A stretch of 64,000 nucleotides of DNA, taken from Pseudomonas entomophila (GTDB lineage: Bacteria; Pseudomonadota; Gammaproteobacteria; Pseudomonadales; Pseudomonadaceae). Below, piece after piece: positions 1-64,000 of the stretch; within the stretch, counting starts at the first letter, position 1, and every line of letters begins with the position of its first letter. The notes under the pieces were generated by a model that worked only from the letters and a program-made list of their open reading frames with translations, had not been told where the DNA came from and did no database searches. Location: positions 4,949,001 through 5,013,000 of the forward strand of contig NZ_CP070982.1 in assembly GCF_018417595.1 (NCBI RefSeq), given 5' to 3'. The translations under genes and the position numbers were made by a program.

Positions 1-1433
1 ACCAGGGCCTGTTCATGGATGCGCCTGGCCAGGCCAGCGGCGCTGTCGTCGACCAGGGGCGCGTTGCCCAGGCTGTCGACCAGGTGGTTGGAATGGAAAT
101 GCCGGCGCACGGTGCCCAAGGCATCGAGCAGGCCACCGGCGATCACCGCCGACAAACCCTTGACCGTGTTGAACCAGGCGGAGGCGAACGGCCCTTCCTG
201 CGGGGTCATGCCGTTGGTGGAGAGCATCAGCAGCGGCAGCACCGCCATCGGCTGGCCGAACACCTGCAGCAGGTAGAACGGGTAGAAATCGCCACGGATC
301 CACTGCGAGGTCAGCAGGCTGCTGCCCACGCACGAGGCCGCCAGCATCGCCAGGCCGGTGGCCAGTACCCAGCGGCAGTCCACCGCGCGGATGTTGCACA
401 GTGCCGCGGTCAACGGCAAAGCGATCAGTTGCGGCATGGCCACCAGCATCATCAGCGGGCTGGTCTGCGCCGGGCGGTAGCCCTGGATCTGCGCCAGGTA
501 CGCCGACGGGATGCTGCCCACGCCCGACAGCACGATCAGCACGCCGGCCAGGGTCAGCAGGGCGAAGCTCAGGTTGCGCCGGGTCAGCATGCGCAGCTGG
601 AAGAACGGCAGTGGCTCGGACCACTCGTTGTACAGGAACAGCACCAGCAACAGCAGGCCACCGCCGAGCAGCCAGCAGATCAATGGTGAATCGAACCAGC
701 CCCAGCGGTCGCCCAGCGACAGCCCGAGGACGATGCCGCTGATCGCCGGCAGGCCGAGCAGCACGCCGCGCCAGTCGAACTGCTTGAAACGCTCCAGGCG
801 CAACGGGTCCTGGGGCAGGCCCCAGCCGACGCAGAAGATCGCCAGCAGCGACGGCAGGATGATCTGCCAGAACGCCCACTGCCAACCGACGTACTCGGTC
901 CACAGGCCCGCCAGCGGCGTGCCGAGGTTGGGCCCGAAGGTGGCGGTCAGGGCATAGCAGGCCAGGCCATAGACCTTGATGCCCGGCGGCAGGAAGCGCA
1001 GCGCCACGCTCATCAGCATCGGTGGCAAGGCGCCCGAGGCGAAACCTTGCAGCACGCGCAGCAGCATCAGGCTGTGCAGGTCGGGGGCGAAGGGCTGGAT
1101 CAGGCCCAGCACGGCGAACAGGCCGACAGCGCTCATGGTGAAGCGGCGCAACGAGAAGGTGGTGGCCAGCCAGGGCGCGAAGGCCATGGCCGAGACCGAG
1201 GCGGCGCTGTACACCGCCAGCAGCCAGGCCCCCTCGTCGGCGCCGATGCCCATGGCGCCGCGGATGTCGCCCAGGGAAATCTTGGTCACCGCCTCGTTGA
1301 GCCCGGCGCACAGCACCGCCAGCAACACGCCGAACAGCCCCACCACCACCCGCAGGCCGAATGCCGTCTGCGCAGGGGCGGCCGGCGCGGGAGCGGCGGC
1401 CAGCGCGGCGGAAGGCGCGGTCAGGGAATTCAT
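1..1433 (-). CDS. DHA2-family MFS multidrug exporter (EmrB/QacA type), C-terminus cut by window edge
   Basis: Drug:proton antiporter of the 14-TM DHA2 group, inner membrane. About 477 residues are visible from the ATG at 1433, which has a GGAG Shine-Dalgarno (SD) about 10 nt upstream; the frame is still open at base 1 (last residues RRIHEQAL), so the stop lies outside the window. After an Ala/Pro-rich N-tail, a chain of hydrophobic helices starts near residue 25 (VVVGLFGVLLAVLCAG), followed by the usual DHA2 segments: GADEGAWLLAVYSAASVSAM for TM2 and a GVGSIPSAYLAQ segment in the second half. Such exporters usually work with an EmrA-like adaptor and an outer-membrane channel; none is next to it in the window. 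The LysR gene at 1704-2609 is on the same strand upstream with a REP pair between them, so regulation by it is unproven. Confidence 0.85.
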   Translation of the reverse strand, partial: MNSLTAPSAALAAAPAPAAPAQTAFGLRVVVGLFGVLLAVLCAGLNEAVTKISLGDIRGAMGIGADEGAWLLAVYSAASVSAMAFAPWLATTFSLRRFTMSAVGLFAVLGLIQPFAPDLHSLMLLRVLQGFASGALPPMLMSVALRFLPPGIKVYGLACYALTATFGPNLGTPLAGLWTEYVGWQWAFWQIILPSLLAIFCVGWGLPQDPLRLERFKQFDWRGVLLGLPAISGIVLGLSLGDRWGWFDSPLICWLLGGGLLLLVLFLYNEWSEPLPFFQLRMLTRRNLSFALLTLAGVLIVLSGVGSIPSAYLAQIQGYRPAQTSPLMMLVAMPQLIALPLTAALCNIRAVDCRWVLATGLAMLAASCVGSSLLTSQWIRGDFYPFYLLQVFGQPMAVLPLLMLSTNGMTPQEGPFASAWFNTVKGLSAVIAGGLLDALGTVRRHFHSNHLVDSLGNAPLVDDSAAGLARRIHEQAL

Positions 1434-1562
1434 GGGTAGACATCTCCAGCAACAAATTCAGGGCTGGGAGAAGTCTAAGAAGGTCGAATGCTGACGAAAA
1501 CTGACTTGTCGGCAGGTTTATGTTGCGTCAGACGCAATCGTCAGGATATCTGCGGTGCCTGC

Positions 1563-1681
1563 CTGTAGGAGCGGCTTTAGCCGCGAATGGGCCGCAACGC
1601 GGCCCCGGCGATCATTGCATCAACGCTGAAATCCTGGGGCTGCCATGCAGCCCTTTCGCGGCTTAAGCCGCTCCTACAGGG
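1563..1681. repeat. REP/BIME inverted pair
   Basis: Two facing copies of a REP-like unit (TGTAGGAGCGGCTTTAGCCG and its partner ending GGCTTAAGCCGCTCCTACAG) separated by about 60 bp that itself contains a GGGCCGCAACGCGGCCC hairpin. It fills most of the gap between the MFS gene and the LysR gene. Confidence 0.85.
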
Positions 1682-1703
1682 CCCTGCAAGTCTCAAGTGA
1701 TAC

Positions 1704-2609
1704 TCAAGGCTCACTCGCGCAGCAGGCGCGCATGGTCTGGCGCAACCAGCGGTGCGCCGGGTCGTTGTCGAAGCGTGGGTGCCAGGCCTGCATCACCCGT
1801 ACTTTCTCCAACGGCACCGGAATTTCGAACGAACGCAGCGGCAGGCCGAACTTCTTCACGCTGCCCAGGATGTTCGCCGGCATCGGCAGGATCAAATCCG
1901 ATTCGGGCAGCGAGAACATCGCCGAATGGAAACTCGGCGTGATCAACGCCACCCGCCGCTGCACGCCATGGCTGCCCAGTTCCACGTCGATCGGCCCGTT
2001 GGCCCGCCCGCGCCGCGACACGCTGATCTGCGGGTACAGGGCAAAACGCTCCGGGGTGATCGCAGCGTCGAAGATCGGGTGGTCCGCCCGCGCCAGCCCG
2101 ACGAACCAGGTGTCGAACAGGCTCTGCACCTTGATCTCTGGCCCCAGCTCGATGCTCGAGCTGACCACCAGGTCGATCTGCCCATGGCGCAGTACCAGGT
2201 CGTCGTCGCCCTGGTGCTCGGGGACGAAGCGCAGCACGGTATTCGGCGCCTGAGCGAGCATCATGTGCAGCAGGCGAGCGCCATAGAGGGCGATGAACAG
2301 GTCGTTGGTGCGAATGTTGAAAGCACGGTCGAGGTTCGGCAGGTCGACCTCGTCGCCGCTGCGGAACACCAGCCCGGCCTGTTCCACCAGCGCCCGCACC
2401 TGGTCGCGCAGGGCCAGCGCCCGGGGCGTCGGCACCAGGCCACGGCCGGCGCGCACCAGGATCGGGTCGCCCATGGCCTCGCGGATGCGCCCGAGGGTGC
2501 GGCTCATGGCTGCCGGGCTCAAGTTCATGCGCTGGGCGGCGCCGACCACGCTGCCCTCATCGAGCAGGGCATCGAGGGCGACGAGCAGGTTCATGTCCGG
2601 GAGTTGCAT
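1704..2609 (-). CDS. LysR-family transcriptional regulator
   Basis: DNA-binding regulator of 301 residues. The winged HTH occupies roughly residues 5-65 (NLLVALDALLDEGSVVGAAQ, then MNLSPAAMSRTLGRIREAMG, the recognition helix). The rest is the periplasmic-binding-like effector domain, about residues 90-295. I chose the ATG at 2609 because LysR proteins begin a few residues before the first helix; a longer reading to 2888 would run into the UspA gene's coding region. The target is unknown. The nearest candidates are the MFS exporter downstream on the same strand and the UspA gene, which is divergent with 177 bp between the starts. Confidence 0.85.
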   Translation of the reverse strand: MQLPDMNLLVALDALLDEGSVVGAAQRMNLSPAAMSRTLGRIREAMGDPILVRAGRGLVPTPRALALRDQVRALVEQAGLVFRSGDEVDLPNLDRAFNIRTNDLFIALYGARLLHMMLAQAPNTVLRFVPEHQGDDDLVLRHGQIDLVVSSSIELGPEIKVQSLFDTWFVGLARADHPIFDAAITPERFALYPQISVSRRGRANGPIDVELGSHGVQRRVALITPSFHSAMFSLPESDLILPMPANILGSVKKFGLPLRSFEIPVPLEKVRVMQAWHPRFDNDPAHRWLRQTMRACCASEP

Positions 2610-2786
2610 GGCCGTTTTCCGTGACAGCTGTGGGAAACGCGATGGTATCAGGTTGCTGGATTGCGTCAGGCGCAATGGCACCGTGCGTGGGGGGCCATTT
2701 ATTCGAGCGTGGAATGCATCAAGAATGGCGTGGCCCTCTTCGCGGGCACAGCCAGCACACCCGCCAGCCCTGTTCAAGGAATCCCC

Positions 2787-3257
2787 ATGCCCCGCCCGGT
2801 CCTGATCGCCATCGACGCCTCCCCCGCCAGCCACACCCTGCTCGACCTCGCCCGCCGCTACTGCCGCCCGGGCGAACACACCCTGCACGTGCTACTGGCC
2901 ATCGACCCGACCTTCGCCGTGCACGGCCACCCCAGCGCCTATACCGAAGAAGAGCAGGAAGAGTACCCCGCCGCCTGCGATGAACAGCAACTGGCCGAAC
3001 GCGCTGTGGCAAGCGCCGTGCACACCCTGCGCGAAGCCGGGTTCGACAGCCTGGGCTGCCTGGTTGCCGATCAGCCGGTGGAGGCCATCATCGCCAAGGC
3101 TGGGGAACTGGAGTGCGAGCTGGTCATCATGGGCCACCGCCACCTGTCGCGGCTGGGGCGGCTGCTGGATCCGTCGATCAGTGCCAAGGTGATCGACCGG
3201 ATCGATGTGCCGGTATTGGTAGGTGCCGCGGTCAGCATCAGCCCTCGCTTGGTTTGA
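2787..3257 (+). CDS. Universal stress protein (UspA family)
   Basis: Cytoplasmic single-domain Usp of 156 residues (VLIAIDASPASHTLLDLARR at the N-terminus; ELVIMGHRHLSRLGRLLDPS and IDVPVLVG near the C-terminus). The ATP-binding signature of UspFG-type proteins, G-2x-G-9x-G(S/T), is not intact: the loop reads GHRHLSRLG and has no following Gly-Ser, so nucleotide binding is doubtful. The ATG at 2787 is preceded by AAGGAA. Its last 20 bases overlap the convergent HlyD gene. Confidence 0.85.
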   Translation: MPRPVLIAIDASPASHTLLDLARRYCRPGEHTLHVLLAIDPTFAVHGHPSAYTEEEQEEYPAACDEQQLAERAVASAVHTLREAGFDSLGCLVADQPVEAIIAKAGELECELVIMGHRHLSRLGRLLDPSISAKVIDRIDVPVLVGAAVSISPRLV

Positions 3258-4098
3258 CCACCACCGTGCACGTGGTCCCGGCCGCCAGCAGGAACCCCTC
3301 CGGCACCTCGTCGATGTGAATCCGCACCGGCACCCGCTGCGCCAGCCGCACCCAGTTGAAGGTCGGGTTCACATCGGCGATCAGCTCGCGGCTTTGCGGG
3401 TTGTCGCGGTCGTAGATACCCCGGGCGATGCTCTCCACATGCCCTTTGATGCGCTCGCCGCTCATCATCTGCAACTCGGCCACATCACCCACTTTCACAT
3501 GGGGCAGCTTGGTCTCCTCGAAGAAGCCATACACCCAGAACGACTGCTCATCCACCACCGCCATCACCGCCTCGCCGGTGCGGGCGTAGTCACCCTTGTG
3601 GATATTCAGGTTGGTCACGTAGCCATCGACGGTGGCGACGATCTGCGTGCGTTTGAGGTTCAGCTCGGCGGCGGCCAGCTGGGCCTGGGCGTGCTGGTAG
3701 TCGGCCAGCGCCGAGTCGGCGATGTTGCTGGCGTCGTCGCGGTTCTCCTTCGAGATCACCAGGTTGTCCATATCGGCACGGCGCTTGGCGTTGACCTTGC
3801 GCATCTCCCAGGTGGCCTTGCGCGAAGCCACCAGTGCCTTGGCCTGGTCCACCGCCAGTTGGTAGTGCTCGGGGTCGATGCGGATCAGCACATCGCCCTT
3901 CTTCACCCGCTGGTTATCCTTGACCGGCACATCCACCACATAGCCCGGCACGTCGGCGGCGACGTTGATGATATCGGCGCGCACCCGGCCGTCGCGGGTC
4001 CACGGCGTGGTCATGTAGTGCAGCCACAACTGGCGGCCAATCACCACGGCAGCGCTCAGCACCAGCAGGGTGGCGATCAGGCTGAAGAACTTTTTCAT
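3238..4098 (-). CDS. HlyD-family periplasmic adaptor of a tripartite efflux pump (AaeA/EmrA-like)
   Basis: Membrane fusion protein of 286 residues: a short cytoplasmic N-tail, one TM anchor at about residues 5-23 (FSLIATLLVLSAAVVIGRQL), a split biotinyl-lipoyl domain (INVAADVPGYVVDVPVKDNQ at about 43-62; VTNLNIHKGDYARTGEAV later), an alpha-helical hairpin and a beta-barrel domain. It links the FUSC inner-membrane protein to the outer-membrane factor. It is the last gene of the operon OMF-FUSC-DUF1656-HlyD, 10 bp after DUF1656. AaeA homologues export aromatic acids in E. coli; the substrate here is not shown by sequence. Confidence 0.9.
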   Translation of the reverse strand: MKKFFSLIATLLVLSAAVVIGRQLWLHYMTTPWTRDGRVRADIINVAADVPGYVVDVPVKDNQRVKKGDVLIRIDPEHYQLAVDQAKALVASRKATWEMRKVNAKRRADMDNLVISKENRDDASNIADSALADYQHAQAQLAAAELNLKRTQIVATVDGYVTNLNIHKGDYARTGEAVMAVVDEQSFWVYGFFEETKLPHVKVGDVAELQMMSGERIKGHVESIARGIYDRDNPQSRELIADVNPTFNWVRLAQRVPVRIHIDEVPEGFLLAAGTTCTVVVKPSEG

Positions 4099-4108
4099 CG
4101 AAGGATTC

Positions 4109-4324
4109 TCACCAGTAGAGCGACAGCGCCAGGGCGCCGAACAGGCAGACGAACAGGCTCAGGCGCAGCAGCGCCGGGTGCCAGAAGAAGCGATAACCAT
4201 CATGGCTGGCGATGAACCGGTCCAGGCCCCAGGCCAGGCCCAGGGCGAACAGGAACATCAAGGTCATGGTGGGCATGTACACGCCATGGAAGGCGATCTC
4301 ACGGGGCATGGTTTCACGGAACAT
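4109..4324 (-). CDS. DUF1656 small membrane protein (AaeX-like)
   Basis: 71-residue protein with two predicted TM helices (MTLMFLFALGLAWGLDRF and LLRLSLFVCLFGALALSLYW) after the family's N-terminal REIAFHGVYMP motif. The ATG at 4324 was chosen because AAAGGA lies 7-8 nt upstream; an internal ATG at 4309 has no SD. It overlaps the end of the FUSC gene by 11 bp, suggesting translational coupling. Such proteins always sit between FUSC and HlyD genes in these efflux operons; their biochemical role is unknown. Confidence 0.85.
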   Translation of the reverse strand: MFRETMPREIAFHGVYMPTMTLMFLFALGLAWGLDRFIASHDGYRFFWHPALLRLSLFVCLFGALALSLYW

Positions 4325-6491
4325 CGTGCAATCCTTTCGCCGGTACCAAAGGCGACTGTGGGTCAAGCAGGGAGGAACGGATGAAGTGCAAATAGCTCTG
4401 CGCCCGGCGCAGCACCGAGGTGTCGAAGTGCCGGGCGAAGGGTTCGTCGGTGGCCTGCACGCGGCTGATGGCGTGGTCCACCGCCACCAGGGCGCGCTCG
4501 TGGTTGCTGGCGCTGGGCTGCAGGAACAGCCGCGCCAGGGCCCGGCCCATCACGCGGATGGCCTGGCGCCAGGGCTGCGACTCGGCGTAGGCCGGGTGCA
4601 CCGGCGCGCGGGCCTGCTCCTTGCGCAGCTCGATGATCGCGTGGCCGATCTCCAGCACGGTGAACATCCAGCCCATCAGTTCGCTCTGCACCTGCGGCTT
4701 GCCGGCCGCCAGGCCGTAGGCCTGGTGCAGCAGGTCGCGGGTGCGGCTCTCGAACGCCGAGCCCAACCCGCGCAGACGCCCGCCGATGGCGAACAGCACC
4801 TGCTCGCGCAGTTCCTGTTCCAGGCGGCTCCACAGCCAACGGCTGTTGGGCGGCAGGATGATCGCCCCGGCCGCGGCGCAGACGAACATGCCGATGACCA
4901 TGCCGATGTAGTCGTTGATGAAGGTGTAGGGGTCGTAGACCGTCAGGTTGTTCGGCACCGAACCGATGGCGAAGAACACCAGCAGGCCCAGGCCGTAACC
5001 GGCATAGGCAGGGCGCGAGGCGAGGAACGCACCCAGCACGAACACCGGCGCCAGCACCATGCACAGCAGCGGGAAACCGTCGATCCAGGGGAACACGAAG
5101 AAGGTCTCGAAGAACCCGATGAACGCGCCGATCGCCGTGCCGCAGGCCATCTGGAACGACATGCGCTTGGGGTTCGGCGAGGCTGCCGACAGGCCCACGG
5201 TGACCGTGGCGATCAGGGTCATCATGGCGCCGCTGGGCCAGTCGCTGAGCAGCCAGTAGCTGCCCAGCAGCAACAGCACCGCCGAGGCGCGCACACCGGC
5301 GGCCAGCGACACCAGCCAGCTGGTCTGGGCCACGTAGGGCTCGTCCCATTGTTCGCGCTCGTGCTTGTGCACGGCCAGCGAGGCATGGGTCTCGGCGTAG
5401 CTGTACATCTCGTCGACGAAGCGATAGAGCAGCTCGAAGGCGGTGTGGAAATCGAGCAGGTCGGACTCGCTGGGGTTGGTCTCCAGGTACTCGGCGCGCA
5501 GGCTGCGGACCTGGGCCTGCAGGCCTTCCTTGTAGGTGCCCAGCTCCAACGCCAGGCGCAAGGCGTCGGCATCGGTCAACGCCCGGCCCACGTAAGGCTG
5601 CAGCAACTGCGCCAGGGTTTCCAGGCCAGGCTCGATGGCACCGACGATCTGCAACGGACCACGGGCACGTAGGCGCTCCAGCAACCGGTGCAGGGCGTTG
5701 AAGCGCGTGGTGATGGCCATGAACTCGCTGTTCATGCGCACCAGCCGGCCCGAGCGCCGGCGCATGTGCGGGTCTTCGAAGGCGGTGACATTGCGCAGGC
5801 TCTCCAGGCCCACCGCCTCGGCGACGAAGCGCACGTTGCTGGTTTCGAAGCGGTCGCGCTGGCTGTCACCACGCAAGGCCTCGACCACCACCCCGGCGAA
5901 CACGCCGAAGCGCTGGTACAGTGCGTTGCGCATGGCGGCACTGGCCGACTGCGGCAGGATCGCGGCGCTGACGAAGGTCGAGACGAGGATCCCCAAGGCG
6001 ATCTCCAGCACCCGCCACACCGCCGCCATGAACGCCTGGTCGGGGTGCTGCAGCACCGGCAGGCCGATCATCGCCGCCGTATAGCCGGCCAGCACGAAGC
6101 CATAGGCGCGGAAGGTGCGGTAGCGCATGGCCCCCGCCGAACACAGGCCGACCCACAGCGCCAGGCTGGGCAGGAACAGCTCGGTGTTCTGCGGGAAGAT
6201 GGCGATCAGCGCGATCATCATCGCCGAACCGGCCAGCGTCCCCAGCACCCGGTAGAAGCTCTTGGCGAACACATGGCCGCTCTGCGGCTGCATGACGATG
6301 AACACGGTGATCATCGCCGTGCGCGGCTGCGGCAGTTCCAGGCGCATGGCCAGCCACAGGGTGATGAACGCGGCGGCCAGCACCTTGAAGATATAGACCC
6401 AGGTGACCCCGTCGGTGCGCGCCCAGGCGAAGAAGCCCCGGCGCCATTCCAGGCTCTGCAGCCAGCGCAGGGGCAAGCTCAGTGTGCTCAT
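4314..6491 (-). CDS. FUSC-family inner-membrane efflux protein (AaeB / fusaric acid resistance type)
   Basis: 725-residue inner-membrane transporter with the duplicated FUSC layout: an N-terminal six-helix block (about residues 20-180, including LAMRLELPQPRTAMITVFIV and MQPQSGHVFAKSFYRVLGTL), a long cytoplasmic region (about 190-380), a second helix block (about 385-540, with GAMMTLIATVTVGLSAASPN) and a C-terminal cytoplasmic domain. It is the pump of a tripartite aromatic-acid or fusaric-acid exporter. Its ATG overlaps the TGA of the OMF gene in an ATGA junction at 6488-6491. Confidence 0.9.
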   Translation of the reverse strand: MSTLSLPLRWLQSLEWRRGFFAWARTDGVTWVYIFKVLAAAFITLWLAMRLELPQPRTAMITVFIVMQPQSGHVFAKSFYRVLGTLAGSAMMIALIAIFPQNTELFLPSLALWVGLCSAGAMRYRTFRAYGFVLAGYTAAMIGLPVLQHPDQAFMAAVWRVLEIALGILVSTFVSAAILPQSASAAMRNALYQRFGVFAGVVVEALRGDSQRDRFETSNVRFVAEAVGLESLRNVTAFEDPHMRRRSGRLVRMNSEFMAITTRFNALHRLLERLRARGPLQIVGAIEPGLETLAQLLQPYVGRALTDADALRLALELGTYKEGLQAQVRSLRAEYLETNPSESDLLDFHTAFELLYRFVDEMYSYAETHASLAVHKHEREQWDEPYVAQTSWLVSLAAGVRASAVLLLLGSYWLLSDWPSGAMMTLIATVTVGLSAASPNPKRMSFQMACGTAIGAFIGFFETFFVFPWIDGFPLLCMVLAPVFVLGAFLASRPAYAGYGLGLLVFFAIGSVPNNLTVYDPYTFINDYIGMVIGMFVCAAAGAIILPPNSRWLWSRLEQELREQVLFAIGGRLRGLGSAFESRTRDLLHQAYGLAAGKPQVQSELMGWMFTVLEIGHAIIELRKEQARAPVHPAYAESQPWRQAIRVMGRALARLFLQPSASNHERALVAVDHAISRVQATDEPFARHFDTSVLRRAQSYLHFIRSSLLDPQSPLVPAKGLHDVP

Positions 6492-8014
6492 TCGGCGTGG
6501 TCCGGCTGGTCGAAGATGGCCAGGGTGGCCGGCGTTTTCGGTACGGCCTGACGCTCTTCGGCCGGCACATCCTTGCCCGCCTCCAGGCCACCGCCCAGGG
6601 CGGTGACCAGTTCGGCGTGGGCGGTCAGGCGTGCGGCCTGCACCTGTTGCTGCACTTGCTGTTGGCGGAACAGCAGGGTCTGGGCATTGAGCACGTTGAG
6701 GTAGTCGGTCAGGCCACGCTGGAAGGCGACGGTAGCGATGTCGTAAGTCTTCTGCGCGGCGGCCACGCTTTCAGCGGCGAAGTGCGCCTGCTCCTTCATC
6801 GACTCGCGGCGGATCAACTGGTCGGAGATGTTCTTCAGCGCGCCGATCACCGTCTGGTTGTAGCGCGCCACGGCCACGTCATAGCCCGCCGAGGCCATGC
6901 CCAGCTGCGAGCGCAGGCGACCGCCGTCGAAGATCGGCAGGCTGATGGCAGGCCCCACGTTGTAGTTGAACTTGCGCCCGGTGAGGAACTCCAGCGGACC
7001 GCCACCGGTGGCCATGAAGCCGAGGCTGCCGACCAGGTCAACGTTGGGGAAGAAGCCGGCATGGGCCACATCGATACCCCGGGCCTGAGCCGCCACCTGC
7101 CAGCGGCTGGCGACCACGTCGGGGCGCTGGCCGACCAGTTCGGCGGGCAGGTTCGACGGCAGTTTCAGCGGCGCGCCAAGGGTCAGGGTCGGGCGTTGCA
7201 GCTTCGCGCCCTCCCCCGGCCCCTTGCCGGCCAGCGCCGCCAGTTGGTTGCGGGCCAGGGCGATCTCTTCGTTGAGGCTGTCGATCTGCCGGTGGGTTTC
7301 CGGCAGTGGCGCCTCGGCCTGGCTGACCTCGAAATGAGTGCCGATGCCGCCCTCGAGGCGACGCTTGGCCAGGGCGACGATCTGCTCCTGCTGCGCAAGC
7401 TCGGCCTGGACGATATCGCGCCGGGCGTAATGCAGGCTGAGCTGGATGTAGGCGCGCACCACGTTGTTCTCAAGCTCCAGCTGGGCCTGGCGCGCCTCGG
7501 CGACGCTCATGTGCGCCTGGTCCACGGCCTGCTCGCTGGCATTGCGCTCGCGGCCCCACAGGTCCAGCGCGTAGCTGAAGCCGATGGCGGCGTTGTTGTC
7601 CCAGGTGTTGGCGCCGGACAGCGCGCCGGGGCCGTAGAACTGATCCTCCGGCCAGTTGTGGCGCTTGAGCGTGGCATTGCCATTGGCTTGCAGCTTTTCC
7701 GCCGACTCGACCACGCCGGCCATCGCCTTGGCTTCCCGCACCCGCGCGGCGGCCATGGCCATGCTCGGGCTGCCGGCCAGCGCCTGGGCGACCCAGGCGT
7801 CGAGCTGCGGGTCGCCATAGGCGCGCCACCACTGCTGGGCCGGCCAGTGGGCGTCGCGCGCGGCCTCGCGGATCGCGTCGTCGGTGGTCAATTGGTTGGC
7901 TTGGAGTGTCTTGCTTTGCGGGGCGATGCCCCAGGTTCCGATACAGCCGCTCAAGGTGAGACAAAGGGCACAGGCACTGAACGCATGGAGCGCTCTGATG
8001 TGGCGACGCGGCAC
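6488..8014 (-). CDS. Outer-membrane efflux lipoprotein (NodT/OprM family), first gene of the efflux operon
   Basis: TolC-like channel of 508 residues that exports through the outer membrane. The N-terminus is a lipoprotein signal with lipobox LSGC (about residues 21-24), then two OEP repeats of long alpha-hairpins and beta strands (for example VVRAYIQLSLHYARRDIVQA and KNISDQLIRRESMKEQAHFA). The start is read as GTG at 8014; the SD is weak. It is first in a four-gene operon with FUSC, DUF1656 and HlyD and is divergent from a LysR gene, the standard layout for effector-induced efflux pumps. Confidence 0.9.
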   Translation of the reverse strand: MPRRHIRALHAFSACALCLTLSGCIGTWGIAPQSKTLQANQLTTDDAIREAARDAHWPAQQWWRAYGDPQLDAWVAQALAGSPSMAMAAARVREAKAMAGVVESAEKLQANGNATLKRHNWPEDQFYGPGALSGANTWDNNAAIGFSYALDLWGRERNASEQAVDQAHMSVAEARQAQLELENNVVRAYIQLSLHYARRDIVQAELAQQEQIVALAKRRLEGGIGTHFEVSQAEAPLPETHRQIDSLNEEIALARNQLAALAGKGPGEGAKLQRPTLTLGAPLKLPSNLPAELVGQRPDVVASRWQVAAQARGIDVAHAGFFPNVDLVGSLGFMATGGGPLEFLTGRKFNYNVGPAISLPIFDGGRLRSQLGMASAGYDVAVARYNQTVIGALKNISDQLIRRESMKEQAHFAAESVAAAQKTYDIATVAFQRGLTDYLNVLNAQTLLFRQQQVQQQVQAARLTAHAELVTALGGGLEAGKDVPAEERQAVPKTPATLAIFDQPDHAE

Positions 8015-8194
8015 AGCTGCGATTTCCCGAGGAAGAGGTGGAGGGGCCGGGCAATTCTAGGGGCCGCCCGCACTGGCGATAAGCGCATAATCCTGCGAAT
8101 CTTTGTTACCAAAACAGCGATAATCCGGCTTTAGTCGGAGGCGAAACTCCGTTACTTCATGTCACAATTTTGTCCTCTAAACCGAGAGTGACCC

Positions 8195-9142
8195 ATGGAC
8201 ACCCTGCAAAACATGCGTGCTTTCAGTTGCGTGGCCCAGCTCGGCAGCTTCACCGCTGCCGCGGCGCAACTGGACACCACCACCGCGAACGTGTCGCGGG
8301 CGGTCTCCAACCTGGAAGCCCATCTGCAAACCCGCCTGCTCAACCGCACCACCCGGCGCATCGCGCTGACCGAGGCCGGCAAGCGCTACCTGATGCGCTG
8401 CGAACAGATTCTTACCTACGTGGAAGAAGCCGAGGCCGAGGCCAGCGACGCCCACGCCCGCCCTGCCGGGCAGCTGAAGGTGCATTCGATGACCGGGGTC
8501 GGCCAGCACTTCGTGGTCGACGCCATCGCCCGCTACCGCGAGTCGCACCCGGACGTCACCTTCGACCTGACCATGGCCAACCGCGTGCCAGACCTGCTGG
8601 ACGAGGGCTACGACGTATCCATCGTGCTGGCCAGCGAGCTGCCCGACTCAGGCTTCGTCTCCCAGCGCCTGGGCATCACCTACAGCATCGTCTGCGCCTC
8701 GCCCGAGTACGTGGCCCGCCACGGCACCGCGCACAAGCCGGCCGACCTGCTCAAGCACGCCTGCCTGCGCATGGTCAGCCCGGTGATCCCGCTGGAGAAG
8801 TGGCTGTTCGACGGCCCGGAAGGCCAGGAGATGGTCAACATCACCAGCTCGCCGTTCCAGGTGAACTCGGCGGACGCGATGAAGACCGCGATCCGCAGCA
8901 GCATGGGGGTGGGCGTGCTGCCGATCTACTCGGCCATCGATGGCCTGCGCGACGGCAGCCTGGTGCGGATCATGCCGGAGTACCGCCTGCAGGAGCTGAA
9001 CCTGTACGCGATCTACCCGTCGCGCCAGTACCTGGATGCCAAGATCAAGACCTGGGTCGAGTACCTGCGCAATTCGCTGCCGGAGATTCTTGCCGCCCAT
9101 GAGGCTGACCTGAAGACCCACCAGGTGCTGATCGCCAACTGA
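8195..9142 (+). CDS. LysR-family regulator, divergent from the efflux operon (AaeR-like)
   Basis: 315 residues. HTH at about residues 3-62 (LGSFTAAAAQLDTTTANVSR and VSNLEAHLQTRLLNRTTRRI, the classic CrgA/AaeR subgroup sequence), then the effector domain. ATG at 8195 with GAGAG about 8 nt upstream. The 180-bp intergenic region (8015-8194) shared with the OMF gene should hold the control sites. By analogy with AaeR it likely activates the pump in response to an aromatic acid; this is inferred from position. Confidence 0.88.
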   Translation: MDTLQNMRAFSCVAQLGSFTAAAAQLDTTTANVSRAVSNLEAHLQTRLLNRTTRRIALTEAGKRYLMRCEQILTYVEEAEAEASDAHARPAGQLKVHSMTGVGQHFVVDAIARYRESHPDVTFDLTMANRVPDLLDEGYDVSIVLASELPDSGFVSQRLGITYSIVCASPEYVARHGTAHKPADLLKHACLRMVSPVIPLEKWLFDGPEGQEMVNITSSPFQVNSADAMKTAIRSSMGVGVLPIYSAIDGLRDGSLVRIMPEYRLQELNLYAIYPSRQYLDAKIKTWVEYLRNSLPEILAAHEADLKTHQVLIAN

Positions 9143-9230
9143 AAAAAGCGGCTGCATTGGGGGTGGGGACAATGGTAGGTTGCTAACCATTGAATCCAGC
9201 GTCTGGCAGACAGGGCCATGGGAGGGCTTC

Positions 9231-9314
9231 GCCCTCCATCGCGGATAAATCCGCTCCTACAGAAAACCTGTGGGAGCGGATTTATCCGCGATGGGCCGCA
9301 ACGCGGCCCCCTCT
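9231..9314. repeat. REP inverted pair
   Basis: Two facing REP units: CATCGCGGATAAATCCGCTC at 9237 and its reverse complement ending at 9293, separated by 8 bp, followed by a GGGCCGCAACGCGGCCC hairpin. Lies just upstream of the dehydrogenase start. Confidence 0.85.
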
Positions 9315-9355
9315 GCGCCCGACTCCGTCCTCCCGCCTTGCAGAGAAGCAGCCCG

Positions 9356-10330
9356 ATGAAAAAGACCGTCCTGGCCTTCAGCCGCATCACCCAGGCCATG
9401 GCCGAACGCCTGCAGCAAGACTTCAACGTGATCGTGCCGAACCCCAAGCTCGGCGACATCACCGCCCAGTTCAACGAAGCCCTGCCCGAAGCCCACGGCC
9501 TGATCGGCGTGGGCCGCAAGCTCGGCCGCGCGCAGCTCGAAGGCGCGGGCAAGCTGGAGGTGGTGTCCAGCGTCTCGGTGGGCTACGACAACTACGACCT
9601 GGACTACTTCAACGAACGCGGCATCGCCCTGACCAACACCCCCGACGTGCTCACCGAAAGCACCGCCGACCTGGGCTTCGCCCTGATCATGGGCTGCGCC
9701 CGGCGCACCGCCGAGCTGGACGCCTGGACCAAGGCCGGCCAGTGGCAGGCCACCGTGGGCCCGGCGCACTTCGGCAGCGACGTGCACGGCAAGACCCTGG
9801 GCATCGTCGGCCTGGGCAACATCGGCGCGGCCATCGCCCGCCGTGGCCGTTTCGGTTTCAACATGCAGGTGCTGTACACCGGCAACAGCCGCAAGGCCGC
9901 GCTGGAGCAGGAACTGGGCGCGCAGTTCCGCAGCCTGGACGAGCTGCTGGGCGAAGCTGATTTCGTCTGCCTGGTGGTGCCGCTGTCCGACGCCACCCGC
10001 AAGCTGATCGGCGCCCGTGAACTGAAGCTGATGAAGCCCAGTGCGTTCCTGGTCAACGTCGCCCGTGGGCCGGTTGTGGACGAGGCGGCGCTGGTCGAGG
10101 CGCTACAGAACGGCACGATTCGCGGTGCCGGGCTGGATGTGTACGAGAAGGAACCGCTGAGCGATTCGCCGCTGTTCAAGCTGCCCAACGCGCTAACCCT
10201 GCCGCACATCGGCTCGGCCACCGCCGAGACCCGCGAGGCCATGGCCAACCGGGCGCTGGATAACCTGCGCGCGGCGCTGCTGGGTGAGCGGCCACGGGAC
10301 CTGGTGAACCCACAGGTGTGGAAGCACTGA
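9356..10330 (+). CDS. NAD(P)-dependent D-2-hydroxyacid dehydrogenase (GhrB / 2-ketogluconate reductase-like)
   Basis: 324 residues, cytoplasmic. Reduces 2-keto acids such as glyoxylate, hydroxypyruvate or 2-ketogluconate to D-2-hydroxy acids. Seen: the Rossmann motif GLGNIG at 152-157, catalytic Arg237 (in NVARGPV), the acidic residue in DVYEKEP (264/266) and catalytic His284 (LPHIGSAT), so all active-site positions are present. ATG at 9356 follows AGAAGCAG. It sits alone between REP pairs, so the exact substrate cannot be deduced from neighbours. Confidence 0.9.
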   Translation: MKKTVLAFSRITQAMAERLQQDFNVIVPNPKLGDITAQFNEALPEAHGLIGVGRKLGRAQLEGAGKLEVVSSVSVGYDNYDLDYFNERGIALTNTPDVLTESTADLGFALIMGCARRTAELDAWTKAGQWQATVGPAHFGSDVHGKTLGIVGLGNIGAAIARRGRFGFNMQVLYTGNSRKAALEQELGAQFRSLDELLGEADFVCLVVPLSDATRKLIGARELKLMKPSAFLVNVARGPVVDEAALVEALQNGTIRGAGLDVYEKEPLSDSPLFKLPNALTLPHIGSATAETREAMANRALDNLRAALLGERPRDLVNPQVWKH

Positions 10331-10342
10331 AGCGCGTTACCT

Positions 10343-10431
10343 TGTAGGAGCCAGCCTTGCTGGCGAACCAGGGCTGACGCAGACCTCGGATCTGTGCGCG
10401 GCACTGTTCGCCAGCAAAGCTGGCGCCTACA
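10343..10431. repeat. REP inverted pair
   Basis: TGTAGGAGCCAGCCTTGCTG at 10343 faces CCAGCAAAGCTGGCGCCTAC ending at 10430, with about 45 bp between. Probably a bidirectional hairpin between the dehydrogenase and the convergent DMT permease. Confidence 0.8.
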
Positions 10432-10536
10432 GGGGTATTGCGGTTGACCGGGAGATAGCGATCAGCAGGGATGCCGCCGGTGCTTGGTCTCCTGGTAGAT
10501 CCGCCCGATGCACTCGTCCAGGGTGCCATCCGTCAT

Positions 10537-11436
10537 TCAACGTGCCAACGCCACGGCCTCAGTCCTGACCTTGGGCTTGCGAAACACCAGCACATTCCCC
10601 GCCATCACCGCCACCAACCCCAGCAACGCCGGCGCCGTCCACTGGTACCCCTCGGCCACCGCCGATACGTTCAGCGCCACCAACGGGAACAGCACCGTGC
10701 AGTACGCTGCCCGCTCCGGCCCCATGCGCCCGACCAGGGTCAGGTAGGCGGTAAAGGCGATCACCGAGCCCGGGATCACCAGGTACAACAGCGAGCCGAT
10801 GTAGCGGGCATTCCATTCCATGCCGAACGGAATGCCGTTGACCAGGCAATACACCGCCAGCATCGAGGCGCCGTACACCATGCCCCAGGCATTGGTGGTC
10901 ATGGGCTTGAGCCCGGCCTTCTGCTGCACCGTGGACAGCATGTTGCCCGCCGAGAAGCACAACGTGCCGAGCAACCCCAGCCCCAGGCCGTACAGGGTCT
11001 CGCGGCTGGCGGCGTGGTGCGACAGCTCCGGCCAGAACAGCAAGCCCAACCCCAGCAAGCCCAAAGCCCCGCCGGCCAGCACGTTGGCGGCGATGCGCTG
11101 GCCGAAGAAGATCCGCGCGTTGATCGCGTTCCACAAGGTGGCGGTGGAGAACACCACGGCGATCAGACCGGTGGCGACCCACTGGCTGGCGGTGAGGAAG
11201 CACATGAAGTTGACGCAGAACAGGCACAACCCCTGGGCCAGGCACACCAGGTGGCCGCGGCGGTTCATCGGTTGCAGGCGGCGGGTGAGCAGCAGGAAGG
11301 CGAACAGGATCAGCCCGGCCAGGGCGAAGCGGTAGACGATCGACACCGGGATGGCGACCTCGCCCAGCTGCAGTTTCAGGGCGATCCAGGTGGTGCCCCA
11401 GATCAGGACGGTGAGCAGGTAGAGCGACAGGTTCAT
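10537..11436 (-). CDS. EamA/DMT-superfamily permease
   Basis: 299-residue inner-membrane protein with ten predicted helices in two EamA repeats (first helix SLYLLTVLIWGTTWIALKLQ; second repeat near ALGLLGLGLLFWPELSHHAA and TNAWGMVYGASMLAVYCLV). Members move amino acids, nucleobases or other small metabolites; the substrate here is unknown. ATG at 11436 is preceded by GAGGAC. It is divergent from the AraC gene at 11678 with a REP pair between; control by that regulator is plausible but not shown. Confidence 0.88.
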   Translation of the reverse strand: MNLSLYLLTVLIWGTTWIALKLQLGEVAIPVSIVYRFALAGLILFAFLLLTRRLQPMNRRGHLVCLAQGLCLFCVNFMCFLTASQWVATGLIAVVFSTATLWNAINARIFFGQRIAANVLAGGALGLLGLGLLFWPELSHHAASRETLYGLGLGLLGTLCFSAGNMLSTVQQKAGLKPMTTNAWGMVYGASMLAVYCLVNGIPFGMEWNARYIGSLLYLVIPGSVIAFTAYLTLVGRMGPERAAYCTVLFPLVALNVSAVAEGYQWTAPALLGLVAVMAGNVLVFRKPKVRTEAVALAR

Positions 11437-11484
11437 GCTGAGGTCCTCGGACAGGTTTGACCTGGGGCCGCGGTGCGGCCCATC

Positions 11485-11536
11485 GCAGGCTTCGCCAGCT
11501 CCCACCGCTAACCTTGTGGGAGCTGGCGAAGCCTGC
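11485..11536. repeat. REP-like inverted pair
   Basis: GCAGGCTTCGCCAGCTCCCA and its exact reverse complement separated by about 10 bp, in the gap between the divergent DMT and AraC genes. This is a different REP sequence type (CTGGCGAAGCC) from most others in the window. Confidence 0.8.
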
Positions 11537-11677
11537 AATCGAGGGCGCCAGCCCTCGCAAGGCAATCAGTCTGCGCGGCTGCAATCATCACCCGCTTGCA
11601 CAAACTTGCGCTTTTCCACCCCAGGTAGCTGCCAGCCCGTCTCGCGCGCAGTACGATGGGCGCCAGAGGAGTCGCCC

Positions 11678-12553
11678 ATGCCCCCACTCGATCACCTGCA
11701 GGTCTTCAACGCCCTCAACGCCTCGCCCCACGCCAAGCTGGAGCTGAGCGCGCACCTGGGCGACGGGCTGGCGGCGGCGTTGTGGAGCAACCGCCACGAC
11801 GCCCGCGACTACCAGGCCCCCAGCCACCACACCCTGTCGTGCTACATCGCCGAAGGCACAGGCACCTTCCGCCGCCAGCGCCCGGCCGACAAAGGCGCGC
11901 CGGACAAACTGTGCGTCATGCCCGCCGGCCATGAGTCGAACTGGGTGATCAACGGCTCGATCCGCCTGGCCCACCTGTACATCAGCGAGGAACAGTTCGC
12001 CCTCGGCTGCACCCGCCTGCTCGACCGCGAACCCCGCGAGATGCAACTGCGCGAAGAAACCTTCCTCGACGACCCGCAGCAGGCCCGGCGCTTCCACCAG
12101 CTGATTCACCTGGACTGGGCCGAGCCCGGCGAACGCCTGCTGGCCAGCAGCCTGGCCCACGCCATCATCGACCACGCCGTGCTGCACCAGGCCGGGTTGC
12201 GCGAGGGGTTGAAGCTCAAGGGCGGGCTGGCGCCGCATCTGCGCCGGCAGTTGGTGGAGTACATCGAGACCCACCTCGACCAGCCGCTGACCCTTGGCGA
12301 GCTGGCGTTGCGCTGCAACCTCTCCGAATACCACTTTGCCCGGATGTTCCGCGCCAGTTTCGGCCTGCCGCCGCATCAGTACCTGTTGGCCAGGCGTTTG
12401 CACCGGGCCTGCGAATTGCTGCGCCTGGGCGACCTGCCGCTGGGGCAGGTGGCGTTGTTGTGCGGGTTCGCCAGCGCCAGCCATTTCAGCAACCGGTTCA
12501 GGCAGGCGCTGGGGGCGACGCCAGGGGACTATCGGGCTGCGTTCGCCAGTTGA
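11678..12553 (+). CDS. AraC/XylS-family transcriptional regulator
   Basis: 291 residues: an N-terminal cupin-like sensing domain (about 1-170) and a C-terminal double-HTH domain (about 187-288). The HTH shows LGELALRCNLSEYHFARMFR and the signature region GQVALLCGFASASHFSNRFR. ATG at 11678 with AGAGGAG just upstream. Likely regulates the divergent DMT permease or distant genes; the ligand is unknown. Confidence 0.88.
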   Translation: MPPLDHLQVFNALNASPHAKLELSAHLGDGLAAALWSNRHDARDYQAPSHHTLSCYIAEGTGTFRRQRPADKGAPDKLCVMPAGHESNWVINGSIRLAHLYISEEQFALGCTRLLDREPREMQLREETFLDDPQQARRFHQLIHLDWAEPGERLLASSLAHAIIDHAVLHQAGLREGLKLKGGLAPHLRRQLVEYIETHLDQPLTLGELALRCNLSEYHFARMFRASFGLPPHQYLLARRLHRACELLRLGDLPLGQVALLCGFASASHFSNRFRQALGATPGDYRAAFAS

Positions 12554-12554
12554 T

Positions 12555-12669
12555 CCTGGGGCCGCGTCGCGGCCCTTTCGCGACACAAGGCCGCTCCCAC
12601 AGGAGATCGCCGTCTTTTGTGGGAGCGGCCTTGTGTCGCGAAAGGACCGCAACGCGGTCCCCGCGATCT
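12555..12669. repeat. REP/BIME inverted pair
   Basis: CCCTTTCGCGACACAAGGCC... faces its reverse complement ...GGCCTTGTGTCGCGAAAGG, about 25 bp apart, with GGGGCCGCGTCGCGGCCC-type outer stems. It lies between the converging AraC and TonB-receptor genes and probably forms a strong cruciform or terminator-like RNA hairpin on both strands. Confidence 0.85.
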
Positions 12670-15061
12670 AGAACTCGAAGGTACTCGACAGGCTCACCTG
12701 CCGCGCATCGCCGATCGCCACGAAATACCGGTTCACCGCCGAGCTGTAGTACACCTTGTCGAACAGGTTCTTCACGTTCAGTTGCAAGCGCACCTTGTGC
12801 TCGTCGAGTTGGGTCTCGTAGCTGGCGAAAGCGTCGGCGACGGTGTAGGCCGGCAGGTCGAAGTCGTTGGTCGCGTTCCCTGCACGCTCCCCCACGTAGC
12901 GGGCACCGGCCCCCAGGCGCAGGCGATCGCCACCGAACAGGCTGCCGTAGTCGTACACCGCCGACAGCGAGCCGCTGTGGCGGGCAACGTTCTGCAAGCG
13001 GTTGCCCTGGAGGTCCGGGTCCTTGGTCACCTCGGCATCGGTGAACGCATAGGCGCCGATCAGGCTCCAGCGCTCGCTGAGCTGGCCGGCCAGGTCCAGC
13101 TCGACGCCACGGGAGCTCACCTCACCCGCATTGCTGTACAACGTTTCGCCGGTGTTGGTATCGAAGTTGGACACCAGTACATTGCGCTTGGTGATATCGA
13201 ACAGCGCCAGGGTGCCGGAGAGCCGCCCGGGCATGTCGAGCTTGGCCCCCAGCTCCCAGGACTTGCCCTCTTCCGGGGCGACTGACGCGTCCAGCACCAG
13301 CCCGCCGGTCAATGGCGCAATGCTGGAGTTGGGCTTGAACGACTCGCTGTAGCTGCCATAGAACGACAGCTGCTCGTCCACCTTGTACACCACGCCCGCG
13401 TGGGGCACCCAGGCGCGGTCGCGGGTGTCGGTGTTGGCACTGAACGGGCGGCCACGGCCGGCGTACTGGTCGTACTGCTGCAGGCGCGCGCCCGCCACCA
13501 GGATCCAGTGCTCGTCCAGGTGCAGGGCATCCTGGAAGAACAGCGCGTCGGTGCGCAGCTTGTCGGTCTGGTCGCTGTCGCTGGCGCGCACGGTGCTGCC
13601 TTCGACTTCGCGGCCGTACACCGGGGCGAGATAGCTGAAGGTCGAGCGGCTGGCCTGGCGGATCAAATCGGCGCGGTAGACCTTGCGGTCCTCATGGTCG
13701 ACACCCACCAGCACGTCATGCTGCATCCCCGCCAGTTGCACGCTGCCGTTGAGGCTGAAGGTGGCGAACTGGTCGCGGCTCATGGCGCCATGGGTGCCGT
13801 CGATGCTGCGGGTGAGCGTGCCACGCGCGTCGTTGACGCCGGTCACACGCACCTGGCTGGCGTCATAGGTTTCACGGTTGAAGCTGTAGCCGACATGCAG
13901 TTTCCAGTCGTCGGCGAGCTGGTGATCGAGCTCCAGGCGGTACAGGTCGGAGCGCCCTTCCATGTCGTTGAACGGCTCGTCCAGGCGCCGCGTGGCGGGG
14001 ATGTCCAGCGGGTGGTTGGTGCGGTTGCTGATGGCCGTGCCACGGTCGAACGGCGAGAGGAATTCGCGGTGCTCGTAGGCCAGCACCACCTGCGTGTCCT
14101 CGCCGTACCAGGCCAGCGACGGCGCCACCAGCGACTCGCGGTGCACGCCGTAGTTGCGCCAGTAGTCCTCGTCTTCATGGTCGACGATCAGCCGGTAGGC
14201 GAACGGGCTGTCGCCCAGCGCGCCGGTGCTGTCGAGGCCGCCACCGCTGCCGTTCTTGCCGCTGCCGTAGGTCGAACCGCGCAGCGTGACGGCGTTGTAC
14301 TGCTGCAATTGCGGGCGCTTGCTGACCACGTTGATCACCCCGCCTGGGTCCTGGATGCCATACAGCAGCGACGCCGGGCCCTTGAGCACTTCCACCCGCT
14401 CGGTGCTGGCATTGAGCGCGCGGCCCTGCACCACTGGCATGCCGTCGCGCATGATCGAGCCGTCGCGGTTGTCGCCGAAGCCGCGCTTCATCACGGTGTC
14501 GGCGGTGCCACCGAAGTTGTTGCCCTGGGTGATGCCGCTGACGTTGTACAGCGCGTCATCGAGGTTGCGGGGCGCCTGGTCGCGGATCACCTGGGCGGGG
14601 ACCACGTTGATCGCCTGGGGGATGTCCAGGGTCGAACCCTGGCCACGCATGATCGAGGCGCTGGCCGGCGGCTGGTAGCTGTAGTCGTCCATCTGCGAGT
14701 TGATGGTGGTGGCCTGCAGGTTCAGCGCGCCGGACGTGTCGACAGGTTCCAGGGTCAGGGTGCGGGCGTCGAGGCGGCGCCAGGCCAGGCCAGCATTGCC
14801 CAGCAATTGCTGCAGGGCCTGCTCGGCGCTGAACGTGCCATTGAGCGCGGGCGCCTGTTGCTGCGGCAGTTCCAGGGTGTAGACCACGCTTTGCCCGGTG
14901 ACCCGGCTGAAGGCATTGAGCGCCTGGGCCAGCGGCTGGCTCGGCTGGGCGAAGGCATAGGCCTGGCGCTGCTGCTCGGCCAGGGCCTGGGGTGCCAGGG
15001 CCAGGGCGGGCAAGGTGCAAAGGCCGAACCAGAGAGGAACGCAACGCGGGGTGAACTTCAT
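12668..15061 (-). CDS. TonB-dependent siderophore receptor with N-terminal signalling (STN) domain
   Basis: 797-residue outer-membrane transducer. A signal peptide ends near residue 28 (ALA/EQQ). The STN domain spans about 33-105 (SQPLAQALNAFSRVTGQSVV), the plug about 125-240 (TLDIPQAINVVPAQVIRDQA; MKRGFGDNR), then a 22-strand barrel ending in the terminal Phe of SLSSTFEF. It imports a ferric siderophore and, through STN, signals to the FecR/FecI pair upstream on the same strand (15328-16868). A 266-bp gap with a REP pair separates it from fecR, so it may have its own FecI-dependent promoter. The specific siderophore cannot be read from sequence. Confidence 0.92.
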   Translation of the reverse strand: MKFTPRCVPLWFGLCTLPALALAPQALAEQQRQAYAFAQPSQPLAQALNAFSRVTGQSVVYTLELPQQQAPALNGTFSAEQALQQLLGNAGLAWRRLDARTLTLEPVDTSGALNLQATTINSQMDDYSYQPPASASIMRGQGSTLDIPQAINVVPAQVIRDQAPRNLDDALYNVSGITQGNNFGGTADTVMKRGFGDNRDGSIMRDGMPVVQGRALNASTERVEVLKGPASLLYGIQDPGGVINVVSKRPQLQQYNAVTLRGSTYGSGKNGSGGGLDSTGALGDSPFAYRLIVDHEDEDYWRNYGVHRESLVAPSLAWYGEDTQVVLAYEHREFLSPFDRGTAISNRTNHPLDIPATRRLDEPFNDMEGRSDLYRLELDHQLADDWKLHVGYSFNRETYDASQVRVTGVNDARGTLTRSIDGTHGAMSRDQFATFSLNGSVQLAGMQHDVLVGVDHEDRKVYRADLIRQASRSTFSYLAPVYGREVEGSTVRASDSDQTDKLRTDALFFQDALHLDEHWILVAGARLQQYDQYAGRGRPFSANTDTRDRAWVPHAGVVYKVDEQLSFYGSYSESFKPNSSIAPLTGGLVLDASVAPEEGKSWELGAKLDMPGRLSGTLALFDITKRNVLVSNFDTNTGETLYSNAGEVSSRGVELDLAGQLSERWSLIGAYAFTDAEVTKDPDLQGNRLQNVARHSGSLSAVYDYGSLFGGDRLRLGAGARYVGERAGNATNDFDLPAYTVADAFASYETQLDEHKVRLQLNVKNLFDKVYYSSAVNRYFVAIGDARQVSLSSTFEF

Positions 15062-15170
15062 GGACGCTGACCTGTGAGAGGGGTAAACATTTGCGAATGA
15101 ATCGCACTTCCACTCACTACACGGATGCCGTGGGGGGATACCTCATCACTTTCTCGATTTTTTCTTCACC

Positions 15171-15291
15171 GGCCTCTTCGCCGGCAAGCCGGCTCCTACA
15201 GGTACGGCGCTGCCTTCTGGATTTTTGGATACCGCTCCAACCTTTGGGGGCAGTCCACATTCGTAGGAGCCGGCTTGCCGGCGAAGAGGCC
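15171..15291. repeat. REP inverted pair with 28-bp perfect arms
   Basis: Bases 15171-15198 (starting GGCCTCTTCGCCGGCAAGCC) are the exact reverse complement of 15264-15291; 65 bp lie between. Located between fecR and the receptor gene of the same transcription direction, where it could separate their expression or stabilise mRNA ends. Confidence 0.9.
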
Positions 15292-15327
15292 AGAACGATC
15301 AACACAAGGCTGTCGCTCCGACAACGT

Positions 15328-16299
15328 TCAACGCAGCACCGTAACCCGCCCCAGCACCGTCCGCCGCTCGAAGCCCAGCACCTTGCCCAGCGAATCCAAC
15401 GCCGCCAGCGGCTGCGCCACCGGGAAACTGCCACTGACCTTGCGCTGCGCCAACTCGCCATCGAGCAACAGGATCCGCCCCGGGTAGTAACGCCCCAGGT
15501 CCTCGACCACCTGCCCCAGCGGCACCTGGTAGTAATTCAGCCAGCCCTGGCGCCACGCCAGCCGCCCCTCGCTGTCCACCGCCTCGATACCACCCGCCAC
15601 GCCCTCGGCGTAGGCCAGTTGCTGGTTGGCAGTCAGCTCCCGGGCCTGCTGCCCTTCGCCCGCCGTCACCGCCACCCGCCCACTGCGCACGGTCACCTGG
15701 GCCCCGGCGCCCTGCTCGCGGACTTCGAACTGCGTCCCCAGCACACGCACCTCGCCACCAGCGGCCTCGACCAGGAACGGCTGCCCGGTATGGGTCACCT
15801 CGAAGAACGCCGCGCCCCGCAATAGCAGCACCCGCCGCTCGCCATGGTCGAAGTCCACGGCCACCGCGCTGCCAGCATCCAGGGTCAGCTCCGAGCGATC
15901 CGCCAGGGTCACCTGGCGCGGCTGCTCGCCGCTGCTGTAGTCAGCGCGCAGGTCCTGCAGCCAGGCCTGTGGATGCCACCCCGCCACGCTGCCCACCCCA
16001 AGCACCAGGCAGGCAGCCACGGCGAAACGGCGCCAATGGGCAGTACGCTGCGGCCTCTGCATCGCCTCCAGGTACTGGCGCAGGCTGCCCTGCTCTTCGG
16101 CGGCCAGGCGTGCCGCCGGGGCTTCGCTCAGGCGCCACAGGGCCTCGGCCTCGGCGTAGGCACGGCGATGGGCGGGGGCCTCCATGAGCCAGCGCTTGAA
16201 CGCCGCGCTGTGCGCCTGCTCGGCCTGCTGATTGATCCGCCCCAGCCAACGCAGGGCCGCCTGGGACTGCTCGGTGGTGATCGGCTGTTCAACATTCAT
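15328..16299 (-). CDS. fecR: FecR-family anti-sigma / sigma regulator
   Basis: 323-residue inner-membrane regulator: N-terminal DUF4880 helical domain (about residues 12-53; ALRWLGRINQQAEQAHSAAF), one TM helix (about 82-97; FAVAACLVLGVGSVAGW), periplasmic FecR domain (about 110-210) and a C-terminal STN-like part (GRYYPGRILLLDGELAQRKV) that contacts the receptor's signalling domain. Start at 16299 makes an ATGA overlap with the sigma-factor stop. It relays the loaded state of the receptor at 12668-15061 to the FecI factor just upstream. Confidence 0.9.
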   Translation of the reverse strand: MNVEQPITTEQSQAALRWLGRINQQAEQAHSAAFKRWLMEAPAHRRAYAEAEALWRLSEAPAARLAAEEQGSLRQYLEAMQRPQRTAHWRRFAVAACLVLGVGSVAGWHPQAWLQDLRADYSSGEQPRQVTLADRSELTLDAGSAVAVDFDHGERRVLLLRGAAFFEVTHTGQPFLVEAAGGEVRVLGTQFEVREQGAGAQVTVRSGRVAVTAGEGQQARELTANQQLAYAEGVAGGIEAVDSEGRLAWRQGWLNYYQVPLGQVVEDLGRYYPGRILLLDGELAQRKVSGSFPVAQPLAALDSLGKVLGFERRTVLGRVTVLR

Positions 16300-16868
16300 C
16301 GACGGGCGCTCCCTGGCCGGCGCGATGGGGGTGCGGCTTCGGCGACACTTGCCTTGCACGCTTCGAGGGCGCGCATCATATGCTTTTCCACGGCGCTCTG
16401 GGACAGCTGCATGGCCTTGGCGATCTCGCCGTAGGTGCAGCCGTGGATGCGGTTGAGCAGGAAGATCTGGCGGGTACGCTCGGGCAAGGCGTGCAGGGCC
16501 GACTCGATGCGCTGCAGGTCGTGGACAGCTTCCAGCGCCTGCTCGGGCGCCTGGGTGTCCGGCTTGTCGTCGTTGATATGCAGGCCTTCGGCGGCGCGAT
16601 CACGCGAGCCTTCGCTGCGCAGGTAGTCGATGGCCAGGTTGCCGGCGCTGCGCAGCAGGTAGGTGTCGAGGGCCTCGACCTTGACCTCGGGGCGGCGCCA
16701 GAAGCGCAGGAACAGGTCCTGGACCAGGTCCGAGGCCGTGGCGCAGCAACCGATGCGCCGGCTCACCAGCGCCTCCATGCGCGCCCGCTGGGCCAGGAAC
16801 ACTTGGACGAAGCGCGCCCGGCCAGTGCCATCGGCCTCGGCGTCGATCACCTCCCCCGGCTCGCTCAA
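16296..16868 (-). CDS. fecI: ECF sigma factor of the FecI type
   Basis: 190 residues with sigma region 2 (about 40-100; ATASDLVQDLFLRFWRRPEV) and region 4 (about 125-175; LPERTRQIFLLNRIHGCTYG, then EIAKAMQLSQSAVEKHMMRA). Directs RNA polymerase to the cognate siderophore-receptor promoter. It starts 4 bp after the DUF3325 stop, so it is probably co-transcribed with the DUF3649-PepSY-DUF3325 genes. An N-terminal extension of about 30 residues before region 2 is longer than in many FecI proteins. Confidence 0.9.
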   Translation of the reverse strand: MSEPGEVIDAEADGTGRARFVQVFLAQRARMEALVSRRIGCCATASDLVQDLFLRFWRRPEVKVEALDTYLLRSAGNLAIDYLRSEGSRDRAAEGLHINDDKPDTQAPEQALEAVHDLQRIESALHALPERTRQIFLLNRIHGCTYGEIAKAMQLSQSAVEKHMMRALEACKASVAEAAPPSRRPGSARR

Positions 16869-16872
16869 GCTG

Positions 16873-17199
16873 TCACACCGCCAGCAAGGCCAGCACCGGG
16901 CCGAGCAGCAGGCTCGCCGCCGCCAGCCCCAGCAACAGGCGAGGTTGATACGGCAGGCCGAACACCCAGACGGTGACCCCGGCCATCAGCACGGCGAGCC
17001 ACTCCACCAGCCCCAGCGCCCAGCCACGCCCGTGCACGGCCAGCACCAGCGACAACAGCAGCAAGGCCCAGCCACCGAAGCGCAAGGCGCGCAGTTGAAC
17101 AGCCGTGGGCTTGCGCCCGAGCAGCTCGTTGAAATGCTTTTCCATGGCCAGGCACAGCCCGGCAAAACCGGCGAAACCGATCAGCGCGACACTCAGCAT
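16873..17199 (-). CDS. DUF3325 small inner-membrane protein
   Basis: 108 residues with four likely helices (SVALIGFAGFAGLCLAMEKH; WALLLLSLVLAVHGRGWALG; LAVLMAGVTVWVFGL; LLLGLAAASLLLGPVLALLA). It overlaps the stop of the PepSY gene by 7 bp. DUF3325 proteins recur next to PepSY and DUF3649 proteins in siderophore loci of Pseudomonas; I infer an accessory role in the same iron-handling complex. Biochemical function is not established. Confidence 0.8.
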   Translation of the reverse strand: MLSVALIGFAGFAGLCLAMEKHFNELLGRKPTAVQLRALRFGGWALLLLSLVLAVHGRGWALGLVEWLAVLMAGVTVWVFGLPYQPRLLLGLAAASLLLGPVLALLAV

Positions 17200-18761
17200 C
17201 CGCTCGCCTCCACCGCTTTCGCGGCACGCGGCGCACGCTTGGTCACCGGCATGGGCGCGCGCAACATCTTGCCGGCGGCCCAGGCCAGGAACAGCCCGGT
17301 GCCCAGCGCAGTCAGGTCGAAACCAGCCATGGCCCAGTCGCCCACGGCGATGGCATGGTTCAGCCCCTGGCCCGTGGTCAGCGCGTTGAGCAAGGGCAAC
17401 AGGGCGAATGCCAGCGCACCCAGCGCCAGCTGTTCACCCCAGGCACGGCGCCCGGGGCGCAGCATCGCGTGCAGCAACGACAGACCCCAGGCCAGGAAGA
17501 ACCCGTTGATCTCCCAGTCGGCGCGCCCTTCCAGCGTCGCCGGTACCAGACGGTTGACCCAGAAGAACGCCGCCACGCCCAGCAGCAGGCCGCTCATGCT
17601 GGCGATATTGAGTACTTCGACCAGGCGCAGCTCGCCCGGCATGCGCGCACTCTTGGCGTGCTTGAGCTGGCGCTTGCCCAGCCACATCACCAGGCCCGTG
17701 CCGATCACCGCGGTGCCGGCCACGCCAAAGACGAAGTACAGCCAGCGCAGCCAGGGCCCGGCGAAGTTGCCCATGTGCAGGCCGACGAAGGTGAACGAGG
17801 TCAACATCGCCGCGCTTTCCGGCGCGCCCTGGGTGAGCAGCGCGCCGCTGACGCCGTCGAAGGTCCAGTTGGCGCTGCGCCGGTAGGCCACGCTGTCGGA
17901 CGAAGCCCGGTTGAAGGTGACGCGGGCGTTCCGGTCGCCGGGGTTCTGCACCTGGATAAAGCCCAGGCGCGCGCCCGGCGCCTGGGCCTGCAGCTTGCCG
18001 TACAGTTCGCCCAACGGCACCAGCGGCGCGGCCTGGGCCGCCGCCTTGGGCACCTCGTCGCGGCCGAACACATCGTTGAAGTAGCGGTTGCTGTCGCCGT
18101 AGCTGGCCATGATGCTGGCCGGCATCACCATGTACATGAAGATCACCAGGCTGCTGTAGCTGATCATCAGGTGGAACGGCAGCACCAGCACGCCGATGGC
18201 GTTGTGCCCGTCGAGCCAGGAGCGCTGGCCCTTGCCCGGGCGGAAGGTGAAGAACTCCTTGAAGAGCTTCTTGTGGGTGATGATCCCGGTGACCAACCCG
18301 AGCAGCATGATGAACGCGCAGAAGGTTGCCAGCCAACGGCCCCAGGGGTGCGGCATCTGCAGTTGGAAGTGGAAACGGTAGAAGAACTCGCCGCCCCGGC
18401 TGTCGCGGGCCTCGACCTCCTGGCCGCTGCGGGCATCCAGCGTCTTGCTGACGAAGCCCCGTCGCCCACCGGCCTCGGGGTCGCGCCAGCCGACGCTCAG
18501 CGCTGCCTCGCGCTCGCTGGGCAGCCGAATGAACCAGCCGTTGGCATGCCCGGCATTGGCCTCCAGGTAGCGTTGCGCCGCCGCCAGGCTGGCTGCGGGA
18601 TCGAGCGCGTGGCTGCGGATTTCCGGTTGGGTCCAGTGGCTGATCTCATCCTTGAAGTACGACAGCGTGCCGGTCAGGAAGATCGCGAACAGCAACCAGC
18701 CGAAGATCAGGCCGGTCCAGGTGTGCAGCCAGGCCATGGCCTGGCGGAAGCCTTCTTTCAT
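17193..18761 (-). CDS. PepSY-associated TM protein, probable siderophore-iron reductase
   Basis: 522 residues. N-terminal TM (FRQAMAWLHTWTGLIFGWLL, with the membrane His typical of the family), a periplasmic PepSY portion, TM helices at about residues 130-150, 190-205 and 320-520 with conserved His (GRWLATFCAFIMLLGLVTGI; LVLPFHLMISYSSLVIFMYM). Relatives such as FoxB and FpvG reduce siderophore-bound ferric iron at the periplasmic face of the inner membrane; this activity is inferred. ATG at 18761 overlaps the DUF3649 stop (ATGA), which fixes the start. Confidence 0.85.
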   Translation of the reverse strand: MKEGFRQAMAWLHTWTGLIFGWLLFAIFLTGTLSYFKDEISHWTQPEIRSHALDPAASLAAAQRYLEANAGHANGWFIRLPSEREAALSVGWRDPEAGGRRGFVSKTLDARSGQEVEARDSRGGEFFYRFHFQLQMPHPWGRWLATFCAFIMLLGLVTGIITHKKLFKEFFTFRPGKGQRSWLDGHNAIGVLVLPFHLMISYSSLVIFMYMVMPASIMASYGDSNRYFNDVFGRDEVPKAAAQAAPLVPLGELYGKLQAQAPGARLGFIQVQNPGDRNARVTFNRASSDSVAYRRSANWTFDGVSGALLTQGAPESAAMLTSFTFVGLHMGNFAGPWLRWLYFVFGVAGTAVIGTGLVMWLGKRQLKHAKSARMPGELRLVEVLNIASMSGLLLGVAAFFWVNRLVPATLEGRADWEINGFFLAWGLSLLHAMLRPGRRAWGEQLALGALAFALLPLLNALTTGQGLNHAIAVGDWAMAGFDLTALGTGLFLAWAAGKMLRAPMPVTKRAPRAAKAVEASGC

Positions 18762-19063
18762 GGCTGTTTCATCCAGTAGGCCAGACCGTTGATCACCCCC
18801 AGCAGCACGCTCGGCAGCAACACCCCCAGCCAGGCGCGCCAGGCGCTGCGGCAGGCGAAGCACCAGAGGAAGGCCAGCAGGTAGAACATGAACGACAGCA
18901 TCATGCCGGTCATGGTCGCGTCCACCTGGCTCATGGGTGCCAACAGGGTGATGCAGACACTGGCCATGGACGCCAGCAGGTAGCCGCCCAGCAGCGCGGC
19001 CAGGCTGCGTGAGGTCACGGCCAGGCGGTAGCTCAGGGAGAGGCCGGCGGCTTTGCGGGTCAT
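18758..19063 (-). CDS. DUF3649 small inner-membrane protein
   Basis: 101 residues, three likely TM helices (SLAALLGGYLLASMASVCIT; MTGMMLSFMFYLLAFLWCFA; LGVLLPSVLLGVINGLAYW). First gene of the minus-strand iron locus, with GGAGG just upstream of the ATG. In Pseudomonas it accompanies PepSY reductases; function unknown but plausibly a subunit of the reductase. A Fur-box-like sequence lies 30-50 bp upstream (see separate entry). Confidence 0.8.
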   Translation of the reverse strand: MTRKAAGLSLSYRLAVTSRSLAALLGGYLLASMASVCITLLAPMSQVDATMTGMMLSFMFYLLAFLWCFACRSAWRAWLGVLLPSVLLGVINGLAYWMKQP

Positions 19064-19091
19064 GATGGAGGTCCGGGGAACGGGGATGCAA

Positions 19092-19112
19092 TAGTAATGA
19101 TTTCAATTCTCA
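19092..19112 (-). promoter_or_regulatory. Fur-box-like sequence upstream of the DUF3649-PepSY operon
   Basis: On the plus strand AGTAATGATTTCAATTCTC matches the 19-bp Fur consensus GATAATGATAATCATTATC at 12 positions, including the whole TAATGAT half. It lies 29-48 bp before the DUF3649 start, a proper place for iron repression. Consensus match only. Confidence 0.45.
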
Positions 19113-19134
19113 TAAGCAAAACCCCTGTCGGACC

Positions 19135-19219
19135 TGTAGGAGCGGCTTCAGCCGCGATCACCCGCGAAGCGGGTGCCCTGCACCGTGTTGGCTTGATCGC
19201 GGCTGAAGCCGCTCCTACA
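19135..19219. repeat. Three-stem REP/BIME
   Basis: TGTAGGAGCGGCTTCAGCCG at one end and its reverse complement at the other, with an inner ACCCGCGAAGCGGGT hairpin. Nearly the same element recurs at 52970-53056. It separates the divergent iron-signalling loci. Confidence 0.88.
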
Positions 19220-19338
19220 AGGATCCCACCCGCGCCAACCCTCCTTGCGTCGCCAGCAATTGCCGAACACCGGCCGCATGAATACAATGCGAACAATTCT
19301 TACTTCCAGTTGCGCTAGCCAGCGCCGGAGTCGCATCG

Positions 19339-19833
19339 GTGCCCAGCGCTCTCTCATCCACCGTCGAAGGCCTCTATGTCGCCCACCACAGCTGGTTGAC
19401 CGGGTGGCTGCGCCGGCGCCTGGGCTGCCCGCAGAGCGCCGCCGACCTGGCCCAGGACACCTACGTGCGCCTGCTCCAGGCCCGCGAGACGCCACAGCTG
19501 ATCGAGCCCCGCGCATTCCTCACCACCGTGGCCAAGCGCGTGCTGTGCAACCACTTCCGCCGCCAGGAGCTGGAGCGCGCCTACCTCGAGGCCCTGGCCC
19601 AGGTGCCCGAGCAAGTGGCGCCGAGCGAAGAGGACAAGGCGATCATCTTCGCCACCCTGCTCGAACTCGACCGCCTGCTCGACGGCCTGGCGCCGCTGGT
19701 CAAGCGCGCCTTCCTGCTGGCCCAGGTCGATGGCCTGGGCCAGGGCGAGATCGCCCGCGAGCTGGGCATCTCGCTGGCCACCGTCAAGCGCTACCTGAAC
19801 AAGGCAGCCCTGCGCTGCTACTTCGCCCTGTGA
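19339..19833 (+). CDS. fecI: ECF sigma factor FecI (ferric citrate locus)
   Basis: 164 residues: region 2 at about 12-75 (SAADLAQDTYVRLLQARETP) and region 4 at about 105-160 (LAPLVKRAFLLAQVDGLGQG, EIARELGISLATVKRYLNKA). The start is GTG at 19339 with CCGGAG 8 nt upstream. First gene of fecI-fecR-fecA; expected to drive fecA when ferric citrate binds FecA. The fecR GTG overlaps its stop. Confidence 0.9.
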   Translation: MPSALSSTVEGLYVAHHSWLTGWLRRRLGCPQSAADLAQDTYVRLLQARETPQLIEPRAFLTTVAKRVLCNHFRRQELERAYLEALAQVPEQVAPSEEDKAIIFATLLELDRLLDGLAPLVKRAFLLAQVDGLGQGEIARELGISLATVKRYLNKAALRCYFAL

Positions 19834-20753
19834 ACACCAGCTTCTCGCCACAAATCGCCGAGCAGGCGGTGCACTGGCTGATCGAATCCCAAGGCGACGC
19901 CTTCGACCAGCAGCAGCGCCAGGCCCTGGAGCGCTGGTTGCAGGCCGACAGCGAGCACCAGCGCGCCTGGGCGCATATCCAGCAGGTCAACCAGCGCCTG
20001 CGCGGCGTCGCCTCGCCGGTGGTCCACGCCACCCTGCAGGCACCGCCCTCCGCAGCGCGACGCCGGGCGCTCAAGGCCCTGCTGCTGGTGGGCGTGGCCA
20101 GCGCCACCGGGCTTGGCCTGCAACAGCACAATCCGCTGCCCGGGCTGATGGCCGACTACCGCAGCCCGGTGGGCCGGCGTCGCCGCCTGACCCTCGACGA
20201 CGGCAGCCAGTTGCACCTGAATACACGCAGTGCTGCCGACGTGCGCTTCGACAGCCAGCAGCGCCTGGTGCGCCTGCGCGAAGGCGAGTTGTTGCTCGAC
20301 GTAGTCGAGGAACCCCGACCGCTGCGCGTGCGCACCGCTGAAGGCGAGCTGCACCTGGCCCGTGGTCGTTTCGACGTGCGCCAGTTCGATGGTTTCAGCC
20401 TGGTCTCGGTATTCAGCGGCCAAGCCAGCGTCGCCGGCCAACCCTTGCTGGCCGGGCACCAGGCCCGTTTTGCCCGAGGTGGCTGGCAGGCCATCGCGCC
20501 CCTGGACCCCAACCGCGCGGCCTGGGTGGACGGCATGCTGGTGGTGTCGCAGATGCGCCTGACGGATTTTCTCGCCGAGTTGTCGCGCTACCGGCTCGGG
20601 CAGCTCGCTTGCAGCGAGCGAGTGGCCGACTTGCGGATCTCCGGCTCGTATCCGCTGGAAGACAGCGAGCGGATCCTCGACATGCTCGAAGTGGCGCTGC
20701 CGGTACGGGTGCGGCGCTTCACCCGCTACTGGGTGAATATCGAGTCGGCATAA
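19830..20753 (+). CDS. fecR: FecR sigma regulator (ferric citrate locus)
   Basis: 307 residues: N-terminal DUF4880 (about 4-50; IAEQAVHWLIESQGDAFDQQ), a short hydrophobic anchor (about 82-98; LKALLLVGVASATGLGL), FecR domain (about 115-210; RLTLDDGSQLHLNTRSAADV) and a C-terminal secretin/TonB short-domain-like end. The start is a GTG overlapping the fecI TGA as GTGA, which implies translational coupling. Relays the FecA signal to FecI. Confidence 0.9.
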   Translation: MNTSFSPQIAEQAVHWLIESQGDAFDQQQRQALERWLQADSEHQRAWAHIQQVNQRLRGVASPVVHATLQAPPSAARRRALKALLLVGVASATGLGLQQHNPLPGLMADYRSPVGRRRRLTLDDGSQLHLNTRSAADVRFDSQQRLVRLREGELLLDVVEEPRPLRVRTAEGELHLARGRFDVRQFDGFSLVSVFSGQASVAGQPLLAGHQARFARGGWQAIAPLDPNRAAWVDGMLVVSQMRLTDFLAELSRYRLGQLACSERVADLRISGSYPLEDSERILDMLEVALPVRVRRFTRYWVNIESA

Positions 20754-20901
20754 GCCGGTGCTCCTTGGTTTGTCCCCTCCTGTGGGAGCGGGCCTGAGCC
20801 CTCCAGCCAAAAACCTGAAACTTTTCTGACCCAACCTGAGCCATTTCCTGACCCTCGCGTGACAGAGAAGGCAGACCCCCTCGTCACAGGACCTCCGCCC
20901 C

Positions 20902-23211
20902 ATGCCCCTGCGCCCCAGCCCGCTCGCCTTCGCCCTTATCCTCGCCGCGCCGTTCTCCCTGGCCGGTGAACCCCGCGCCTACCACATCGCCCCCGGCACC
21001 CTGGAACAGGCCCTGAACCAGTTCGGCCGCGAAAGCGGCGCGCTGATCTCGTTCAGCCCGGCCATCACCCAGGGCCTGAACAGCCCGGGCCTGGAGGGGC
21101 AATACGAGGTCGGCCAGGGCCTCGACGCGCTGCTGCGCGGCAGCGGCCTGCAAGCCCGCCGGGAGACCGACAACGCCTACAGCCTGCAACCGCAGCCCAC
21201 TGGCGGCAACGGCACGGCCGTCGAGCTGGGCGCCTCGACCGTGGTCGGCGACTGGCTGGCCGAGGCCCGCCAGGACAACGTCTTCGAACACCCCGGCGCC
21301 CGCGACGTGGTCCGCCGTGAAGACTTCGAGCGCAGCGGCGCCAGCAGCGCCCGCGAAGTGCTCAACCGCATCCCCGGGGTCAACGCCCCCGAGAACAACG
21401 GCACCGGCAGCCATGACCTGGCGCTGAACTTCGGCATCCGCGGCCTCAACCCGCGCCTGGCCTCGCGCTCCACCGTGCTGATGGACGGCATCCCGGTGCC
21501 CTTCGCCCCCTACGGCCAGCCGCAGCTGTCGCTGGCCCCCATCAGCCTGGGCAACATGGACGCGGTGGACGTGGTGCGCGGCGGCGGCGCGGTGCGCTAC
21601 GGCCCGCAGAACGTCGGCGGCATCGTCAACTTCGTCACCCGCGCCATCCCCGAAGAGGCCACCTTCAAGGCGGCGATGCAGAACCAGGTCAGCCCCTCGT
21701 CCAGCCAGGATGGCCTGAAGAACAGCGCCAACCTGCTGGTCGGCGGCACCAACGCCAACGGCCTGGGCGGCGCCCTGCTCTACTCCGGCACCCGGGGCAG
21801 CGACTGGCGCGAACACAGCGACACGCAGATCGACGACCTGATGCTCAAGGGCAAGCTGCAGCTCGACGACGCCAACAGCCTGCATGCCATGGCCCAGTAC
21901 TACGAGGGCGAAGCCGAAATGCCTGGTGGCCTGAGCACTGCCGCCTTCGACGCCGACCCGTACCAGTCGACCCGCCTGAAAGACAAGTTCTGGGGCCGCC
22001 GCACGCTGTTCAACTTCGGCTACGACTACAAGCAGGACGACCGCCAGTTCAGCGTCAACAGTTTCTTCACCAAGACCCTGCGCAGCGGCTACCTCGACCA
22101 GGGCAGCTTCGTCTCGCTGTCGCCGCGCGAGTACTGGGTGCGCGGCATCGAGACCCGCTTCTCGCAGGGCCTGGCCCTGGGCGACAGCTGGCACGAGCTG
22201 GGCATCGGCTACCGCTACGTCAACGAAGCCGGCCACGAGCTGCGCTTCCGCGAGCCGGTCAACGGCGCCCTGCCCACCACCGCCAGCCGCAACGACCGCG
22301 ACACCCGCGGCAGCACCGAAGCCCACGCCATCTACCTGGACGACCGCATCGACATCGGCCGCTGGACCATCACCCCCGGCGTGCGCTACGAGATGATCGA
22401 CTCCGAGCAGAGCAACAAGCTCAATGGCCAGCGCTACCAGGGCAGCTACAACACCGCGCTGCCGGCGTTGAACGTGATGTACCACCTGACCGACAGCTGG
22501 AACCTCTACGCCAACACCGAAGGCTCGTTTGGCAGCGTGCAGTACAGCCAGATGCCCAACCGCGTCAGCAGCGGCGAAGTGAAGCCGGAGAAGGCGCGCA
22601 CCTGGGAGGTCGGCACCCGCTACGACAATGGCGACCTGCAGGCCGAGATCGGCGCCTTCCTGATCAACTTCGACAACCAGTACGAAAGCAACCAGACCAA
22701 CGACTCGGTGATCGCCCGCGGCGAAACCCGCCACCAGGGCATCGAGACCAGCGTGCGCTACGCCCTCGACGGCCTGAGCCCGGCGTTGGCAGGTTTCGAC
22801 GTGCATGCCGGCTATGCCTTCGTCGACGCCACCATCCGTGAGGATGGGCCGAACAAGGGCAACCAGGTGCCGTTCTCGTCGCGCCACAAAGGCACGCTGG
22901 GCGTGGGTTACACCGAAGGCCCGTGGCAGTTGAACTTGGACAGCAGCTTCCAGAGCAGCCAGTACGCCGACAACGCCAACACCGCCGCCGAGAGCGCTGA
23001 TGGCAGCACCGGCCGCATTCCGGGCTACATGCTGGTGAGCACCCGTGCCGGGTACGACTTTGGGCCGCAATTGTCGAACTTGAAGGTGGCGGTGGGGGTG
23101 AAGAACCTGTTCAACCGCGAGTACTACACCCGTTCGTTTGATGACAACAACAAGGGCAAGTACGTGGGGGAACCACGGACGTTGTATGTGCAGACGTCGG
23201 TTGAGTTCTGA
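20902..23211 (+). CDS. fecA: Ferric citrate outer-membrane receptor FecA
   Basis: 769-residue TonB-dependent transducer. Signal peptide to about residue 22, STN signalling domain (about 27-100), a TonB-box region near VVGDWLAEARQDNVFEHPGA, plug with ARDVVRREDFERSGASSARE, NRIPGVNAPENNGTGSHDLA and RGLNPRLASRSTVLMDGIPV, and a barrel ending in QTSVEF. These segments match E. coli FecA almost word for word from memory, so the substrate call is firm. A 148-bp gap follows fecR. No fecBCDE transport genes follow; an IS-bearing repeat begins right after. Confidence 0.95.
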   Translation: MPLRPSPLAFALILAAPFSLAGEPRAYHIAPGTLEQALNQFGRESGALISFSPAITQGLNSPGLEGQYEVGQGLDALLRGSGLQARRETDNAYSLQPQPTGGNGTAVELGASTVVGDWLAEARQDNVFEHPGARDVVRREDFERSGASSAREVLNRIPGVNAPENNGTGSHDLALNFGIRGLNPRLASRSTVLMDGIPVPFAPYGQPQLSLAPISLGNMDAVDVVRGGGAVRYGPQNVGGIVNFVTRAIPEEATFKAAMQNQVSPSSSQDGLKNSANLLVGGTNANGLGGALLYSGTRGSDWREHSDTQIDDLMLKGKLQLDDANSLHAMAQYYEGEAEMPGGLSTAAFDADPYQSTRLKDKFWGRRTLFNFGYDYKQDDRQFSVNSFFTKTLRSGYLDQGSFVSLSPREYWVRGIETRFSQGLALGDSWHELGIGYRYVNEAGHELRFREPVNGALPTTASRNDRDTRGSTEAHAIYLDDRIDIGRWTITPGVRYEMIDSEQSNKLNGQRYQGSYNTALPALNVMYHLTDSWNLYANTEGSFGSVQYSQMPNRVSSGEVKPEKARTWEVGTRYDNGDLQAEIGAFLINFDNQYESNQTNDSVIARGETRHQGIETSVRYALDGLSPALAGFDVHAGYAFVDATIREDGPNKGNQVPFSSRHKGTLGVGYTEGPWQLNLDSSFQSSQYADNANTAAESADGSTGRIPGYMLVSTRAGYDFGPQLSNLKVAVGVKNLFNREYYTRSFDDNNKGKYVGEPRTLYVQTSVEF

Positions 23212-23301
23212 GGGGGATGTGGGATCAGCGGTTGATGATTTCAGCCGCTGGCCTGGTGATGACGAGCAGGTGCCCGCCTGAAGATTTGTAGTGGTGCGCA
23301 A

Positions 23302-23349
23302 ATCGAGCGCCGCCCGCGCGGCGCATCGCGGATGAATCCGCTCCTACAT
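23302..23349. repeat. Left arm of a 48-bp perfect REP inverted repeat flanking IS copy 1
   Basis: Begins ATCGAGCGCCGCCCGCGCGG and ends CCGCTCCTACAT. It is the exact reverse complement of 24872-24919 on the far side of the IS. Sequence inside the arms (GTTGCAACGTG, GGCCATGGTTG, GCCTTG) is also partly mirrored. Confidence 0.92.
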
Positions 23350-23427
23350 CGGTTGCAACGTGGCCATGACCGATAGGCCATGGTTGTTCGCCTTGTGGGC
23401 ACGACGCGGTTTTTCGGCTGGCGCTGC

Positions 23428-24789
23428 GGGACTGTCAGATTTTTTGTGTGCGGGCCGGTAACGGCCTGCCGTCAGGCAGGCCCTGATTCTCACCAGGTCG
23501 GCCTGATGAACCGATCTCCGTACAGAATCGCAAATTGATTCATCGCGCTTTTCCAATCATGGGCCGGTTTTCCCCAATTGGCTGTTATGTTGCGCAATCC
23601 CAGCCAAATCAGTTTGGTCGCTGCGTCATCATTCGGGAAATGCCCGCGAGTCTTGATGACCTTGCGTAGCTGGGCGTTGATGCTCTCGATGGCGTTGGTG
23701 GTGTAAATCACCTTTCTGATGGCCGGTGGGAAGACGAAAAATGGAATCACTCGATCCCAGGCGCGTCTCCAGGCAGCCACCACCGTTGGATATTTCTCGC
23801 CCCACGGCCCGTTCTCAAACTCATCGAGTGCTTGCTCAGCCGCTTCAGCATTAATGGCTTGGTAAATCGGCTTCAGCTCCTTGGCCAGAGCCCGCCGCTT
23901 GTCCCAGGCCGCGAAGTCGAGGCTGTTGCGGATCAGGTGCACGATGCACGTTTGCAACGTCGTCTCTGGAAACACGGCACTGAGAGCCTCTGGCATACCT
24001 TTGAGGCCATCGGTCACGGCAATCAGCACATCTTCGACACCGCGCGTCTTGAGATCGTTAAAGACCTTCATCCAAAACTTCGCGCCCTCGGTGTTCTCGA
24101 TCCAGATGCCCAGGATATCCCGCGTCCCGTCGGGGAGGACGCCCAGGGCCAGGTAAATGGCCTTGTTGCGCACCAGGCCCTCTTCGCGGATCTTCACCCG
24201 CAGTGCATCGAAGAAAATGACCGGGTACATCGGCTCCAGTGGCCGCTGTTGCCACGCGCCAATCTCGTCCATGACCTCGTCTGTCACAGAGCTGATGAAG
24301 TCGGGTGAGACCTCTGTTCCATACTGCTCGGACAAAAAGGCTCGGATCTCTCTGACCGTCATTCCACGGGCGTACATGGCGATGATCTTGTCATCGAAAC
24401 CGGTGTACCGCCGCTCGTGCTTGGGGATCAGAATGGGCGAAAAACTGCCGTCTCGATCGCGAGGAATTTCCAGCCGCAGTGGGCCATCCCCCGTTAAAAC
24501 CGTCTTGCCACTCTTGCCGTTACGCTGGTTGGTTTCATCCTCTGGGCGCTGCGCGCCCGGCGGATAGCCCAGGTGGTGGCCAAGCTCGGCATGCAGAGCG
24601 CGTTCGATCAGGGCCTTCTTGAACGCCGCAGAGGCATCCTCGATAGCTTCTGCGGTCATCAGGCCCTCACCGAACTGCTCCAGCAGCTCTTTGGGGATTT
24701 TGGGCAGGTCACGCAAGGGTTTCTTTTTGGTTGGCATACATGCACCTCTTACTCATGTTATGCCCGAACACAAAATTTCTGACACCCTC
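23428..24789 (-). mobile_element. IS256-family insertion sequence, copy 1 (1,362 bp)
   Basis: Complete element. Terminal inverted repeats about 28 bp: left GGGACTGTCAGATTTTTTGT and right (reverse complement) GAGGGTGTCAGAAATTTTGT, continuing to CGGGC on both sides. The 8-bp direct repeat GGCGCTGC flanks it at 23420-23427 and 24790-24797, as expected for target duplication. One transposase gene fills it on the minus strand. A near-identical copy is at 59006-60366. Confidence 0.93.
23490..24737 (-). CDS. IS256-family transposase (copy 1)
   Basis: 415 residues. DDE catalytic triad of the Transposase_mut family: Asp177 (VIFFDALRVK), Asp243 (AVTDGLKG) and Glu351 (TTNAIESINAQLRK), with the family's CxxHxxR motif at 264-270. 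Start ATG at 24737 follows AAGAGGTGC. The protein is identical to that of copy 2. Looks intact and probably active. Confidence 0.95.
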   Translation of the reverse strand: MPTKKKPLRDLPKIPKELLEQFGEGLMTAEAIEDASAAFKKALIERALHAELGHHLGYPPGAQRPEDETNQRNGKSGKTVLTGDGPLRLEIPRDRDGSFSPILIPKHERRYTGFDDKIIAMYARGMTVREIRAFLSEQYGTEVSPDFISSVTDEVMDEIGAWQQRPLEPMYPVIFFDALRVKIREEGLVRNKAIYLALGVLPDGTRDILGIWIENTEGAKFWMKVFNDLKTRGVEDVLIAVTDGLKGMPEALSAVFPETTLQTCIVHLIRNSLDFAAWDKRRALAKELKPIYQAINAEAAEQALDEFENGPWGEKYPTVVAAWRRAWDRVIPFFVFPPAIRKVIYTTNAIESINAQLRKVIKTRGHFPNDDAATKLIWLGLRNITANWGKPAHDWKSAMNQFAILYGDRFIRPTW

Positions 24790-24871
24790 GGCGCTGCCGC
24801 CGCCCCGCTCGGCTCACGCCATGCGCCAAGGCAGGCAACCATGGCCTTGCAGGTGCGGCACGTTGCAACAA

Positions 24872-24919
24872 ATGTAGGAGCGGATTCATCCGCGATGCGC
24901 CGCGCGGGCGGCGCTCGAT
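24872..24919. repeat. Right arm of the 48-bp perfect REP inverted repeat
   Basis: Begins ATGTAGGAGCGGATTCATCC and ends GGCGGCGCTCGAT; exact reverse complement of 23302-23349. The IS lies between the arms. Confidence 0.92.
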
Positions 24920-25010
24920 CTGATAGGCGCTGAAGATTCTGTGGCTGGCCCTCTCGCCCACAACGCCGATCAAAAATGCCCCCCAAGAACCACCAGAAAA
25001 TCAGACTAAG

Positions 25011-25133
25011 CCGATTTCTTGTAGTCCATTTCCCAAACATACTCCCGCCCCCCTCCGAGCCATTGCGGTGTTCCCAGTTGGCCTCTAGTCTCGGCCGGTC
25101 GCTGCGAAATCAGTGACCGGCTTTGACAGGCCG
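25011..25133 (+). promoter_or_regulatory. Conserved leader element A upstream of the DUF3077 gene
   Basis: About 120 bp that align with a diverged copy on the minus strand at 26131-26253. Shared blocks: CCGATTT-TTGTAGTC-ATTTCCCAAA at the start, CATTGCGG, CTAGTCTC, and GGCTTTGACAGG at the end. A 7-bp stem GCCGGTC/GACCGGC (25094-25100 with 25115-25121) follows the CTAGTCTC block. I read this as a promoter plus a structured 5' leader; that is inference. The gap 24798-25362 holds this element, the small ORF after it, a REP arm and a REP pair; nothing else was recognised. Confidence 0.5.
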
Positions 25134-25149
25134 ACCTAGGTTCATTCCC

Positions 25150-25239
25150 ATGGCTCGCCCTTATGGCGGCTGTGCGTGGGGCACTTCGTGTGCGCCGGGT
25201 TTGGTGCAGATGCTCAAGGCACCACAGACGCTGCACTAG
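25150..25239 (+). CDS. Candidate 29-codon leader peptide
   Basis: ATG-to-TAG open frame of 29 codons (starts MARPYGGCAWGTSCAPGL) inside the DUF3077 leader, 16 bp after the conserved element. From memory, the segment encoding PYGGCAWGT recurs in leaders of DUF3077-type genes in Pseudomonas, but it may be conserved as RNA rather than peptide. No convincing SD is seen before the ATG. Translation is unproven. Confidence 0.3.
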   Translation: MARPYGGCAWGTSCAPGLVQMLKAPQTLH

Positions 25240-25248
25240 CCCGCGCCC

Positions 25249-25327
25249 GGCCCTGTTCGCCGGCAAGCCGGCTCTTACCGGGGGCTGCGTTTCACCTGTA
25301 GGAGCCAGCCTTGCTGGCGAAAGGGCC
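25249..25327. repeat. REP inverted pair
   Basis: GGCCCTGTTCGCCGGCAAGC at 25249 faces GCTGGCGAAAGGGCC ending at 25327 (arms of about 30 bp, imperfect). It sits between the leader ORF and the DUF3077 start, replacing the downstream part of the usual leader. Confidence 0.8.
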
Positions 25328-25362
25328 CGCCCAGGCCCCGAAAAATCCAGGGAGACCAAACA

Positions 25363-25632
25363 ATGACAACAGACGAAACCACCCCCAACACCACCGCAGG
25401 CAAAACCAAGTTCTACCAAGGCGAAGGCCAGACCATCCCACTGTTCTGCATCGAACCCGGCATCCCCTGCCAGCACACCCGCGAACAGGCCTCGGAACTG
25501 ATGGGCTGCGTGCGCGACCTGACCATCACCGGGATCATGGAAGAAAAGCCGCAACTGCTCTGGGCCTCGTATTACCTGAGCGCACTGGCCAAGGCGCTGA
25601 TGGATGACGCCGAGCTGGGAATGACTCACTGA
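25363..25632 (+). CDS. DUF3077-family small protein
   Basis: 89 residues, no signal peptide or TM helix. After a polar N-tail comes IPLFCIEPGIPCQHTREQAS and ELMGCVRDLTITGIM, then a C-terminal helix LLWASYYLSALAKALMDDAE; this is the DUF3077 pattern known mainly from Pseudomonas. Function unknown; such genes occur in multiple copies and are often near Rhs and VgrG loci. SD GGGAG lies 8-9 nt before the ATG. Confidence 0.75.
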   Translation: MTTDETTPNTTAGKTKFYQGEGQTIPLFCIEPGIPCQHTREQASELMGCVRDLTITGIMEEKPQLLWASYYLSALAKALMDDAELGMTH

Positions 25633-25734
25633 GTGTCGCGGTGCCTGTGGGTGAATCACACCGGCTCCCAGGCAATCGCGTCAAACGCCATTGGCTTGCT
25701 GGTACACCTCGCCTAGCCAAGTTGCAGCGAGCAG

Positions 25735-26091
25735 AAAGGGGACGGATTTGAATGGCACTTACTTAACATGCTTCGAATGCTCATGTCACAATCGGCGTTA
25801 ATGGCCGACTGCTTGCCCCGCGAACTGAGTTTCAAGCACAGCCTCCAGCTATGGCTGGCGCTACGACAGCGCAGCTACGGCGAGGGGGAGGATCGGTTGG
25901 CAGATTTGCTGATGCTGATTGCTCAAAGGCGTGTAGGCAACCGGCCTGGTCGTGTCGAGCCTCGGGCGATAAAGCGAAGGCCTCAGGCCTACCCCTTGCT
26001 GACCAAACCACGTCGATCAGCAAGGGCAGATATCAGGAAACATGGGCATCCGAAGCATGTTAAGTAAGTGCCATTCAAATCCGTCCCCTTT
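25735..26091. mobile_element. 357-bp IS4-family remnant with 41-bp inverted ends (MITE-like)
   Basis: Bases 25735-25775 (AAAGGGGACGGATTTGAATG...) are the exact reverse complement of 26051-26091; similarity continues inward for about 11 bp with two mismatches. Between them is only the 3' part of a transposase gene. Structure suggests an internally deleted element or inverted end duplication that lost the rest of the IS. No clear target duplication is visible. Confidence 0.75.
25768..26067 (+). pseudogene. C-terminal fragment of an IS4-family transposase
   Basis: Encodes about 99 residues: ALMADCLPRELSFKHSLQLW, then LMLIAQRRVGNRPGRVEPRA and IKRRPQAYPLLTKPRRSARA. This is the conserved tail of Pseudomonas IS4-type DDE transposases (full length near 430 residues). 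The catalytic part is missing; the frame begins inside the left inverted repeat, and the stop lies inside the right one. Confidence 0.78.
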
Positions 26092-26130
26092 TACTGATTG
26101 AAGGCGAAGCTAGTGCACATTCTTTCAATT

Positions 26131-26253
26131 GCGACCTGTCAAAGCCGCGCCGTCGATGAGCGACGACTCAGCGAGACTAGGGGACAGGGATTGCCGCCGC
26201 AATGAAAAGAAGGCGCGCGCATTATCTTTGGGAAATTGACTACAAAAAATCGG
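26131..26253 (-). promoter_or_regulatory. Diverged leader element B (second copy of the DUF3077 leader), gene lost
   Basis: Reverse-strand copy of the 25011-25133 element. Blocks kept: CCGATTTTTTGTAGTCAATT, TTCCCAAA, CATTGCGG, CCCTAGTCTCG and GGCTTTGACAGG. The hairpin position carries a different stem (CGTCG/CGACG). About 40 bp further on it is cut by the IS4 remnant, and no DUF3077 gene follows. The low-GC stretch 26092-26575 contains otherwise only the readthrough frame described for the immunity gene; I recognise no other gene in it. Confidence 0.45.
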
Positions 26254-26575
26254 AAAAACCAGATAACTCAGAGAAATAAATGGTTCTTGCAAACCAGCTT
26301 CGGGCATAAGCCCTTTATAGCAATCTTACAAAGCTCTTGCCAGCCATCCAAAACATGATCCACATAACCTTAAAATACAACTACAGACCCATGCCTTATA
26401 ACGACCGAGCCGGACAGCTTATACCAAATCAGGTAAAAATTCTCAATGGCAGTCTCTTTTTACCTACATGACACCCTTGGCCTCTATTAATAGACCCTTT
26501 AATATCATGGACCCCTCCTAGAGAAGCCCATGCATCAAAAAAAACTACGGACAAGCAACCACTTTGCGCACCCAG

Positions 26576-26866
26576 TCAACACCCCAAAAAATCTGACACC
26601 TTGACCGATAACTCTTCAACACAAAAATCTATAGCATCAGACAGACTGTCAAAATCCCTGCGCAAATAAGTTATATATAAATCAGTGGCATCCTCATATT
26701 TATCCAAGTAATGATCAAAACCTACACTAAAGCCAAAATCAGAAACCCTCAGGAAAAGCTCTTTCTTTATAAGCTCTCCCCCCTCCATATACTCTGCATT
26801 AATCCATATGCACCCCTTACTTCTAAGGCGAGCATTTATCTCTCTCAAAGTACTTGTCTCAACCAT
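26576..26866 (-). CDS. Putative immunity protein for the Rhs toxin
   Basis: 96-residue acidic, soluble protein without recognised family (LRSKGCIWINAEYMEGGELI; DSLSDAIDFCVEELSVKVSD). It starts 8 bp after the rhs stop; an AGGAGG SD overlaps the rhs TAG, so translation is coupled. AT content is far above that of the neighbouring core genes, typical for exchanged immunity modules. Position directly downstream of the toxin tip is the main evidence. After its TGA the frame stays open for 49 more codons to 26429. Confidence 0.7.
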   Translation of the reverse strand: MVETSTLREINARLRSKGCIWINAEYMEGGELIKKELFLRVSDFGFSVGFDHYLDKYEDATDLYITYLRRDFDSLSDAIDFCVEELSVKVSDFLGC

Positions 26867-26874
26867 GCACCCTC

Positions 26875-29800
26875 CTATTTCCGCGGACAGCTAGTGCGGC
26901 GCTCTACGAATATATCAGCTCTCTTCCCCTCAGGTGTAATGACGTTCACGTGGGGGATAGTTTTATGTGGATGACCGTCCGGCAGAGATTCGTGCCCATA
27001 GAGAACACCGGTGGCAGGGTTAATTTTAAAGTCCATATGGTAAGACGCCAGACCTGATCCATTTTGACGATTCGATTTGAACGACGCCTTGTCTCTTGCA
27101 GTTTTACTTGGATCCTTATCACCCGCCCCAGCAGACTTTTGAGCGCCAGGGAAGGCTCCGAACAGAACTGCTGATGCATCCTTGAACGAGCATACCGTAA
27201 CACTGCGACCCGCTCTCAGTTCAACAACTGCTTTAGCAATTGACTGGGGAGACAGCCCTAACGGGTCGGTCCATTGTGTTGGATTGAATGCATAAGCATA
27301 GACGTTTAAACCTCCAATAAAGCTGATGGGATCTTTACCAATGAAACGACCATTAGCAGCGTCATAGTAACGATACCGGTTGTAGTGCAACCCCGTCTCG
27401 TGATCGTGATACTGCCCCTGGAAGCGCAGCGGGCTGCCTAGTCCGTGCTGCCTGGCCCAGTCCGAGCGCTCTTCTTTGACTTCACCCCAGGCCTTGTACT
27501 GCCCGGCCCAAGCGACATTGCCTTGCTCATCGGTCAGCTCCATCGGCGTGCCAAGGTGGTCGCAGTGGTACCAGGCAATCGCGTCGAATGCCTGTGGTTT
27601 CACCTCGGTGTGCCACAACGGATCCTGATCGAAGTCGTATTCGCGCTGGCTCCAGTCCGGTTGCTTGTGCAGGCGGATCGGGCTGTTGCGCAGGGCTTGG
27701 GCGACCGGCACGAAACTGTTTGGCTCGTACAGGTAATGCACGGTGCGCCCGGTGTCGCCCTCGTCGCGTGGCGGTGAGCTTTCCCAGGCCAAGGTGTCGC
27801 CATCCCAGCCGAACAGGGTGAAGCCACAGCCAAGTTCGCGTTGCCGCTTGGCCCGTTGCAACTGGTTCCAGCCGGTGCCCGCTTCCGGGCGATCCCAGAA
27901 ATGCGCCACCGAATGCTTGTGCAGACGACGACCCAAGGCGTCATAGCTGTAGTCGACCTTGAGCTGGTCATCGTTGTAAGAGGTCAGCCGATCAAACAGG
28001 TCCCAGGTGAAATGGGCGTGGGAGCCGTTGTGCAGGCGGTGAATCAGGTTGCCGCGTTCATCATATTTGTAGTGGGTGCCGGCATACTCGCGCAGCAGGT
28101 TATCCATCAGCTTGTTGCGGCGTGGATCGGCTTCCAGCGGGCGGTTCAGCTCCTGGGTCTTCTGGTCCAGCAGGTTGCCCGCCGGGTCGAAAGCGAAGGT
28201 TTCCACACCCAGGCGGCTGGTGGCCTGCAGCAGGCGACCGACTGGATCGTACTGGTACTCCAACGGGCCACGACGGCTGTCCTGGATATTGGTGAGCTGA
28301 CTCGCGGCATCGTAGCGATACTGACGCTTGAGCAGCGTGGACTGGCCATCATGGCTGCCCAGCAGCTGTTCCTGCAAACGCCCGACCGGATCCCACGCCT
28401 GGGTTTGCATCAGTTTATTGCCCTGGTGCCGCACCACCTCGCGGTGCAGGTCATCGCGCTCGTAGGCCAGCATCTCGTGCTGATCGAGGGTCATGCCGAG
28501 CAGGTGGCCGCTGCCGTAGGTCAGCCAGCTGACTTTGTGACCGTCCGGACGAATCGTTGCAGTACGTTGGTTGAGCGCGTCGTACTCGTGCTGCCACACC
28601 GCAACCATCGGCGTGCCGGTGGCCAGGTAGTGCTGGTGCTCGCGGGTCAGGTTGCCCGCTTCGTCACGGAACCATTGCAGCTTGCTGGCGGCGTTGGTGG
28701 CCTGGATCAGCTTGCCGTTGCCGTCGTAGGCAAAGGTTTCGGTCTGGCTCTGATCGCCCAGGCGGGCGGTACGCTCGGCCAACCGGCCCATCCGGTCAAG
28801 GCGCAATTCGATACGGCGTTGGCCGACCTGAGTGCTCGCCAATCGACCGGTGTGCGGGTCGTACTGATAGCGGGTGACCAGGCCATCGAAACCGGTTTCT
28901 TGCAGCAGCCGGCCGACCGGGTCGTAGAGGAAGTTGGCCTTGCTCTCGTTTTCGTTTTCCAACCCGATCAAGCGGCCGAGCTTGTCCCAGCGGTAGCGCA
29001 GGGTATGTTCTGCCGCATCGACGCGCTCGGCCAGCAGGCCAACCGCGTTGTAGGTCCAGGTGGTGCAGCGGTCGAGCGCATCGACATGCGCCAACAGGCG
29101 GCCTTCGGCGTCGCGCTCGAAGTGTTCTGCGGTCTTGTCGGGGTGGATGACCTTGGCCAGTTGGCCAGCCTTGTATTCATAGGCGGTCTTGTTCCCCGCC
29201 GCATCGGCGAACTCGCTCAGTTGGCCGAAGGCGTTGTACGTCCACTGGCTGGTCTTGCCGGAGCAGTCGGTGTACTCAAGCAACTGCCCGGCGTCGTTGT
29301 AGGCAAGTTTCTTCTCATTGCCGATAGCATCCTTGATCGCCTTGACCAACCCGGCCGGGGTGTAGGCGAACTCGGTCTTGTTGCCCAGAGGGTCGACGGT
29401 CTCGACCAGGTTGCCGCGCTCGTCGTAATCACGCAGCCACAGCCCGCCCTCGGCATCACGGATCTTGATCAACTGGTCGTGGTCGTCATAGGCGTAGTGC
29501 ACCACGCTGTGGTCGGCACGGATGTGCTTGAGCAGGTTGCTGCGTTCGTCGTAGGCGAAGCGATCCTGGCTGCCGTCGGGGTGGACGTGGCGGATGATGT
29601 TCTTGCGATCATCGCGGAACAGCCATTCGGAATTACCGTCCGGATGCTTGATGCGGTAGGTGTAGCCGAGGATGTCGTAATAGTGCTTTGTCTGCTGGCC
29701 GTGGGCGTCGGTCACGGTGGTCAGGCGGATGTGCTTGTCCCATTGCAGGCGTGTTTCGAAGCTGCCGTCGTCGGCCCACTCGCGGATGGCTTTGGCATGC

Positions 29801-31563
29801 GCCCCCGAGCCGTCCCATTCGAGGTTGAAACCGCGCTGGGTGCGGTCGGTGTAACGGGTCACCAGGTGATGCTGGTACTGGTAGTGCCAGGCGGCGCCGT
29901 GCTCGTCCTGGGCGATGACCAGGTCGCCCTGGTCGTCGTAGTGATAGGCGCACAGCTGGCGCAGCGGCTTGCCGTCGACCACCTGCCACAGGCCCTGGAT
30001 ATGCCCATGGTCGTCGAGCAGCGTGCCCAATTGCAGGTGCACCTTGGTCGGGTCGTTGTCCTCGTAGGTGTTGATATCGGACAACACCGGTCGGCCGTTG
30101 AAATGATGCTCGTAGTGCAGCATCGCGCCAGCGCCGCTGCGCAGGACGATATGAACCAGATAGAACCGATCCCCGACGCGCTCGTAGGTTTCACGCCGCT
30201 CCAGCCCTCGGGTGAGGATGATCTGGGTCTCTGTGGTGCGCACCAGGCCACGGTATTCGATCGGGTCATAGTGCGGCTTGCCCTGTTTGGGCATCGGGTA
30301 CGGGTGGCTACGGCCGTCGACATCGTGGAATACCAGGCCATCGTCCACAACATCGATGCAGGTGGTGAACTCGGTCAGCCAACGGGCGCCCAGGCTGCTG
30401 TCGTCGAGTTCTGCCAGCCGTGAGTTGTAGGTCCGCGCCCAAGTGACCGGGAATGGCCCAGGCAGGCTGAAGTCGACGTGCTGCAGCGTCTCACAACCAA
30501 GGGCAAAGTTGATGTCGCGTTTGGTGCCGGTACAACTGCCGTTCTTACAGCTGTTGGCCGCATTCTTTGGCGGTGCTTCCTCGCGCTGGGTTTCAAGCTT
30601 GCCTTGCGTGGCTTGGTGCTGTGCGGTACTGGTGGAGTTGGGCTTGATGTTGGTGTTCACCAGCTGCGGATTGCGCCTGCGCCACAGTGCCACGCTGCCG
30701 GCCAGGATCAGGCGCAGCGCCTCAATCGAGTGCGGGTTGCTGGCAGAACCTAGCTTGAGGATCTCGCTTTTGATCTGAGGTGCCAGCACCCGCAATTTGG
30801 CGACTTGCTTGTGGCCGTAGACCTTGGCCTCTTCACTGATCGTCGCGCTGGCGGCCATGTTGGCCATGCCCTTGCCGGCCGCCTTGTAGGCGCTCCAGGC
30901 CGCGTCGAAGATGTTGTCGATACTGGCCAGAGGGTCATGCAGAAGCTGGTCGGCCGCCTTGCTCGCTTTCTTGCCTGCCTCGCCGAGGTCTTTGCCGCTA
31001 TTGAGGTTGGCATCGATCAAGGCATCCAGGCCGTTGCAGATCTCGTTGAGTATTTCTTCGCCCTTGCCACCCGCCGCCGTCAGGGTTTTCTTGAGCTTGC
31101 CTTCGGCTTGGCTGACGAAGTCATCCAGGCTACCGACGATGTCGGCGTTCAGGTGCCCGGCAATGATCTCGATCAGCGCGTCACCGAGGATCTGCTTGCC
31201 TTCCTGGCGCACCATGAACAGCATCGGCCGCAGGCTCATGCGCGCGGCCGCCATGTTCGGCGGAATAGGTACCACGCCGATCAGGTTGATGCCCAAGCTG
31301 ACCCAGTCCCACGGGTCGGGCTTTTTACTTTCAGCGAGGGTGACGATATCGCCCAGGGCGTCGACCAGGGCGATGATGTTACCCACCACCGGCAAGGCAC
31401 CCGCGACGTTCTTGATGCGCTCGAGGGTGACATAGCCATCGCTGACGTCGCGCAGCCAGGCATCGAATACCGCAGCACCACGGCCGACGTCTTCGATGTG
31501 GATTTCGTTCAGGGGAACGATGGCGACTTCGCGGCCACCGGGTTGGGAAGTCTGTTCGGTCAT
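26875..31563 (-). CDS. rhs: Rhs polymorphic toxin delivered by T6SS
   Basis: 1,562 residues. Residues 1-300 are a hydrophobic N-terminal region (VAGALPVVGNIIALVDALGD; WDWVSLGINLIGVVPIPPNM) without a PAAR motif; a Cys-containing linker (SCKNGSCTGT) precedes DUF6531 (about 348-430; RDINFALGCETLQHVDFSLP). YD repeats run from about 480 to 1330. The Rhs core (GLHYNRYRYYDAANGRFIGK, then DPISFIGGLNVYAYA) ends with the cleavage motif QWTDPLGLS at about 1438. The last 124 residues are the variable toxin (YHMDFKINPATGVLYGHESL, GHPHKTIPHVNV), rich in His/Asp; it may be a nuclease of the type-24 polymorphic-toxin kind, low certainty. The ATG overlaps the vgrG stop (ATGA). Confidence 0.92.
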   Translation of the reverse strand: MTEQTSQPGGREVAIVPLNEIHIEDVGRGAAVFDAWLRDVSDGYVTLERIKNVAGALPVVGNIIALVDALGDIVTLAESKKPDPWDWVSLGINLIGVVPIPPNMAAARMSLRPMLFMVRQEGKQILGDALIEIIAGHLNADIVGSLDDFVSQAEGKLKKTLTAAGGKGEEILNEICNGLDALIDANLNSGKDLGEAGKKASKAADQLLHDPLASIDNIFDAAWSAYKAAGKGMANMAASATISEEAKVYGHKQVAKLRVLAPQIKSEILKLGSASNPHSIEALRLILAGSVALWRRRNPQLVNTNIKPNSTSTAQHQATQGKLETQREEAPPKNAANSCKNGSCTGTKRDINFALGCETLQHVDFSLPGPFPVTWARTYNSRLAELDDSSLGARWLTEFTTCIDVVDDGLVFHDVDGRSHPYPMPKQGKPHYDPIEYRGLVRTTETQIILTRGLERRETYERVGDRFYLVHIVLRSGAGAMLHYEHHFNGRPVLSDINTYEDNDPTKVHLQLGTLLDDHGHIQGLWQVVDGKPLRQLCAYHYDDQGDLVIAQDEHGAAWHYQYQHHLVTRYTDRTQRGFNLEWDGSGAHAKAIREWADDGSFETRLQWDKHIRLTTVTDAHGQQTKHYYDILGYTYRIKHPDGNSEWLFRDDRKNIIRHVHPDGSQDRFAYDERSNLLKHIRADHSVVHYAYDDHDQLIKIRDAEGGLWLRDYDERGNLVETVDPLGNKTEFAYTPAGLVKAIKDAIGNEKKLAYNDAGQLLEYTDCSGKTSQWTYNAFGQLSEFADAAGNKTAYEYKAGQLAKVIHPDKTAEHFERDAEGRLLAHVDALDRCTTWTYNAVGLLAERVDAAEHTLRYRWDKLGRLIGLENENESKANFLYDPVGRLLQETGFDGLVTRYQYDPHTGRLASTQVGQRRIELRLDRMGRLAERTARLGDQSQTETFAYDGNGKLIQATNAASKLQWFRDEAGNLTREHQHYLATGTPMVAVWQHEYDALNQRTATIRPDGHKVSWLTYGSGHLLGMTLDQHEMLAYERDDLHREVVRHQGNKLMQTQAWDPVGRLQEQLLGSHDGQSTLLKRQYRYDAASQLTNIQDSRRGPLEYQYDPVGRLLQATSRLGVETFAFDPAGNLLDQKTQELNRPLEADPRRNKLMDNLLREYAGTHYKYDERGNLIHRLHNGSHAHFTWDLFDRLTSYNDDQLKVDYSYDALGRRLHKHSVAHFWDRPEAGTGWNQLQRAKRQRELGCGFTLFGWDGDTLAWESSPPRDEGDTGRTVHYLYEPNSFVPVAQALRNSPIRLHKQPDWSQREYDFDQDPLWHTEVKPQAFDAIAWYHCDHLGTPMELTDEQGNVAWAGQYKAWGEVKEERSDWARQHGLGSPLRFQGQYHDHETGLHYNRYRYYDAANGRFIGKDPISFIGGLNVYAYAFNPTQWTDPLGLSPQSIAKAVVELRAGRSVTVCSFKDASAVLFGAFPGAQKSAGAGDKDPSKTARDKASFKSNRQNGSGLASYHMDFKINPATGVLYGHESLPDGHPHKTIPHVNVITPEGKRADIFVERRTSCPRK

Positions 31564-34535
31564 GAAATCAGCTCGCCTGGCATCAGGTCAGTCAGGGTGT
31601 TCAGGTTCGGTGCCTTGAAGGCGGGGAGTTTGGGTGGCGCCGGCAGCTTCGGCAGGCTGGCCATGCCCCCCTGCACGACGGCACCGGCCTTGCCCGCGAC
31701 GCCCAGGGTGCTGGAGGCGGCAGGCAGTGCCGAACTGGCGGCGCTCGCCAGTTGCGGCAGGCCGGCGACGCCGCCTTTCAGCGCGCCTTGCACCTGCTGC
31801 ACACCCTGCAGCGCGCTCTGCCCGGTCTTGAGCAGGCTCATGCCGCTCTTGGCCGCGTCCATGCCACTGCTGGCCAGTTGCTTGATCGTGCCCATCGCCG
31901 CGCCACTGCCATCAGGCGTGAGCGTGTCGATCATCGAATCGAGCATCGAGGGCGCGCCCTCTTCAGTCATGGGCAGCTTCAGCCATGGAGCACCTTTGAC
32001 GAAGCTGCCCAGGCTCCAGGTGTCAGCCGTGTCGAGGCCGAACGCCGCCGTGGCCGGCCCGGGCGCGGCGCCGGACACGGCGTTGAAGCCCTGCCCGTCC
32101 AGCGAGCCCTTGAGCACCGTGCCCAGGGCGTCGGTGACTTCGTAGTCGCCGGCCTTGATGCCCTTGGTGTTGGCGTACAGGTTGAACAGCTCCAGCGCGC
32201 CTTTGCCGGGCTTCGGTGGCTCGGGGAAGGTGCCGGCCATGCTCGCCGCGCCGATGTGGGCGAACTGCGCCGCATGGGCGGTGTAGTTGGCGCTGGTGAC
32301 GTGGGTGATGCCGCTGGCGTTGTAGGTGGTGGCACTGCCGCCGCCCTGCACCACCAGTTCGGTCTTGGCCTTGAGGATGATGCGGTCGGCGTTGGCGGTG
32401 ATGTCCAGCTTGGCCAGCAGGTTGATGCTGTCCTTCAGGGCGCGGATGTCGATGTCGCCGGAGGCCGACACCAGCTTCCAGCCCAGGCTCTGCACGAAGA
32501 AGCGCATGCCCTGGCTGGCACTGGCCAGCAGGCGTTTGCCGATCGACATACTGGTGTGGCCGGTACTGCTCAGCGCCAGGTGGCTGCCGCTGGTGAGGTG
32601 GTTCGGGCCGGGAGTGGTCAGGGCGATACCGGCCGGGCTCGACACGACCAGGTGCGGCTGGGTGAATTCGGCGAACTCGTTCTTGGTCAGGTCGCCCGGG
32701 CCGCTGCCGAGGATGCCCATGTGCTGCTTGTGCAGGTCCTTGGCCACGGCGTCCTGGTCGCCCGGTTCCTGGGCCTGCATCTGCTTGGCCAGCTCCGCCA
32801 AGCTGTCCTGCTGCTCGCTGGCGGTGGCCAGGCGTTCGGCGGTTTCCGGCAAGTCCTTGTGGTGCTTGGCTTCGTTGGAGCGGGGTTCAGTGGTGATCAG
32901 CAGGCCACCGGCCGCGCGCACCGCGCCGTGGCGGTCGGTGCGCAGCTCGAAGCCTTCGCCGCGAGGCGCGCCGCCACTCGGGCGTGGGTGGGTGAGGTAA
33001 CCGAGGTTCAGCGCACTGGCGCCGTGGTCACTGCGCAGGGCGATGCTGATTTCGCTGGTGGTGTCGTCGATGCGCAGTTCGTTGCCGCGGCTACCCTTGT
33101 ATTCCTTGCTCTTGATCGTCGCCAGGGTTTTCAGGTCGGGCAGCTTGTAGTGCGGCATGTTCACGCCGTGGTACAGGCAGCCGGTCACCAGCGGCTGGTC
33201 GGGATCACCTTCGAGGAAGCTGACCAGCACTTCCATGCCCACCCGGGGCAGTTGCAGGCCGGCGATGCCCTGCCCGGCCCAGCTGCTGGCCACGCGCATC
33301 CACACGCTGGACTTGTCGTCCGAGCGGCCTTCGCGGTCCCAGAAGAACTGCACCTTGATACGGCCGTACTCGTCGCAGTAGATCTCCTCGCCGGCCGGGC
33401 CGCTGACCACCGCGCGCTGCTCGCCCAGCACCTTGGGTTTCGGGTGGTTCAGCGGCGGGCGGTACGGTTGCTCCCACGGGGTGACCACGAAGAAGTTGCG
33501 GTAGCCCTGCTGGAAGCCGTCGAAGCGTGGGTCGATGTCGCTGGTGATGGCTTCTTCCAGCACCTGCGGCTGGCGGCCCTGGTGCTGGATTTCGGTGAGC
33601 AGCCAGAGGTCGTTCCAGCTGGCGTTGGGATGGCTCGCGAGGGTCAGGAAATGCCCGCTGGCCAGCAGTGGCTGGTCACTGTCGCCGCTCGCCTGGCGGT
33701 AATCGCTGCGGTGGCGTTCCAGGGCGCGATTGGCCAGGTGCTTACCGCGTGGGCGGTCGAGGAAGCGCCCGGGGTAGTCGTAGTCTTCCAGGGCCGGCTC
33801 GTCATGACTGTCGGCCTCGCCTTCGAGCTGGATCAGCGGCTTCTTGAAGTCGTAGTCGCGGCGGGTGACGCTGCTGGTGCGGGTTTCCAGGCGCAGGGCG
33901 AAGCGCTTGATCATCGGCGTGTCGGCGACCAGCCCGGAGTCGTGCTGGAACTGCACCGGGGCCAGTTTCGGGAACACCGTCTGGTCATCGCCGAACACCA
34001 GCTGGTGGCCGTCGGCGCTGTGGCGGAAGTGGTAGTGGATGCCTTCTTCTTCGCACAGGCGCTGGATGAACTGCAGGTTGGACTCGTCGTACTGCACGCA
34101 GTACTCGCGCTGCGGGTACGTCGCGCCCAACTGGAATTGGTAGGCGTTGGCGAGGATGCCGTGTTCCTCGAGCACCTGGGCGATGATCTCCTGCACGGTC
34201 TTGTGCTGGAACATACGCTGGTTGATGCGGTGGGCCAGGTAGGCCAGTTGCGGGCGCAGAGTCACCTGGTAGCGGGTCAGGCGCTTGCCGGCCTCGCCTT
34301 GCGCGGCGCGGTAGATCAGGCCGTGCAGGCCGCGGCCGTCGTCACCGAGCTGGAGGAACGCGGGCTTGTGCAGCAGGCTCTCCAGGTCCCGCGAGGGGTG
34401 CTCGCTGACCAGTTCCAGGTCGATGGCATAAGGTTGGCTGATGGCCTCCTTGCCGTCGAAGGCAAGCACCTGGAAGTCGTGCTCCAGGCCGTCGATGTGC
34501 AGGCTGAAATGGGTCTGGTTCGCGGCGGCAAACAT
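31560..34535 (-). CDS. vgrG: VgrG (TssI) T6SS spike protein with C-terminal extension
   Basis: 991 residues. gp27-like N-terminal part (about 1-370; LQFIQRLCEEEGIHYHFRHS), gp5 OB-fold (about 380-455; YCDEYGRIKVQFFWDREG; VGMEVLVSFLEGDPDQPLVT), needle and DUF2345 region (about 645-760). It then carries an extension (GKGALELFNLYANTKGIKAG at about 770), transthyretin-like in appearance, and an Ala/Gly-rich hydrophobic tail to 991. Extensions of this sort carry cargo; here the cargo would be the Rhs encoded by the overlapping gene. AGAGGGA precedes the ATG. Orphan: no tss structural genes are in the window. Confidence 0.93.
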   Translation of the reverse strand: MFAAANQTHFSLHIDGLEHDFQVLAFDGKEAISQPYAIDLELVSEHPSRDLESLLHKPAFLQLGDDGRGLHGLIYRAAQGEAGKRLTRYQVTLRPQLAYLAHRINQRMFQHKTVQEIIAQVLEEHGILANAYQFQLGATYPQREYCVQYDESNLQFIQRLCEEEGIHYHFRHSADGHQLVFGDDQTVFPKLAPVQFQHDSGLVADTPMIKRFALRLETRTSSVTRRDYDFKKPLIQLEGEADSHDEPALEDYDYPGRFLDRPRGKHLANRALERHRSDYRQASGDSDQPLLASGHFLTLASHPNASWNDLWLLTEIQHQGRQPQVLEEAITSDIDPRFDGFQQGYRNFFVVTPWEQPYRPPLNHPKPKVLGEQRAVVSGPAGEEIYCDEYGRIKVQFFWDREGRSDDKSSVWMRVASSWAGQGIAGLQLPRVGMEVLVSFLEGDPDQPLVTGCLYHGVNMPHYKLPDLKTLATIKSKEYKGSRGNELRIDDTTSEISIALRSDHGASALNLGYLTHPRPSGGAPRGEGFELRTDRHGAVRAAGGLLITTEPRSNEAKHHKDLPETAERLATASEQQDSLAELAKQMQAQEPGDQDAVAKDLHKQHMGILGSGPGDLTKNEFAEFTQPHLVVSSPAGIALTTPGPNHLTSGSHLALSSTGHTSMSIGKRLLASASQGMRFFVQSLGWKLVSASGDIDIRALKDSINLLAKLDITANADRIILKAKTELVVQGGGSATTYNASGITHVTSANYTAHAAQFAHIGAASMAGTFPEPPKPGKGALELFNLYANTKGIKAGDYEVTDALGTVLKGSLDGQGFNAVSGAAPGPATAAFGLDTADTWSLGSFVKGAPWLKLPMTEEGAPSMLDSMIDTLTPDGSGAAMGTIKQLASSGMDAAKSGMSLLKTGQSALQGVQQVQGALKGGVAGLPQLASAASSALPAASSTLGVAGKAGAVVQGGMASLPKLPAPPKLPAFKAPNLNTLTDLMPGELIS

Positions 34536-34578
34536 CCCTGTCCCTCTGTTGCGAAAATTCGATGGTCAAAACGACCGC

Positions 34579-34604
34579 AGCCCGCGGCGCGAACGCGGCG
34601 GGCT
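34579..34604 (-). terminator. Hairpin between hcp and vgrG (partial terminator/attenuator)
   Basis: In the minus-strand RNA, AGCCCGCCGCG-UUCG-CGCCGCGGGCU forms an 11-bp stem with one mismatch and a UUCG loop, followed shortly by GUUUU. It lies in the 85-bp gap between hcp and vgrG and could lower vgrG-rhs expression relative to hcp, or protect the hcp mRNA end. Confidence 0.5.
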
Positions 34605-34620
34605 ACGGTGGAGTCCAGGC

Positions 34621-35139
34621 TTAGCCTGCGACTGGCGCGCGCCAGTCGTCGGAACCGGAAGTACCGGACACTTCGTGGGTCCAGGTGATCTTGCGGTAGG
34701 TGAAGTGCACGTCTTCCAGGTGGGTGAAGTGGGCGTTGCCCGGGTCCTGGCAGTTGTGCATGTAGTCCTTGATGTCGACGATGATCGCGTCTTCCAGGAC
34801 GGTGGTGTAGTAGTGCTCCTGAGTGCCCTGGGCCGAGGTGCGGTACCACTTGATCTCGACCTTGGTCATGCGCTCGCCCGAGGTCAGGGCGGCCAGCAGC
34901 AGCGGCGAAGCCTTGTCGAAGACCTTGGTGATCTTCACCGGCTTGTGCACGCGCTGGCCGGTCGGCTGGCCGGACTGCGGGTCACGCGGGATGATCACTT
35001 CGTGTTCGAAGCCCTGGACCATGACCTGGTCTTCGTGGCCTTCCTGGTAGGTGTTGCCCACCGAGTCGGCGGTGAATGCGCCGGCAGTGATCAGACCTTG
35101 TTTTTCGCCGGTGACGGCCATGTAGGCGGGAGTTGCCAT
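34621..35139 (-). CDS. hcp: Hcp (TssD) T6SS tube protein
   Basis: 172 residues, secreted hexameric ring protein that forms the T6SS inner tube. Sequence such as TPAYMAVTGEKQGLITAGAF, TADSVGNTYQEGHEDQVMVQ and HYYTTVLEDAIIVDIKDYMH matches, from memory, the Hcp of the P. aeruginosa H2-T6SS nearly throughout, including length. SD AAGGAGAG precedes the ATG. First gene of hcp-vgrG-rhs-immunity. H2-type hcp genes are known to be sigma-54 dependent, which fits the promoter found upstream. Confidence 0.96.
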   Translation of the reverse strand: MATPAYMAVTGEKQGLITAGAFTADSVGNTYQEGHEDQVMVQGFEHEVIIPRDPQSGQPTGQRVHKPVKITKVFDKASPLLLAALTSGERMTKVEIKWYRTSAQGTQEHYYTTVLEDAIIVDIKDYMHNCQDPGNAHFTHLEDVHFTYRKITWTHEVSGTSGSDDWRAPVAG

Positions 35140-35205
35140 GTGTTGCTCTCCTTGCTGGATAAGTGCCTGTTCTGGCAGGAAATTGCCAGTTGGCTAGCAA
35201 GAGAG

Positions 35206-35224
35206 TTATCAAAAGTCGTGCCAG
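35206..35224 (-). promoter_or_regulatory. Sigma-54 (RpoN) promoter-like site of hcp
   Basis: Reverse strand reads CTGGCACGACTTTTGATAA, against consensus TGGCACG-N4-TTGCW: the -24 block is perfect and only the -12 GC is changed to GA. It lies about 67 bp before the hcp ATG, leaving a leader of about 55 nt. Confidence 0.6.
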
Positions 35225-35306
35225 AAAATATTTTCATAGTATTTTCAGTGACTTATAAGAACTAAGCATCCATTTGAATGCCTTCGGAAGAAAAAACCAT
35301 CCAAAA

Positions 35307-35433
35307 GTTGCGCAACTTTTTGCGCAGTGGTGGCAAAAAGTTGCGCAGTTGGCTGTAGACCATGGTGCATAAGGCCTACATCAATGTATTCACACACTTA
35401 TCCACATTTGAGTGCGCAACTTCTTGCGCAGTT
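35307..35433. promoter_or_regulatory. Tandem TTGCGCA repeats, candidate enhancer (UAS) for a sigma-54 activator
   Basis: Two direct copies of a 20-bp unit: TTGCGCAACTTTTTGCGCAG at 35308-35327 and GTGCGCAACTTCTTGCGCAG at 35412-35431 (18 of 20 identical), plus a half unit GTTGCGCAGTTGG at 35340. They lie about 85-225 bp upstream of the sigma-54-like promoter, the usual range for enhancer-binding proteins. The rest of the 493-bp gap 35140-35632 shows no gene. Confidence 0.5.
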
Positions 35434-35632
35434 GACCCAAGGGTCAGAAATAGAAATTCCCGCCATGATCAAGGTCATGCCACTGTGCTTTTGCAACAGG
35501 AAATTTATTTTCAAAAGGGGGTTGAATTCGCTCCGCGGTTGCCTGACCTTAGAGTCAAGAGGCAAAGAAATACCAACGGCCTCAAGGGCCTAGGCACGCC
35601 TCCCTGCGAGCAAGCTGAATAAGGATTGAATC

Positions 35633-35980
35633 ATGCAAATCCAGGTCAACAGCAGCAACCATATCGAAGGCAACATCCGGCTCGACGAGTGGGTCCGCAG
35701 CACACTGCACGCCTCGCTCGAACGCTTCGAGGACGACCTCACCCGCATCGAGGTGCACCTGCGCGACGAGAACGGCGCAAAGCCCGGACCGCATGACAAA
35801 CGCTGCCAGATGGAGGCTCGCCCCAAAGGCCACCAACCGATTTCCGTGACCCACACCGCCACCTCGCTGGACCAGGCCGTCGACGGCGCGGCCGGCAAGC
35901 TGAACAACGCGCTGGAGCATTTCTACGGCAAGTTGCGCAGCAAGCGCGGCGCCCTGGAGCTGAGTGACCCGGACGCCTGA
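35633..35980 (+). CDS. HPF/RaiA-family ribosome-associated protein
   Basis: 115 residues, short form. Beta-alpha pattern of ribosome hibernation factors (MQIQVNSSNHIEGNIRLDEW; FEDDLTRIEVHLRDENGA; ATSLDQAVDGAAGKLNNALE). Presumably binds the 30S subunit in slow-growing cells; the C-terminal extension of long HPF is missing. SD AAGGA 7 nt before ATG. A terminator follows at 36003. Confidence 0.82.
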   Translation: MQIQVNSSNHIEGNIRLDEWVRSTLHASLERFEDDLTRIEVHLRDENGAKPGPHDKRCQMEARPKGHQPISVTHTATSLDQAVDGAAGKLNNALEHFYGKLRSKRGALELSDPDA

Positions 35981-36002
35981 AACTCAGGTGATGCACACAA
36001 CC

Positions 36003-36030
36003 AACGCCCGGCCTTGCGCCGGGCGTTTTC
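36003..36030 (+). terminator. Rho-independent terminator after the HPF-like gene
   Basis: Stem AACGCCCGG/CCGGGCGTT around a 7-nt loop, followed by TTT. Located 23 bp after the stop codon. Confidence 0.8.
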
Positions 36031-36110
36031 GTCCAGGCCGACCAGCGGGCCTGAACCAACCCCGCCCTGCCCCGGTCAACGCCTGCAGTCATTCAGTGCA
36101 GAAGTCGACC

Positions 36111-36398
36111 ATGAACAACCCCTTCGAGCAGATCAGCGCCGCCTTCGCCCCCGAATACCGGGTCAACCTGAGCATCGAGCGCCTGGACGGCAGCATCATG
36201 CTGACGCTGTCCGACGACAGCGGCGTGGTCGCCAAGCGCCTGGTCAGCGAGGCCCAGCGCAACGACCCGGTGCGCCTGCAACGGGTCATCGACAGCATCC
36301 GCCTGGGCCTGGCCATCGAGCTGGGGCAGAACCCGCTGGAAGTGCTGGCCGCCCTTACCTGCCAACAACGCTTCCCAGCCAGCACGCTGGCCAACTGA
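36111..36398 (+). CDS. DUF3509 small protein
   Basis: 95 residues, cytoplasmic, no TM. Matches the Pseudomonas-restricted DUF3509 pattern: NPFEQISAAFAPEYRVNLSI, then VVAKRLVSEAQRNDPVRLQR and VIDSIRLGLAIELGQNPLEV. Function unknown. The ATG at 36111 was chosen over upstream codons because it begins the conserved region; the SD is poor. Convergent with psiE, 3 bp between the stops. Confidence 0.78.
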   Translation: MNNPFEQISAAFAPEYRVNLSIERLDGSIMLTLSDDSGVVAKRLVSEAQRNDPVRLQRVIDSIRLGLAIELGQNPLEVLAALTCQQRFPASTLAN

Positions 36399-36401
36399 GG
36401 C

Positions 36402-36872
36402 TTACTTGCCCTCTTCCACTTCCTTGCCGTTGGCGTCCAGCACCTTGGTCGACGGGTAGCGGTACGAGGCGTAGCGCACCACCAGGATGGCGAACGCCAG
36501 CAGCAGGATGCCGCCGCACACGTACAACAGGCCGACATCCGGCGCCTTGTGGTGCGACACGTCGCCGATCAGCAGGCGGGTCAGCGCGGTGATCGCCACG
36601 TACAGCAGGAAGCGGATGGGCATGTGGTTGGTCTTGAAGTAGATCCCCACCATCGCCCCCAGCTCCAGGTAGATGAACAGCAGCAGGATGTCATCGACGC
36701 TGACCCCGCCCTTGCCGAGCATGTCCATGAAGGTGACCACCGCCGCATAGGCGGTGATCGCGCCGATGCCGAACAGCGCCAGGTAGTGGAAGGCCTCCAC
36801 GCACAGGTTGCCCAGCGAGTCGGCCGAGCCATGCAGGCCCTTGCGCAGTTTGTCTGCCCATTTGATGTTCAC
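36402..36872 (-). CDS. psiE: PsiE-family membrane protein
   Basis: 156 residues with four TM helices (HYLALFGIGAITAYAAVVTF; DDILLLFIYLELGAMVGIYF; IRFLLYVAITALTRLLIGDV; LYVCGGILLLAFAILVVRYA). PsiE is a phosphate-starvation-induced protein of unknown function in E. coli. No clear Pho box was found upstream, so phosphate control here is not supported by sequence. Confidence 0.85.
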   Translation of the reverse strand: MNIKWADKLRKGLHGSADSLGNLCVEAFHYLALFGIGAITAYAAVVTFMDMLGKGGVSVDDILLLFIYLELGAMVGIYFKTNHMPIRFLLYVAITALTRLLIGDVSHHKAPDVGLLYVCGGILLLAFAILVVRYASYRYPSTKVLDANGKEVEEGK

Positions 36873-37057
36873 GATGTTCGATTCCCCGATACGGCTGAAG
36901 GATGGTGCGCCACCTCTGTGACGCTTGTGCCATGCAGTTAAAGGGCCACGCCCTTGCCTTGGAAGGCGGCCGATTGCCGCAGGGCACCTGTGGGCTACGC
37001 TGTTTTTCAGCGCAAAAGGCCATCATCGTGGTTGCGGTCCGGTGGCTTTCGCCTGTA

Positions 37058-37073
37058 CTGTATAAAGATACAG
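37058..37073 (+). promoter_or_regulatory. LexA (SOS) box upstream of yebG
   Basis: CTGTATAAAGATACAG: perfect CTG-N10-CAG with the AT-rich centre of the LexA consensus. It is 43 bp before the yebG ATG. Confidence 0.92.
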
Positions 37074-37115
37074 TTATCCGCAACCCCAACCAGCAAAAAG
37101 GCACAGAGGTGATGA

Positions 37116-37379
37116 ATGGCCGTCGAAGTGGTGTACCGCAGCAGCCGCGACCCGGAGCGCTTGTTCATGGATAAGGCCGAAGCAGACCGTCACGACAAGA
37201 TGCTCGAACTGGCCGAACGCCTGGCCGAGGTGCTGCACAAGGCGGTGCCGTCGCTGAGCGAACAGCAGGTCGAGGAAGCCGGGATCTATATGGCCAAGAA
37301 CCGCGATGTGTTCGCCCGGGCGTTCAAGAGCCAGCCGGATGCGTTGGCGGAGTTGCTCGAGGGTGGCGCTGCGCAGTGA
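37116..37379 (+). CDS. yebG: YebG, SOS-regulated protein
   Basis: 87 residues. Family hallmark N-terminus AVEVVYRSSRDPERLFMDKA and the helical EADRHDKMLELAERLAEVL segment. DNA-damage-inducible protein of the LexA regulon with unclear biochemical role. The LexA box at 37058-37073 supports the call independently. Followed by a perfect hairpin at 37390 shared with the convergent dehydrogenase. Confidence 0.92.
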   Translation: MAVEVVYRSSRDPERLFMDKAEADRHDKMLELAERLAEVLHKAVPSLSEQQVEEAGIYMAKNRDVFARAFKSQPDALAELLEGGAAQ

Positions 37380-37389
37380 TTGCGGCGCA

Positions 37390-37421
37390 GGCCTCTTCGC
37401 GGGCAAGCCCGCGAAGAGGCC
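37390..37421. repeat. Single REP hairpin (15-bp perfect stem)
   Basis: GGCCTCTTCGCGGGC, AA, then the exact reverse complement. Sits between the convergent yebG and dehydrogenase genes and can act as a bidirectional mRNA 3' structure; no T-run follows. Confidence 0.85.
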
Positions 37422-37432
37422 GACACTTATCG

Positions 37433-38452
37433 TCAACCGTACAACAAGCGCTCTGCCAGCATCTGCGCCACCCGCGCCGGCGAGCGCTTCTCCGCCTGGG
37501 CATGGGCGAACACATCGGTCAGCCGGGTCGGGATCTTCGCCAAGTGCGCAGTGATGGTACCCAGCTCCTCGCCTCGGTGCTTGAGCACCACGTAGATCAG
37601 CCCGCCAGCGTTGATCACATAGTCGGGCGCGTACAGAATCCCTCGGGTTTCCAGCTGATCGGCCACCTGCAAGGTGGTCAGTTGGTTGTTGGCCGAGCCT
37701 GCCACCGCCGCGCAACGCAACTGCATCACGCTCTGGCCGGTGAGCACCGGCCCCACCCCGCACGGCGCGAAGATATCGCACGGCGTGCTGATCAACGCAT
37801 CGTTGACCACCGGATGAGCACCGAACTGCTCCACCGCCAGCCGCACCTTCCCTGGGTCCAGGTCACTGACCAGCAGCTCGGCACCCGCCGCATGCAGCTG
37901 TTCGGCCAACGCATAGCCCACATTCCCCAGCCCTTGTACCGCCACCCGCAGCCCTTCCAGGTTGTCGCTGCCCAGGCGGGCCATGGAGGTGGCGCGAATG
38001 CCGGCGAACACGCCCATGGCCGCGTGGGGTGACGGGTCGCCCGCGGCTGTGGTGCTGGTCACATGAGGGGTGCTCTGGGCAATGCAGTCCATGTCGAGGG
38101 TCGAGGTGCCGCTGTCCACGGCGGTGATGAAACGGCCCTGGAGCGTGTCGACGAAGCGCCCGAAGGCCTCGAACAGCGCAGCGCGGTTTTCCACATGGGG
38201 GTTGCGCACGATCACCGCCTTGCCACCGCCCATCGGCAACCCCGCCAGGGCAGCCTTGTAGCTCATGCCCTGAGCCAGGCGGATGGCATCGGTCATGGCG
38301 CTTTCGTCATCGGCATAGGGCAGGTAGCGGCAACCGCCGATCGCCGGCCCCAATTGCTCGCTGTGGATCACCACCACGGCCTTGAGGCCCGTGGGCGGGT
38401 CGATGAACAGGTGCAGCGACTGGGTGCGGGTACTTTGCATGAGGGCGAACAT
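37433..38452 (-). CDS. ldh: Glu/Leu/Phe/Val dehydrogenase family (probable leucine dehydrogenase)
   Basis: 339 residues, NAD-dependent oxidative deamination of branched-chain amino acids. Catalytic segment MSYKAALAGLPMGGGKAVIV contains the two active-site Lys; the Rossmann loop is GLGNVG in RVAVQGLGNVGYALAEQL; DIFAPCGVGPVL and GSANNQL follow as in leucine and valine dehydrogenases. The start at 38452 has GGGGGAG 7 nt upstream. Leucine versus valine preference cannot be settled here. Divergent from the SirB1-like gene. Confidence 0.87.
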   Translation of the reverse strand: MFALMQSTRTQSLHLFIDPPTGLKAVVVIHSEQLGPAIGGCRYLPYADDESAMTDAIRLAQGMSYKAALAGLPMGGGKAVIVRNPHVENRAALFEAFGRFVDTLQGRFITAVDSGTSTLDMDCIAQSTPHVTSTTAAGDPSPHAAMGVFAGIRATSMARLGSDNLEGLRVAVQGLGNVGYALAEQLHAAGAELLVSDLDPGKVRLAVEQFGAHPVVNDALISTPCDIFAPCGVGPVLTGQSVMQLRCAAVAGSANNQLTTLQVADQLETRGILYAPDYVINAGGLIYVVLKHRGEELGTITAHLAKIPTRLTDVFAHAQAEKRSPARVAQMLAERLLYG

Positions 38453-38575
38453 CAACAGGCTCCCCCGTGAGGTGCTCTCTCCAGTATAGGCAGGCGCAAA
38501 CCAGCTGCGACGCGGTCGGACCACTGGACGAAAACCGGCGCCAGGGCTACAAGTTAAGCGTAATGGAGAGGTGCC

Positions 38576-39382
38576 ATGAACCCACGCCAAGCCTGCCTGG
38601 CCTGCCTGGAACGCGAGCCGGCCGCCCTGCTGGAAGCTGCCCTGTGGATCGCCGCCGAACATGACCGGGCCGTCGAGCCTGAGGTCGGCCTTGCTCGTCT
38701 GCAGGAGCTGCAGCGCGAGGTCAGCGCCAGCCTGCCAATGCTGCCGCTCAGCGAATTGGCCCAGCCACTGCTGCGGCAATTGAATGCCTTGGGGTTCCAG
38801 CAAGACGAATATCACCCGCTGCGCCCGCAGGTAGCACTCATGGACAAGGTGCTGCAACGCCGCCGTGGCCAGCCGCTGCCCCTGGCCATCCTGGCCCTGG
38901 AACTGGCGCGGCGCCTGTCGATACCGCTGGAGGGGGTCAACTTCCCCGGCCATTTCCTGCTGCGCGTACCCGGTGCCGATCACCTGCTCGACCCTTGCGG
39001 GGGCCGCCGCCTCTACCCCAACGACTGCCGCGACCTGCTGGCCCGCCAGTTCGGCCCGCAGGTCACGCTGACCGCCGAGCACCTGCGCAGCGCCTCGCCG
39101 ATGCAGATGCTCCAGCGCCTGTCACGCAACCTGCGCCAGTTGCACAGCAGCAACGACAACGACCTGGCCGCGCTGATCGATGCCGAGCGGGTCATGCAGC
39201 TGGGCCCGGTGCAGGTCGGCGACTACCTGGCCCGCGCCACCCTGTACCAGCACCTGGACTGCCCCCAGGCCGAACGCTTCGACCTGGAGCACGCCCTGCT
39301 GCTGACCGACGACCCGGTGCAGCGCCTCAAGCTTGGCGAACGGCTCGGCCAACTGCCCAGCGGCAAGCGCTCAATCCATTAG
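38576..39382 (+). CDS. SirB1-like protein (transglutaminase-like core with TPR-type tail)
   Basis: 268 residues. Family signatures: YHPLRPQVALMDKVLQRRRG and QPLPLAILALELARRLSIPL, then GVNFPGHFLLRVPG and DPCGGRRLYPNDC; the C-terminal helices form TPR-like repeats. The ATG at 38576 follows GGAGAGGTGCC. The role in bacteria is unknown; homologues flank many core operons. Its last 12 bp overlap the convergent MFS gene. Confidence 0.85.
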   Translation: MNPRQACLACLEREPAALLEAALWIAAEHDRAVEPEVGLARLQELQREVSASLPMLPLSELAQPLLRQLNALGFQQDEYHPLRPQVALMDKVLQRRRGQPLPLAILALELARRLSIPLEGVNFPGHFLLRVPGADHLLDPCGGRRLYPNDCRDLLARQFGPQVTLTAEHLRSASPMQMLQRLSRNLRQLHSSNDNDLAALIDAERVMQLGPVQVGDYLARATLYQHLDCPQAERFDLEHALLLTDDPVQRLKLGERLGQLPSGKRSIH

Positions 39383-40723
39383 CGCTTCACCCTTGGGCGC
39401 CACTTCACGTGAAAGCCGTGGCGCACGCACCTGGCTGACCAGCAGCGCCCCCAGCAACGCCGGGATGGCGCAGAAGAAGAAGATTTGCTCCACCGGCATG
39501 TGCAGGGTCAGCAGCAGGCTGCCGATGAGCGGCCCGAGGATCGAGCCGAAACGCCCGACGCCCAGCGCCCAGCCGGTGCCGGTGGCGCGCACCTGGGCCG
39601 GATAGAAATTGCTGACGAAGGCATTGAGCGTCAATTGCCCGCCGATGATGCAGAAGCCTGCGGCGAACACGCTGGGCACCAGCCAGCGTGGATCGTCATG
39701 GTTCAGGCCAACCAGCACGCTGAACACCGCCGCCCCCAGCAATACGCCGGCCAGCAGGCGGGCCTTGTTCTTCATGCGGTCGGCGCACCAGGCCAGGCAC
39801 ACCGCGCCGAAGGTACCGGCGAACAGGAACAGCGAAGTGACCAGGTTGGCCTGGTTCAGCGCCAGCCCGCTTTCCTGCAACAGCGACGGCAGCCAGCTGA
39901 TCATGAAATACAGCAGGATCAGGCTGACGAAGAAGGTGCCCCACAGCAGCAAAGTAGGCCGGGCGAAACCGTCGCGGAACAACGCCACCATGGTGAGTTT
40001 GCTGTCTGCGGGTTCATCGGTGGCGACCTGTGCCACTGGCACCTGCCAGCCCGGCAGCACGCGGGTGGTAATCCGTTGCAACCGGGCATACGGCGGCGCA
40101 TCGCGCAGCAGGCGCGGCAGGGACTCGGGCAGGTACAAGGCCAGGAAGGGGAACAACAGCAACGGTGCCACGCCACCGGCGAGGAACACCGCCTGCCAGC
40201 CGTGCTGGTCGATGAAGCCCGCCGCGACGAAGCCCCCGGCAGCGCCCCCCAGCGAGAAGCCGCAGGCGGCCAGGGTCACCATCAAGGTGCGCAGGCGCGG
40301 TGGCGCGTAGTCGGCCATCAGTGCCATGGCGCTGGGCATGGCGCCGCCCATGCCGATCCCACAGAGGAATCGCGCCAGCATCAGGCTGTCGAGGGAGGTG
40401 GCAAACACCATCAGCACGGTCAGGCTGGCGTACAGCAGCACGCAGCACAGCAGCACCCGGCGCACGCCGAAGCGGTCGGCCAGGGGCGTCACCGCCAGCG
40501 AACCGACCGTCAGGCCGAACAGGTTGGCGCTGAACACCGGCCCGAAGGCGGCCTTCTCCAGCCCCCAATCCTGGGCCAGCGCCGGAATCACGTAGCCCAG
40601 CACCTGGGCGTCATAACCATCGGTGACCAACAGCAGGATCAGCAACAGCAGCAGGCGCCACTGGTAGGGTGACACCGGGCGCGCGTCGAGCGCCGCGCGA
40701 AAGCTGGCTATCTGGTTGTGCAT
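39371..40723 (-). CDS. MFS aromatic-acid/metabolite transporter (AAHS family)
   Basis: 450 residues, 12 TM. The AAHS motifs are clear: TM1 ILLLVTDGYDAQVLGYVIPA with the essential Asp, LADRFGVRRVLLCCVLLYAS in loop 2-3, and ARFLCGIGMGGAMPSAMAL in TM4. Located directly downstream of maiA-fahA-hmgA and transcribed with them, so a likely substrate is an aromatic acid feeding homogentisate; a 92-bp gap containing a REP hairpin separates it from maiA. ATG at 40723 chosen by an AGG-containing SD; a longer start is possible. Confidence 0.88.
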   Translation of the reverse strand: MHNQIASFRAALDARPVSPYQWRLLLLLILLLVTDGYDAQVLGYVIPALAQDWGLEKAAFGPVFSANLFGLTVGSLAVTPLADRFGVRRVLLCCVLLYASLTVLMVFATSLDSLMLARFLCGIGMGGAMPSAMALMADYAPPRLRTLMVTLAACGFSLGGAAGGFVAAGFIDQHGWQAVFLAGGVAPLLLFPFLALYLPESLPRLLRDAPPYARLQRITTRVLPGWQVPVAQVATDEPADSKLTMVALFRDGFARPTLLLWGTFFVSLILLYFMISWLPSLLQESGLALNQANLVTSLFLFAGTFGAVCLAWCADRMKNKARLLAGVLLGAAVFSVLVGLNHDDPRWLVPSVFAAGFCIIGGQLTLNAFVSNFYPAQVRATGTGWALGVGRFGSILGPLIGSLLLTLHMPVEQIFFFCAIPALLGALLVSQVRAPRLSREVAPKGEALMD

Positions 40724-40770
40724 CGCAAGGTACCTGTCTTTTGTTGTTATGCCATGGGTCGCGATGGTCA

Positions 40771-40808
40771 TGTAGGAGCCGGCTTTGCCGGCAAGGCCGG
40801 CTCCTGCA
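40771..40808. repeat. Single REP palindrome
   Basis: TGTAGGAGCCGGC, TTTGCCGGCAAG, GCCGGCTCCTGCA: nearly perfect 38-bp palindrome between maiA and the MFS gene. Confidence 0.82.
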
Positions 40809-40815
40809 GGTGAGG

Positions 40816-41445
40816 TCAGTTGGGGGTATCGGGCTGCCTCGCCGGGTGGGCTTTCTGGAAGGCCGGGTGCTGCTCGGCCAGGGCGGCGACCCGGCGGATG
40901 CGCGGGTAGCCGGCGAGGTCGATGTTGAAGCGCTCGGCTGCGTACAGCTGCGGGATCAGGTAGACATCGGCCAGCCCCGGCGTGGCGCCGAAGCAGAAGC
41001 CGTCATCACCGATCAGTTGCTCGATCGCCGCCAGCCCCTGGCTGATCCAGTGGCCGATCCACTGGTTGACCTGGTTCTCGTCATGCCCCAGCTGACGCAG
41101 CTGGTTGAGCACGCTGACGTTGTGCAGCGGGTGGATGTCGCAACCGATGATCGCCGCCACACCGCGCACCTTGGCCCGGGCCTCGGCAGAGGTCGGCAGC
41201 AGTGCAGGCTGTGGATAAGCCTCCTCCAGGTACTCGATGATTGCTGGCGATTGCACCAGCAATTCGCCGTCGTCAGTACGCAGGGCCGGCACGCGGCCTT
41301 GCGGGTTGAGCGCCAGGTAAGCCTCGCCACGCTGCTCGCCCTTGAGCAGATTCACCGGCAGGGCCTGGTAATCCAGGCCCTTGAGCGCCAGGGCGATGCG
41401 CACGCGGTACGACGAGGTGGAACGGTAGTAGGTGAACAGCTCCAT
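40816..41445 (-). CDS. maiA: Maleylacetoacetate isomerase
   Basis: 209 residues, zeta-class glutathione transferase that isomerises maleylacetoacetate to fumarylacetoacetate in the homogentisate pathway. The N-terminal thioredoxin-like domain has the zeta active-site motif STSSYRVRIAL (about 9-19) and QSPAIIEYLEEAYPQPALLP; the C-terminal helical domain has HPLHNVSVLNQL and TPGLADVYLIPQLYAAERF. Third gene of hmgA-fahA-maiA, 11 bp after fahA. Confidence 0.95.
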   Translation of the reverse strand: MELFTYYRSTSSYRVRIALALKGLDYQALPVNLLKGEQRGEAYLALNPQGRVPALRTDDGELLVQSPAIIEYLEEAYPQPALLPTSAEARAKVRGVAAIIGCDIHPLHNVSVLNQLRQLGHDENQVNQWIGHWISQGLAAIEQLIGDDGFCFGATPGLADVYLIPQLYAAERFNIDLAGYPRIRRVAALAEQHPAFQKAHPARQPDTPN

Positions 41446-41456
41446 CGCACCGCCCC

Positions 41457-42749
41457 TCAGTTGGCCGCGACGACGGTGCCGCGGCACTCGCCGAAGCCGA
41501 TGCTGGCCACACCGTCACGCACGCAACGGGCGCGCAGGATGATCTCGTCGCCGTCCTCGAGGAACTTGCGCACCTCGCCGCTGGCCAGTTCCACCGGGTG
41601 CTTGCCGCCCTCGGTGATCTCCAGCAGGCTGCCGAACGAGCCCGGCGCCGCGCCGGACAAGGTGCCCGAACCGAACAGGTCGCCCGCTTGCAACTGGCAG
41701 CCATTGACGCTGTGGTGGGCGACCATCTGCGCCACGGTCCAGTACATGCTGCGCGTGTTGCTCAAGGTCAGGCGGTGGGCCGGCAGGTTCTGCTCGCGCA
41801 TGCCTGCGGTCAGCAGCAGCACTTCCAGCTCGATGTCGAAGGCGCCACCGGCCTGGTCGCGCTTGTCCAGCAGGTACGACAACGGCTGCGGGTCACCTTC
41901 CGGGCGCGCCGGCTGGGCGCAGCGGAACGGCTCCAGGGCCTCGGCGGTCACCACCCACGGCGACACCGTGGTGATGAAACTCTTGGACAGGAAAGGGCCC
42001 AGCGGCTGGTATTCCCAGGCCTGGATATCACGCGCCGACCAGTCGTTGAGCAGGCAGAAACCGGCAACATGCTCGGCGGCGTCGCCGATCGGGATCGGCT
42101 GGCCCATCTCGTTGCCCTGGCCAATCCAGATCCCCAGCTCCAGCTCGTAGTCCAAGCGCGCGCAGGGGCCGAAGCTCGGCTCGGTCTGGCCGGCCGGCAG
42201 GGTCTGGCCCTTGGGGCGGCGCACGTCGGTGCCGGACGGGCGGATAGTCGAGGCGCGGCCGTGGTAGCCGATCGGCACATGCTTGTAGTTGGGCAGCAGC
42301 GGGTTGTCCGGGCGGAACAGCTTGCCGACGTTCTTGGCGTGCTCGATGCCGACGTAGAAGTCGGTGTAGTCACCGATCTTGGCCGGCAGGTGCAGCTGGC
42401 ATTCACTGGCTGGATGCAGCGCAGCCTTCAAGGCGGCCTGGTGCTCGCTGCCCTCGCCCAGCAGCGCCAGCAGGCGCTCGCGCAGGGCCACGCGGGCCGG
42501 GCGCCCCAGGGCGAAGAAGGCGTTCAGCGCCCCCCCTTGGGTGGCTTCGACGGCAGCCTTGGCCTGGCCGTCGAACAGCCCGGCGGCCAGCACGGCCTCG
42601 AGGTCGAGGATGGCGTCGCCGATGGCCACGCCGCAACGCGGCGCCTGCCCAGGGCGGCTGAAGATGCCCAGGGGCAGGTTCTGCAGCGGGAAGTCGCGGT
42701 GCCCGTTGGCGTGCTCGACCCAGCTACGGGCGTTGGCGGTCTGGTTCAT
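41457..42749 (-). CDS. fahA: Fumarylacetoacetase
   Basis: 430 residues. Hydrolyses fumarylacetoacetate to fumarate and acetoacetate, the last step of tyrosine catabolism. N-terminal SH3-like domain, then the FAH fold with DYTDFYVGIEHAKNVGKLFR, YHGRASTIRPSGTDVRRPKG, the metal-binding LDYELELGIWIG and LNDWSARDIQAWEY. All family metal ligands appear present. Starts 3 bp after the hmgA stop. Confidence 0.96.
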   Translation of the reverse strand: MNQTANARSWVEHANGHRDFPLQNLPLGIFSRPGQAPRCGVAIGDAILDLEAVLAAGLFDGQAKAAVEATQGGALNAFFALGRPARVALRERLLALLGEGSEHQAALKAALHPASECQLHLPAKIGDYTDFYVGIEHAKNVGKLFRPDNPLLPNYKHVPIGYHGRASTIRPSGTDVRRPKGQTLPAGQTEPSFGPCARLDYELELGIWIGQGNEMGQPIPIGDAAEHVAGFCLLNDWSARDIQAWEYQPLGPFLSKSFITTVSPWVVTAEALEPFRCAQPARPEGDPQPLSYLLDKRDQAGGAFDIELEVLLLTAGMREQNLPAHRLTLSNTRSMYWTVAQMVAHHSVNGCQLQAGDLFGSGTLSGAAPGSFGSLLEITEGGKHPVELASGEVRKFLEDGDEIILRARCVRDGVASIGFGECRGTVVAAN

Positions 42750-42752
42750 CGG

Positions 42753-44054
42753 TTATCTCCGGTTCGGGTTGAAGGTGCTCGGCAGAGTGGCCCAGCAACT
42801 ATCGTAGTCGGCCTGCAACTGCGGGCTTTCGAGGGCCTGGCGGCTCGGGCGCAGCACTTGGCTGGTCTCGAACATGAAGGCCATGGTGTTGTCGATCTTG
42901 TGCGGCGCCAGGTCCACCGAGATCGCCTTGTCGCAGGTCTCGGCGTCCGGACCATGGGCGCTCATCACCCCGTGCAGCGAGGCGCCGCCGGGCAGGAAGC
43001 CTTCGGCCTTGGCGTCGTAGGCGCCCTGGATCAGGCCCATGAACTCGTTCATCAGGTTGCGGTGGAACCATGGTGGACGGAAGGTGTTCTCGGCCACCAT
43101 CCAGCGCGGCGGGAAGATCACGAAGTCCATGTTGGCCATGCCGTGGACACTGGTCGGCGAGGTGAGCACGGTGAAGATCGACGGGTCGGGGTGGTCGAAG
43201 CTGACCGTGCCGATGGTGTTGAAACGGCGCAGGTCGTACTTGTACGGCACGTTGCTGCCGTGCCAGGCGACCACGTCCAGCGGCGAGTGCTGCAGCTCGC
43301 AGGCCCAATGCTCGCCGAGGAACTTCTGCACCAGCTGCACCGGGCCGCTGGTTTCTTCGTAGTGGGCCACCGGGGTGAGGAAATCACGCGGGTTGGCCAG
43401 GCCGTTGCTGCCGATCGGGCCCAGGTCCGGGATGCGCAGCGGCGCACCGTGGTTCTCGGCAATGTAGCCACGGGCCTGGTCGTCGAGCAGTTCGACGCGG
43501 AACTTCATGCCACGCGGGATCACCGCGATTTCCAGCGGCTCGACCTCCAGCACGCCCAGCTCGGTAGCGATGCGCAGGCGCCCCTGCTCGGGCACCAGCA
43601 GCAGCTCGCCGTCGGCGTTGAAGAAAACCCGCTCCATGGAGCGGTTGGCGCGGTAGATATAGATGCTCACCCCGGCCGGTTTCTCGGAAGCCGAGTTGGC
43701 CACCATCGGCAGCCAGCCTTCGATGAAGTCGGTGGGCTCGGCCGGCATCGGCTGGGGGTTCCAGCGCAGGCGGTTGGGGGTGATGGCACCCAGCGCGCCG
43801 GTCAGCGGCTGGCGCTCCAGGCGCTCGAAGCGTGGATGCAGCGCCGACGGGCGGATGCGGTACAGCCAGGTACGGCGCAGTTCACTGCGTGTCATGGTGA
43901 ACGCAGTGCCCGACAGCAATTCGGCGTACAGCCCGTAGGGCGCCTTCTGCGGCGAGTTCTGCCCCACCGGCAAGGCACCGGGTAGGGCTTCGCTGGCGAA
44001 TTCGTTGCCGAAGCCACTCAGGTACTGGAGTTGGGGGGATGTGTCGCGGGTCAT
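42753..44054 (-). CDS. hmgA: Homogentisate 1,2-dioxygenase
   Basis: 433 residues. Fe(II) ring-cleaving dioxygenase: homogentisate to maleylacetoacetate. Start [20 protein letters not shown] is diagnostic. The iron ligands are in [12 protein letters not shown] (His and Glu six residues apart) and in the later GVMSAHGPD segment. First gene of the catabolic operon; the ATG at 44054 was chosen to match the family N-terminus and has GGGGCC upstream. Controlled by the divergent HmgR through the palindrome at 44153. Confidence 0.97.
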
Positions 44055-44152
44055 CGGGGCCTCCGGGCTCGCGCGGAGCCGTTGCTGGCAGCTGGCTGCT
44101 GGCCCGATCCGGAGACTGGCACGGGGGTGGCAGCGCGTCTGCATTGTTTTTA

Positions 44153-44169
44153 TCGTAATCAGATTACGA
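44153..44169. promoter_or_regulatory. 17-bp palindromic operator, likely HmgR site
   Basis: TCGTAATCAGATTACGA is a perfect palindrome around a central base, in the 189-bp region between hmgA and hmgR. A partial third half (AACGTAAT) follows at 44173. HmgR is known to repress the hmg operon in P. putida by binding a palindrome here. The site overlaps possible hmgA promoter elements. Confidence 0.8.
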
Positions 44170-44243
44170 ATAACGTAATTTGCTCGTGCGCAGGCGTCAA
44201 GCTATAAAGGCGCCACCCAATGAAATCTGCGTAGAAGTCCCTC

Positions 44244-45026
44244 ATGGCCAAAGCCAGCACCAGCGCCGACAACGGCAAACAGAAGGTCCGCTCGGCGGAA
44301 GTCGGTACCGACATCCTCAAGGCCCTGGCTGAACTGTCCCCCTCCACCTCGCTGTCGCGCCTTGCTGAACATGTGCAGATGCCGGCGAGCAAGGTCCACC
44401 GCTACCTGCAGGCTTTGATCGCCAGCGGCTTCGCCGAGCAGGACCCGGCCACCAACCATTACGGCTTGGGCCGCGAGGCGTTGCGGGTGGGGATGGCGGC
44501 GCTGGGCAGTATCGATGTGTTGAAGGTGGCGGCATTGCCGCTGTCGCAGTTGCGCGACGAGCTCAACGAAAGCTGCTTCATCGCGGTGTGGGGCAACCAG
44601 GGCGCGACGGTGGTCAGCATCGAGCCGGCGGTGCGCGCGGTGACGGTGGTGACACAGATCGGCTCGGTGCTGCCGCTGCTGAGCTCATCCACCGGGCTGG
44701 TGTTCGCCGCCCATTTGCCCGAGCGGGAAACCGTCGAGTTGCGCGACCAGGAACTGGCCGCGCGGCAGCAGACTGCCGACGACTATACGGCGCTGCTGGA
44801 GCAGATCCGCCAGCGCGGCCTGCACCATGTGCACGGCCTGCTGATGCCCGGGGTGGACGCCCTGTCCGCCCCGGTGTTCAACGCCATGGGCCAGATCGCC
44901 GCAGTGATGACCGTGGTCGGGCCGACCTCGATCTTCCACGCCGATGAGCAGGGGCCTGCGGCGCAACGCCTGCTGGCGGCCGCAGGGGCCGTCAGCAGGC
45001 GGATGGGACATGACGCGGTACCCTAG
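44244..45026 (+). CDS. hmgR: IclR-family repressor HmgR
   Basis: 260 residues. N-terminal winged HTH (about 20-80; TSLSRLAEHVQMPASKVHRY, LQALIASGFAEQ) and the C-terminal IclR effector domain (about 95-255; LNESCFIAVWGNQGATVVSI). Represses hmgA-fahA-maiA; homogentisate is the known inducer in P. putida. Divergent position and the palindrome upstream support this assignment. Confidence 0.92.
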   Translation: MAKASTSADNGKQKVRSAEVGTDILKALAELSPSTSLSRLAEHVQMPASKVHRYLQALIASGFAEQDPATNHYGLGREALRVGMAALGSIDVLKVAALPLSQLRDELNESCFIAVWGNQGATVVSIEPAVRAVTVVTQIGSVLPLLSSSTGLVFAAHLPERETVELRDQELAARQQTADDYTALLEQIRQRGLHHVHGLLMPGVDALSAPVFNAMGQIAAVMTVVGPTSIFHADEQGPAAQRLLAAAGAVSRRMGHDAVP

Positions 45027-45117
45027 TGTCCGGTCTCGACAACAAGCTGTTCACTTTTGGCGGCGTCTTGGGCGCCCGGCCGGGTCGGCAGCCTATCATC
45101 GCCGCGCATACCTCACT

Positions 45118-48100
45118 TCAGCGGGTGAGGTGCTCCGGCTCCTGCTGGCCAACGGACAATTGCGTATACCACGCCAGCTCTTGCTCGAATGTGCCATAAA
45201 GCTGCTTGGTCGTGAGCCCCCCGGCCTCCAGGAACATTTCGTGCTTTTCGTACAACGCCTTGAGCAACTGGACTTGCTTCTTGAGCCACAGGCTCAACGC
45301 GGATGACGGCCCAGGGAACAGGCTCGACCAAAGTTTGCTGCCCTGGTCGAACAGCCGGGTACCGTAGAACTTCAACACACCGGTAAACCCTGGCAAGTCG
45401 ACGACGCCTTTGAGCAGGGCGAACAGAGCGGCGGTCTTGTCACCATCGCGCAACGCCACGATGCTTCGGTAGAGCCCGACTCCAGCCTTGATGAAGCCCA
45501 GCACGATGCGGGCGGGCGGGAAGGCCAAGGCAACGGCATCCGCCACCAGGCCGACCAGCCAGAACACTTCCTGGGTGATACGCCTCGCCACGCTGTAGGC
45601 GTCCCGTTGCGCCTCAGCCAGCAAGCGCTTTATACGTTGGCGCAAAGCGACAGACAGGTCGCGAATGTTGTGCAGCACCTGCAACGACGCGGCGATCCTG
45701 TCATTCCCCGTGTCACCCGAGTCATCATTGGCGTCATCGATGCGCACCTCCTCGTACAGCTCGCGGATCAGCCGTTCATCGTCGGTCGCAATGTGTTCGT
45801 AGATCCAGTCCTTCATGGCAGCGCCTCGCCATTGCCCGACGAAGTCCCCGATCGTGTACAGATAGCCTCCCTCGGGGCCATCGCTGAGATAGATCAATGT
45901 GCCTTGCGCCTGCGAAGATTGCAGCAGATACCCACCGGGCACGCCGGCTCCATTGATTTTCAGCTCGGCCAGCTTGCAGTCATCGACGAAACTGCCCTGG
46001 TGAAACTGCATGCACACCGATTTCAGCCAATGGGCATGATCATCACTGAGGCGACCACTTTGCAAGGCCACCAGGCAATCCCGTTGAATTTTCATGCCGG
46101 TGATATGGCGATGCAGTTCAAGGGGCCTGGACTGGGCCTCTCCATCCGGGCCGAGGTAACTGCGATGAATCTCAGCGCAATACCGCTCTCCCAACCTTGC
46201 AGTCCGGATGTAGCCATCGATGAGCGGGTTACTCAAGTGCGACAAGTCCTGGCCAATGGTGGAAGAGATCCGGGCGAAATCCTTGAAATTGAAGTTGGCG
46301 GGATATCCACCTGCCACCACCTGGGTCAAGGATTGGCGAACACCGTCCTCCAACTCGACCTGCACGGTATCGGCATCGATCCAACCGCCCGGATTGCCAG
46401 GGTAACGGTTGATGCGCTCGCTCACCTGCTCACGGGCATAGGCCATGAAAGTCGGTACTTCGGCAACTGCCTGGTAATCCGTCATGAGCACGCGTAACTC
46501 GTGGTCGATATCCACCACGCGTCGTTGCAAGGCTTCATCCGGCGCATCATACGCCGGCGGCCTGACCGGCTCGAGGTCGTCGAGAATCTTCAGCACCCTC
46601 AGGTCAGTCCAGTGCTGGATCAATTGATCCCAGCCATCGATGTTTTTCGCATGCACCTTGATCGTCTCGCGGGACCACTCCTGCGGCAGCCTGGCAATCA
46701 GCTTCAGATACCGAGCCAGTGCAGGGCGATGGGCATGCTGGACATGCTCGACAAGGTAGGCGCGCCCCTGCGGCGTGGCAGTCAGTGCACCTAATGCGAA
46801 ACTCATCTGCCCGGAGGAGTTGAACGCCTGTAGGTCACCCGCCGGTGACCCGGGCGCATAAAGCACATGGATATCATCGTTGTACAAATACAGGTGATCG
46901 GTCAGCAGCATTTCACGGTTGATGGACAACAAGGCCACATTGACCGTGCCTTCACTGGAAGGCTGCATGGCCGCCTCGAACAACGCTAGAGCCTTGCGGT
47001 CGATGCCTTGGAAATCCGCAGCCTTCCGGGCGAGTTGCAGGCGGGCCCCAAGTACCTTGCCCAACAGGTGGCGAATCCATTCACTCTCATAGAGGCGCTC
47101 GACCTGCTCGACATAACCCTGATGCAGTTGCAGTTCATCGGCGACTGTCGATACCCCGGCGCCCCCCAGGGCATCACGCAAGCCCTCATGCTGGACTGTC
47201 ACAGCCAAACGCTTACCGTGGTAGGCGCCGCCGCAGAACCACTCGAGCAGTGACACCACCTGCACTGGCGCATCTTGGGTGAAGTCATGCCGGATATGCA
47301 GTTGCACATCTTCTGCCTCCAAACCGGGGAAACCTTGGTCGGTCAACCAGAGACCGATTCGGTGCCTGGCATAGTCATAGAAATCGGTATGCCCAGATTG
47401 CTGGGCGAACTGGACCTCAGCCTCGTTCGCAGCCAGATCAAGCACCGACAGTTGCTCGGTGTCATCTGGCGGCAGGTTTCGCATCCAGTCTGGCGACAGG
47501 TCCTTGCGCAAAGAGCGCATGGTTTCAGCCACGCCCCCCTGCAATTGCTCGAACAGGGGTTCGAGGGCCACGGCAGCAGCCCCCGTATCATCCTCGACAG
47601 CGAGCGCCTTGAGCGCCAATTGGCGTTGCAACAGGCGCATCTCTTCGAGCAGATAGGCCTCAAGCGAAACCTCCAATGGCGTCAATGTCAGTTCCACGGA
47701 CGCCGCGTCCCGCAGTGCCGCACGCGATTGCTCAGTGATGAGCTGCTGCCAGCAACCCTCGATTTCCAGGTAGGCAACCAGGGTTTCAACCATACGCTGA
47801 TGCGTGTCGAACCAGACTACGCTACCCAAGCCGTAGAGAATGAACGGTTCTTCGTCATCGAACTGGCTGTGACTCAGTGCGAGAAAGCCTGGGATAGGCA
47901 CCTGCTCGCCCGCGTCCGTCATCAGTGAAACGGACGTCACCACCGGATCAGCATCTGGCAGCAGAGCCTCCATGTCCGCCTTGGGGGCACCACGGCGAAG
48001 GGCACGGGCACGTACCTGCAATATCAACAATTCGCGCAGTTGTTCACCGAGCCCTGCGGACTGTTCCTCCCACCACTTATCAGCACGTTTCTGCCACTGT

Positions 48101-48273
48101 TCATCCAACCAAAGCTCGGGGTCGTCGAGAGGCACATCACGCGGTGGAAGGCCGGGGGCCAGGGCCACTTGCGCCTGCAGCATCATGGCGAGTACGACAA
48201 AAGCGCTCAGGGTTTCTTGCTCAACGATCGGTGAAACCAAGACAGGGGCAGTGCCGGGGAAATGTGAGCTCAT
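45118..48273 (-). CDS. Large dermonecrotic-toxin-like protein of unknown function
   Basis: 1,051 residues from the ATG at 48273 (GAGATAGAAG upstream; an in-frame start at 48351 is weaker). Resembles the big Pseudomonas proteins annotated as dermonecrotic toxin domain/DUF6543: an N-terminal helical region, a middle part with FYDYARHRIGLWLTDQGFPG and DHLYLYNDDIHVLYAPGSPA, an ADP-ribosyl/protease-like region not recognisable by eye, and two long hydrophobic helices near the end (EVFWLVGLVADAVALAFPPA; KTAALFALLKGVVDLPGFTG). Relatives are often 1,200-1,800 residues, so this one may lack a C-terminal domain. No signal peptide, no immunity gene adjacent. Lower GC than neighbours; interrupts core genes, suggesting acquisition. 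Confidence 0.6.
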   Translation of the reverse strand: MSSHFPGTAPVLVSPIVEQETLSAFVVLAMMLQAQVALAPGLPPRDVPLDDPELWLDEQWQKRADKWWEEQSAGLGEQLRELLILQVRARALRRGAPKADMEALLPDADPVVTSVSLMTDAGEQVPIPGFLALSHSQFDDEEPFILYGLGSVVWFDTHQRMVETLVAYLEIEGCWQQLITEQSRAALRDAASVELTLTPLEVSLEAYLLEEMRLLQRQLALKALAVEDDTGAAAVALEPLFEQLQGGVAETMRSLRKDLSPDWMRNLPPDDTEQLSVLDLAANEAEVQFAQQSGHTDFYDYARHRIGLWLTDQGFPGLEAEDVQLHIRHDFTQDAPVQVVSLLEWFCGGAYHGKRLAVTVQHEGLRDALGGAGVSTVADELQLHQGYVEQVERLYESEWIRHLLGKVLGARLQLARKAADFQGIDRKALALFEAAMQPSSEGTVNVALLSINREMLLTDHLYLYNDDIHVLYAPGSPAGDLQAFNSSGQMSFALGALTATPQGRAYLVEHVQHAHRPALARYLKLIARLPQEWSRETIKVHAKNIDGWDQLIQHWTDLRVLKILDDLEPVRPPAYDAPDEALQRRVVDIDHELRVLMTDYQAVAEVPTFMAYAREQVSERINRYPGNPGGWIDADTVQVELEDGVRQSLTQVVAGGYPANFNFKDFARISSTIGQDLSHLSNPLIDGYIRTARLGERYCAEIHRSYLGPDGEAQSRPLELHRHITGMKIQRDCLVALQSGRLSDDHAHWLKSVCMQFHQGSFVDDCKLAELKINGAGVPGGYLLQSSQAQGTLIYLSDGPEGGYLYTIGDFVGQWRGAAMKDWIYEHIATDDERLIRELYEEVRIDDANDDSGDTGNDRIAASLQVLHNIRDLSVALRQRIKRLLAEAQRDAYSVARRITQEVFWLVGLVADAVALAFPPARIVLGFIKAGVGLYRSIVALRDGDKTAALFALLKGVVDLPGFTGVLKFYGTRLFDQGSKLWSSLFPGPSSALSLWLKKQVQLLKALYEKHEMFLEAGGLTTKQLYGTFEQELAWYTQLSVGQQEPEHLTR

Positions 48274-48585
48274 GACTTCTATCTCAATGCAATGTAGGAA
48301 ATTGCACAGTGCAGAAATCAGAAAAAACATAGCTGAGGGAAAGGTTGGCACAGGAGCCTACACTACCCTACGAAGCATCTACCGAAAGCGCTTCAGTAAA
48401 TGCCGAAAACGTTGGGGATTATCGCGGGCGATGTAATAGAGAATGTCAGAAGCAGGTATTTTTCCCATGGCAACAAGTGCTTATTCTTACCTCACTGGTC
48501 GGCACGAAGCGCTCTCCCCCCCGCCTTTCGGGCCACCATGGTTCACCGACGTTGATTTTGAAGCTCCTTGATCTACGTCTCGATT

Positions 48586-48616
48586 GGCCGCTGCGGTTGC
48601 AGCGGCCTTTTTTATT
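48586..48616 (+). terminator. Strong Rho-independent terminator of an unidentified plus-strand transcript
   Basis: GGCCGCTGC-GGTT-GCAGCGGCC followed by TTTTTTATT. No convincing protein gene ends here on the plus strand, so it may end a small RNA starting within 48350-48550. The gap 48274-48804 holds this terminator, a REP pair and otherwise nothing I recognise. Confidence 0.75.
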
Positions 48617-48691
48617 CCTGCAAGAATCACCGGCTTTTTCATGCCCTTATGGGGGGCGGTAAAAGGCCGGCTCCTTGAGCTGTGCAAAACC

Positions 48692-48780
48692 CTCTGTAGG
48701 AGCGGCTTTAGCCGCGATATATTCAACGCGGTCTGGCCCCAGCTTCGCGGGTGATCGCGGCTCAAGCCGCTCCTACAGAG
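48692..48780. repeat. REP inverted pair
   Basis: CTCTGTAGGAGCGGCTTTAG faces its near-perfect reverse complement ending CGCTCCTACAGAG; the inner part has a GCTTCGCGGGTGATCGC segment as in other BIMEs of the window. Confidence 0.85.
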
Positions 48781-48804
48781 GTCGCCCCCCCTCAGAGATG
48801 TTGC

Positions 48805-49719
48805 TTACACCAACGGGAACCGCTGCAAGTTCGCCATCATCTGCTGCAACGCCTGCAGGCTGTCCTGCGGATGCACCGCGTTTTCGAAATTGCCGATCTG
48901 CTCCCAGTTGTCCGCCACCTGTTCCGGCGTGAAGCCCTCGCGCGGATCGAAGCCCACACCCAGGCTGCGCTCCCAACGCACCTTACCGACCCAGCCACCA
49001 CCCACCTCGAACAACTGGCCGCTGTCCTGGCACTGCTCGCTGCCCAGGTACACCACCAACGGGCTGATCAGTTCCGGCTTGAGTTGTTCGAACACCTGGG
49101 CAGGGATCAGCCCTTCGGTCATGCGGGTCGCGCCGGTTGGCGCAATGGCGTTGACCAGGATGCCATTCTTGCTCCCCTCGATGGCCAGGGTGCGAGTCAG
49201 TCCGTAGAGCCCGAGCTTGGCCATGCCGTAGTTGGCCTGGCCGAAATTGCCGTAGATGCCCGACGTGGACGAGGTGAAGATCACCCGCCCCCAGTTCTGC
49301 GCGCGCAGGTGCGGCCATGCCGCGTGGGTGAGCTTGTAGGCGCCCTCCACATGCACGCGGTAAACCAACTCCCAGTCGCTGTCCTCCATCTTGTGGAAGG
49401 TCTTGTCGCGCAGGATGCCGGCGTTGTTCACCAGCACATCGACCTGGCCGAAGCTGTCCAGGGCCTGCTCGACGATGCGTGCGCCATCGGTGACCGAGTC
49501 ATGGTTGGCCACCGCCGTGCCACCTGCGGCGCGGATCTCCTCCACCACCCGGTCGGCCGCCGAGGCATTGGCGCCTTCGCCATGGGTGCTGCCGCCCAGG
49601 TCGTTGACCACCACCCTGGCCCCCCTGGCGGCGAACAGCAGCGCATGGGCCCGGCCCAGGCCGCCACCGGCCCCCGTGACAATCACCACTCGATCTTGCA
49701 GACGTACCGGCTCGCTCAT
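48805..49719 (-). CDS. SDR-family 3-hydroxyacyl-CoA dehydrogenase-like enzyme (MFE-2 N-domain type)
   Basis: 304 residues. Rossmann motif TGAGGGLG (about 16-23), NDLGG, NNAG, catalytic Ser then Tyr-x3-Lys (ANYGMAKLGLYGLTRTLAIE). The long C-terminal part (VGKVRWERSLGVGFDPREGF) after the core is typical of the peroxisomal multifunctional enzyme type 2/HSD17B4 group, which oxidises 3-hydroxyacyl-CoA. Probably a stand-alone beta-oxidation or steroid-like dehydrogenase. ATG at 49719; same strand as the hydrolase upstream. Confidence 0.85.
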   Translation of the reverse strand: MSEPVRLQDRVVIVTGAGGGLGRAHALLFAARGARVVVNDLGGSTHGEGANASAADRVVEEIRAAGGTAVANHDSVTDGARIVEQALDSFGQVDVLVNNAGILRDKTFHKMEDSDWELVYRVHVEGAYKLTHAAWPHLRAQNWGRVIFTSSTSGIYGNFGQANYGMAKLGLYGLTRTLAIEGSKNGILVNAIAPTGATRMTEGLIPAQVFEQLKPELISPLVVYLGSEQCQDSGQLFEVGGGWVGKVRWERSLGVGFDPREGFTPEQVADNWEQIGNFENAVHPQDSLQALQQMMANLQRFPLV

Positions 49720-49834
49720 GCTCAGGGCTCCAGGCAATGGATGGATGCAACCAGTCTCCGCCTGCCATGGGCGCCGGGCAATCAAGCCCACCGTGGCGAA
49801 TGCCGGGCGATAACGCCCGGCGATGTTCGTCCGG

Positions 49835-50740
49835 TCACGACCAGGCAACCTTCTGCGGGATGAAACTCAACGGCTGTTCACGAAACGCCAGGTAATGGCG
49901 CAACACCTGCACCGGCGCCTCGGTGTGCGGGTAGTGGCCGATCCCCTGCAGCACGACGGTGTCCGGATCCGGCACCACCTGCCGGTAACGCTCGACCATG
50001 TGCATGCCCGACAACGGGTCTACCGCGCCATTGATGAAGCGTAGCGGCACGCTCGCGCGCTGCAAGGCACTGACCCAGCGTTCACGCTGGGCCCGACGTT
50101 CGGGCAGGAAGTTGATGAGTTTGTGCAGGATGCGCGGGCCGTGATTGGCGGCGATCAGGCTCCAGTAGTCATCCAGGGCGCTCTCGCTGGGGTGCGTGCA
50201 GGGCCCGTAGACCTGGGTGACATTGCGCACCAGGTCGTCGCGCCCGAACGAGCGCCCGACCAGCCAGCCCAGGCGGCTGAGCAACAGTTTCTGGATCAGC
50301 AGCACCCGGCAGCTTTCCGGGAACAGCCCGCTGTTGAGAAACACGCAGCTGGCAATCTCCAGACGCTGCTCATGATGCCGCGCCAGCAGCTCCTGGGCCA
50401 CGCTGCCGCCGTAGTCGTGGGCCAGCAAGTGCACCGGCTGGTCGATCTGCAGGTGGGCGAGCAGCGCCTGTTGCAGGTCGGCCTGCTCCAGCAGGCTGTA
50501 GTCGTGGTCCGGGGGCTTGGCTGAATCACCGAAGCCCAGCATGTCGCAGGCCACCACACGGTAGCGTTGGGTGAGCGGTGCCCACAGGTAGTGCCAATCC
50601 CAGCTGGCGGTGGGGAAACCGTGAAGCAATAGCAGCGGCTCTCCTTGCCCTGCCGTCCAGTAGCGGATGCTCTGGCCTCGGAAGCTGAAACTCATGCTCC
50701 GGGTACGCCAGACGCACAGTGGTATCTCGGCCAGAGGCAT
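49835..50740 (-). CDS. Alpha/beta hydrolase
   Basis: 301 residues. Oxyanion HGFPTASWDWHYLW (about 39-52), nucleophile region LAHDYGGSVAQELL (Asp nucleophile as in haloalkane dehalogenases/epoxide hydrolases rather than Ser), acid and terminal His in GIGHYPHTEAP. Substrate unknown. Start at 50740 chosen by GGGA 8 nt upstream; an internal ATG at 50695 is also possible. Same strand as the SDR gene, 115 bp apart. Confidence 0.82.
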   Translation of the reverse strand: MPLAEIPLCVWRTRSMSFSFRGQSIRYWTAGQGEPLLLLHGFPTASWDWHYLWAPLTQRYRVVACDMLGFGDSAKPPDHDYSLLEQADLQQALLAHLQIDQPVHLLAHDYGGSVAQELLARHHEQRLEIASCVFLNSGLFPESCRVLLIQKLLLSRLGWLVGRSFGRDDLVRNVTQVYGPCTHPSESALDDYWSLIAANHGPRILHKLINFLPERRAQRERWVSALQRASVPLRFINGAVDPLSGMHMVERYRQVVPDPDTVVLQGIGHYPHTEAPVQVLRHYLAFREQPLSFIPQKVAWS

Positions 50741-50913
50741 CACGGTCGTCCCGGTGGGTAAGGGTCGGAATAGGGCAAGGCTGCGTTCATTGCAAGTCAC
50801 CTCGGCACATGCATGTGCTCTCTATGTCGAGGCACAGTCTAGAAGCCCCTACGACGGTGATAGGTCGCCTTGGCAGCCAGCCTGATGACCGTGCGAGTCA
50901 GTGGCACGAACGG

Positions 50914-51600
50914 TCACAGCAGCATGACCAGCAGTGGTGCGGCCAGCAGGTTGAGCAGGCCGGTCAGGACCATGACCAACCCGGCCACCGAACCCTCCTC
51001 GCGCCCCACTTCCTGGGCCCGGCTCACACCCGCGCCATGGGCGCCGACCCCGAACAGCGCGCCACGGGCCAGCGGCGTGCGCAACGGCAGCCAGCGCAGC
51101 AGCACGCCGCCAAACAGCGCGCCCAGCACCCCGGTGAACATCACGAACACCGCCGTCAGCTCCGGCACGCCGCCCAGGTCCTGGGCCACCGGCATGGCGA
51201 ACGGCGTGGTGATCGAGCGCGGCAGCAGCGACAGGCTGACCGCCTCGTCCAGCGCCAGCAGATGCGCCAGCACCCACGAACTGCCGATCGACGCCACGCT
51301 GCCGGCCAGCATGCCCACCAGCAGCGCCGGCCAGTGCCGGGCCAGCATGGCTCGCTGCTGCCAGATCGGCACGGCGAAAGCCACGGTCACCGGGCCCAGC
51401 ACACCCATCAGCCAATGGGTGTTGCGCGCGTATTCGGCGTAGGCGGTGTGCAGCGGCACGGCCACCGCCAGCAGCAGGGCCGGCACCAGGATCAACGGCG
51501 ACAACAGATAGCGCCCGCTGCGCCGGTACAGCCAGCGACTGCCGAGATAGGCCGCCAGGGTCAGCACAAGCCAGAACACCGGCATGGGCTCAAGGCTCAT
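50914..51600 (-). CDS. lrgB: LrgB/CidB-family membrane protein
   Basis: 228 residues, about seven TM helices. Family motifs are clear: WLMGVLGPVTVAFAVPIWQQ, ITTPFAMPVAQDLGGVPELT, GALFGVGAHGAGVSRAQEVG. Works with LrgA in holin-like control of murein hydrolase activity or, in newer views, pyruvate transport. Overlaps the lrgA stop by 11 bp. Confidence 0.93.
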   Translation of the reverse strand: MSLEPMPVFWLVLTLAAYLGSRWLYRRSGRYLLSPLILVPALLLAVAVPLHTAYAEYARNTHWLMGVLGPVTVAFAVPIWQQRAMLARHWPALLVGMLAGSVASIGSSWVLAHLLALDEAVSLSLLPRSITTPFAMPVAQDLGGVPELTAVFVMFTGVLGALFGGVLLRWLPLRTPLARGALFGVGAHGAGVSRAQEVGREEGSVAGLVMVLTGLLNLLAAPLLVMLL

Positions 51601-51976
51601 GGCGCAACCTCCAGCGGCACACCAGCTCCACGGTCACGGCGGTGACCACCATCACCAGCAAGGTGCTCACGGCTATTACCAGCAGGATGCGCCAGCCCTC
51701 GCTGCGCAGCAGGCTGCCGTAGTCCAGCAGGCTCATCAGCGCCGGGATGAAGAACAACAGCATCTCGGCCATCAGCCACTTGGCGCCCAGCTGCAAGGTG
51801 GCAGGCTTGACCACGCCGGTGGCAAACAGCGCCAGCAACAGGGCCAGGCCCATCACGCCACCAGGGATCGGCCAGGCAAGCCAGGCGGCGAGTTGGCCAC
51901 CGATCAGGAACAGGGCGAGCAACACCGCCAGCTCGGCGAGCAGGCGGAGGGTTTTCTTGAGTATTTCGGCATTCAT
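51590..51976 (-). CDS. lrgA: LrgA/CidA-family holin-like membrane protein
   Basis: 128 residues, four TM helices (LLAELAVLLALFLIGGQLAA; PIPGGVMGLALLLALFATGV; LMAEMLLFFIPALMSLLDYG; ILLVIAVSTLLVMVVTAVTV). The PIPGGVMG motif is the family signature. First gene of lrgAB, divergent from a LysR gene that carries an operator-like palindrome. Confidence 0.93.
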   Translation of the reverse strand: MNAEILKKTLRLLAELAVLLALFLIGGQLAAWLAWPIPGGVMGLALLLALFATGVVKPATLQLGAKWLMAEMLLFFIPALMSLLDYGSLLRSEGWRILLVIAVSTLLVMVVTAVTVELVCRWRLRHEP

Positions 51977-52053
51977 GGGCGGGGGTTCCTCGACAACGTG
52001 CCCATTGTAGAATTCGGCCACCCAGGCCAGAAGCGAATTGTTAGACTGATCGG

Positions 52054-52070
52054 CATTCCAAAATGGAATG
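52054..52070. promoter_or_regulatory. 17-bp palindrome between lrgA and its LysR regulator
   Basis: CATTCCA-AAA-TGGAATG, a perfect 7-3-7 inverted repeat containing a T-N11-A LysR-type core (ATTCC...GGAAT). It ends 6 bp before the LysR start and 78 bp before lrgA, so binding would repress the regulator's own translation start region and could activate lrgA. Confidence 0.65.
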
Positions 52071-52076
52071 GTGATC

Positions 52077-52955
52077 ATGGAATTCAAACAACTGCGCAGT
52101 TTCATCGAGGTTGTCCATCGCGGCGGCTTCACCCAGGCGGCGAGCACCTTGCACATCAGCCAGTCGGCAGTAAGCAAGCAGGTCGCCCAGCTGGAGCAAG
52201 CCATCGGCCAGCCCTTGCTGGAGCGACAAGGCTCGCAACTGCACCTGACCGCCGCCGGGCGCATCGTCCTGCAACGCGGCGAAGTGCTGATGCGCCAGCG
52301 CCAGGAACTGCTCAATGAACTGGACGACTTGAGCCAGCTGGCCCGTGGTGAGCTGCGCCTCGGCCTGCCGCTGCTGGGCAGCGATGCTCTTTTTGCCGGA
52401 CTTTTCGCCGAATACCGGCGACGCTACCCGAATATCAGCGTGCATTTGCTCGAAGGCGGCAGCCGCATGGTCGAGCAGGCGGTCAAGAGCGGAGAGCTGG
52501 AGCTCGGTGGCAGCCTGACACCAAGCGATCCGGCGTTCGACTACCAGCCGTTCTGCAACGAGGCGTTGGAAGCCTTGCTGCCGGCCGATCATGCCCTGGC
52601 GGGGCAGGCCGAGGTCGAACTGGGGCAACTGGCCGATACGCCGTTCCTGCTGTACCAGCGCAGCTTCGTGCTCAACGATCGCTTGCTCAGCGCTTGCCAG
52701 CAGGTGGGGTTCACGCCGAAGGAAGGCGGGCGCAGTGGCCAGGCGGACTTTCTCGCCGCGCTGGTGGCGGCGGGCCAAGGCGTGGTGCTGTTGCCGGGCA
52801 TCGTGGCGCGGGCGCTGGAGCGGCCCGGGGTGGTGCGCCTGCCGTTGCGGGCGCCGGATTACCTGAAGTGGGATATCGCCTTCATCTGGCGGCGGGGGGC
52901 GTACCTGTCGCGGGCGGCGAAGGCGTGGCTGGCATTGCTGCGGGAACCCCGTTGA
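52077..52955 (+). CDS. LysR-family regulator, divergent from lrgAB (CidR-like)
   Basis: 292 residues. HTH about 1-60 (EFKQLRSFIEVVHRGGFTQA; ISQSAVSKQVAQLEQAIGQP) and an effector domain. The ATG at 52077 (MEFKQL) is preferred to the one at 52068 because LysR proteins begin so. Its adjacency to lrgAB matches the CidR arrangement known from Staphylococcus and P. aeruginosa; control of lrgAB is inferred. Confidence 0.87.
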   Translation: MEFKQLRSFIEVVHRGGFTQAASTLHISQSAVSKQVAQLEQAIGQPLLERQGSQLHLTAAGRIVLQRGEVLMRQRQELLNELDDLSQLARGELRLGLPLLGSDALFAGLFAEYRRRYPNISVHLLEGGSRMVEQAVKSGELELGGSLTPSDPAFDYQPFCNEALEALLPADHALAGQAEVELGQLADTPFLLYQRSFVLNDRLLSACQQVGFTPKEGGRSGQADFLAALVAAGQGVVLLPGIVARALERPGVVRLPLRAPDYLKWDIAFIWRRGAYLSRAAKAWLALLREPR

Positions 52956-52969
52956 TTTGGCTCGAGCCC

Positions 52970-53056
52970 TGCAGGAGCGGCTTCAGCCGCGATCACCCGC
53001 GAAGCGGGTGCCAGACACCGCGTTGCCTGCATCGCGGCTGAAGCCGCTCCTACAGG
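52970..53056. repeat. Three-stem REP/BIME, second copy of the 19135 element
   Basis: Outer arms GCAGGAGCGGCTTCAGCCGC and its reverse complement, an inner ACCCGCGAAGCGGGT hairpin, and the same GATC spacing as at 19135-19219. Between the converging LysR and flavodoxin genes. Confidence 0.88.
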
Positions 53057-53065
53057 TGCACCACA

Positions 53066-53521
53066 TCAGCCCTTGAGCGCTGCCGCGAACTCCGCCAACC
53101 ATGGCTCGGCATCGGTTTCCGGCGTCACCGTCTCACTGGCATCGAGCCTCAGCATCGGCAGCACCTCCCGCACCCCCAACTCGGCGAACAATTCGCGCAT
53201 CTGCTCGCCGCCCCCGCAATACGTATCGCCATAACTCGAATCGCCCAGGCCGATCACCGCGCCCGGCAAACCACGCCATGCTGCTGGCAGGGTGTCGCGG
53301 ATGGCGCTGAACAGCGGCATCAGGTTATCGGGCAGCTCGCCCATACCGGTGGTCGAAGTCACCGCCAACAACGCTTCGGGGGCAAAACCCTCGAGATCCT
53401 GCAGGGTGGCACGGGAGGCGTGCCAGGCTTCAAGGCCTGCCGCCTTGAGCAGGGACTCGGCGTGACGGGCGACTTCTTCGGCGGTGCCATACACCGAACC
53501 GGAAATAATGGCGACTTTCAT
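53066..53521 (-). CDS. Flavodoxin (MioC-like)
   Basis: 151 residues. FMN phosphate-binding loop SGSVYGTAEEVARHA (about 8-22), then VTSTTGMGELPDN and GLGDSSYGDTYCGGGEQM around the isoalloxazine. Small cytoplasmic electron carrier. ATG at 53521 precedes the usual family N-terminus; GGGTGAGGATT is upstream. Confidence 0.9.
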   Translation of the reverse strand: MKVAIISGSVYGTAEEVARHAESLLKAAGLEAWHASRATLQDLEGFAPEALLAVTSTTGMGELPDNLMPLFSAIRDTLPAAWRGLPGAVIGLGDSSYGDTYCGGGEQMRELFAELGVREVLPMLRLDASETVTPETDAEPWLAEFAAALKG

Positions 53522-53715
53522 CGGGTGAGGATTCCGAAACTGAGTGAAAACGTAGGATACTAGCATCCGACAGTGGCAAAAGGCCGCCCCGCCAAAAGTC
53601 ACAGGCGTCCGTCGGATCGAAGCGCGATCCGACCAGTGGCGTGAACCAAGCCCATGCACCGCTGTCCATCGCCGTGAAGAAATCGCCCATACCGATCGCC
53701 CCTTCGAGTTCGACC

Positions 53716-54339
53716 ATGCAAGCAGACGCCCTCCTCTCCCAGGACGAGCTGGATTTCATCCAGGACATGCAGCATTCGCCGCAGTTGAACCTGGCCGACC
53801 CCATGTCGAGCCTGCTGGTCAACGGCGACCGTCGTCTCAAGGACTTGCTCACCCGCCTGGTGGCCAACGAACAAGTCACGCTGCAGGCCAGCTTCAACAA
53901 CCAGCAGTTGAGCTTCCCGCTACAACTGGTCGAGGATGAGTTCCACGCCCTGCACCTGCAACTGGGTTCGCCGGACATCTATGAAGATGGCCCCATGCTG
54001 CGGCCTTGGCGCCTGTCGCTGGAACAACCCGCCCCCCTGCTGGACGATCACCACCGACAAAGCGCGCTATGGGTGCGCGACATCTCGTTCAAGGGTGTGC
54101 TGCTGGAAGTACGCGACCGCAGTACCGCCCCTGCGCAGTTCGACCTGCACTTCGCCCCCGAGGGCATCCCGGCAATCGGCCTGCACGGCACGCTGCGCCG
54201 GCGCATCGGCCCGCGGCTGGCTGCCTATGACTTGTCGCACAGCCCCGCCGAAGAGATCGAGCGCCTGCGCGAATACATCCTGCAGGCCCATCGCCAGGCC
54301 CACCCCGAGCTGCACGCCCAGGCGCCCCTCGCGGTCTGA
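53716..54339 (+). CDS. PilZ-domain protein (YcgR-like)
   Basis: 207 residues from the ATG at 53716. N-terminal helical part (LLSQDELDFIQDMQHSPQLN), a YcgR-N-like barrel, and a C-terminal PilZ-type barrel with the DISFKGVLLEV segment, matching the (D/N)xSxxG half of the c-di-GMP-binding site; the preceding Arg-rich half is not clear, so ligand binding is uncertain. An in-frame GTG at 53641 would add 25 residues; neither start has a good SD. Likely acts in c-di-GMP-dependent motility control. Confidence 0.65.
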   Translation: MQADALLSQDELDFIQDMQHSPQLNLADPMSSLLVNGDRRLKDLLTRLVANEQVTLQASFNNQQLSFPLQLVEDEFHALHLQLGSPDIYEDGPMLRPWRLSLEQPAPLLDDHHRQSALWVRDISFKGVLLEVRDRSTAPAQFDLHFAPEGIPAIGLHGTLRRRIGPRLAAYDLSHSPAEEIERLREYILQAHRQAHPELHAQAPLAV

Positions 54340-54489
54340 CGACCACCCGACGGCTGAAACTGACCGGTCATGATCGATCGGCGATAATCCGTGCCCGATT
54401 CTTGCAAGCACGCTTGCGCCGCCCACCACCCCGGGCCGCGCAAGAAAAGGAGCCGGCTACCCGCCAGCCCCGTCGCCAGGAGATACACG

Positions 54490-55059
54490 ATGTCTACCCC
54501 CGTCACCCTGATGGTGTCGCGCCGCGCCGCCCACGGCCGCTACCAGGACCTGCTGGCCTGGCTGCACGAAGGCGAGCAGCTGGCCACCGACTTCCCCGGC
54601 TATCTCGGCTCGGGCATCCTCGCGCCGCCTGGCGACGGCGATGAGTTCCAGATCATTTTCCGCTTCACCGACGAACACACGCTGCACGCCTGGGAGCATT
54701 CCGCCTCGCGCCGCACCTGGCTGCAACGCGGCGACGGCCTGTTCGAACGCCCCAAAGAGAGGCGTGTCAGCGGTATCGACGACTGGTTCGGCACCAACAT
54801 GGTGCAAAAGCCGCCGCGCTGGAAGCAGGCCACGGCCATCTGGCTGGCGTTCTTTCCGGTCTCGTTGCTGTTCAACCTGCTGTTCGGACACTGGCTGGCG
54901 CCGCTCGACCTGCTGCCCCGCGTGCTGATCAGCACCCTGGCCCTGACACCGGTGATGGTGTACCTGTTCATCCCCCTGTCGACCCGCTTGCTGGCCGGCT
55001 GGCTGAACCCGGCCCCACGCCCGGAGCAAGAGCGCTCCAGCGGCCTGCGCAGCCGCTGA
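54490..55059 (+). CDS. Antibiotic-biosynthesis-monooxygenase (ABM) domain membrane protein
   Basis: 189 residues. ABM-like ferredoxin fold at about 5-95 (PVTLMVSRRAAHGRYQDLLA; FQIIFRFTDEHTLHAWEHSA), followed by two TM helices (about 118-136, ATAIWLAFFPVSLLFNLLFG; about 145-170, LLPRVLISTLALTPVMVYLF). Proteins of this ABM-plus-two-helix form are common and uncharacterised. ATG at 54490 has CAGGAG upstream. Confidence 0.82.
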   Translation: MSTPVTLMVSRRAAHGRYQDLLAWLHEGEQLATDFPGYLGSGILAPPGDGDEFQIIFRFTDEHTLHAWEHSASRRTWLQRGDGLFERPKERRVSGIDDWFGTNMVQKPPRWKQATAIWLAFFPVSLLFNLLFGHWLAPLDLLPRVLISTLALTPVMVYLFIPLSTRLLAGWLNPAPRPEQERSSGLRSR

Positions 55060-55136
55060 GGCACGGGCTCGCAAGGCCACGCAGTTCGGGTATGCTGGGG
55101 CATCACGCACGGACAGACGAACAGACCGCCCCGCAC

Positions 55137-55829
55137 ATGAACAGCCCAATCCTCATCACCGGAGCCAGCCAGCGCGTCGGGCTGGCCCTGGCCATTGAGC
55201 TGGCACAGGCCGGCCATATGGTGGTCAGCGCCAGCCGCAGCCTGCACCCGCAGGCGCCGCACCCGAACATCCGGCAGTTCCAGGCCGACCTGACACAAGC
55301 CGCCGACCGCCAGGCCCTGATCGACCACCTGCACAGCCACTACGACGGCCTGCGCGCGGTCATCCACAACGCCTCGCTGTGGCTCGACGACGGCCTCGAC
55401 AACCTCGACACCATGTTCCGCCTGCACGTCGAGGCGCCCTACCATCTCAACCTGGCCCTCGGCGAACTGCTAGGCAAGCTGGACAAGGCCGACATCATCC
55501 ATATCTGCGACGAAACCTCCTCGCGCGGCAGCAAGAGCCACATCGGCTACGCGGCCACCAAGGCGGCCTTGCAGAACATGGTGCTGTCGTTCGCCGAAAA
55601 GTACGCGCCCAAGGTGCGTGTCAACGGTATCCTGCCGGGCCTGCTCATTCTCAAGGAAGGTGGCGACGAGCAGTACCGCCAGCAGACGCTGAAAAAAGCC
55701 CTGCTCGAATTCGAACCCGGCGCCCGCCCGCTGATCGATGCCGTGCTGTTCCTGCTCGAAAGCCAGTACAGCACCGGCAGCCAGGTGGTCATCAACGGTG
55801 GCCGCCATCTGAAGAACCGCATGACCTGA
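55137..55829 (+). CDS. folM: Dihydromonapterin reductase FolM
   Basis: 230 residues, short-chain dehydrogenase. Cofactor motif TGASQRVGLALAIEL (about 8-22), NASLW instead of NNAG, and catalytic Tyr-x3-Lys in HIGYAATKAALQ. Reduces dihydromonapterin to tetrahydromonapterin, the cofactor of phenylalanine hydroxylase in Pseudomonas, which links it to the tyrosine/homogentisate pathway encoded in this window. Followed at 9 bp by DUF1244. Confidence 0.88.
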   Translation: MNSPILITGASQRVGLALAIELAQAGHMVVSASRSLHPQAPHPNIRQFQADLTQAADRQALIDHLHSHYDGLRAVIHNASLWLDDGLDNLDTMFRLHVEAPYHLNLALGELLGKLDKADIIHICDETSSRGSKSHIGYAATKAALQNMVLSFAEKYAPKVRVNGILPGLLILKEGGDEQYRQQTLKKALLEFEPGARPLIDAVLFLLESQYSTGSQVVINGGRHLKNRMT

Positions 55830-55838
55830 GAGACGCCC

Positions 55839-56135
55839 ATGACCCCGCAACAACAGCTCGAACTCGAAGCCGCCGCGTTCCGGCGCCTGGTCGACCATCT
55901 GCAAAAGCGCACCGACGTGCAGAACATCGACCTGATGAACCTGTCCGGCTTCTGCCGCAACTGCCTGTCGAAATGGCTCAAGGCCGCCGCCGACGATCGC
56001 CAGATCGAACTGAGCCTGGACGATGCCCGCGAGCAGGTGTACGGCATGCCCTACAACGATTGGAAAGCCCTTCACCAGAAAGAAGCCAGCGCCGAGCAGC
56101 AAGCGGCGTTCGAACAAGGAAAACCCCGTGACTGA
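55839..56135 (+). CDS. DUF1244-family protein
   Basis: 98 residues, no TM. The motif MNLSGFCRNCLSKWLKAAA is the DUF1244 signature, with two Cys (CRNC) that may bind a metal; EQVYGMPYNDWKALHQ follows. Second gene of folM-DUF1244-HopJ; its stop overlaps the next GTG by 8 bp. Function unknown. Confidence 0.87.
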   Translation: MTPQQQLELEAAAFRRLVDHLQKRTDVQNIDLMNLSGFCRNCLSKWLKAAADDRQIELSLDDAREQVYGMPYNDWKALHQKEASAEQQAAFEQGKPRD

Positions 56136-56469
56136 CCTGAACACCCTGCGCAGCAGCCTCGCCAGCGGCGAACACGTGTTTGCCGACACCCTGGCCTTCG
56201 TCGCCGCCCACTACAGCTACCAGCCCCAGGCCTTCGACAACGGCGACGTGCACAATGCCGCCGGGCAGAACGAAGGCTCGTGCAAGACCCTGGGCCTGGC
56301 CCTGCTGGAAGGGTTGAGCGACCAGGAAGCACTGCTGGCCTTCGGCGAGCACTACCGCAGCGTGGTGGCCACGCCCGAGGGCAGCGACCATGGCAATATC
56401 CGTGCGCTGATCAAGCACGGGCTGGCCGGCGTGAAGTTCGCCGTGCAGCCGCTGACGCGCCTGGCCTGA
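56128..56469 (+). CDS. HopJ type III effector family protein
   Basis: 113 residues. Conserved segments FVAAHYSYQPQAFDNGDVHN, AAGQNEGSCKTLGLALLEGL and FGEHYRSVVATPEGSDHGNI define the HopJ family. Despite the name it is found in many non-pathogens and probably has a housekeeping role. The start is GTG at 56128 inside the end of the DUF1244 gene. Confidence 0.88.
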   Translation: MTDLNTLRSSLASGEHVFADTLAFVAAHYSYQPQAFDNGDVHNAAGQNEGSCKTLGLALLEGLSDQEALLAFGEHYRSVVATPEGSDHGNIRALIKHGLAGVKFAVQPLTRLA

Positions 56470-56520
56470 AATCGCTGACGCTGGCGAAAACGTCCGCGTG
56501 ATACCTGGCAAGGCTGGCTC

Positions 56521-57426
56521 TTACAGGAGCCGGCCTGGGGTCTCGGCGGGGAGGCTGGCTTGTTGTAGCCAGCTCAACGCGATCGGCCACAGGCTTTCGC
56601 GGAAGCGGTCGTGGAAAAAGGCGAAATGGCCGATCGCCTCGACCGAGATATCCACAGGCGCCAGCCGCAGGTGCCTGCCCACGGCACCGTCCAGATAGCC
56701 CAACAGCCGCTCGGTCGCGGCCACCGTGCCGAACGGGTCGTCGGTCAGGCTGATGGCCAGGGTGGCGGCCCGCACCTGGGCGAATGGCAGCGTTTCGAGC
56801 AAGCGACCGCTGGGACGCTGCTCGTAACGTGGCGTACGTGTGCTCCAGTCACGCACCACCCCTGCCGGGGTGTCCTCCAGCCAACCAAGGCGCTTGCCCG
56901 GGAAGTAGCCGAACACTCGCGTCAGCAGCGGCATCAGCACATGCCATTTGCCGAACAACTGCCAGCGCTGATCCGCCGCGTAGTCGCGCCAGTAGGCGAA
57001 CTGCGCGCCCACCAGCACCGCGTGCTTCACCTGTGCGGCCGACGGCGCCAGGCCGATCGCCCAACCACCGAAACTGTGCCCGACCACGTGCACCGGCTGG
57101 CCGGGGTGCTCGGTGGCGGCCAGTTGCAGCATCGCCTCGAAATCCAACCGCCCCCAATCGCTCCAGCTGGCCTGGAACCCGCGCAGCGAAGCCGGGCGCG
57201 ACTCGCCGATGCCACGGTAGTCGTAGGTCAGCACATCGAAGCCCTGGGCGAAGAGGTAGTCGGCGAAACGGGAGTAGTAACGGCAGCGCACCGAGGTGGC
57301 GGCGTTGACGATCACCAGCGGGCGCTGGCGGTCGGGTGTGGCGTGGCGCCAGCGAAAGCCTCCGAGGCGGTAGCCGTCGGCGGCGGTGTGGCAAAAGGCG
57401 GTGGCGGGTTGAGTGAGGCTGCTCAT
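56521..57426 (-). CDS. Alpha/beta hydrolase
   Basis: 301 residues. Nucleophile elbow GHSFGG (HVVGHSFGGWAIGL) with Ser, a YDYRGIGESRPASL loop, catalytic Asp in SLTDDPFGTV and His in IGHFAFFHDRF. Serine hydrolase of unknown substrate. ATG at 57426 has an AGG 7 nt upstream; a second ATG at 57435 lies within the SD. Confidence 0.85.
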   Translation of the reverse strand: MSSLTQPATAFCHTAADGYRLGGFRWRHATPDRQRPLVIVNAATSVRCRYYSRFADYLFAQGFDVLTYDYRGIGESRPASLRGFQASWSDWGRLDFEAMLQLAATEHPGQPVHVVGHSFGGWAIGLAPSAAQVKHAVLVGAQFAYWRDYAADQRWQLFGKWHVLMPLLTRVFGYFPGKRLGWLEDTPAGVVRDWSTRTPRYEQRPSGRLLETLPFAQVRAATLAISLTDDPFGTVAATERLLGYLDGAVGRHLRLAPVDISVEAIGHFAFFHDRFRESLWPIALSWLQQASLPAETPGRLL

Positions 57427-57483
57427 GGCACACATCCTGGTGGCATGTGCCTACGCTAGCAAAAAATGCACGCCTGTAGCGTC

Positions 57484-57571
57484 CCCTTCGCGGGTAAACC
57501 CGCTCCCACAGGAACATCACCAACCTTGAACCAGCGGTGAACCTGTGGGAGCGGGTTTACCCGCGAAGAGG
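57484..57571. repeat. REP inverted pair
   Basis: CCCTTCGCGGGTAAACCCGC... faces its reverse complement GCGGGTTTACCCGCGAAGAG, 30 bp apart, between the fabV end and the hydrolase start. Confidence 0.85.
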
Positions 57572-57581
57572 CCCGACGCGA

Positions 57582-58781
57582 TTACAGCTCGACGCAGTCG
57601 AACTTCACATCGGTGGCCACGTCTTCGTCATAGTTGACGTCAGCACGCTCGAAGCCGAACAGGTTGAGGAACTGCTTCTTGTAACCGGCGTAGTCGGTCA
57701 GTTCGAACAGGTTCTCGGTGGTCACCTTCGGCCACATGGCACGGCAGGCGTCCTGCACGTCATCACGCAGCTCCCAGTCGTCCAGACGCAGACGGCCTTC
57801 GTCGTCCAGGGCCGCCGGCGCACCGTCCTCACGGTACATGCGGTCACGGAACATGCGGTCCAGCTGGTGCTGGGTACCTTCGTGGATACCCTTCTCCTGC
57901 ATGATCTTGAACACCATCGACAGGTACAGCGGCATCACCGGGATCGCCGAACTGGCCTGGGTAACCACCGACTTCAGCACCGCAACGTTGGCACTGCCAC
58001 CGACTTTCTTGCCCAGGCGCTGGGCGGTTTCGTCCAGGTCCTGCTTGGCCTTGCCCAGCGCGCCGTCCCAATAGATCGGCCAGGTGATGTCGGAGCCGAT
58101 GTAGCTGAAGGCCACGGTGCGAGCCTGCGGCGCCAGCACGCCAGCGGCGTTCAGGGCATCGATCCACAGCTCCCAGTCCTGGCCACCCATGACAGTGACG
58201 GTGTCGGCGATTTCCTGCTCGGTGGCCGGCTCGATGCTGGCCTCGATGATGGTGTCCTTGTTGGTATCGATGGCGGTCGATTTGTACGGCTTGCCGATTG
58301 GTTTGAGTGCCGAACGCACCAGCTCACCGGTCTGCGGCAGCTTGCGCACCGGCGAGGCCAGGGAGTAGATGACCAGGTCGACCTTGCCGCCCATTTCGTT
58401 CTTGATCAGCTCGATCACTTTGGCGCGGGCTTCGTCGGAGAAGGCGTCACCGTTGATCGACTTGCTGTACAGGCCTTCGGCCTTGGCGAACTTGTCGAAG
58501 GCGGCAGCGTTGTACCAGCCGGCGGTACCGGCCTTGGTCTCGGTGCCCGGCTTTTCGAAGAACACGCCCAGGGTGTCGGCCTTGAAGCCGAACGCCGCGG
58601 TGATGCGCGCGGCCAGGCCGTAGCCGCTGGAGGCGCCGATCACCAGGACCTTCTTCGGACCATCCTCGCGCACGCCCAGCTTGCGGGTGGCTTCGATCTG
58701 GTCACGGACGTTGAGCTCGCAGCCCTTGGGGTGAGTCGTGGTGCAGATGAAACCGCGAACCTTGGGATGAATGATGGCCAA
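57582..58781 (-). CDS. fabV: Enoyl-[ACP]/trans-2-enoyl-CoA reductase FabV
   Basis: 399 residues, NADH-dependent reduction of trans-2-enoyl-ACP in fatty-acid elongation. N-terminus [20 protein letters not shown] is the family's; Rossmann [12 protein letters not shown] (49-60); active site Tyr237-x8-Lys246 ([10 protein letters not shown]). The start is TTG at 58781, set by the conserved N-terminus and GAGG 8 nt upstream; no ATG fits. FabV enzymes are insensitive to triclosan. Confidence 0.95.
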
Positions 58782-58971
58782 TGTCTGTACCTCGTCAGGT
58801 TTAGGCTGGGGAAACGCCCACATCAGGGGGCGGCTCCGTTTGATCTAGAGGGTGAGACTACCCTCGTGGGATATCCGACACATATTACGGGGTGATTCGC
58901 ATTGCTGCATTGTCTGCACGGCCCCATTCGCCGGCAAGGCCGGCTCCTGATCTTGAGGCTGGCGCGGTCCG

Positions 58972-59005
58972 GTGGGAGCGGCCTTGTGTCGCGAAAGGGC
59001 TGCGC
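58972..59005. repeat. Left half of a REP pair interrupted by IS copy 2
   Basis: GTGGGAGCGGCCTTGTGTCG then CGAAAGGGCTGCGC, whose end is the IS target duplication. The matching right half is at 60424-60456. Another REP-like stem, TTCGCCGGCAAGGCCGGCTC, is at 58929. The gap 58782-59005 holds only these repeats. Confidence 0.88.
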
Positions 59006-60366
59006 GGGAGTGTCAGTTTTTTTGTGTGCGGGCCGGTAACGGCCTGCCGCCAGGCAGGCCTTGATTTCACCAGGTCGGCCTGATGAACCGATCTCCGTAC
59101 AGAATCGCAAATTGATTCATCGCGCTTTTCCAATCATGGGCCGGTTTTCCCCAATTGGCTGTTATGTTGCGCAATCCCAACCAAATCAGTTTGGTCGCTG
59201 CGTCATCATTCGGGAAATGCCCGCGAGTCTTGATGACCTTGCGTAGCTGGGCGTTGATGCTCTCGATGGCGTTGGTGGTGTAAATCACCTTTCTGATGGC
59301 CGGTGGGAAGACGAAAAATGGAATCACTCGATCCCAGGCGCGTCTCCAGGCAGCCACCACCGTTGGATATTTCTCGCCCCACGGCCCGTTCTCAAACTCA
59401 TCGAGTGCTTGCTCAGCCGCTTCAGCATTAATGGCTTGGTAAATCGGCTTCAGCTCCTTGGCCAGAGCCCGCCGCTTGTCCCAGGCCGCGAAGTCGAGGC
59501 TGTTGCGGATCAGGTGCACGATGCACGTTTGCAACGTCGTCTCTGGAAACACGGCACTGAGAGCCTCTGGCATACCTTTGAGGCCATCGGTCACGGCAAT
59601 CAGCACATCTTCGACACCGCGCGTCTTGAGATCGTTAAAGACCTTCATCCAAAACTTCGCGCCCTCGGTGTTCTCGATCCAGATGCCCAGGATATCCCGC
59701 GTCCCGTCGGGGAGGACGCCCAGGGCCAGGTAAATGGCCTTGTTGCGCACCAGGCCCTCTTCGCGGATCTTCACCCGCAGTGCATCGAAGAAAATGACCG
59801 GGTACATCGGCTCCAGTGGCCGCTGTTGCCACGCGCCAATCTCGTCCATGACCTCGTCTGTCACAGAGCTGATGAAGTCGGGTGAGACCTCTGTTCCATA
59901 CTGCTCGGACAAAAAGGCTCGGATCTCTCTGACCGTCATTCCACGGGCGTACATGGCGATGATCTTGTCATCGAAACCGGTGTACCGCCGCTCGTGCTTG
60001 GGGATCAGAATGGGCGAAAAACTGCCGTCTCGATCGCGAGGAATTTCCAGCCGCAGCGGGCCATCCCCCGTTAAAACCGTCTTGCCACTCTTGCCGTTAC
60101 GCTGGTTGGTTTCATCCTCTGGGCGCTGCGCGCCCGGCGGATAGCCCAGGTGGTGGCCAAGCTCGGCATGCAGAGCGCGTTCGATCAGGGCCTTCTTGAA
60201 CGCCGCGGAGGCATCCTCGATAGCTTCTGCGGTCATTAGGCCCTCACCGAACTGCTCCAGCAGCTCTTTGGGGATTTTGGGCAGGTCACGCAAGGGTTTC
60301 TTTTTGGTTGGCATACATGCACCTCTTACTCATGTTATGCCCGAACACAAAATTTCTGACACCCTC
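59006..60366 (-). mobile_element. IS256-family insertion sequence, copy 2 (1,361 bp)
   Basis: Same element as 23428-24789, same orientation. Left end GGGAGTGTCAGTTTTTTTGT, right end as in copy 1. Flanked by the 8-bp direct repeat GGCTGCGC at 58998-59005 and 60367-60374. A few base differences and a one-base length difference near the transposase stop distinguish the copies. Confidence 0.94.
59067..60314 (-). CDS. IS256-family transposase (copy 2)
   Basis: 415 residues, identical in protein sequence to copy 1 (Asp177, Asp243, Glu351; CxxHxxR at 264-270). The differences from copy 1 that I see in the gene are silent (for example at 60056, 60208 and 60237). Confidence 0.95.
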   Translation of the reverse strand: MPTKKKPLRDLPKIPKELLEQFGEGLMTAEAIEDASAAFKKALIERALHAELGHHLGYPPGAQRPEDETNQRNGKSGKTVLTGDGPLRLEIPRDRDGSFSPILIPKHERRYTGFDDKIIAMYARGMTVREIRAFLSEQYGTEVSPDFISSVTDEVMDEIGAWQQRPLEPMYPVIFFDALRVKIREEGLVRNKAIYLALGVLPDGTRDILGIWIENTEGAKFWMKVFNDLKTRGVEDVLIAVTDGLKGMPEALSAVFPETTLQTCIVHLIRNSLDFAAWDKRRALAKELKPIYQAINAEAAEQALDEFENGPWGEKYPTVVAAWRRAWDRVIPFFVFPPAIRKVIYTTNAIESINAQLRKVIKTRGHFPNDDAATKLIWLGLRNITANWGKPAHDWKSAMNQFAILYGDRFIRPTW

Positions 60367-60407
60367 GGCTGCGCAGCAGCCCCCGGATTCCAGTGTTGAC
60401 ACAAAGA

Positions 60408-60459
60408 TCGCCGGGGCCGCTATGCGGCCCTTTCGCGACACAAGGCCGCTCCCACAAGT
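60408..60459. repeat. Right half of the REP pair interrupted by IS copy 2
   Basis: GCCGGGGCCGCTATGCGGCC hairpin then CCCTTTCGCGACACAAGGCC and GCTCCCAC, the reverse complement of the left half at 58972. Confidence 0.85.
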
Positions 60460-60468
60460 CCCATTCCA

Positions 60469-61326
60469 TCAGGCCGACGCTGGCTGCAAGGCTTCACGCA
60501 ACCACGCCAGGAACTGCCGCGCCAGCGGATCCTCCTGGCTTTCCCAATGCACCAGGCAACTCCACACCGGCCCGCGCACACGCTGCCCGGACAAGGGCCG
60601 CAAGCGGCCCTCATCGACCATCCGCCGCGCCAGCAACTGGCTGACCAACGCGATCCCCAGCCCCTCGCCCGCCGCTTCCAGCAGCAACCCCGGGTCGGAG
60701 AAGTTCAGCCCTTTGCCCTGCTGCCCCACGTCCTCGCCCCCTTCCAGCTGCCAATGGCTCCAGTCCATCTCCCGCTCGCCGTGCAAGGTGGTGCGCCCAG
60801 TCTCGGGCAACGCCGGGTGACAGGCCGGATACAGCTGGTCCTGGTGCAGCACGGTGAAGCTGCATTCAGCCTGCGGCCCGATGTCGTCGCGAATCGCCAG
60901 GTCGATGGTCTCGCTGGCCATGTCCGGCACCTCGAAGCTGGTGAACAGCCACAAATCGACGTCCGGGTGACGCAGGTGGAAGTCCGCCAGGCGCGGCAAC
61001 AACCAGTGCCGCGCAAAGGCCGGCGTGGTGTTGACCACCAACTGGTTGGGCTTGCGGTATTGATCGAGGCGACGAATCCCCACCGCCAGTTGCTGCAGCA
61101 GGGCCTGGGTGGTGCTGAGCAAGTCATGCCCGGCATCGGTCAGGCTGACGCTGCGCCCGCTACGGTGGAACAACGGCTGCTCCAGGTAGCTCTCCAGGCT
61201 GCGGATCTGCTGGCTGATCGCCGATTGGGTGAGGTTCAGGGCCTCGGCGGCCTTGTGGAAGCTGCCCAGGCGGGCGGCGGCTTCGAAGCCACGCAGGGCG
61301 TTTAGCGGGGGCCAGTGTTTGAGCAT
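60469..61326 (-). CDS. LysR-family regulator (GcvA-like), divergent from aguA
   Basis: 285 residues. HTH about 5-65 with the GcvA-group sequence LNALRGFEAAARLGSFHKAA and LNLTQSAISQQIRSLESYLE, then the effector domain (NTTPAFARHWLLPRLADFHL). The 134-bp gap to aguA contains an ACTGATCAGT palindrome at 61340-61349. Probably regulates agmatine use; inferred from position. Confidence 0.85.
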   Translation of the reverse strand: MLKHWPPLNALRGFEAAARLGSFHKAAEALNLTQSAISQQIRSLESYLEQPLFHRSGRSVSLTDAGHDLLSTTQALLQQLAVGIRRLDQYRKPNQLVVNTTPAFARHWLLPRLADFHLRHPDVDLWLFTSFEVPDMASETIDLAIRDDIGPQAECSFTVLHQDQLYPACHPALPETGRTTLHGEREMDWSHWQLEGGEDVGQQGKGLNFSDPGLLLEAAGEGLGIALVSQLLARRMVDEGRLRPLSGQRVRGPVWSCLVHWESQEDPLARQFLAWLREALQPASA

Positions 61327-61460
61327 GCTGATAAGCCTGACTGATCAGTAATCCGCTAAATCTATCGTTTGTCGGCCCGGCTTCCTAGCCATAGCATGGA
61401 CACCAACACCCGCGACGGCGGGCTTCGTTGATAAAAATCCCTAATAGATCGGAGTTCACT

Positions 61461-62510
61461 ATGACCCTGTCCCTCGACAGCGGCTGGCGCATGCCCGCCG
61501 AATGGGCCCGCCACGCCGCCACCTGGATGATCTGGCCTCACAACCAAGCGCTGTGGGAATCGGGCTGGGGCGTGACCCTGGCCGACGTGCAGCGCGACTA
61601 TGCCCGTGTCGCCGCCACCATCGCCCGCTTCGAGCCGGTGAAGATGGTGGTCGATCCCTCGGCCATCGCCATCGCTCGCGAACTGTGCGGCCCTGGTGTC
61701 GAACTGATCGAACTGGCCGTTGACGACAGCTGGTGCCGCGACAGCGGCCCGACCTTCCTGACCCACCCGCAACACGGCGTGGCCGGCCTGAGCTGGCGCT
61801 TCAATGCCTGGGGCGGCAAGTCCGAGCACGGCAAGGACCGCAGCCTGGCCCGGCGCATCCTCGACCAGCTCGGTTTCGAGGGCCTGAGCACCCCGCTGTG
61901 CAACGAAGGCGGCGCCATCCACGTGGACGGCGAAGGCACGCTGATCACCACCGAGTCGGTGCTGCTCAACCCCAACCGCAACCCGGGCCTGAGCAAGGCC
62001 GAGTTCGAGGACTGCTTCGCCCGCCTGCTGGGCATCCGCAAGACCATCTGGCTGCCGGGCGACCCGCAGTACGTCACCGGCGACATGACCGACGGCCATG
62101 TCGATGGCGTGTGCGCCTTCGCCCGCCCCGGCGTGCTGCTGGTGGATGCCACCCACGACCAGGGTTCGGTATACGCCGAGGTGGCCCGTGAGAACCGCCG
62201 CGCCCTGGAACTGGCCACCGATGCCCAGGGCCGCTCGTTCGAACTGCTCGACCTGTACGAAGCCAGCGCCGCCGTCGACCCGAACGCGGAAGTGTTCTGC
62301 GCCTCATACACCAACTTCTACCTGGCCAACGGCGCCGTGATCATGCCCGCCTACGGCATCGACGCCGACCAGGCCGCCGCGCAGCAACTGGCCCTGGCCT
62401 TCCCCGGCCGCGAAGTCGTGCCGGTGCGCATCGACCACATCGCCCACGGCGGCGGCGGCATCCACTGCATCACCCAGCAGCAGCCGGCCTGGCAGGGAGC
62501 GCGCCCATGA
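61461..62510 (+). CDS. aguA: Agmatine deiminase
   Basis: 349 residues. Converts agmatine to N-carbamoylputrescine and ammonia. Guanidino-modifying fold with MPAEWARHAATWMIWPHN at the start, DDSWCRDSGPTFL, NEGGAIHVDGEGTLITTESV, GDMTDGHVDGVCAF, and catalytic Cys336 in HGGGGIHCITQQQP. ATG at 61461 with GGAG 8 nt upstream. ATGA overlap with aguB. Confidence 0.96.
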   Translation: MTLSLDSGWRMPAEWARHAATWMIWPHNQALWESGWGVTLADVQRDYARVAATIARFEPVKMVVDPSAIAIARELCGPGVELIELAVDDSWCRDSGPTFLTHPQHGVAGLSWRFNAWGGKSEHGKDRSLARRILDQLGFEGLSTPLCNEGGAIHVDGEGTLITTESVLLNPNRNPGLSKAEFEDCFARLLGIRKTIWLPGDPQYVTGDMTDGHVDGVCAFARPGVLLVDATHDQGSVYAEVARENRRALELATDAQGRSFELLDLYEASAAVDPNAEVFCASYTNFYLANGAVIMPAYGIDADQAAAQQLALAFPGREVVPVRIDHIAHGGGGIHCITQQQPAWQGARP

Positions 62511-63403
62511 GCACCCTGCGCATCGCCACCACGCAGATGGCCTGCAGCTGGGACCTGGCCGCCAACCTCGAGCGCGCCGAGCAACTGGTGCGCCGGGCCG
62601 CCGCCCAGGGCGCCCAGGTGATCCTGCTGCAAGAGCTGTTCGCCACCCCGTACTTCTGCATCGAGCAGTGCCACAGCCACCAGGCCCTGGCTCAGGACTA
62701 CCACGACAGCCCACTGCTCAAGCGCTTCGCCGCCCTGGCCAAGGAGTTGGGCGTGGTGCTGCCGCTGAGCTGGTACGAACGCGCCGGCAACGCCTTCTTC
62801 AACTCGCTGACCGTGGCCGACGCCGACGGCAGCCTGCTGGGCGTTTATCGCAAGACCCACATCCCCAATGCCATCGGCTACCAGGAGAAGGAGTACTTCA
62901 GCCCCGGCGACACCGGTTTCAAGGTCTGGGACACCGCCTTCGGCCGCCTGGGCATCGGCATCTGCTGGGACCAGTGGTTCCCCGAGACCGCCCGCTGCCT
63001 GGCCCTGATGGGCGCCGAGGTGCTGCTGTTCCCCACCGCCATCGGCTCCGAGCCAGGTGCCGCCGAACTGGATTCGCGCGACCATTGGCAGATGGCCATG
63101 CGCGGCCACGCCGCCGCCAACCTGCTGCCGGTGGTCGCGGCCAACCGCGTCGGTCACGAAGTGGCGCGCACGGACGACAACCTGGCGATGCGTTTCTACG
63201 GCTCGTCGTTCATCTGCGACCACAAGGGCGCGATGCTGCAAGAGGCCGACCGCGACAGCAGCGGCGTCTGGCTGCACGACCTGGACCTGGAACGCATGCG
63301 CGAGGACCGCCTGGCCTGGGGCATCTACCGCGACCGCCGCCCCAGCATGTACGCGCCGCTGCTCACGCTGGACGGCCGCACCCCACAGACCGCGAGGGCC
63401 TGA
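62507..63403 (+). CDS. aguB: N-carbamoylputrescine amidase
   Basis: 298 residues, nitrilase superfamily. Hydrolyses N-carbamoylputrescine to putrescine, CO2 and ammonia. The catalytic triad is visible: Glu43 (ILLQELFATPYF), Lys116 (VYRKTHIPN) and Cys153 (GIGICWDQWFPE). Starts in an ATGA overlap with aguA, so the two steps are co-translated. Confidence 0.96.
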   Translation: MSTLRIATTQMACSWDLAANLERAEQLVRRAAAQGAQVILLQELFATPYFCIEQCHSHQALAQDYHDSPLLKRFAALAKELGVVLPLSWYERAGNAFFNSLTVADADGSLLGVYRKTHIPNAIGYQEKEYFSPGDTGFKVWDTAFGRLGIGICWDQWFPETARCLALMGAEVLLFPTAIGSEPGAAELDSRDHWQMAMRGHAAANLLPVVAANRVGHEVARTDDNLAMRFYGSSFICDHKGAMLQEADRDSSGVWLHDLDLERMREDRLAWGIYRDRRPSMYAPLLTLDGRTPQTARA

Positions 63404-63406
63404 GCC

Positions 63407-64000
63407 ATGCCAAGCCGTCCATCGAAACTGCTCGCCATCGCCGCCCTGGTGGCCTGCGCCGGCGTTGCCCAGGCCGAGCAGGAAGCCCTGCGCCTGTACA
63501 ACTGGGCCGACTACTTTGCCGAGGACACCCTCAAGCGCTTCACCGCCGAAACCGGCATCCCGGTGATCTACGACGTCATGGACGGCAGCGAGGTGCTCGA
63601 GGCCAAGCTGATGTCCGGGCGCAGCGGCTACGACCTGGTGTTCCCCGGCGACACCGTGGCCGAACGGCTGATGCGCGCCGGCAGCCTGCAACCCCTGGAC
63701 CGCAAGCAACTGACCGCGCTCGACGACATCGAGCCCGGCCTGCGCCAGTTGCACGACCGCTACCCCAAGGCCAGCCAGGCCACCGTGCCCTACACCTGGG
63801 GCACCATCGGCCTGACCATGGATGCGAAGAAGATCCGCGAACGCATGCCCGACGCCCCGCTGGACAGCCTCGACCTGCTGTTCAAGCCGGAGCTGGCGGC
63901 CAAGTTCGCCGACTGCGGCATCTCGATCATCGACTCGCCCGACGAGGTGCTGGCCGTGGTGCTCCACTACCTGGGCCGCGAACCGCGCAGCGCCAAGCGT
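63407..64000 (+). CDS. Polyamine ABC transporter periplasmic binding protein (PotF/SpuD-like), 3' end cut by window
   Basis: 198 residues visible. Signal peptide about 1-23 (LAIAALVACAGVAQA), then the family's LRLYNWADYFAEDTLKRFTA and DLVFPGDTVAERLMRAGSLQ, and TWGTIGLTMDAKKI. Captures putrescine, spermidine or agmatine in the periplasm. It begins 3 bp after aguB, so uptake and agmatine breakdown look co-expressed. The rest of the transporter is beyond the right edge. Confidence 0.92.
   Translation, partial: MPSRPSKLLAIAALVACAGVAQAEQEALRLYNWADYFAEDTLKRFTAETGIPVIYDVMDGSEVLEAKLMSGRSGYDLVFPGDTVAERLMRAGSLQPLDRKQLTALDDIEPGLRQLHDRYPKASQATVPYTWGTIGLTMDAKKIRERMPDAPLDSLDLLFKPELAAKFADCGISIIDSPDEVLAVVLHYLGREPRSAKR

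What the first reader, a model, noticed from the sequence alone, without database searches (positions are those of the whole stretch)
58972..60459. Second IS copy sits in the loop of a different REP hairpin
Joining the flanks of copy 2 restores GGGCTGCGCAGCAGCCC, a perfect stem-loop (GGGCTGC, GCA, GCAGCCC), inside a REP unit whose mate follows at 60424. Two of two copies in the window target REP palindromes of different sequence, so the shared feature is the fold. REP-targeting is documented for some other IS families in Pseudomonas; I do not recall it for IS256 relatives.
Basis: partly seen in the sequence, partly recalled or inferred. Interest (0 to 1): 0.7.

Follow-up and report, generated by a model that had tools for sequence, protein, structure and literature searches.

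The report
IS256-family insertion in a REP hairpin
A common jumping gene has landed in a small palindromic repeat of a Pseudomonas-type chromosome; the other landing sites examined show a weak taste for a symmetric DNA sequence and some excess of such repeats, not a general search for DNA hairpins.

Summary
In detail: an IS256-family element (59006-60366, 8-bp duplication GGCTGCGC) splits GGGCTGC-GCA-GCAGCCC in the first REP of an inverted pair, and a relative has the empty site. The inference that 'the shared feature is the fold' fails. The genome has 14 copies; 1 of 12 restored sites is in a REP (14-mer mask covering 6.5% of intergenic bases). Of 108 restored sites of related elements, 6 have a >=6-bp stem centred within 4 bp of the duplication centre, against 4.1% of intergenic controls; half-sites do not covary. 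IS1182/IS4 elements of the genus give 5 of 11 by the same rule and 10 of 11 at >=5 bp, where this group gives 15 of 108. The sites share a weak mirror-symmetric flanking consensus, holding in each of six subgroups left out. A residue remains: REPs 13 of 108 (4.8% in flanks, 9% in the home genome) and this hairpin type 5 of 108 (0.13% and 0.84%), not explained by the consensus. REP association of an IS256-family element (ISRm5) is already in print. Modest interest.

The parts
58972..59005 (+). Left part of the interrupted REP unit (GTGGGAGCGGCCTTGTGTCGCGAAAGGGCTGCGC); left arm of the second hairpin 58997-59003
   Evidence: sequence; REP 14-mer mask; empty orthologue
58998..59005 (.). 8-bp target duplication GGCTGCGC, left copy
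59006..60366 (-). Complete IS256-family element, copy 2 (four copies in this genome, this one included, are 100.0% identical)
   Evidence: ends and duplication; copies; identity
59067..60314 (-). Transposase gene, 415 aa, Mutator/IS256 family
   Evidence: ORF; PF00872 412.4 bits; NF033543 406.9 bits against cut-off 150
60367..60374 (.). 8-bp target duplication GGCTGCGC, right copy
60375..60382 (+). Rest of the second hairpin (last loop base and right arm GCAGCCC)
   Evidence: sequence
60413..60456 (-). Inverted mate REP with its own second hairpin GGGCCGC-TAT-GCGGCCC; with the first REP it forms a 115-bp imperfect palindrome
   Evidence: sequence; self-complementarity
23428..24789 (-). Copy 1 of the same element, duplication GGCGCTGC at 23420-23427 and 24790-24797
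23299..24922 (.). Copy 1 with the interrupted 254-bp imperfect palindrome around it (arms 23299-23427 and 24798-24922, converted from restored-site coordinates)

Best explanation
An ordinary IS256-family element of the ISPsy17 group. The target is cut 8 bp apart (shown: 8-bp duplications). Each half of the target contributes a weak, mirror-image sequence preference just outside the duplication, about 5'-G-n-R-t-C-g-[S n6 S]-c-G-a-Y-n-C-3' (shown statistically; that it reflects contacts of a two-fold-symmetric transpososome is inferred). Palindromic repeats can match both halves, so some REP and attenuator-like hairpins are good sites; no extruded hairpin is needed (inferred). Most of the copies found lie between genes, where REPs also lie, and this adds to the REP excess (inferred). 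Copy 2 in the second hairpin of a REP is one such site.
For: Family and ends. Duplication: 103 of 108 unique restored sites have 8 bp. Consensus: symmetrised counts over 103 sites, G=37.7 at -2 (C 46%), 24.6 at -4, 22.8 at -6, 19.1 at duplication base 1; in 83 sites outside REP/hairpin hot spots 29.8, 18.4, 20.9 and 14.7. A matrix from those 83, leave-one-out, puts sites at median percentile 0.81 of intergenic controls (KS p 4e-14); 20 hot-spot sites not used in it have median 0.84; 7 of 9 hits on the two recurrent hairpins score 0.86-0.99 (L139 0.76, L144 0.56). Six subgroups (101 sites) left out in turn score above control, medians 0.71-0.94, KS p 0.014 to 2e-8. No half-site covariation. Intergenic: 12 of 12 home sites, 95 of 108 overall by the same caller.
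Against: The consensus does not account for the REP excess: weighting intergenic windows by the matrix moves the expected number of 108 only from 5.1 to 5.3 for REPs (13 seen) and from 0.14 to 0.19 for the second hairpin (5 seen); with home-genome densities 9.7 to 10.2 and 0.91 to 0.88. L001 itself scores 0.885, not extreme. Long palindromes hold 23 of 108 sites against 8.6% of flank positions, though 16.3% of home-genome intergenic positions. Short stems show a small excess: >=4 bp 39 of 108 against 24.9%, >=5 bp 15 of 108 against 8.7%. For the sister element ISPsy17 the published alignment found no obvious consensus except a C or T 24 nt downstream (PMC3189936, passages); for ISCth4 and IS256 A/T-rich targets are reported (PMC7780238, passages).
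Confidence: 0.7

Rival explanations
1. The transposase recognises the folded target: cruciform or single-strand hairpin tips of REPs of any sequence.
For: Restored hairpins at copy 2; L002 (CCTGA-GCGA-TCAGG) and L191 (CCCCTC-CGGA-GAGGGG) also have hairpins on the duplication; recurrent hits on two hairpin types; copy 1 is 2 bp from a long palindrome's centre; stems >=5 bp 15 of 108 against 8.7%, P 0.048. ISCth4, an IS256-family element, integrated efficiently only into supercoiled target (PMC7780238, passages).
Against: Stems >=6 centred within 4 bp: 6 of 108 against 4.1%; >=7 with one mismatch 7 of 108 against 4.1%; >=8 with one mismatch 0 of 108 against 1.7%. Mean folding energy at sites not special, z -0.5; no half-site covariation; long-palindrome centre within 5 bp 3 of 108 against 1.7% (flanks) and 2.9% (home genome). 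Hairpin targeters found in the genus look different: 10 of 11 IS1182/IS4 sites have a stem of 5-11 bp at offset 0 or 1 bp, 5 of 11 one of >=6 bp.
Confidence: 0.08
2. REPs attract the element through a bound host factor or local supercoiling (gyrase, IHF), not through sequence or fold read by the transposase. (Not exclusive with the best explanation.)
For: REP excess over flanks (13 of 108 against 4.8%), with coverage falling from 13.7% at 0-4 bp to 7.3% at 61-100, 3.0% at 101-200 and 4.9% beyond 200 bp; 7 of 12 home sites have intergenic repeats within 30 bp against 18.4% of controls; PMC1525189 discusses such factors for 'type 2' associations (passages).
Against: Against home-genome REP density the excess is not significant (13 of 108 against 9%, P 0.17-0.22; 1 of 12 at home). 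The second-hairpin peak is sharp (5.4% at 0-4 bp, 0.9% at 16-60), sharper than a diffuse factor predicts. No factor was tested.
Confidence: 0.2
3. Survivorship only: REPs sit in harmless intergenic spaces, so surviving copies are found near them; no target bias towards REPs. (Not exclusive with the best explanation.)
For: 12 of 12 home sites and 95 of 108 overall are intergenic, against 13.5% intergenic in 464 kb of home sequence; REP occupancy at home is near its density (1 of 12 against 6.5%).
Against: Does not predict recurrent hits on one 17-bp hairpin type (4 of 107 without the window's own, P 1e-5 by flank density and 0.013 by home density), nor the flanking consensus.
Confidence: 0.3

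Closest known systems
ISPsy17 (IS256 family, Pseudomonas syringae; PMC3189936, passages read)
   Same: IS256 family, very similar 28-nt ends, mostly 8-nt duplication, similar length (1374 nt); this element matches at 78.3% DNA a plasmid stretch annotated with that name
   Different: Published as without obvious target consensus, 'might insert randomly'; here 103 pooled sites of the wider group show a weak symmetric one
ISRm5 (IS256 family, Sinorhizobium meliloti; PMC1525189, passages read)
   Same: IS256-family element associated with REPs (5 of 7, type 2: near or adjacent, not at one fixed place)
   Different: In the home genome here REP occupancy is near the REP density (1 of 12 in a REP)
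ISPsy8, ISRm22, ISPpu9, ISPpu10 (type 1 REP targeters; PMC1525189, passages read)
   Same: REP as target; ISPsy8 and ISRm22 at a palindrome axis
   Different: All copies at one REP position; here 1 of 12 copies is in a REP
IS1272/TnSha1 of the IS1182 family (PMC4923244, passages read)
   Same: Hairpins as targets
   Different: There integration is reported always to be into hairpins; here 6 of 108 by the test used

Membership tests
IS256 family | IS256-type transposase (Transposase_mut) | tested here: met
   PF00872 412.4 bits; NF033543 406.9 bits, cut-off 150
IS256 family | imperfect terminal inverted repeats | tested here: met
   GGGAGTGTCAGTTTTTTTGTGTGCGGGC against GAGGGTGTCAGAAATTTTGTGTTCGGGC (ends printed)
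IS256 family | 8-9 bp target duplication | tested here: met
   8 bp at 103 of 108, 9 bp at 2, 7 bp at 3; places without a duplication had been dropped
IS256 family | DDE catalysis through a circular intermediate | not testable with these tools
   biochemistry; described for ISCth4 (PMC7780238, passages)
Type 1 REP-targeting IS | every copy at one fixed REP position | tested here: not met
   1 of 12 home sites in a REP; positions in REPs vary in relatives
Type 2 REP-associated IS | copies preferentially near REPs | tested here: inconclusive
   4 of 12 within 50 bp against 18.2% of intergenic bases; repeats within 30 bp 7 of 12 against 18.4%
Hairpin-targeting IS (IS1182 type) | insertion at the hairpin whatever its sequence | tested here: not met
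   stems >=6 bp 6 of 108 against 4.1%; >=5 bp 15 of 108 against 8.7%; positive controls 5 of 11 and 10 of 11

The most novel reading that the evidence does not exclude
Members of this IS256 subgroup choose targets by two signals: a weak symmetric sequence read by the transposase, plus a true attraction to a few conserved intergenic hairpins (the REP second hairpin GGGCYGC-NNN-GCRGCCC and the CGCC-TTA-GGCG hairpin of a TwoAYGGAY-like repeat), for example because these extrude or are gyrase-bound.
Probability: 0.2. Interest if true: 0.5.

Novelty: new member of a known kind. Interest (0 to 1): 0.3.

Why it matters
It tests a tempting two-site inference with a 108-site survey and in-genus positive controls: landing in a palindrome is not evidence for reading a fold, because a symmetric weak consensus also favours palindromes. 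It gives a testable target consensus for an element group of which one member was described as possibly inserting at random, and leaves one open residue: why the same REP second hairpin is hit repeatedly.

Tried and rejected
Self-complementarity centred on the duplication (first 75 sites): weak rise (3.39 against 3.00 +/- 0.18), which fits the symmetric consensus. Folding energy of 44-nt windows: no signal. A REP mask of 14-mers gave no enrichment at home; a looser BLAST repeat measure gave 4 of 12 over and 7 of 12 within 30 bp of repeats seen 3 or more times (12.3% and 18.4% of controls). Long-palindrome centres within 10 bp: 7 of 108, against 2.6% in flanks and 6.1% at home, so not decisive. 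Rfam on eight loci found TwoAYGGAY matches in L125 and L159 only; the link of the TTA hairpin to it in the other loci is by sequence likeness. Phage records: no match.

Limits. The hot-spot set and the TTA-hairpin pattern were chosen after seeing the sites, so their P values are optimistic; the REP head patterns came from general knowledge and from sites already seen; the second-hairpin pattern came from the window, and without it the count is 4 of 107. The flank densities are from the 103 sites with an 8-bp duplication, the observed counts from all 108. The gene caller was trained on the home genome and used on relatives too. The control elements are four multi-copy groups (21 sites) out of the PF01609 matches; single copies were not examined, and their duplication lengths were set by me. 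A first wording of this report gave the positive control as 10 of 11 by the >=6-bp rule; by that rule it is 5 of 11, and 10 of 11 holds at >=5 bp. For that I moved the confidence from 0.72 to 0.70 and that of the fold rival from 0.07 to 0.08.

Literature: ten searches (5.39 million open papers). Passages of five papers were read (PMC1525189, PMC3189936, PMC4923244, PMC7780238, PMC11708052); the rest were seen as listings only. No paper is claimed to be absent beyond those searches. Gene names beside the IS (fabV, LysR) and the REP label are by my reading or recalled, from no family call.

Full report
WHAT IS THERE. The window is 4949001-5013000 of a complete 5.96-Mb chromosome (G000) of Pseudomonas type (by its relatives' record titles). 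Copy 2 of the IS occupies 59006-60366 with an 8-bp duplication GGCTGCGC on both sides. Its long gene, 59067-60314 on the minus strand, is an IS256-family transposase. Joining the flanks restores GGGCTGC-GCA-GCAGCCC at the 3' part of a REP that begins at 58972; an inverted mate REP with its own second hairpin follows (about 60413-60456). The two staggered cuts fall one in the loop and one at the base of the stem, so 'in the loop' is half right.

EMPTY SITE. Relatives' loci for the gene at 57582-58823 (fabV by my reading) were fetched (24 of 76 genomes matched). Of the eight best other loci aligned, one (L216, G025) keeps the whole arrangement without the IS and aligns in one piece across the junction, 86.4% over 1959 columns; the other seven do not align across it. 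Its second hairpin reads GGGGTGC-AAA-GCGCCCC: a C-G pair of ours is G-C there, so the hairpin looks like a conserved part of this REP. That bears on the REP, not on the IS.

HOW MANY COPIES. The genome holds 14: 13 full and one truncated. Twelve have a recognisable duplication. All 12 restored sites are intergenic by a gene caller trained on this genome, where 13.5% of the sampled 464 kb is intergenic. One of 12 is inside a REP by a 14-mer mask that covers 6.5% of intergenic bases; 4 of 12 are within 50 bp (18.2%). Three of 12 lie in a long imperfect palindrome against 16.3% of intergenic positions, P 0.31. A looser measure, an intergenic repeat (3 or more hits) within 30 bp, gives 7 of 12 against 18.4%, P 0.0024. 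Copy 1 is 2 bp from the centre of a 254-bp palindrome but 75 bp from the nearest REP 14-mer.

SURVEY. Related elements (about 72-100% DNA identity) were collected from genome contigs (best 80 of 420), genus and family searches and per-genome searches, with extra stretches. Of 181 full-length BLAST places, many of them the same place fetched twice, 108 unique sites with a duplication could be restored; 103 of these have 8 bp. One of the 108 is an insertion into another copy of the IS. Among the 103, seven pairs are alike at 62% or more over 60 bp, all by my reading REP or TTA-hairpin repeats.

THE FOLD TEST. A perfect stem of at least 6 bp centred within 4 bp of the duplication centre: 6 of 108 (L001, L101, L111, L139, L162, L191), against 4.1% of intergenic flank positions and 5.2% of home-genome ones. 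Stems of at least 7 bp with one mismatch: 7 of 108 against 4.1%; at least 8 with one mismatch: 0 of 108 against 1.7%. Local folding energy is not special (z -0.5). If targets had to fold about the duplication centre, the two half-sites would covary; 448 complementary pairs are seen and 441.4 +/- 17.5 expected when right halves are re-dealt among the 103 sites (p 0.37); without hot spots 353 against 352.8. Small stems are a little in excess (>=4 bp 39 of 108 against 24.9%, P 0.006; >=5 bp 15 of 108 against 8.7%, P 0.048).

POSITIVE CONTROLS. To see whether the test can find hairpin targeting, other multi-copy elements of the same genomes were taken (PF01609). An IS1182-family element (G258, 4 sites) and two IS4-family elements (G121, 3 sites; G084, 4 sites) (named) sit on hairpin tips: 10 of 11 have stems of 5 to 11 bp at offset 0 or 1 bp, 5 of 11 stems of at least 6 bp; the eleventh has an imperfect stem. 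A G182 element gave at most 5 bp in 10 sites. For IS1272, of the IS1182 family, hairpin targeting is in print (PMC4923244, passages). The window's element behaves differently: 15 of 108 at 5 bp or more.

WHAT THE SITES SHARE. Read on both strands, the sites show a mirror-image preference outside the duplication: C at -2 (46%, T 10%), G at -6 (41%), purine at -4, T at -3, G at -1, and G or C at the first duplication base. It is present at similar frequencies in 83 sites outside REP/hairpin hot spots. A matrix from those 83 ranks left-out sites at median percentile 0.81 of intergenic controls, and 20 hot-spot sites, not used for it, at 0.84. Leaving out each of six groups in turn gives medians 0.71-0.94 and KS p from 0.014 down to 2e-8. 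In ISPsy17, the nearest named relative found here, earlier authors saw no obvious consensus in their insertions with a perfect 8-nt duplication, except a C or T 24 nt downstream, and thought insertion might be random (PMC3189936, passages); pooling made a weak pattern visible here. A symmetric preference naturally favours palindromic DNA, so REP hits need no cruciform (inference).

WHAT IS LEFT OVER. REPs (head motif plus 40 bp) cover 13 of 108 duplication centres; 5.1 are expected from intergenic flanks and 9.7 from home-genome density. The second-hairpin pattern GGGCYG..CRGCCC covers 5 of 108 (L001, L101, L112, L139, L141), against 0.14 expected from flanks and 0.91 from home density. Weighting by the consensus changes these little (5.3, 10.2, 0.19, 0.88). 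Without the window's own site it is 4 of 107, P 1e-5 or 0.013. A CGCC-TTA-GGCG hairpin covers 4 of 108 (0.07% of flank windows), chosen after the fact. So a REP-hairpin bias beyond consensus and chance is likely in some relatives and not shown in the home genome. Survivorship in harmless spaces, uneven REP density between genomes, and a host factor or supercoiling at REPs all remain possible; ISCth4, another IS256-family element, integrated efficiently only into supercoiled target (PMC7780238, passages).

COMPARISON WITH WHAT IS KNOWN. PMC1525189 (passages) lists REP-associated elements in five IS families including IS256 (ISRm5, 5 of 7, type 2) and notes ISPsy8 and ISRm22 at palindrome axes. 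A P. fluorescens IS481-family element inserts at one position of REPs (PMC11708052, passages). The present element is a new member of a known kind: IS256 family by each of the three features tested, not a type 1 REP targeter, not a hairpin targeter.

VERDICT. Observation right in its letters, over-generalised from two sites; the fold claim is not supported; a weak symmetric target consensus is the better explanation, with an unexplained recurrence on the REP second hairpin.

Noticed in passing
L261, L263, L265, L267 (G258): An IS1182-family element sits 4 of 4 times in the tetraloop of terminator-like hairpins such as AAAAGGGCCC-CGAA-GGGCCCTTTT; the 4-bp duplication is the loop itself.
   Followed up: partly
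L242, L247, L251 (G121): An IS4-family element at the centre of terminator-like GC hairpins followed by T runs, with direct repeats of about 10-12 bp; 3 of 3, one of them imperfect.
   Followed up: partly
L249, L253, L256, L259 (G084); L109, L125, L138, L144: An IS4-family element (4 of 4) and this IS256 group (4 of 108) hit the same kind of CGCC-TTA-GGCG hairpin; Rfam calls TwoAYGGAY beside the site in L125 and in L159.
   Followed up: partly
L014, G000:C1:2452275-2452872: Truncated copy (about 600 bp of the left end) inside a REP-like repeat, with a 6-bp GGCGCT on both sides although the right end is missing.
   Followed up: no
L013, G000:C1:3960934-3962291: Full-length copy without a recognisable target duplication, as could follow recombination between copies.
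   Followed up: no
L164, L168 (G258): Partial and full copies of the element in tandem, and one copy inserted in another.
   Followed up: no
window 25085-25137 (L006 3153-3205): Rfam match to c4-a1b1 (targets of C4 antisense RNA), 64.3 bits, about 300 bp from copy 1.
   Followed up: no
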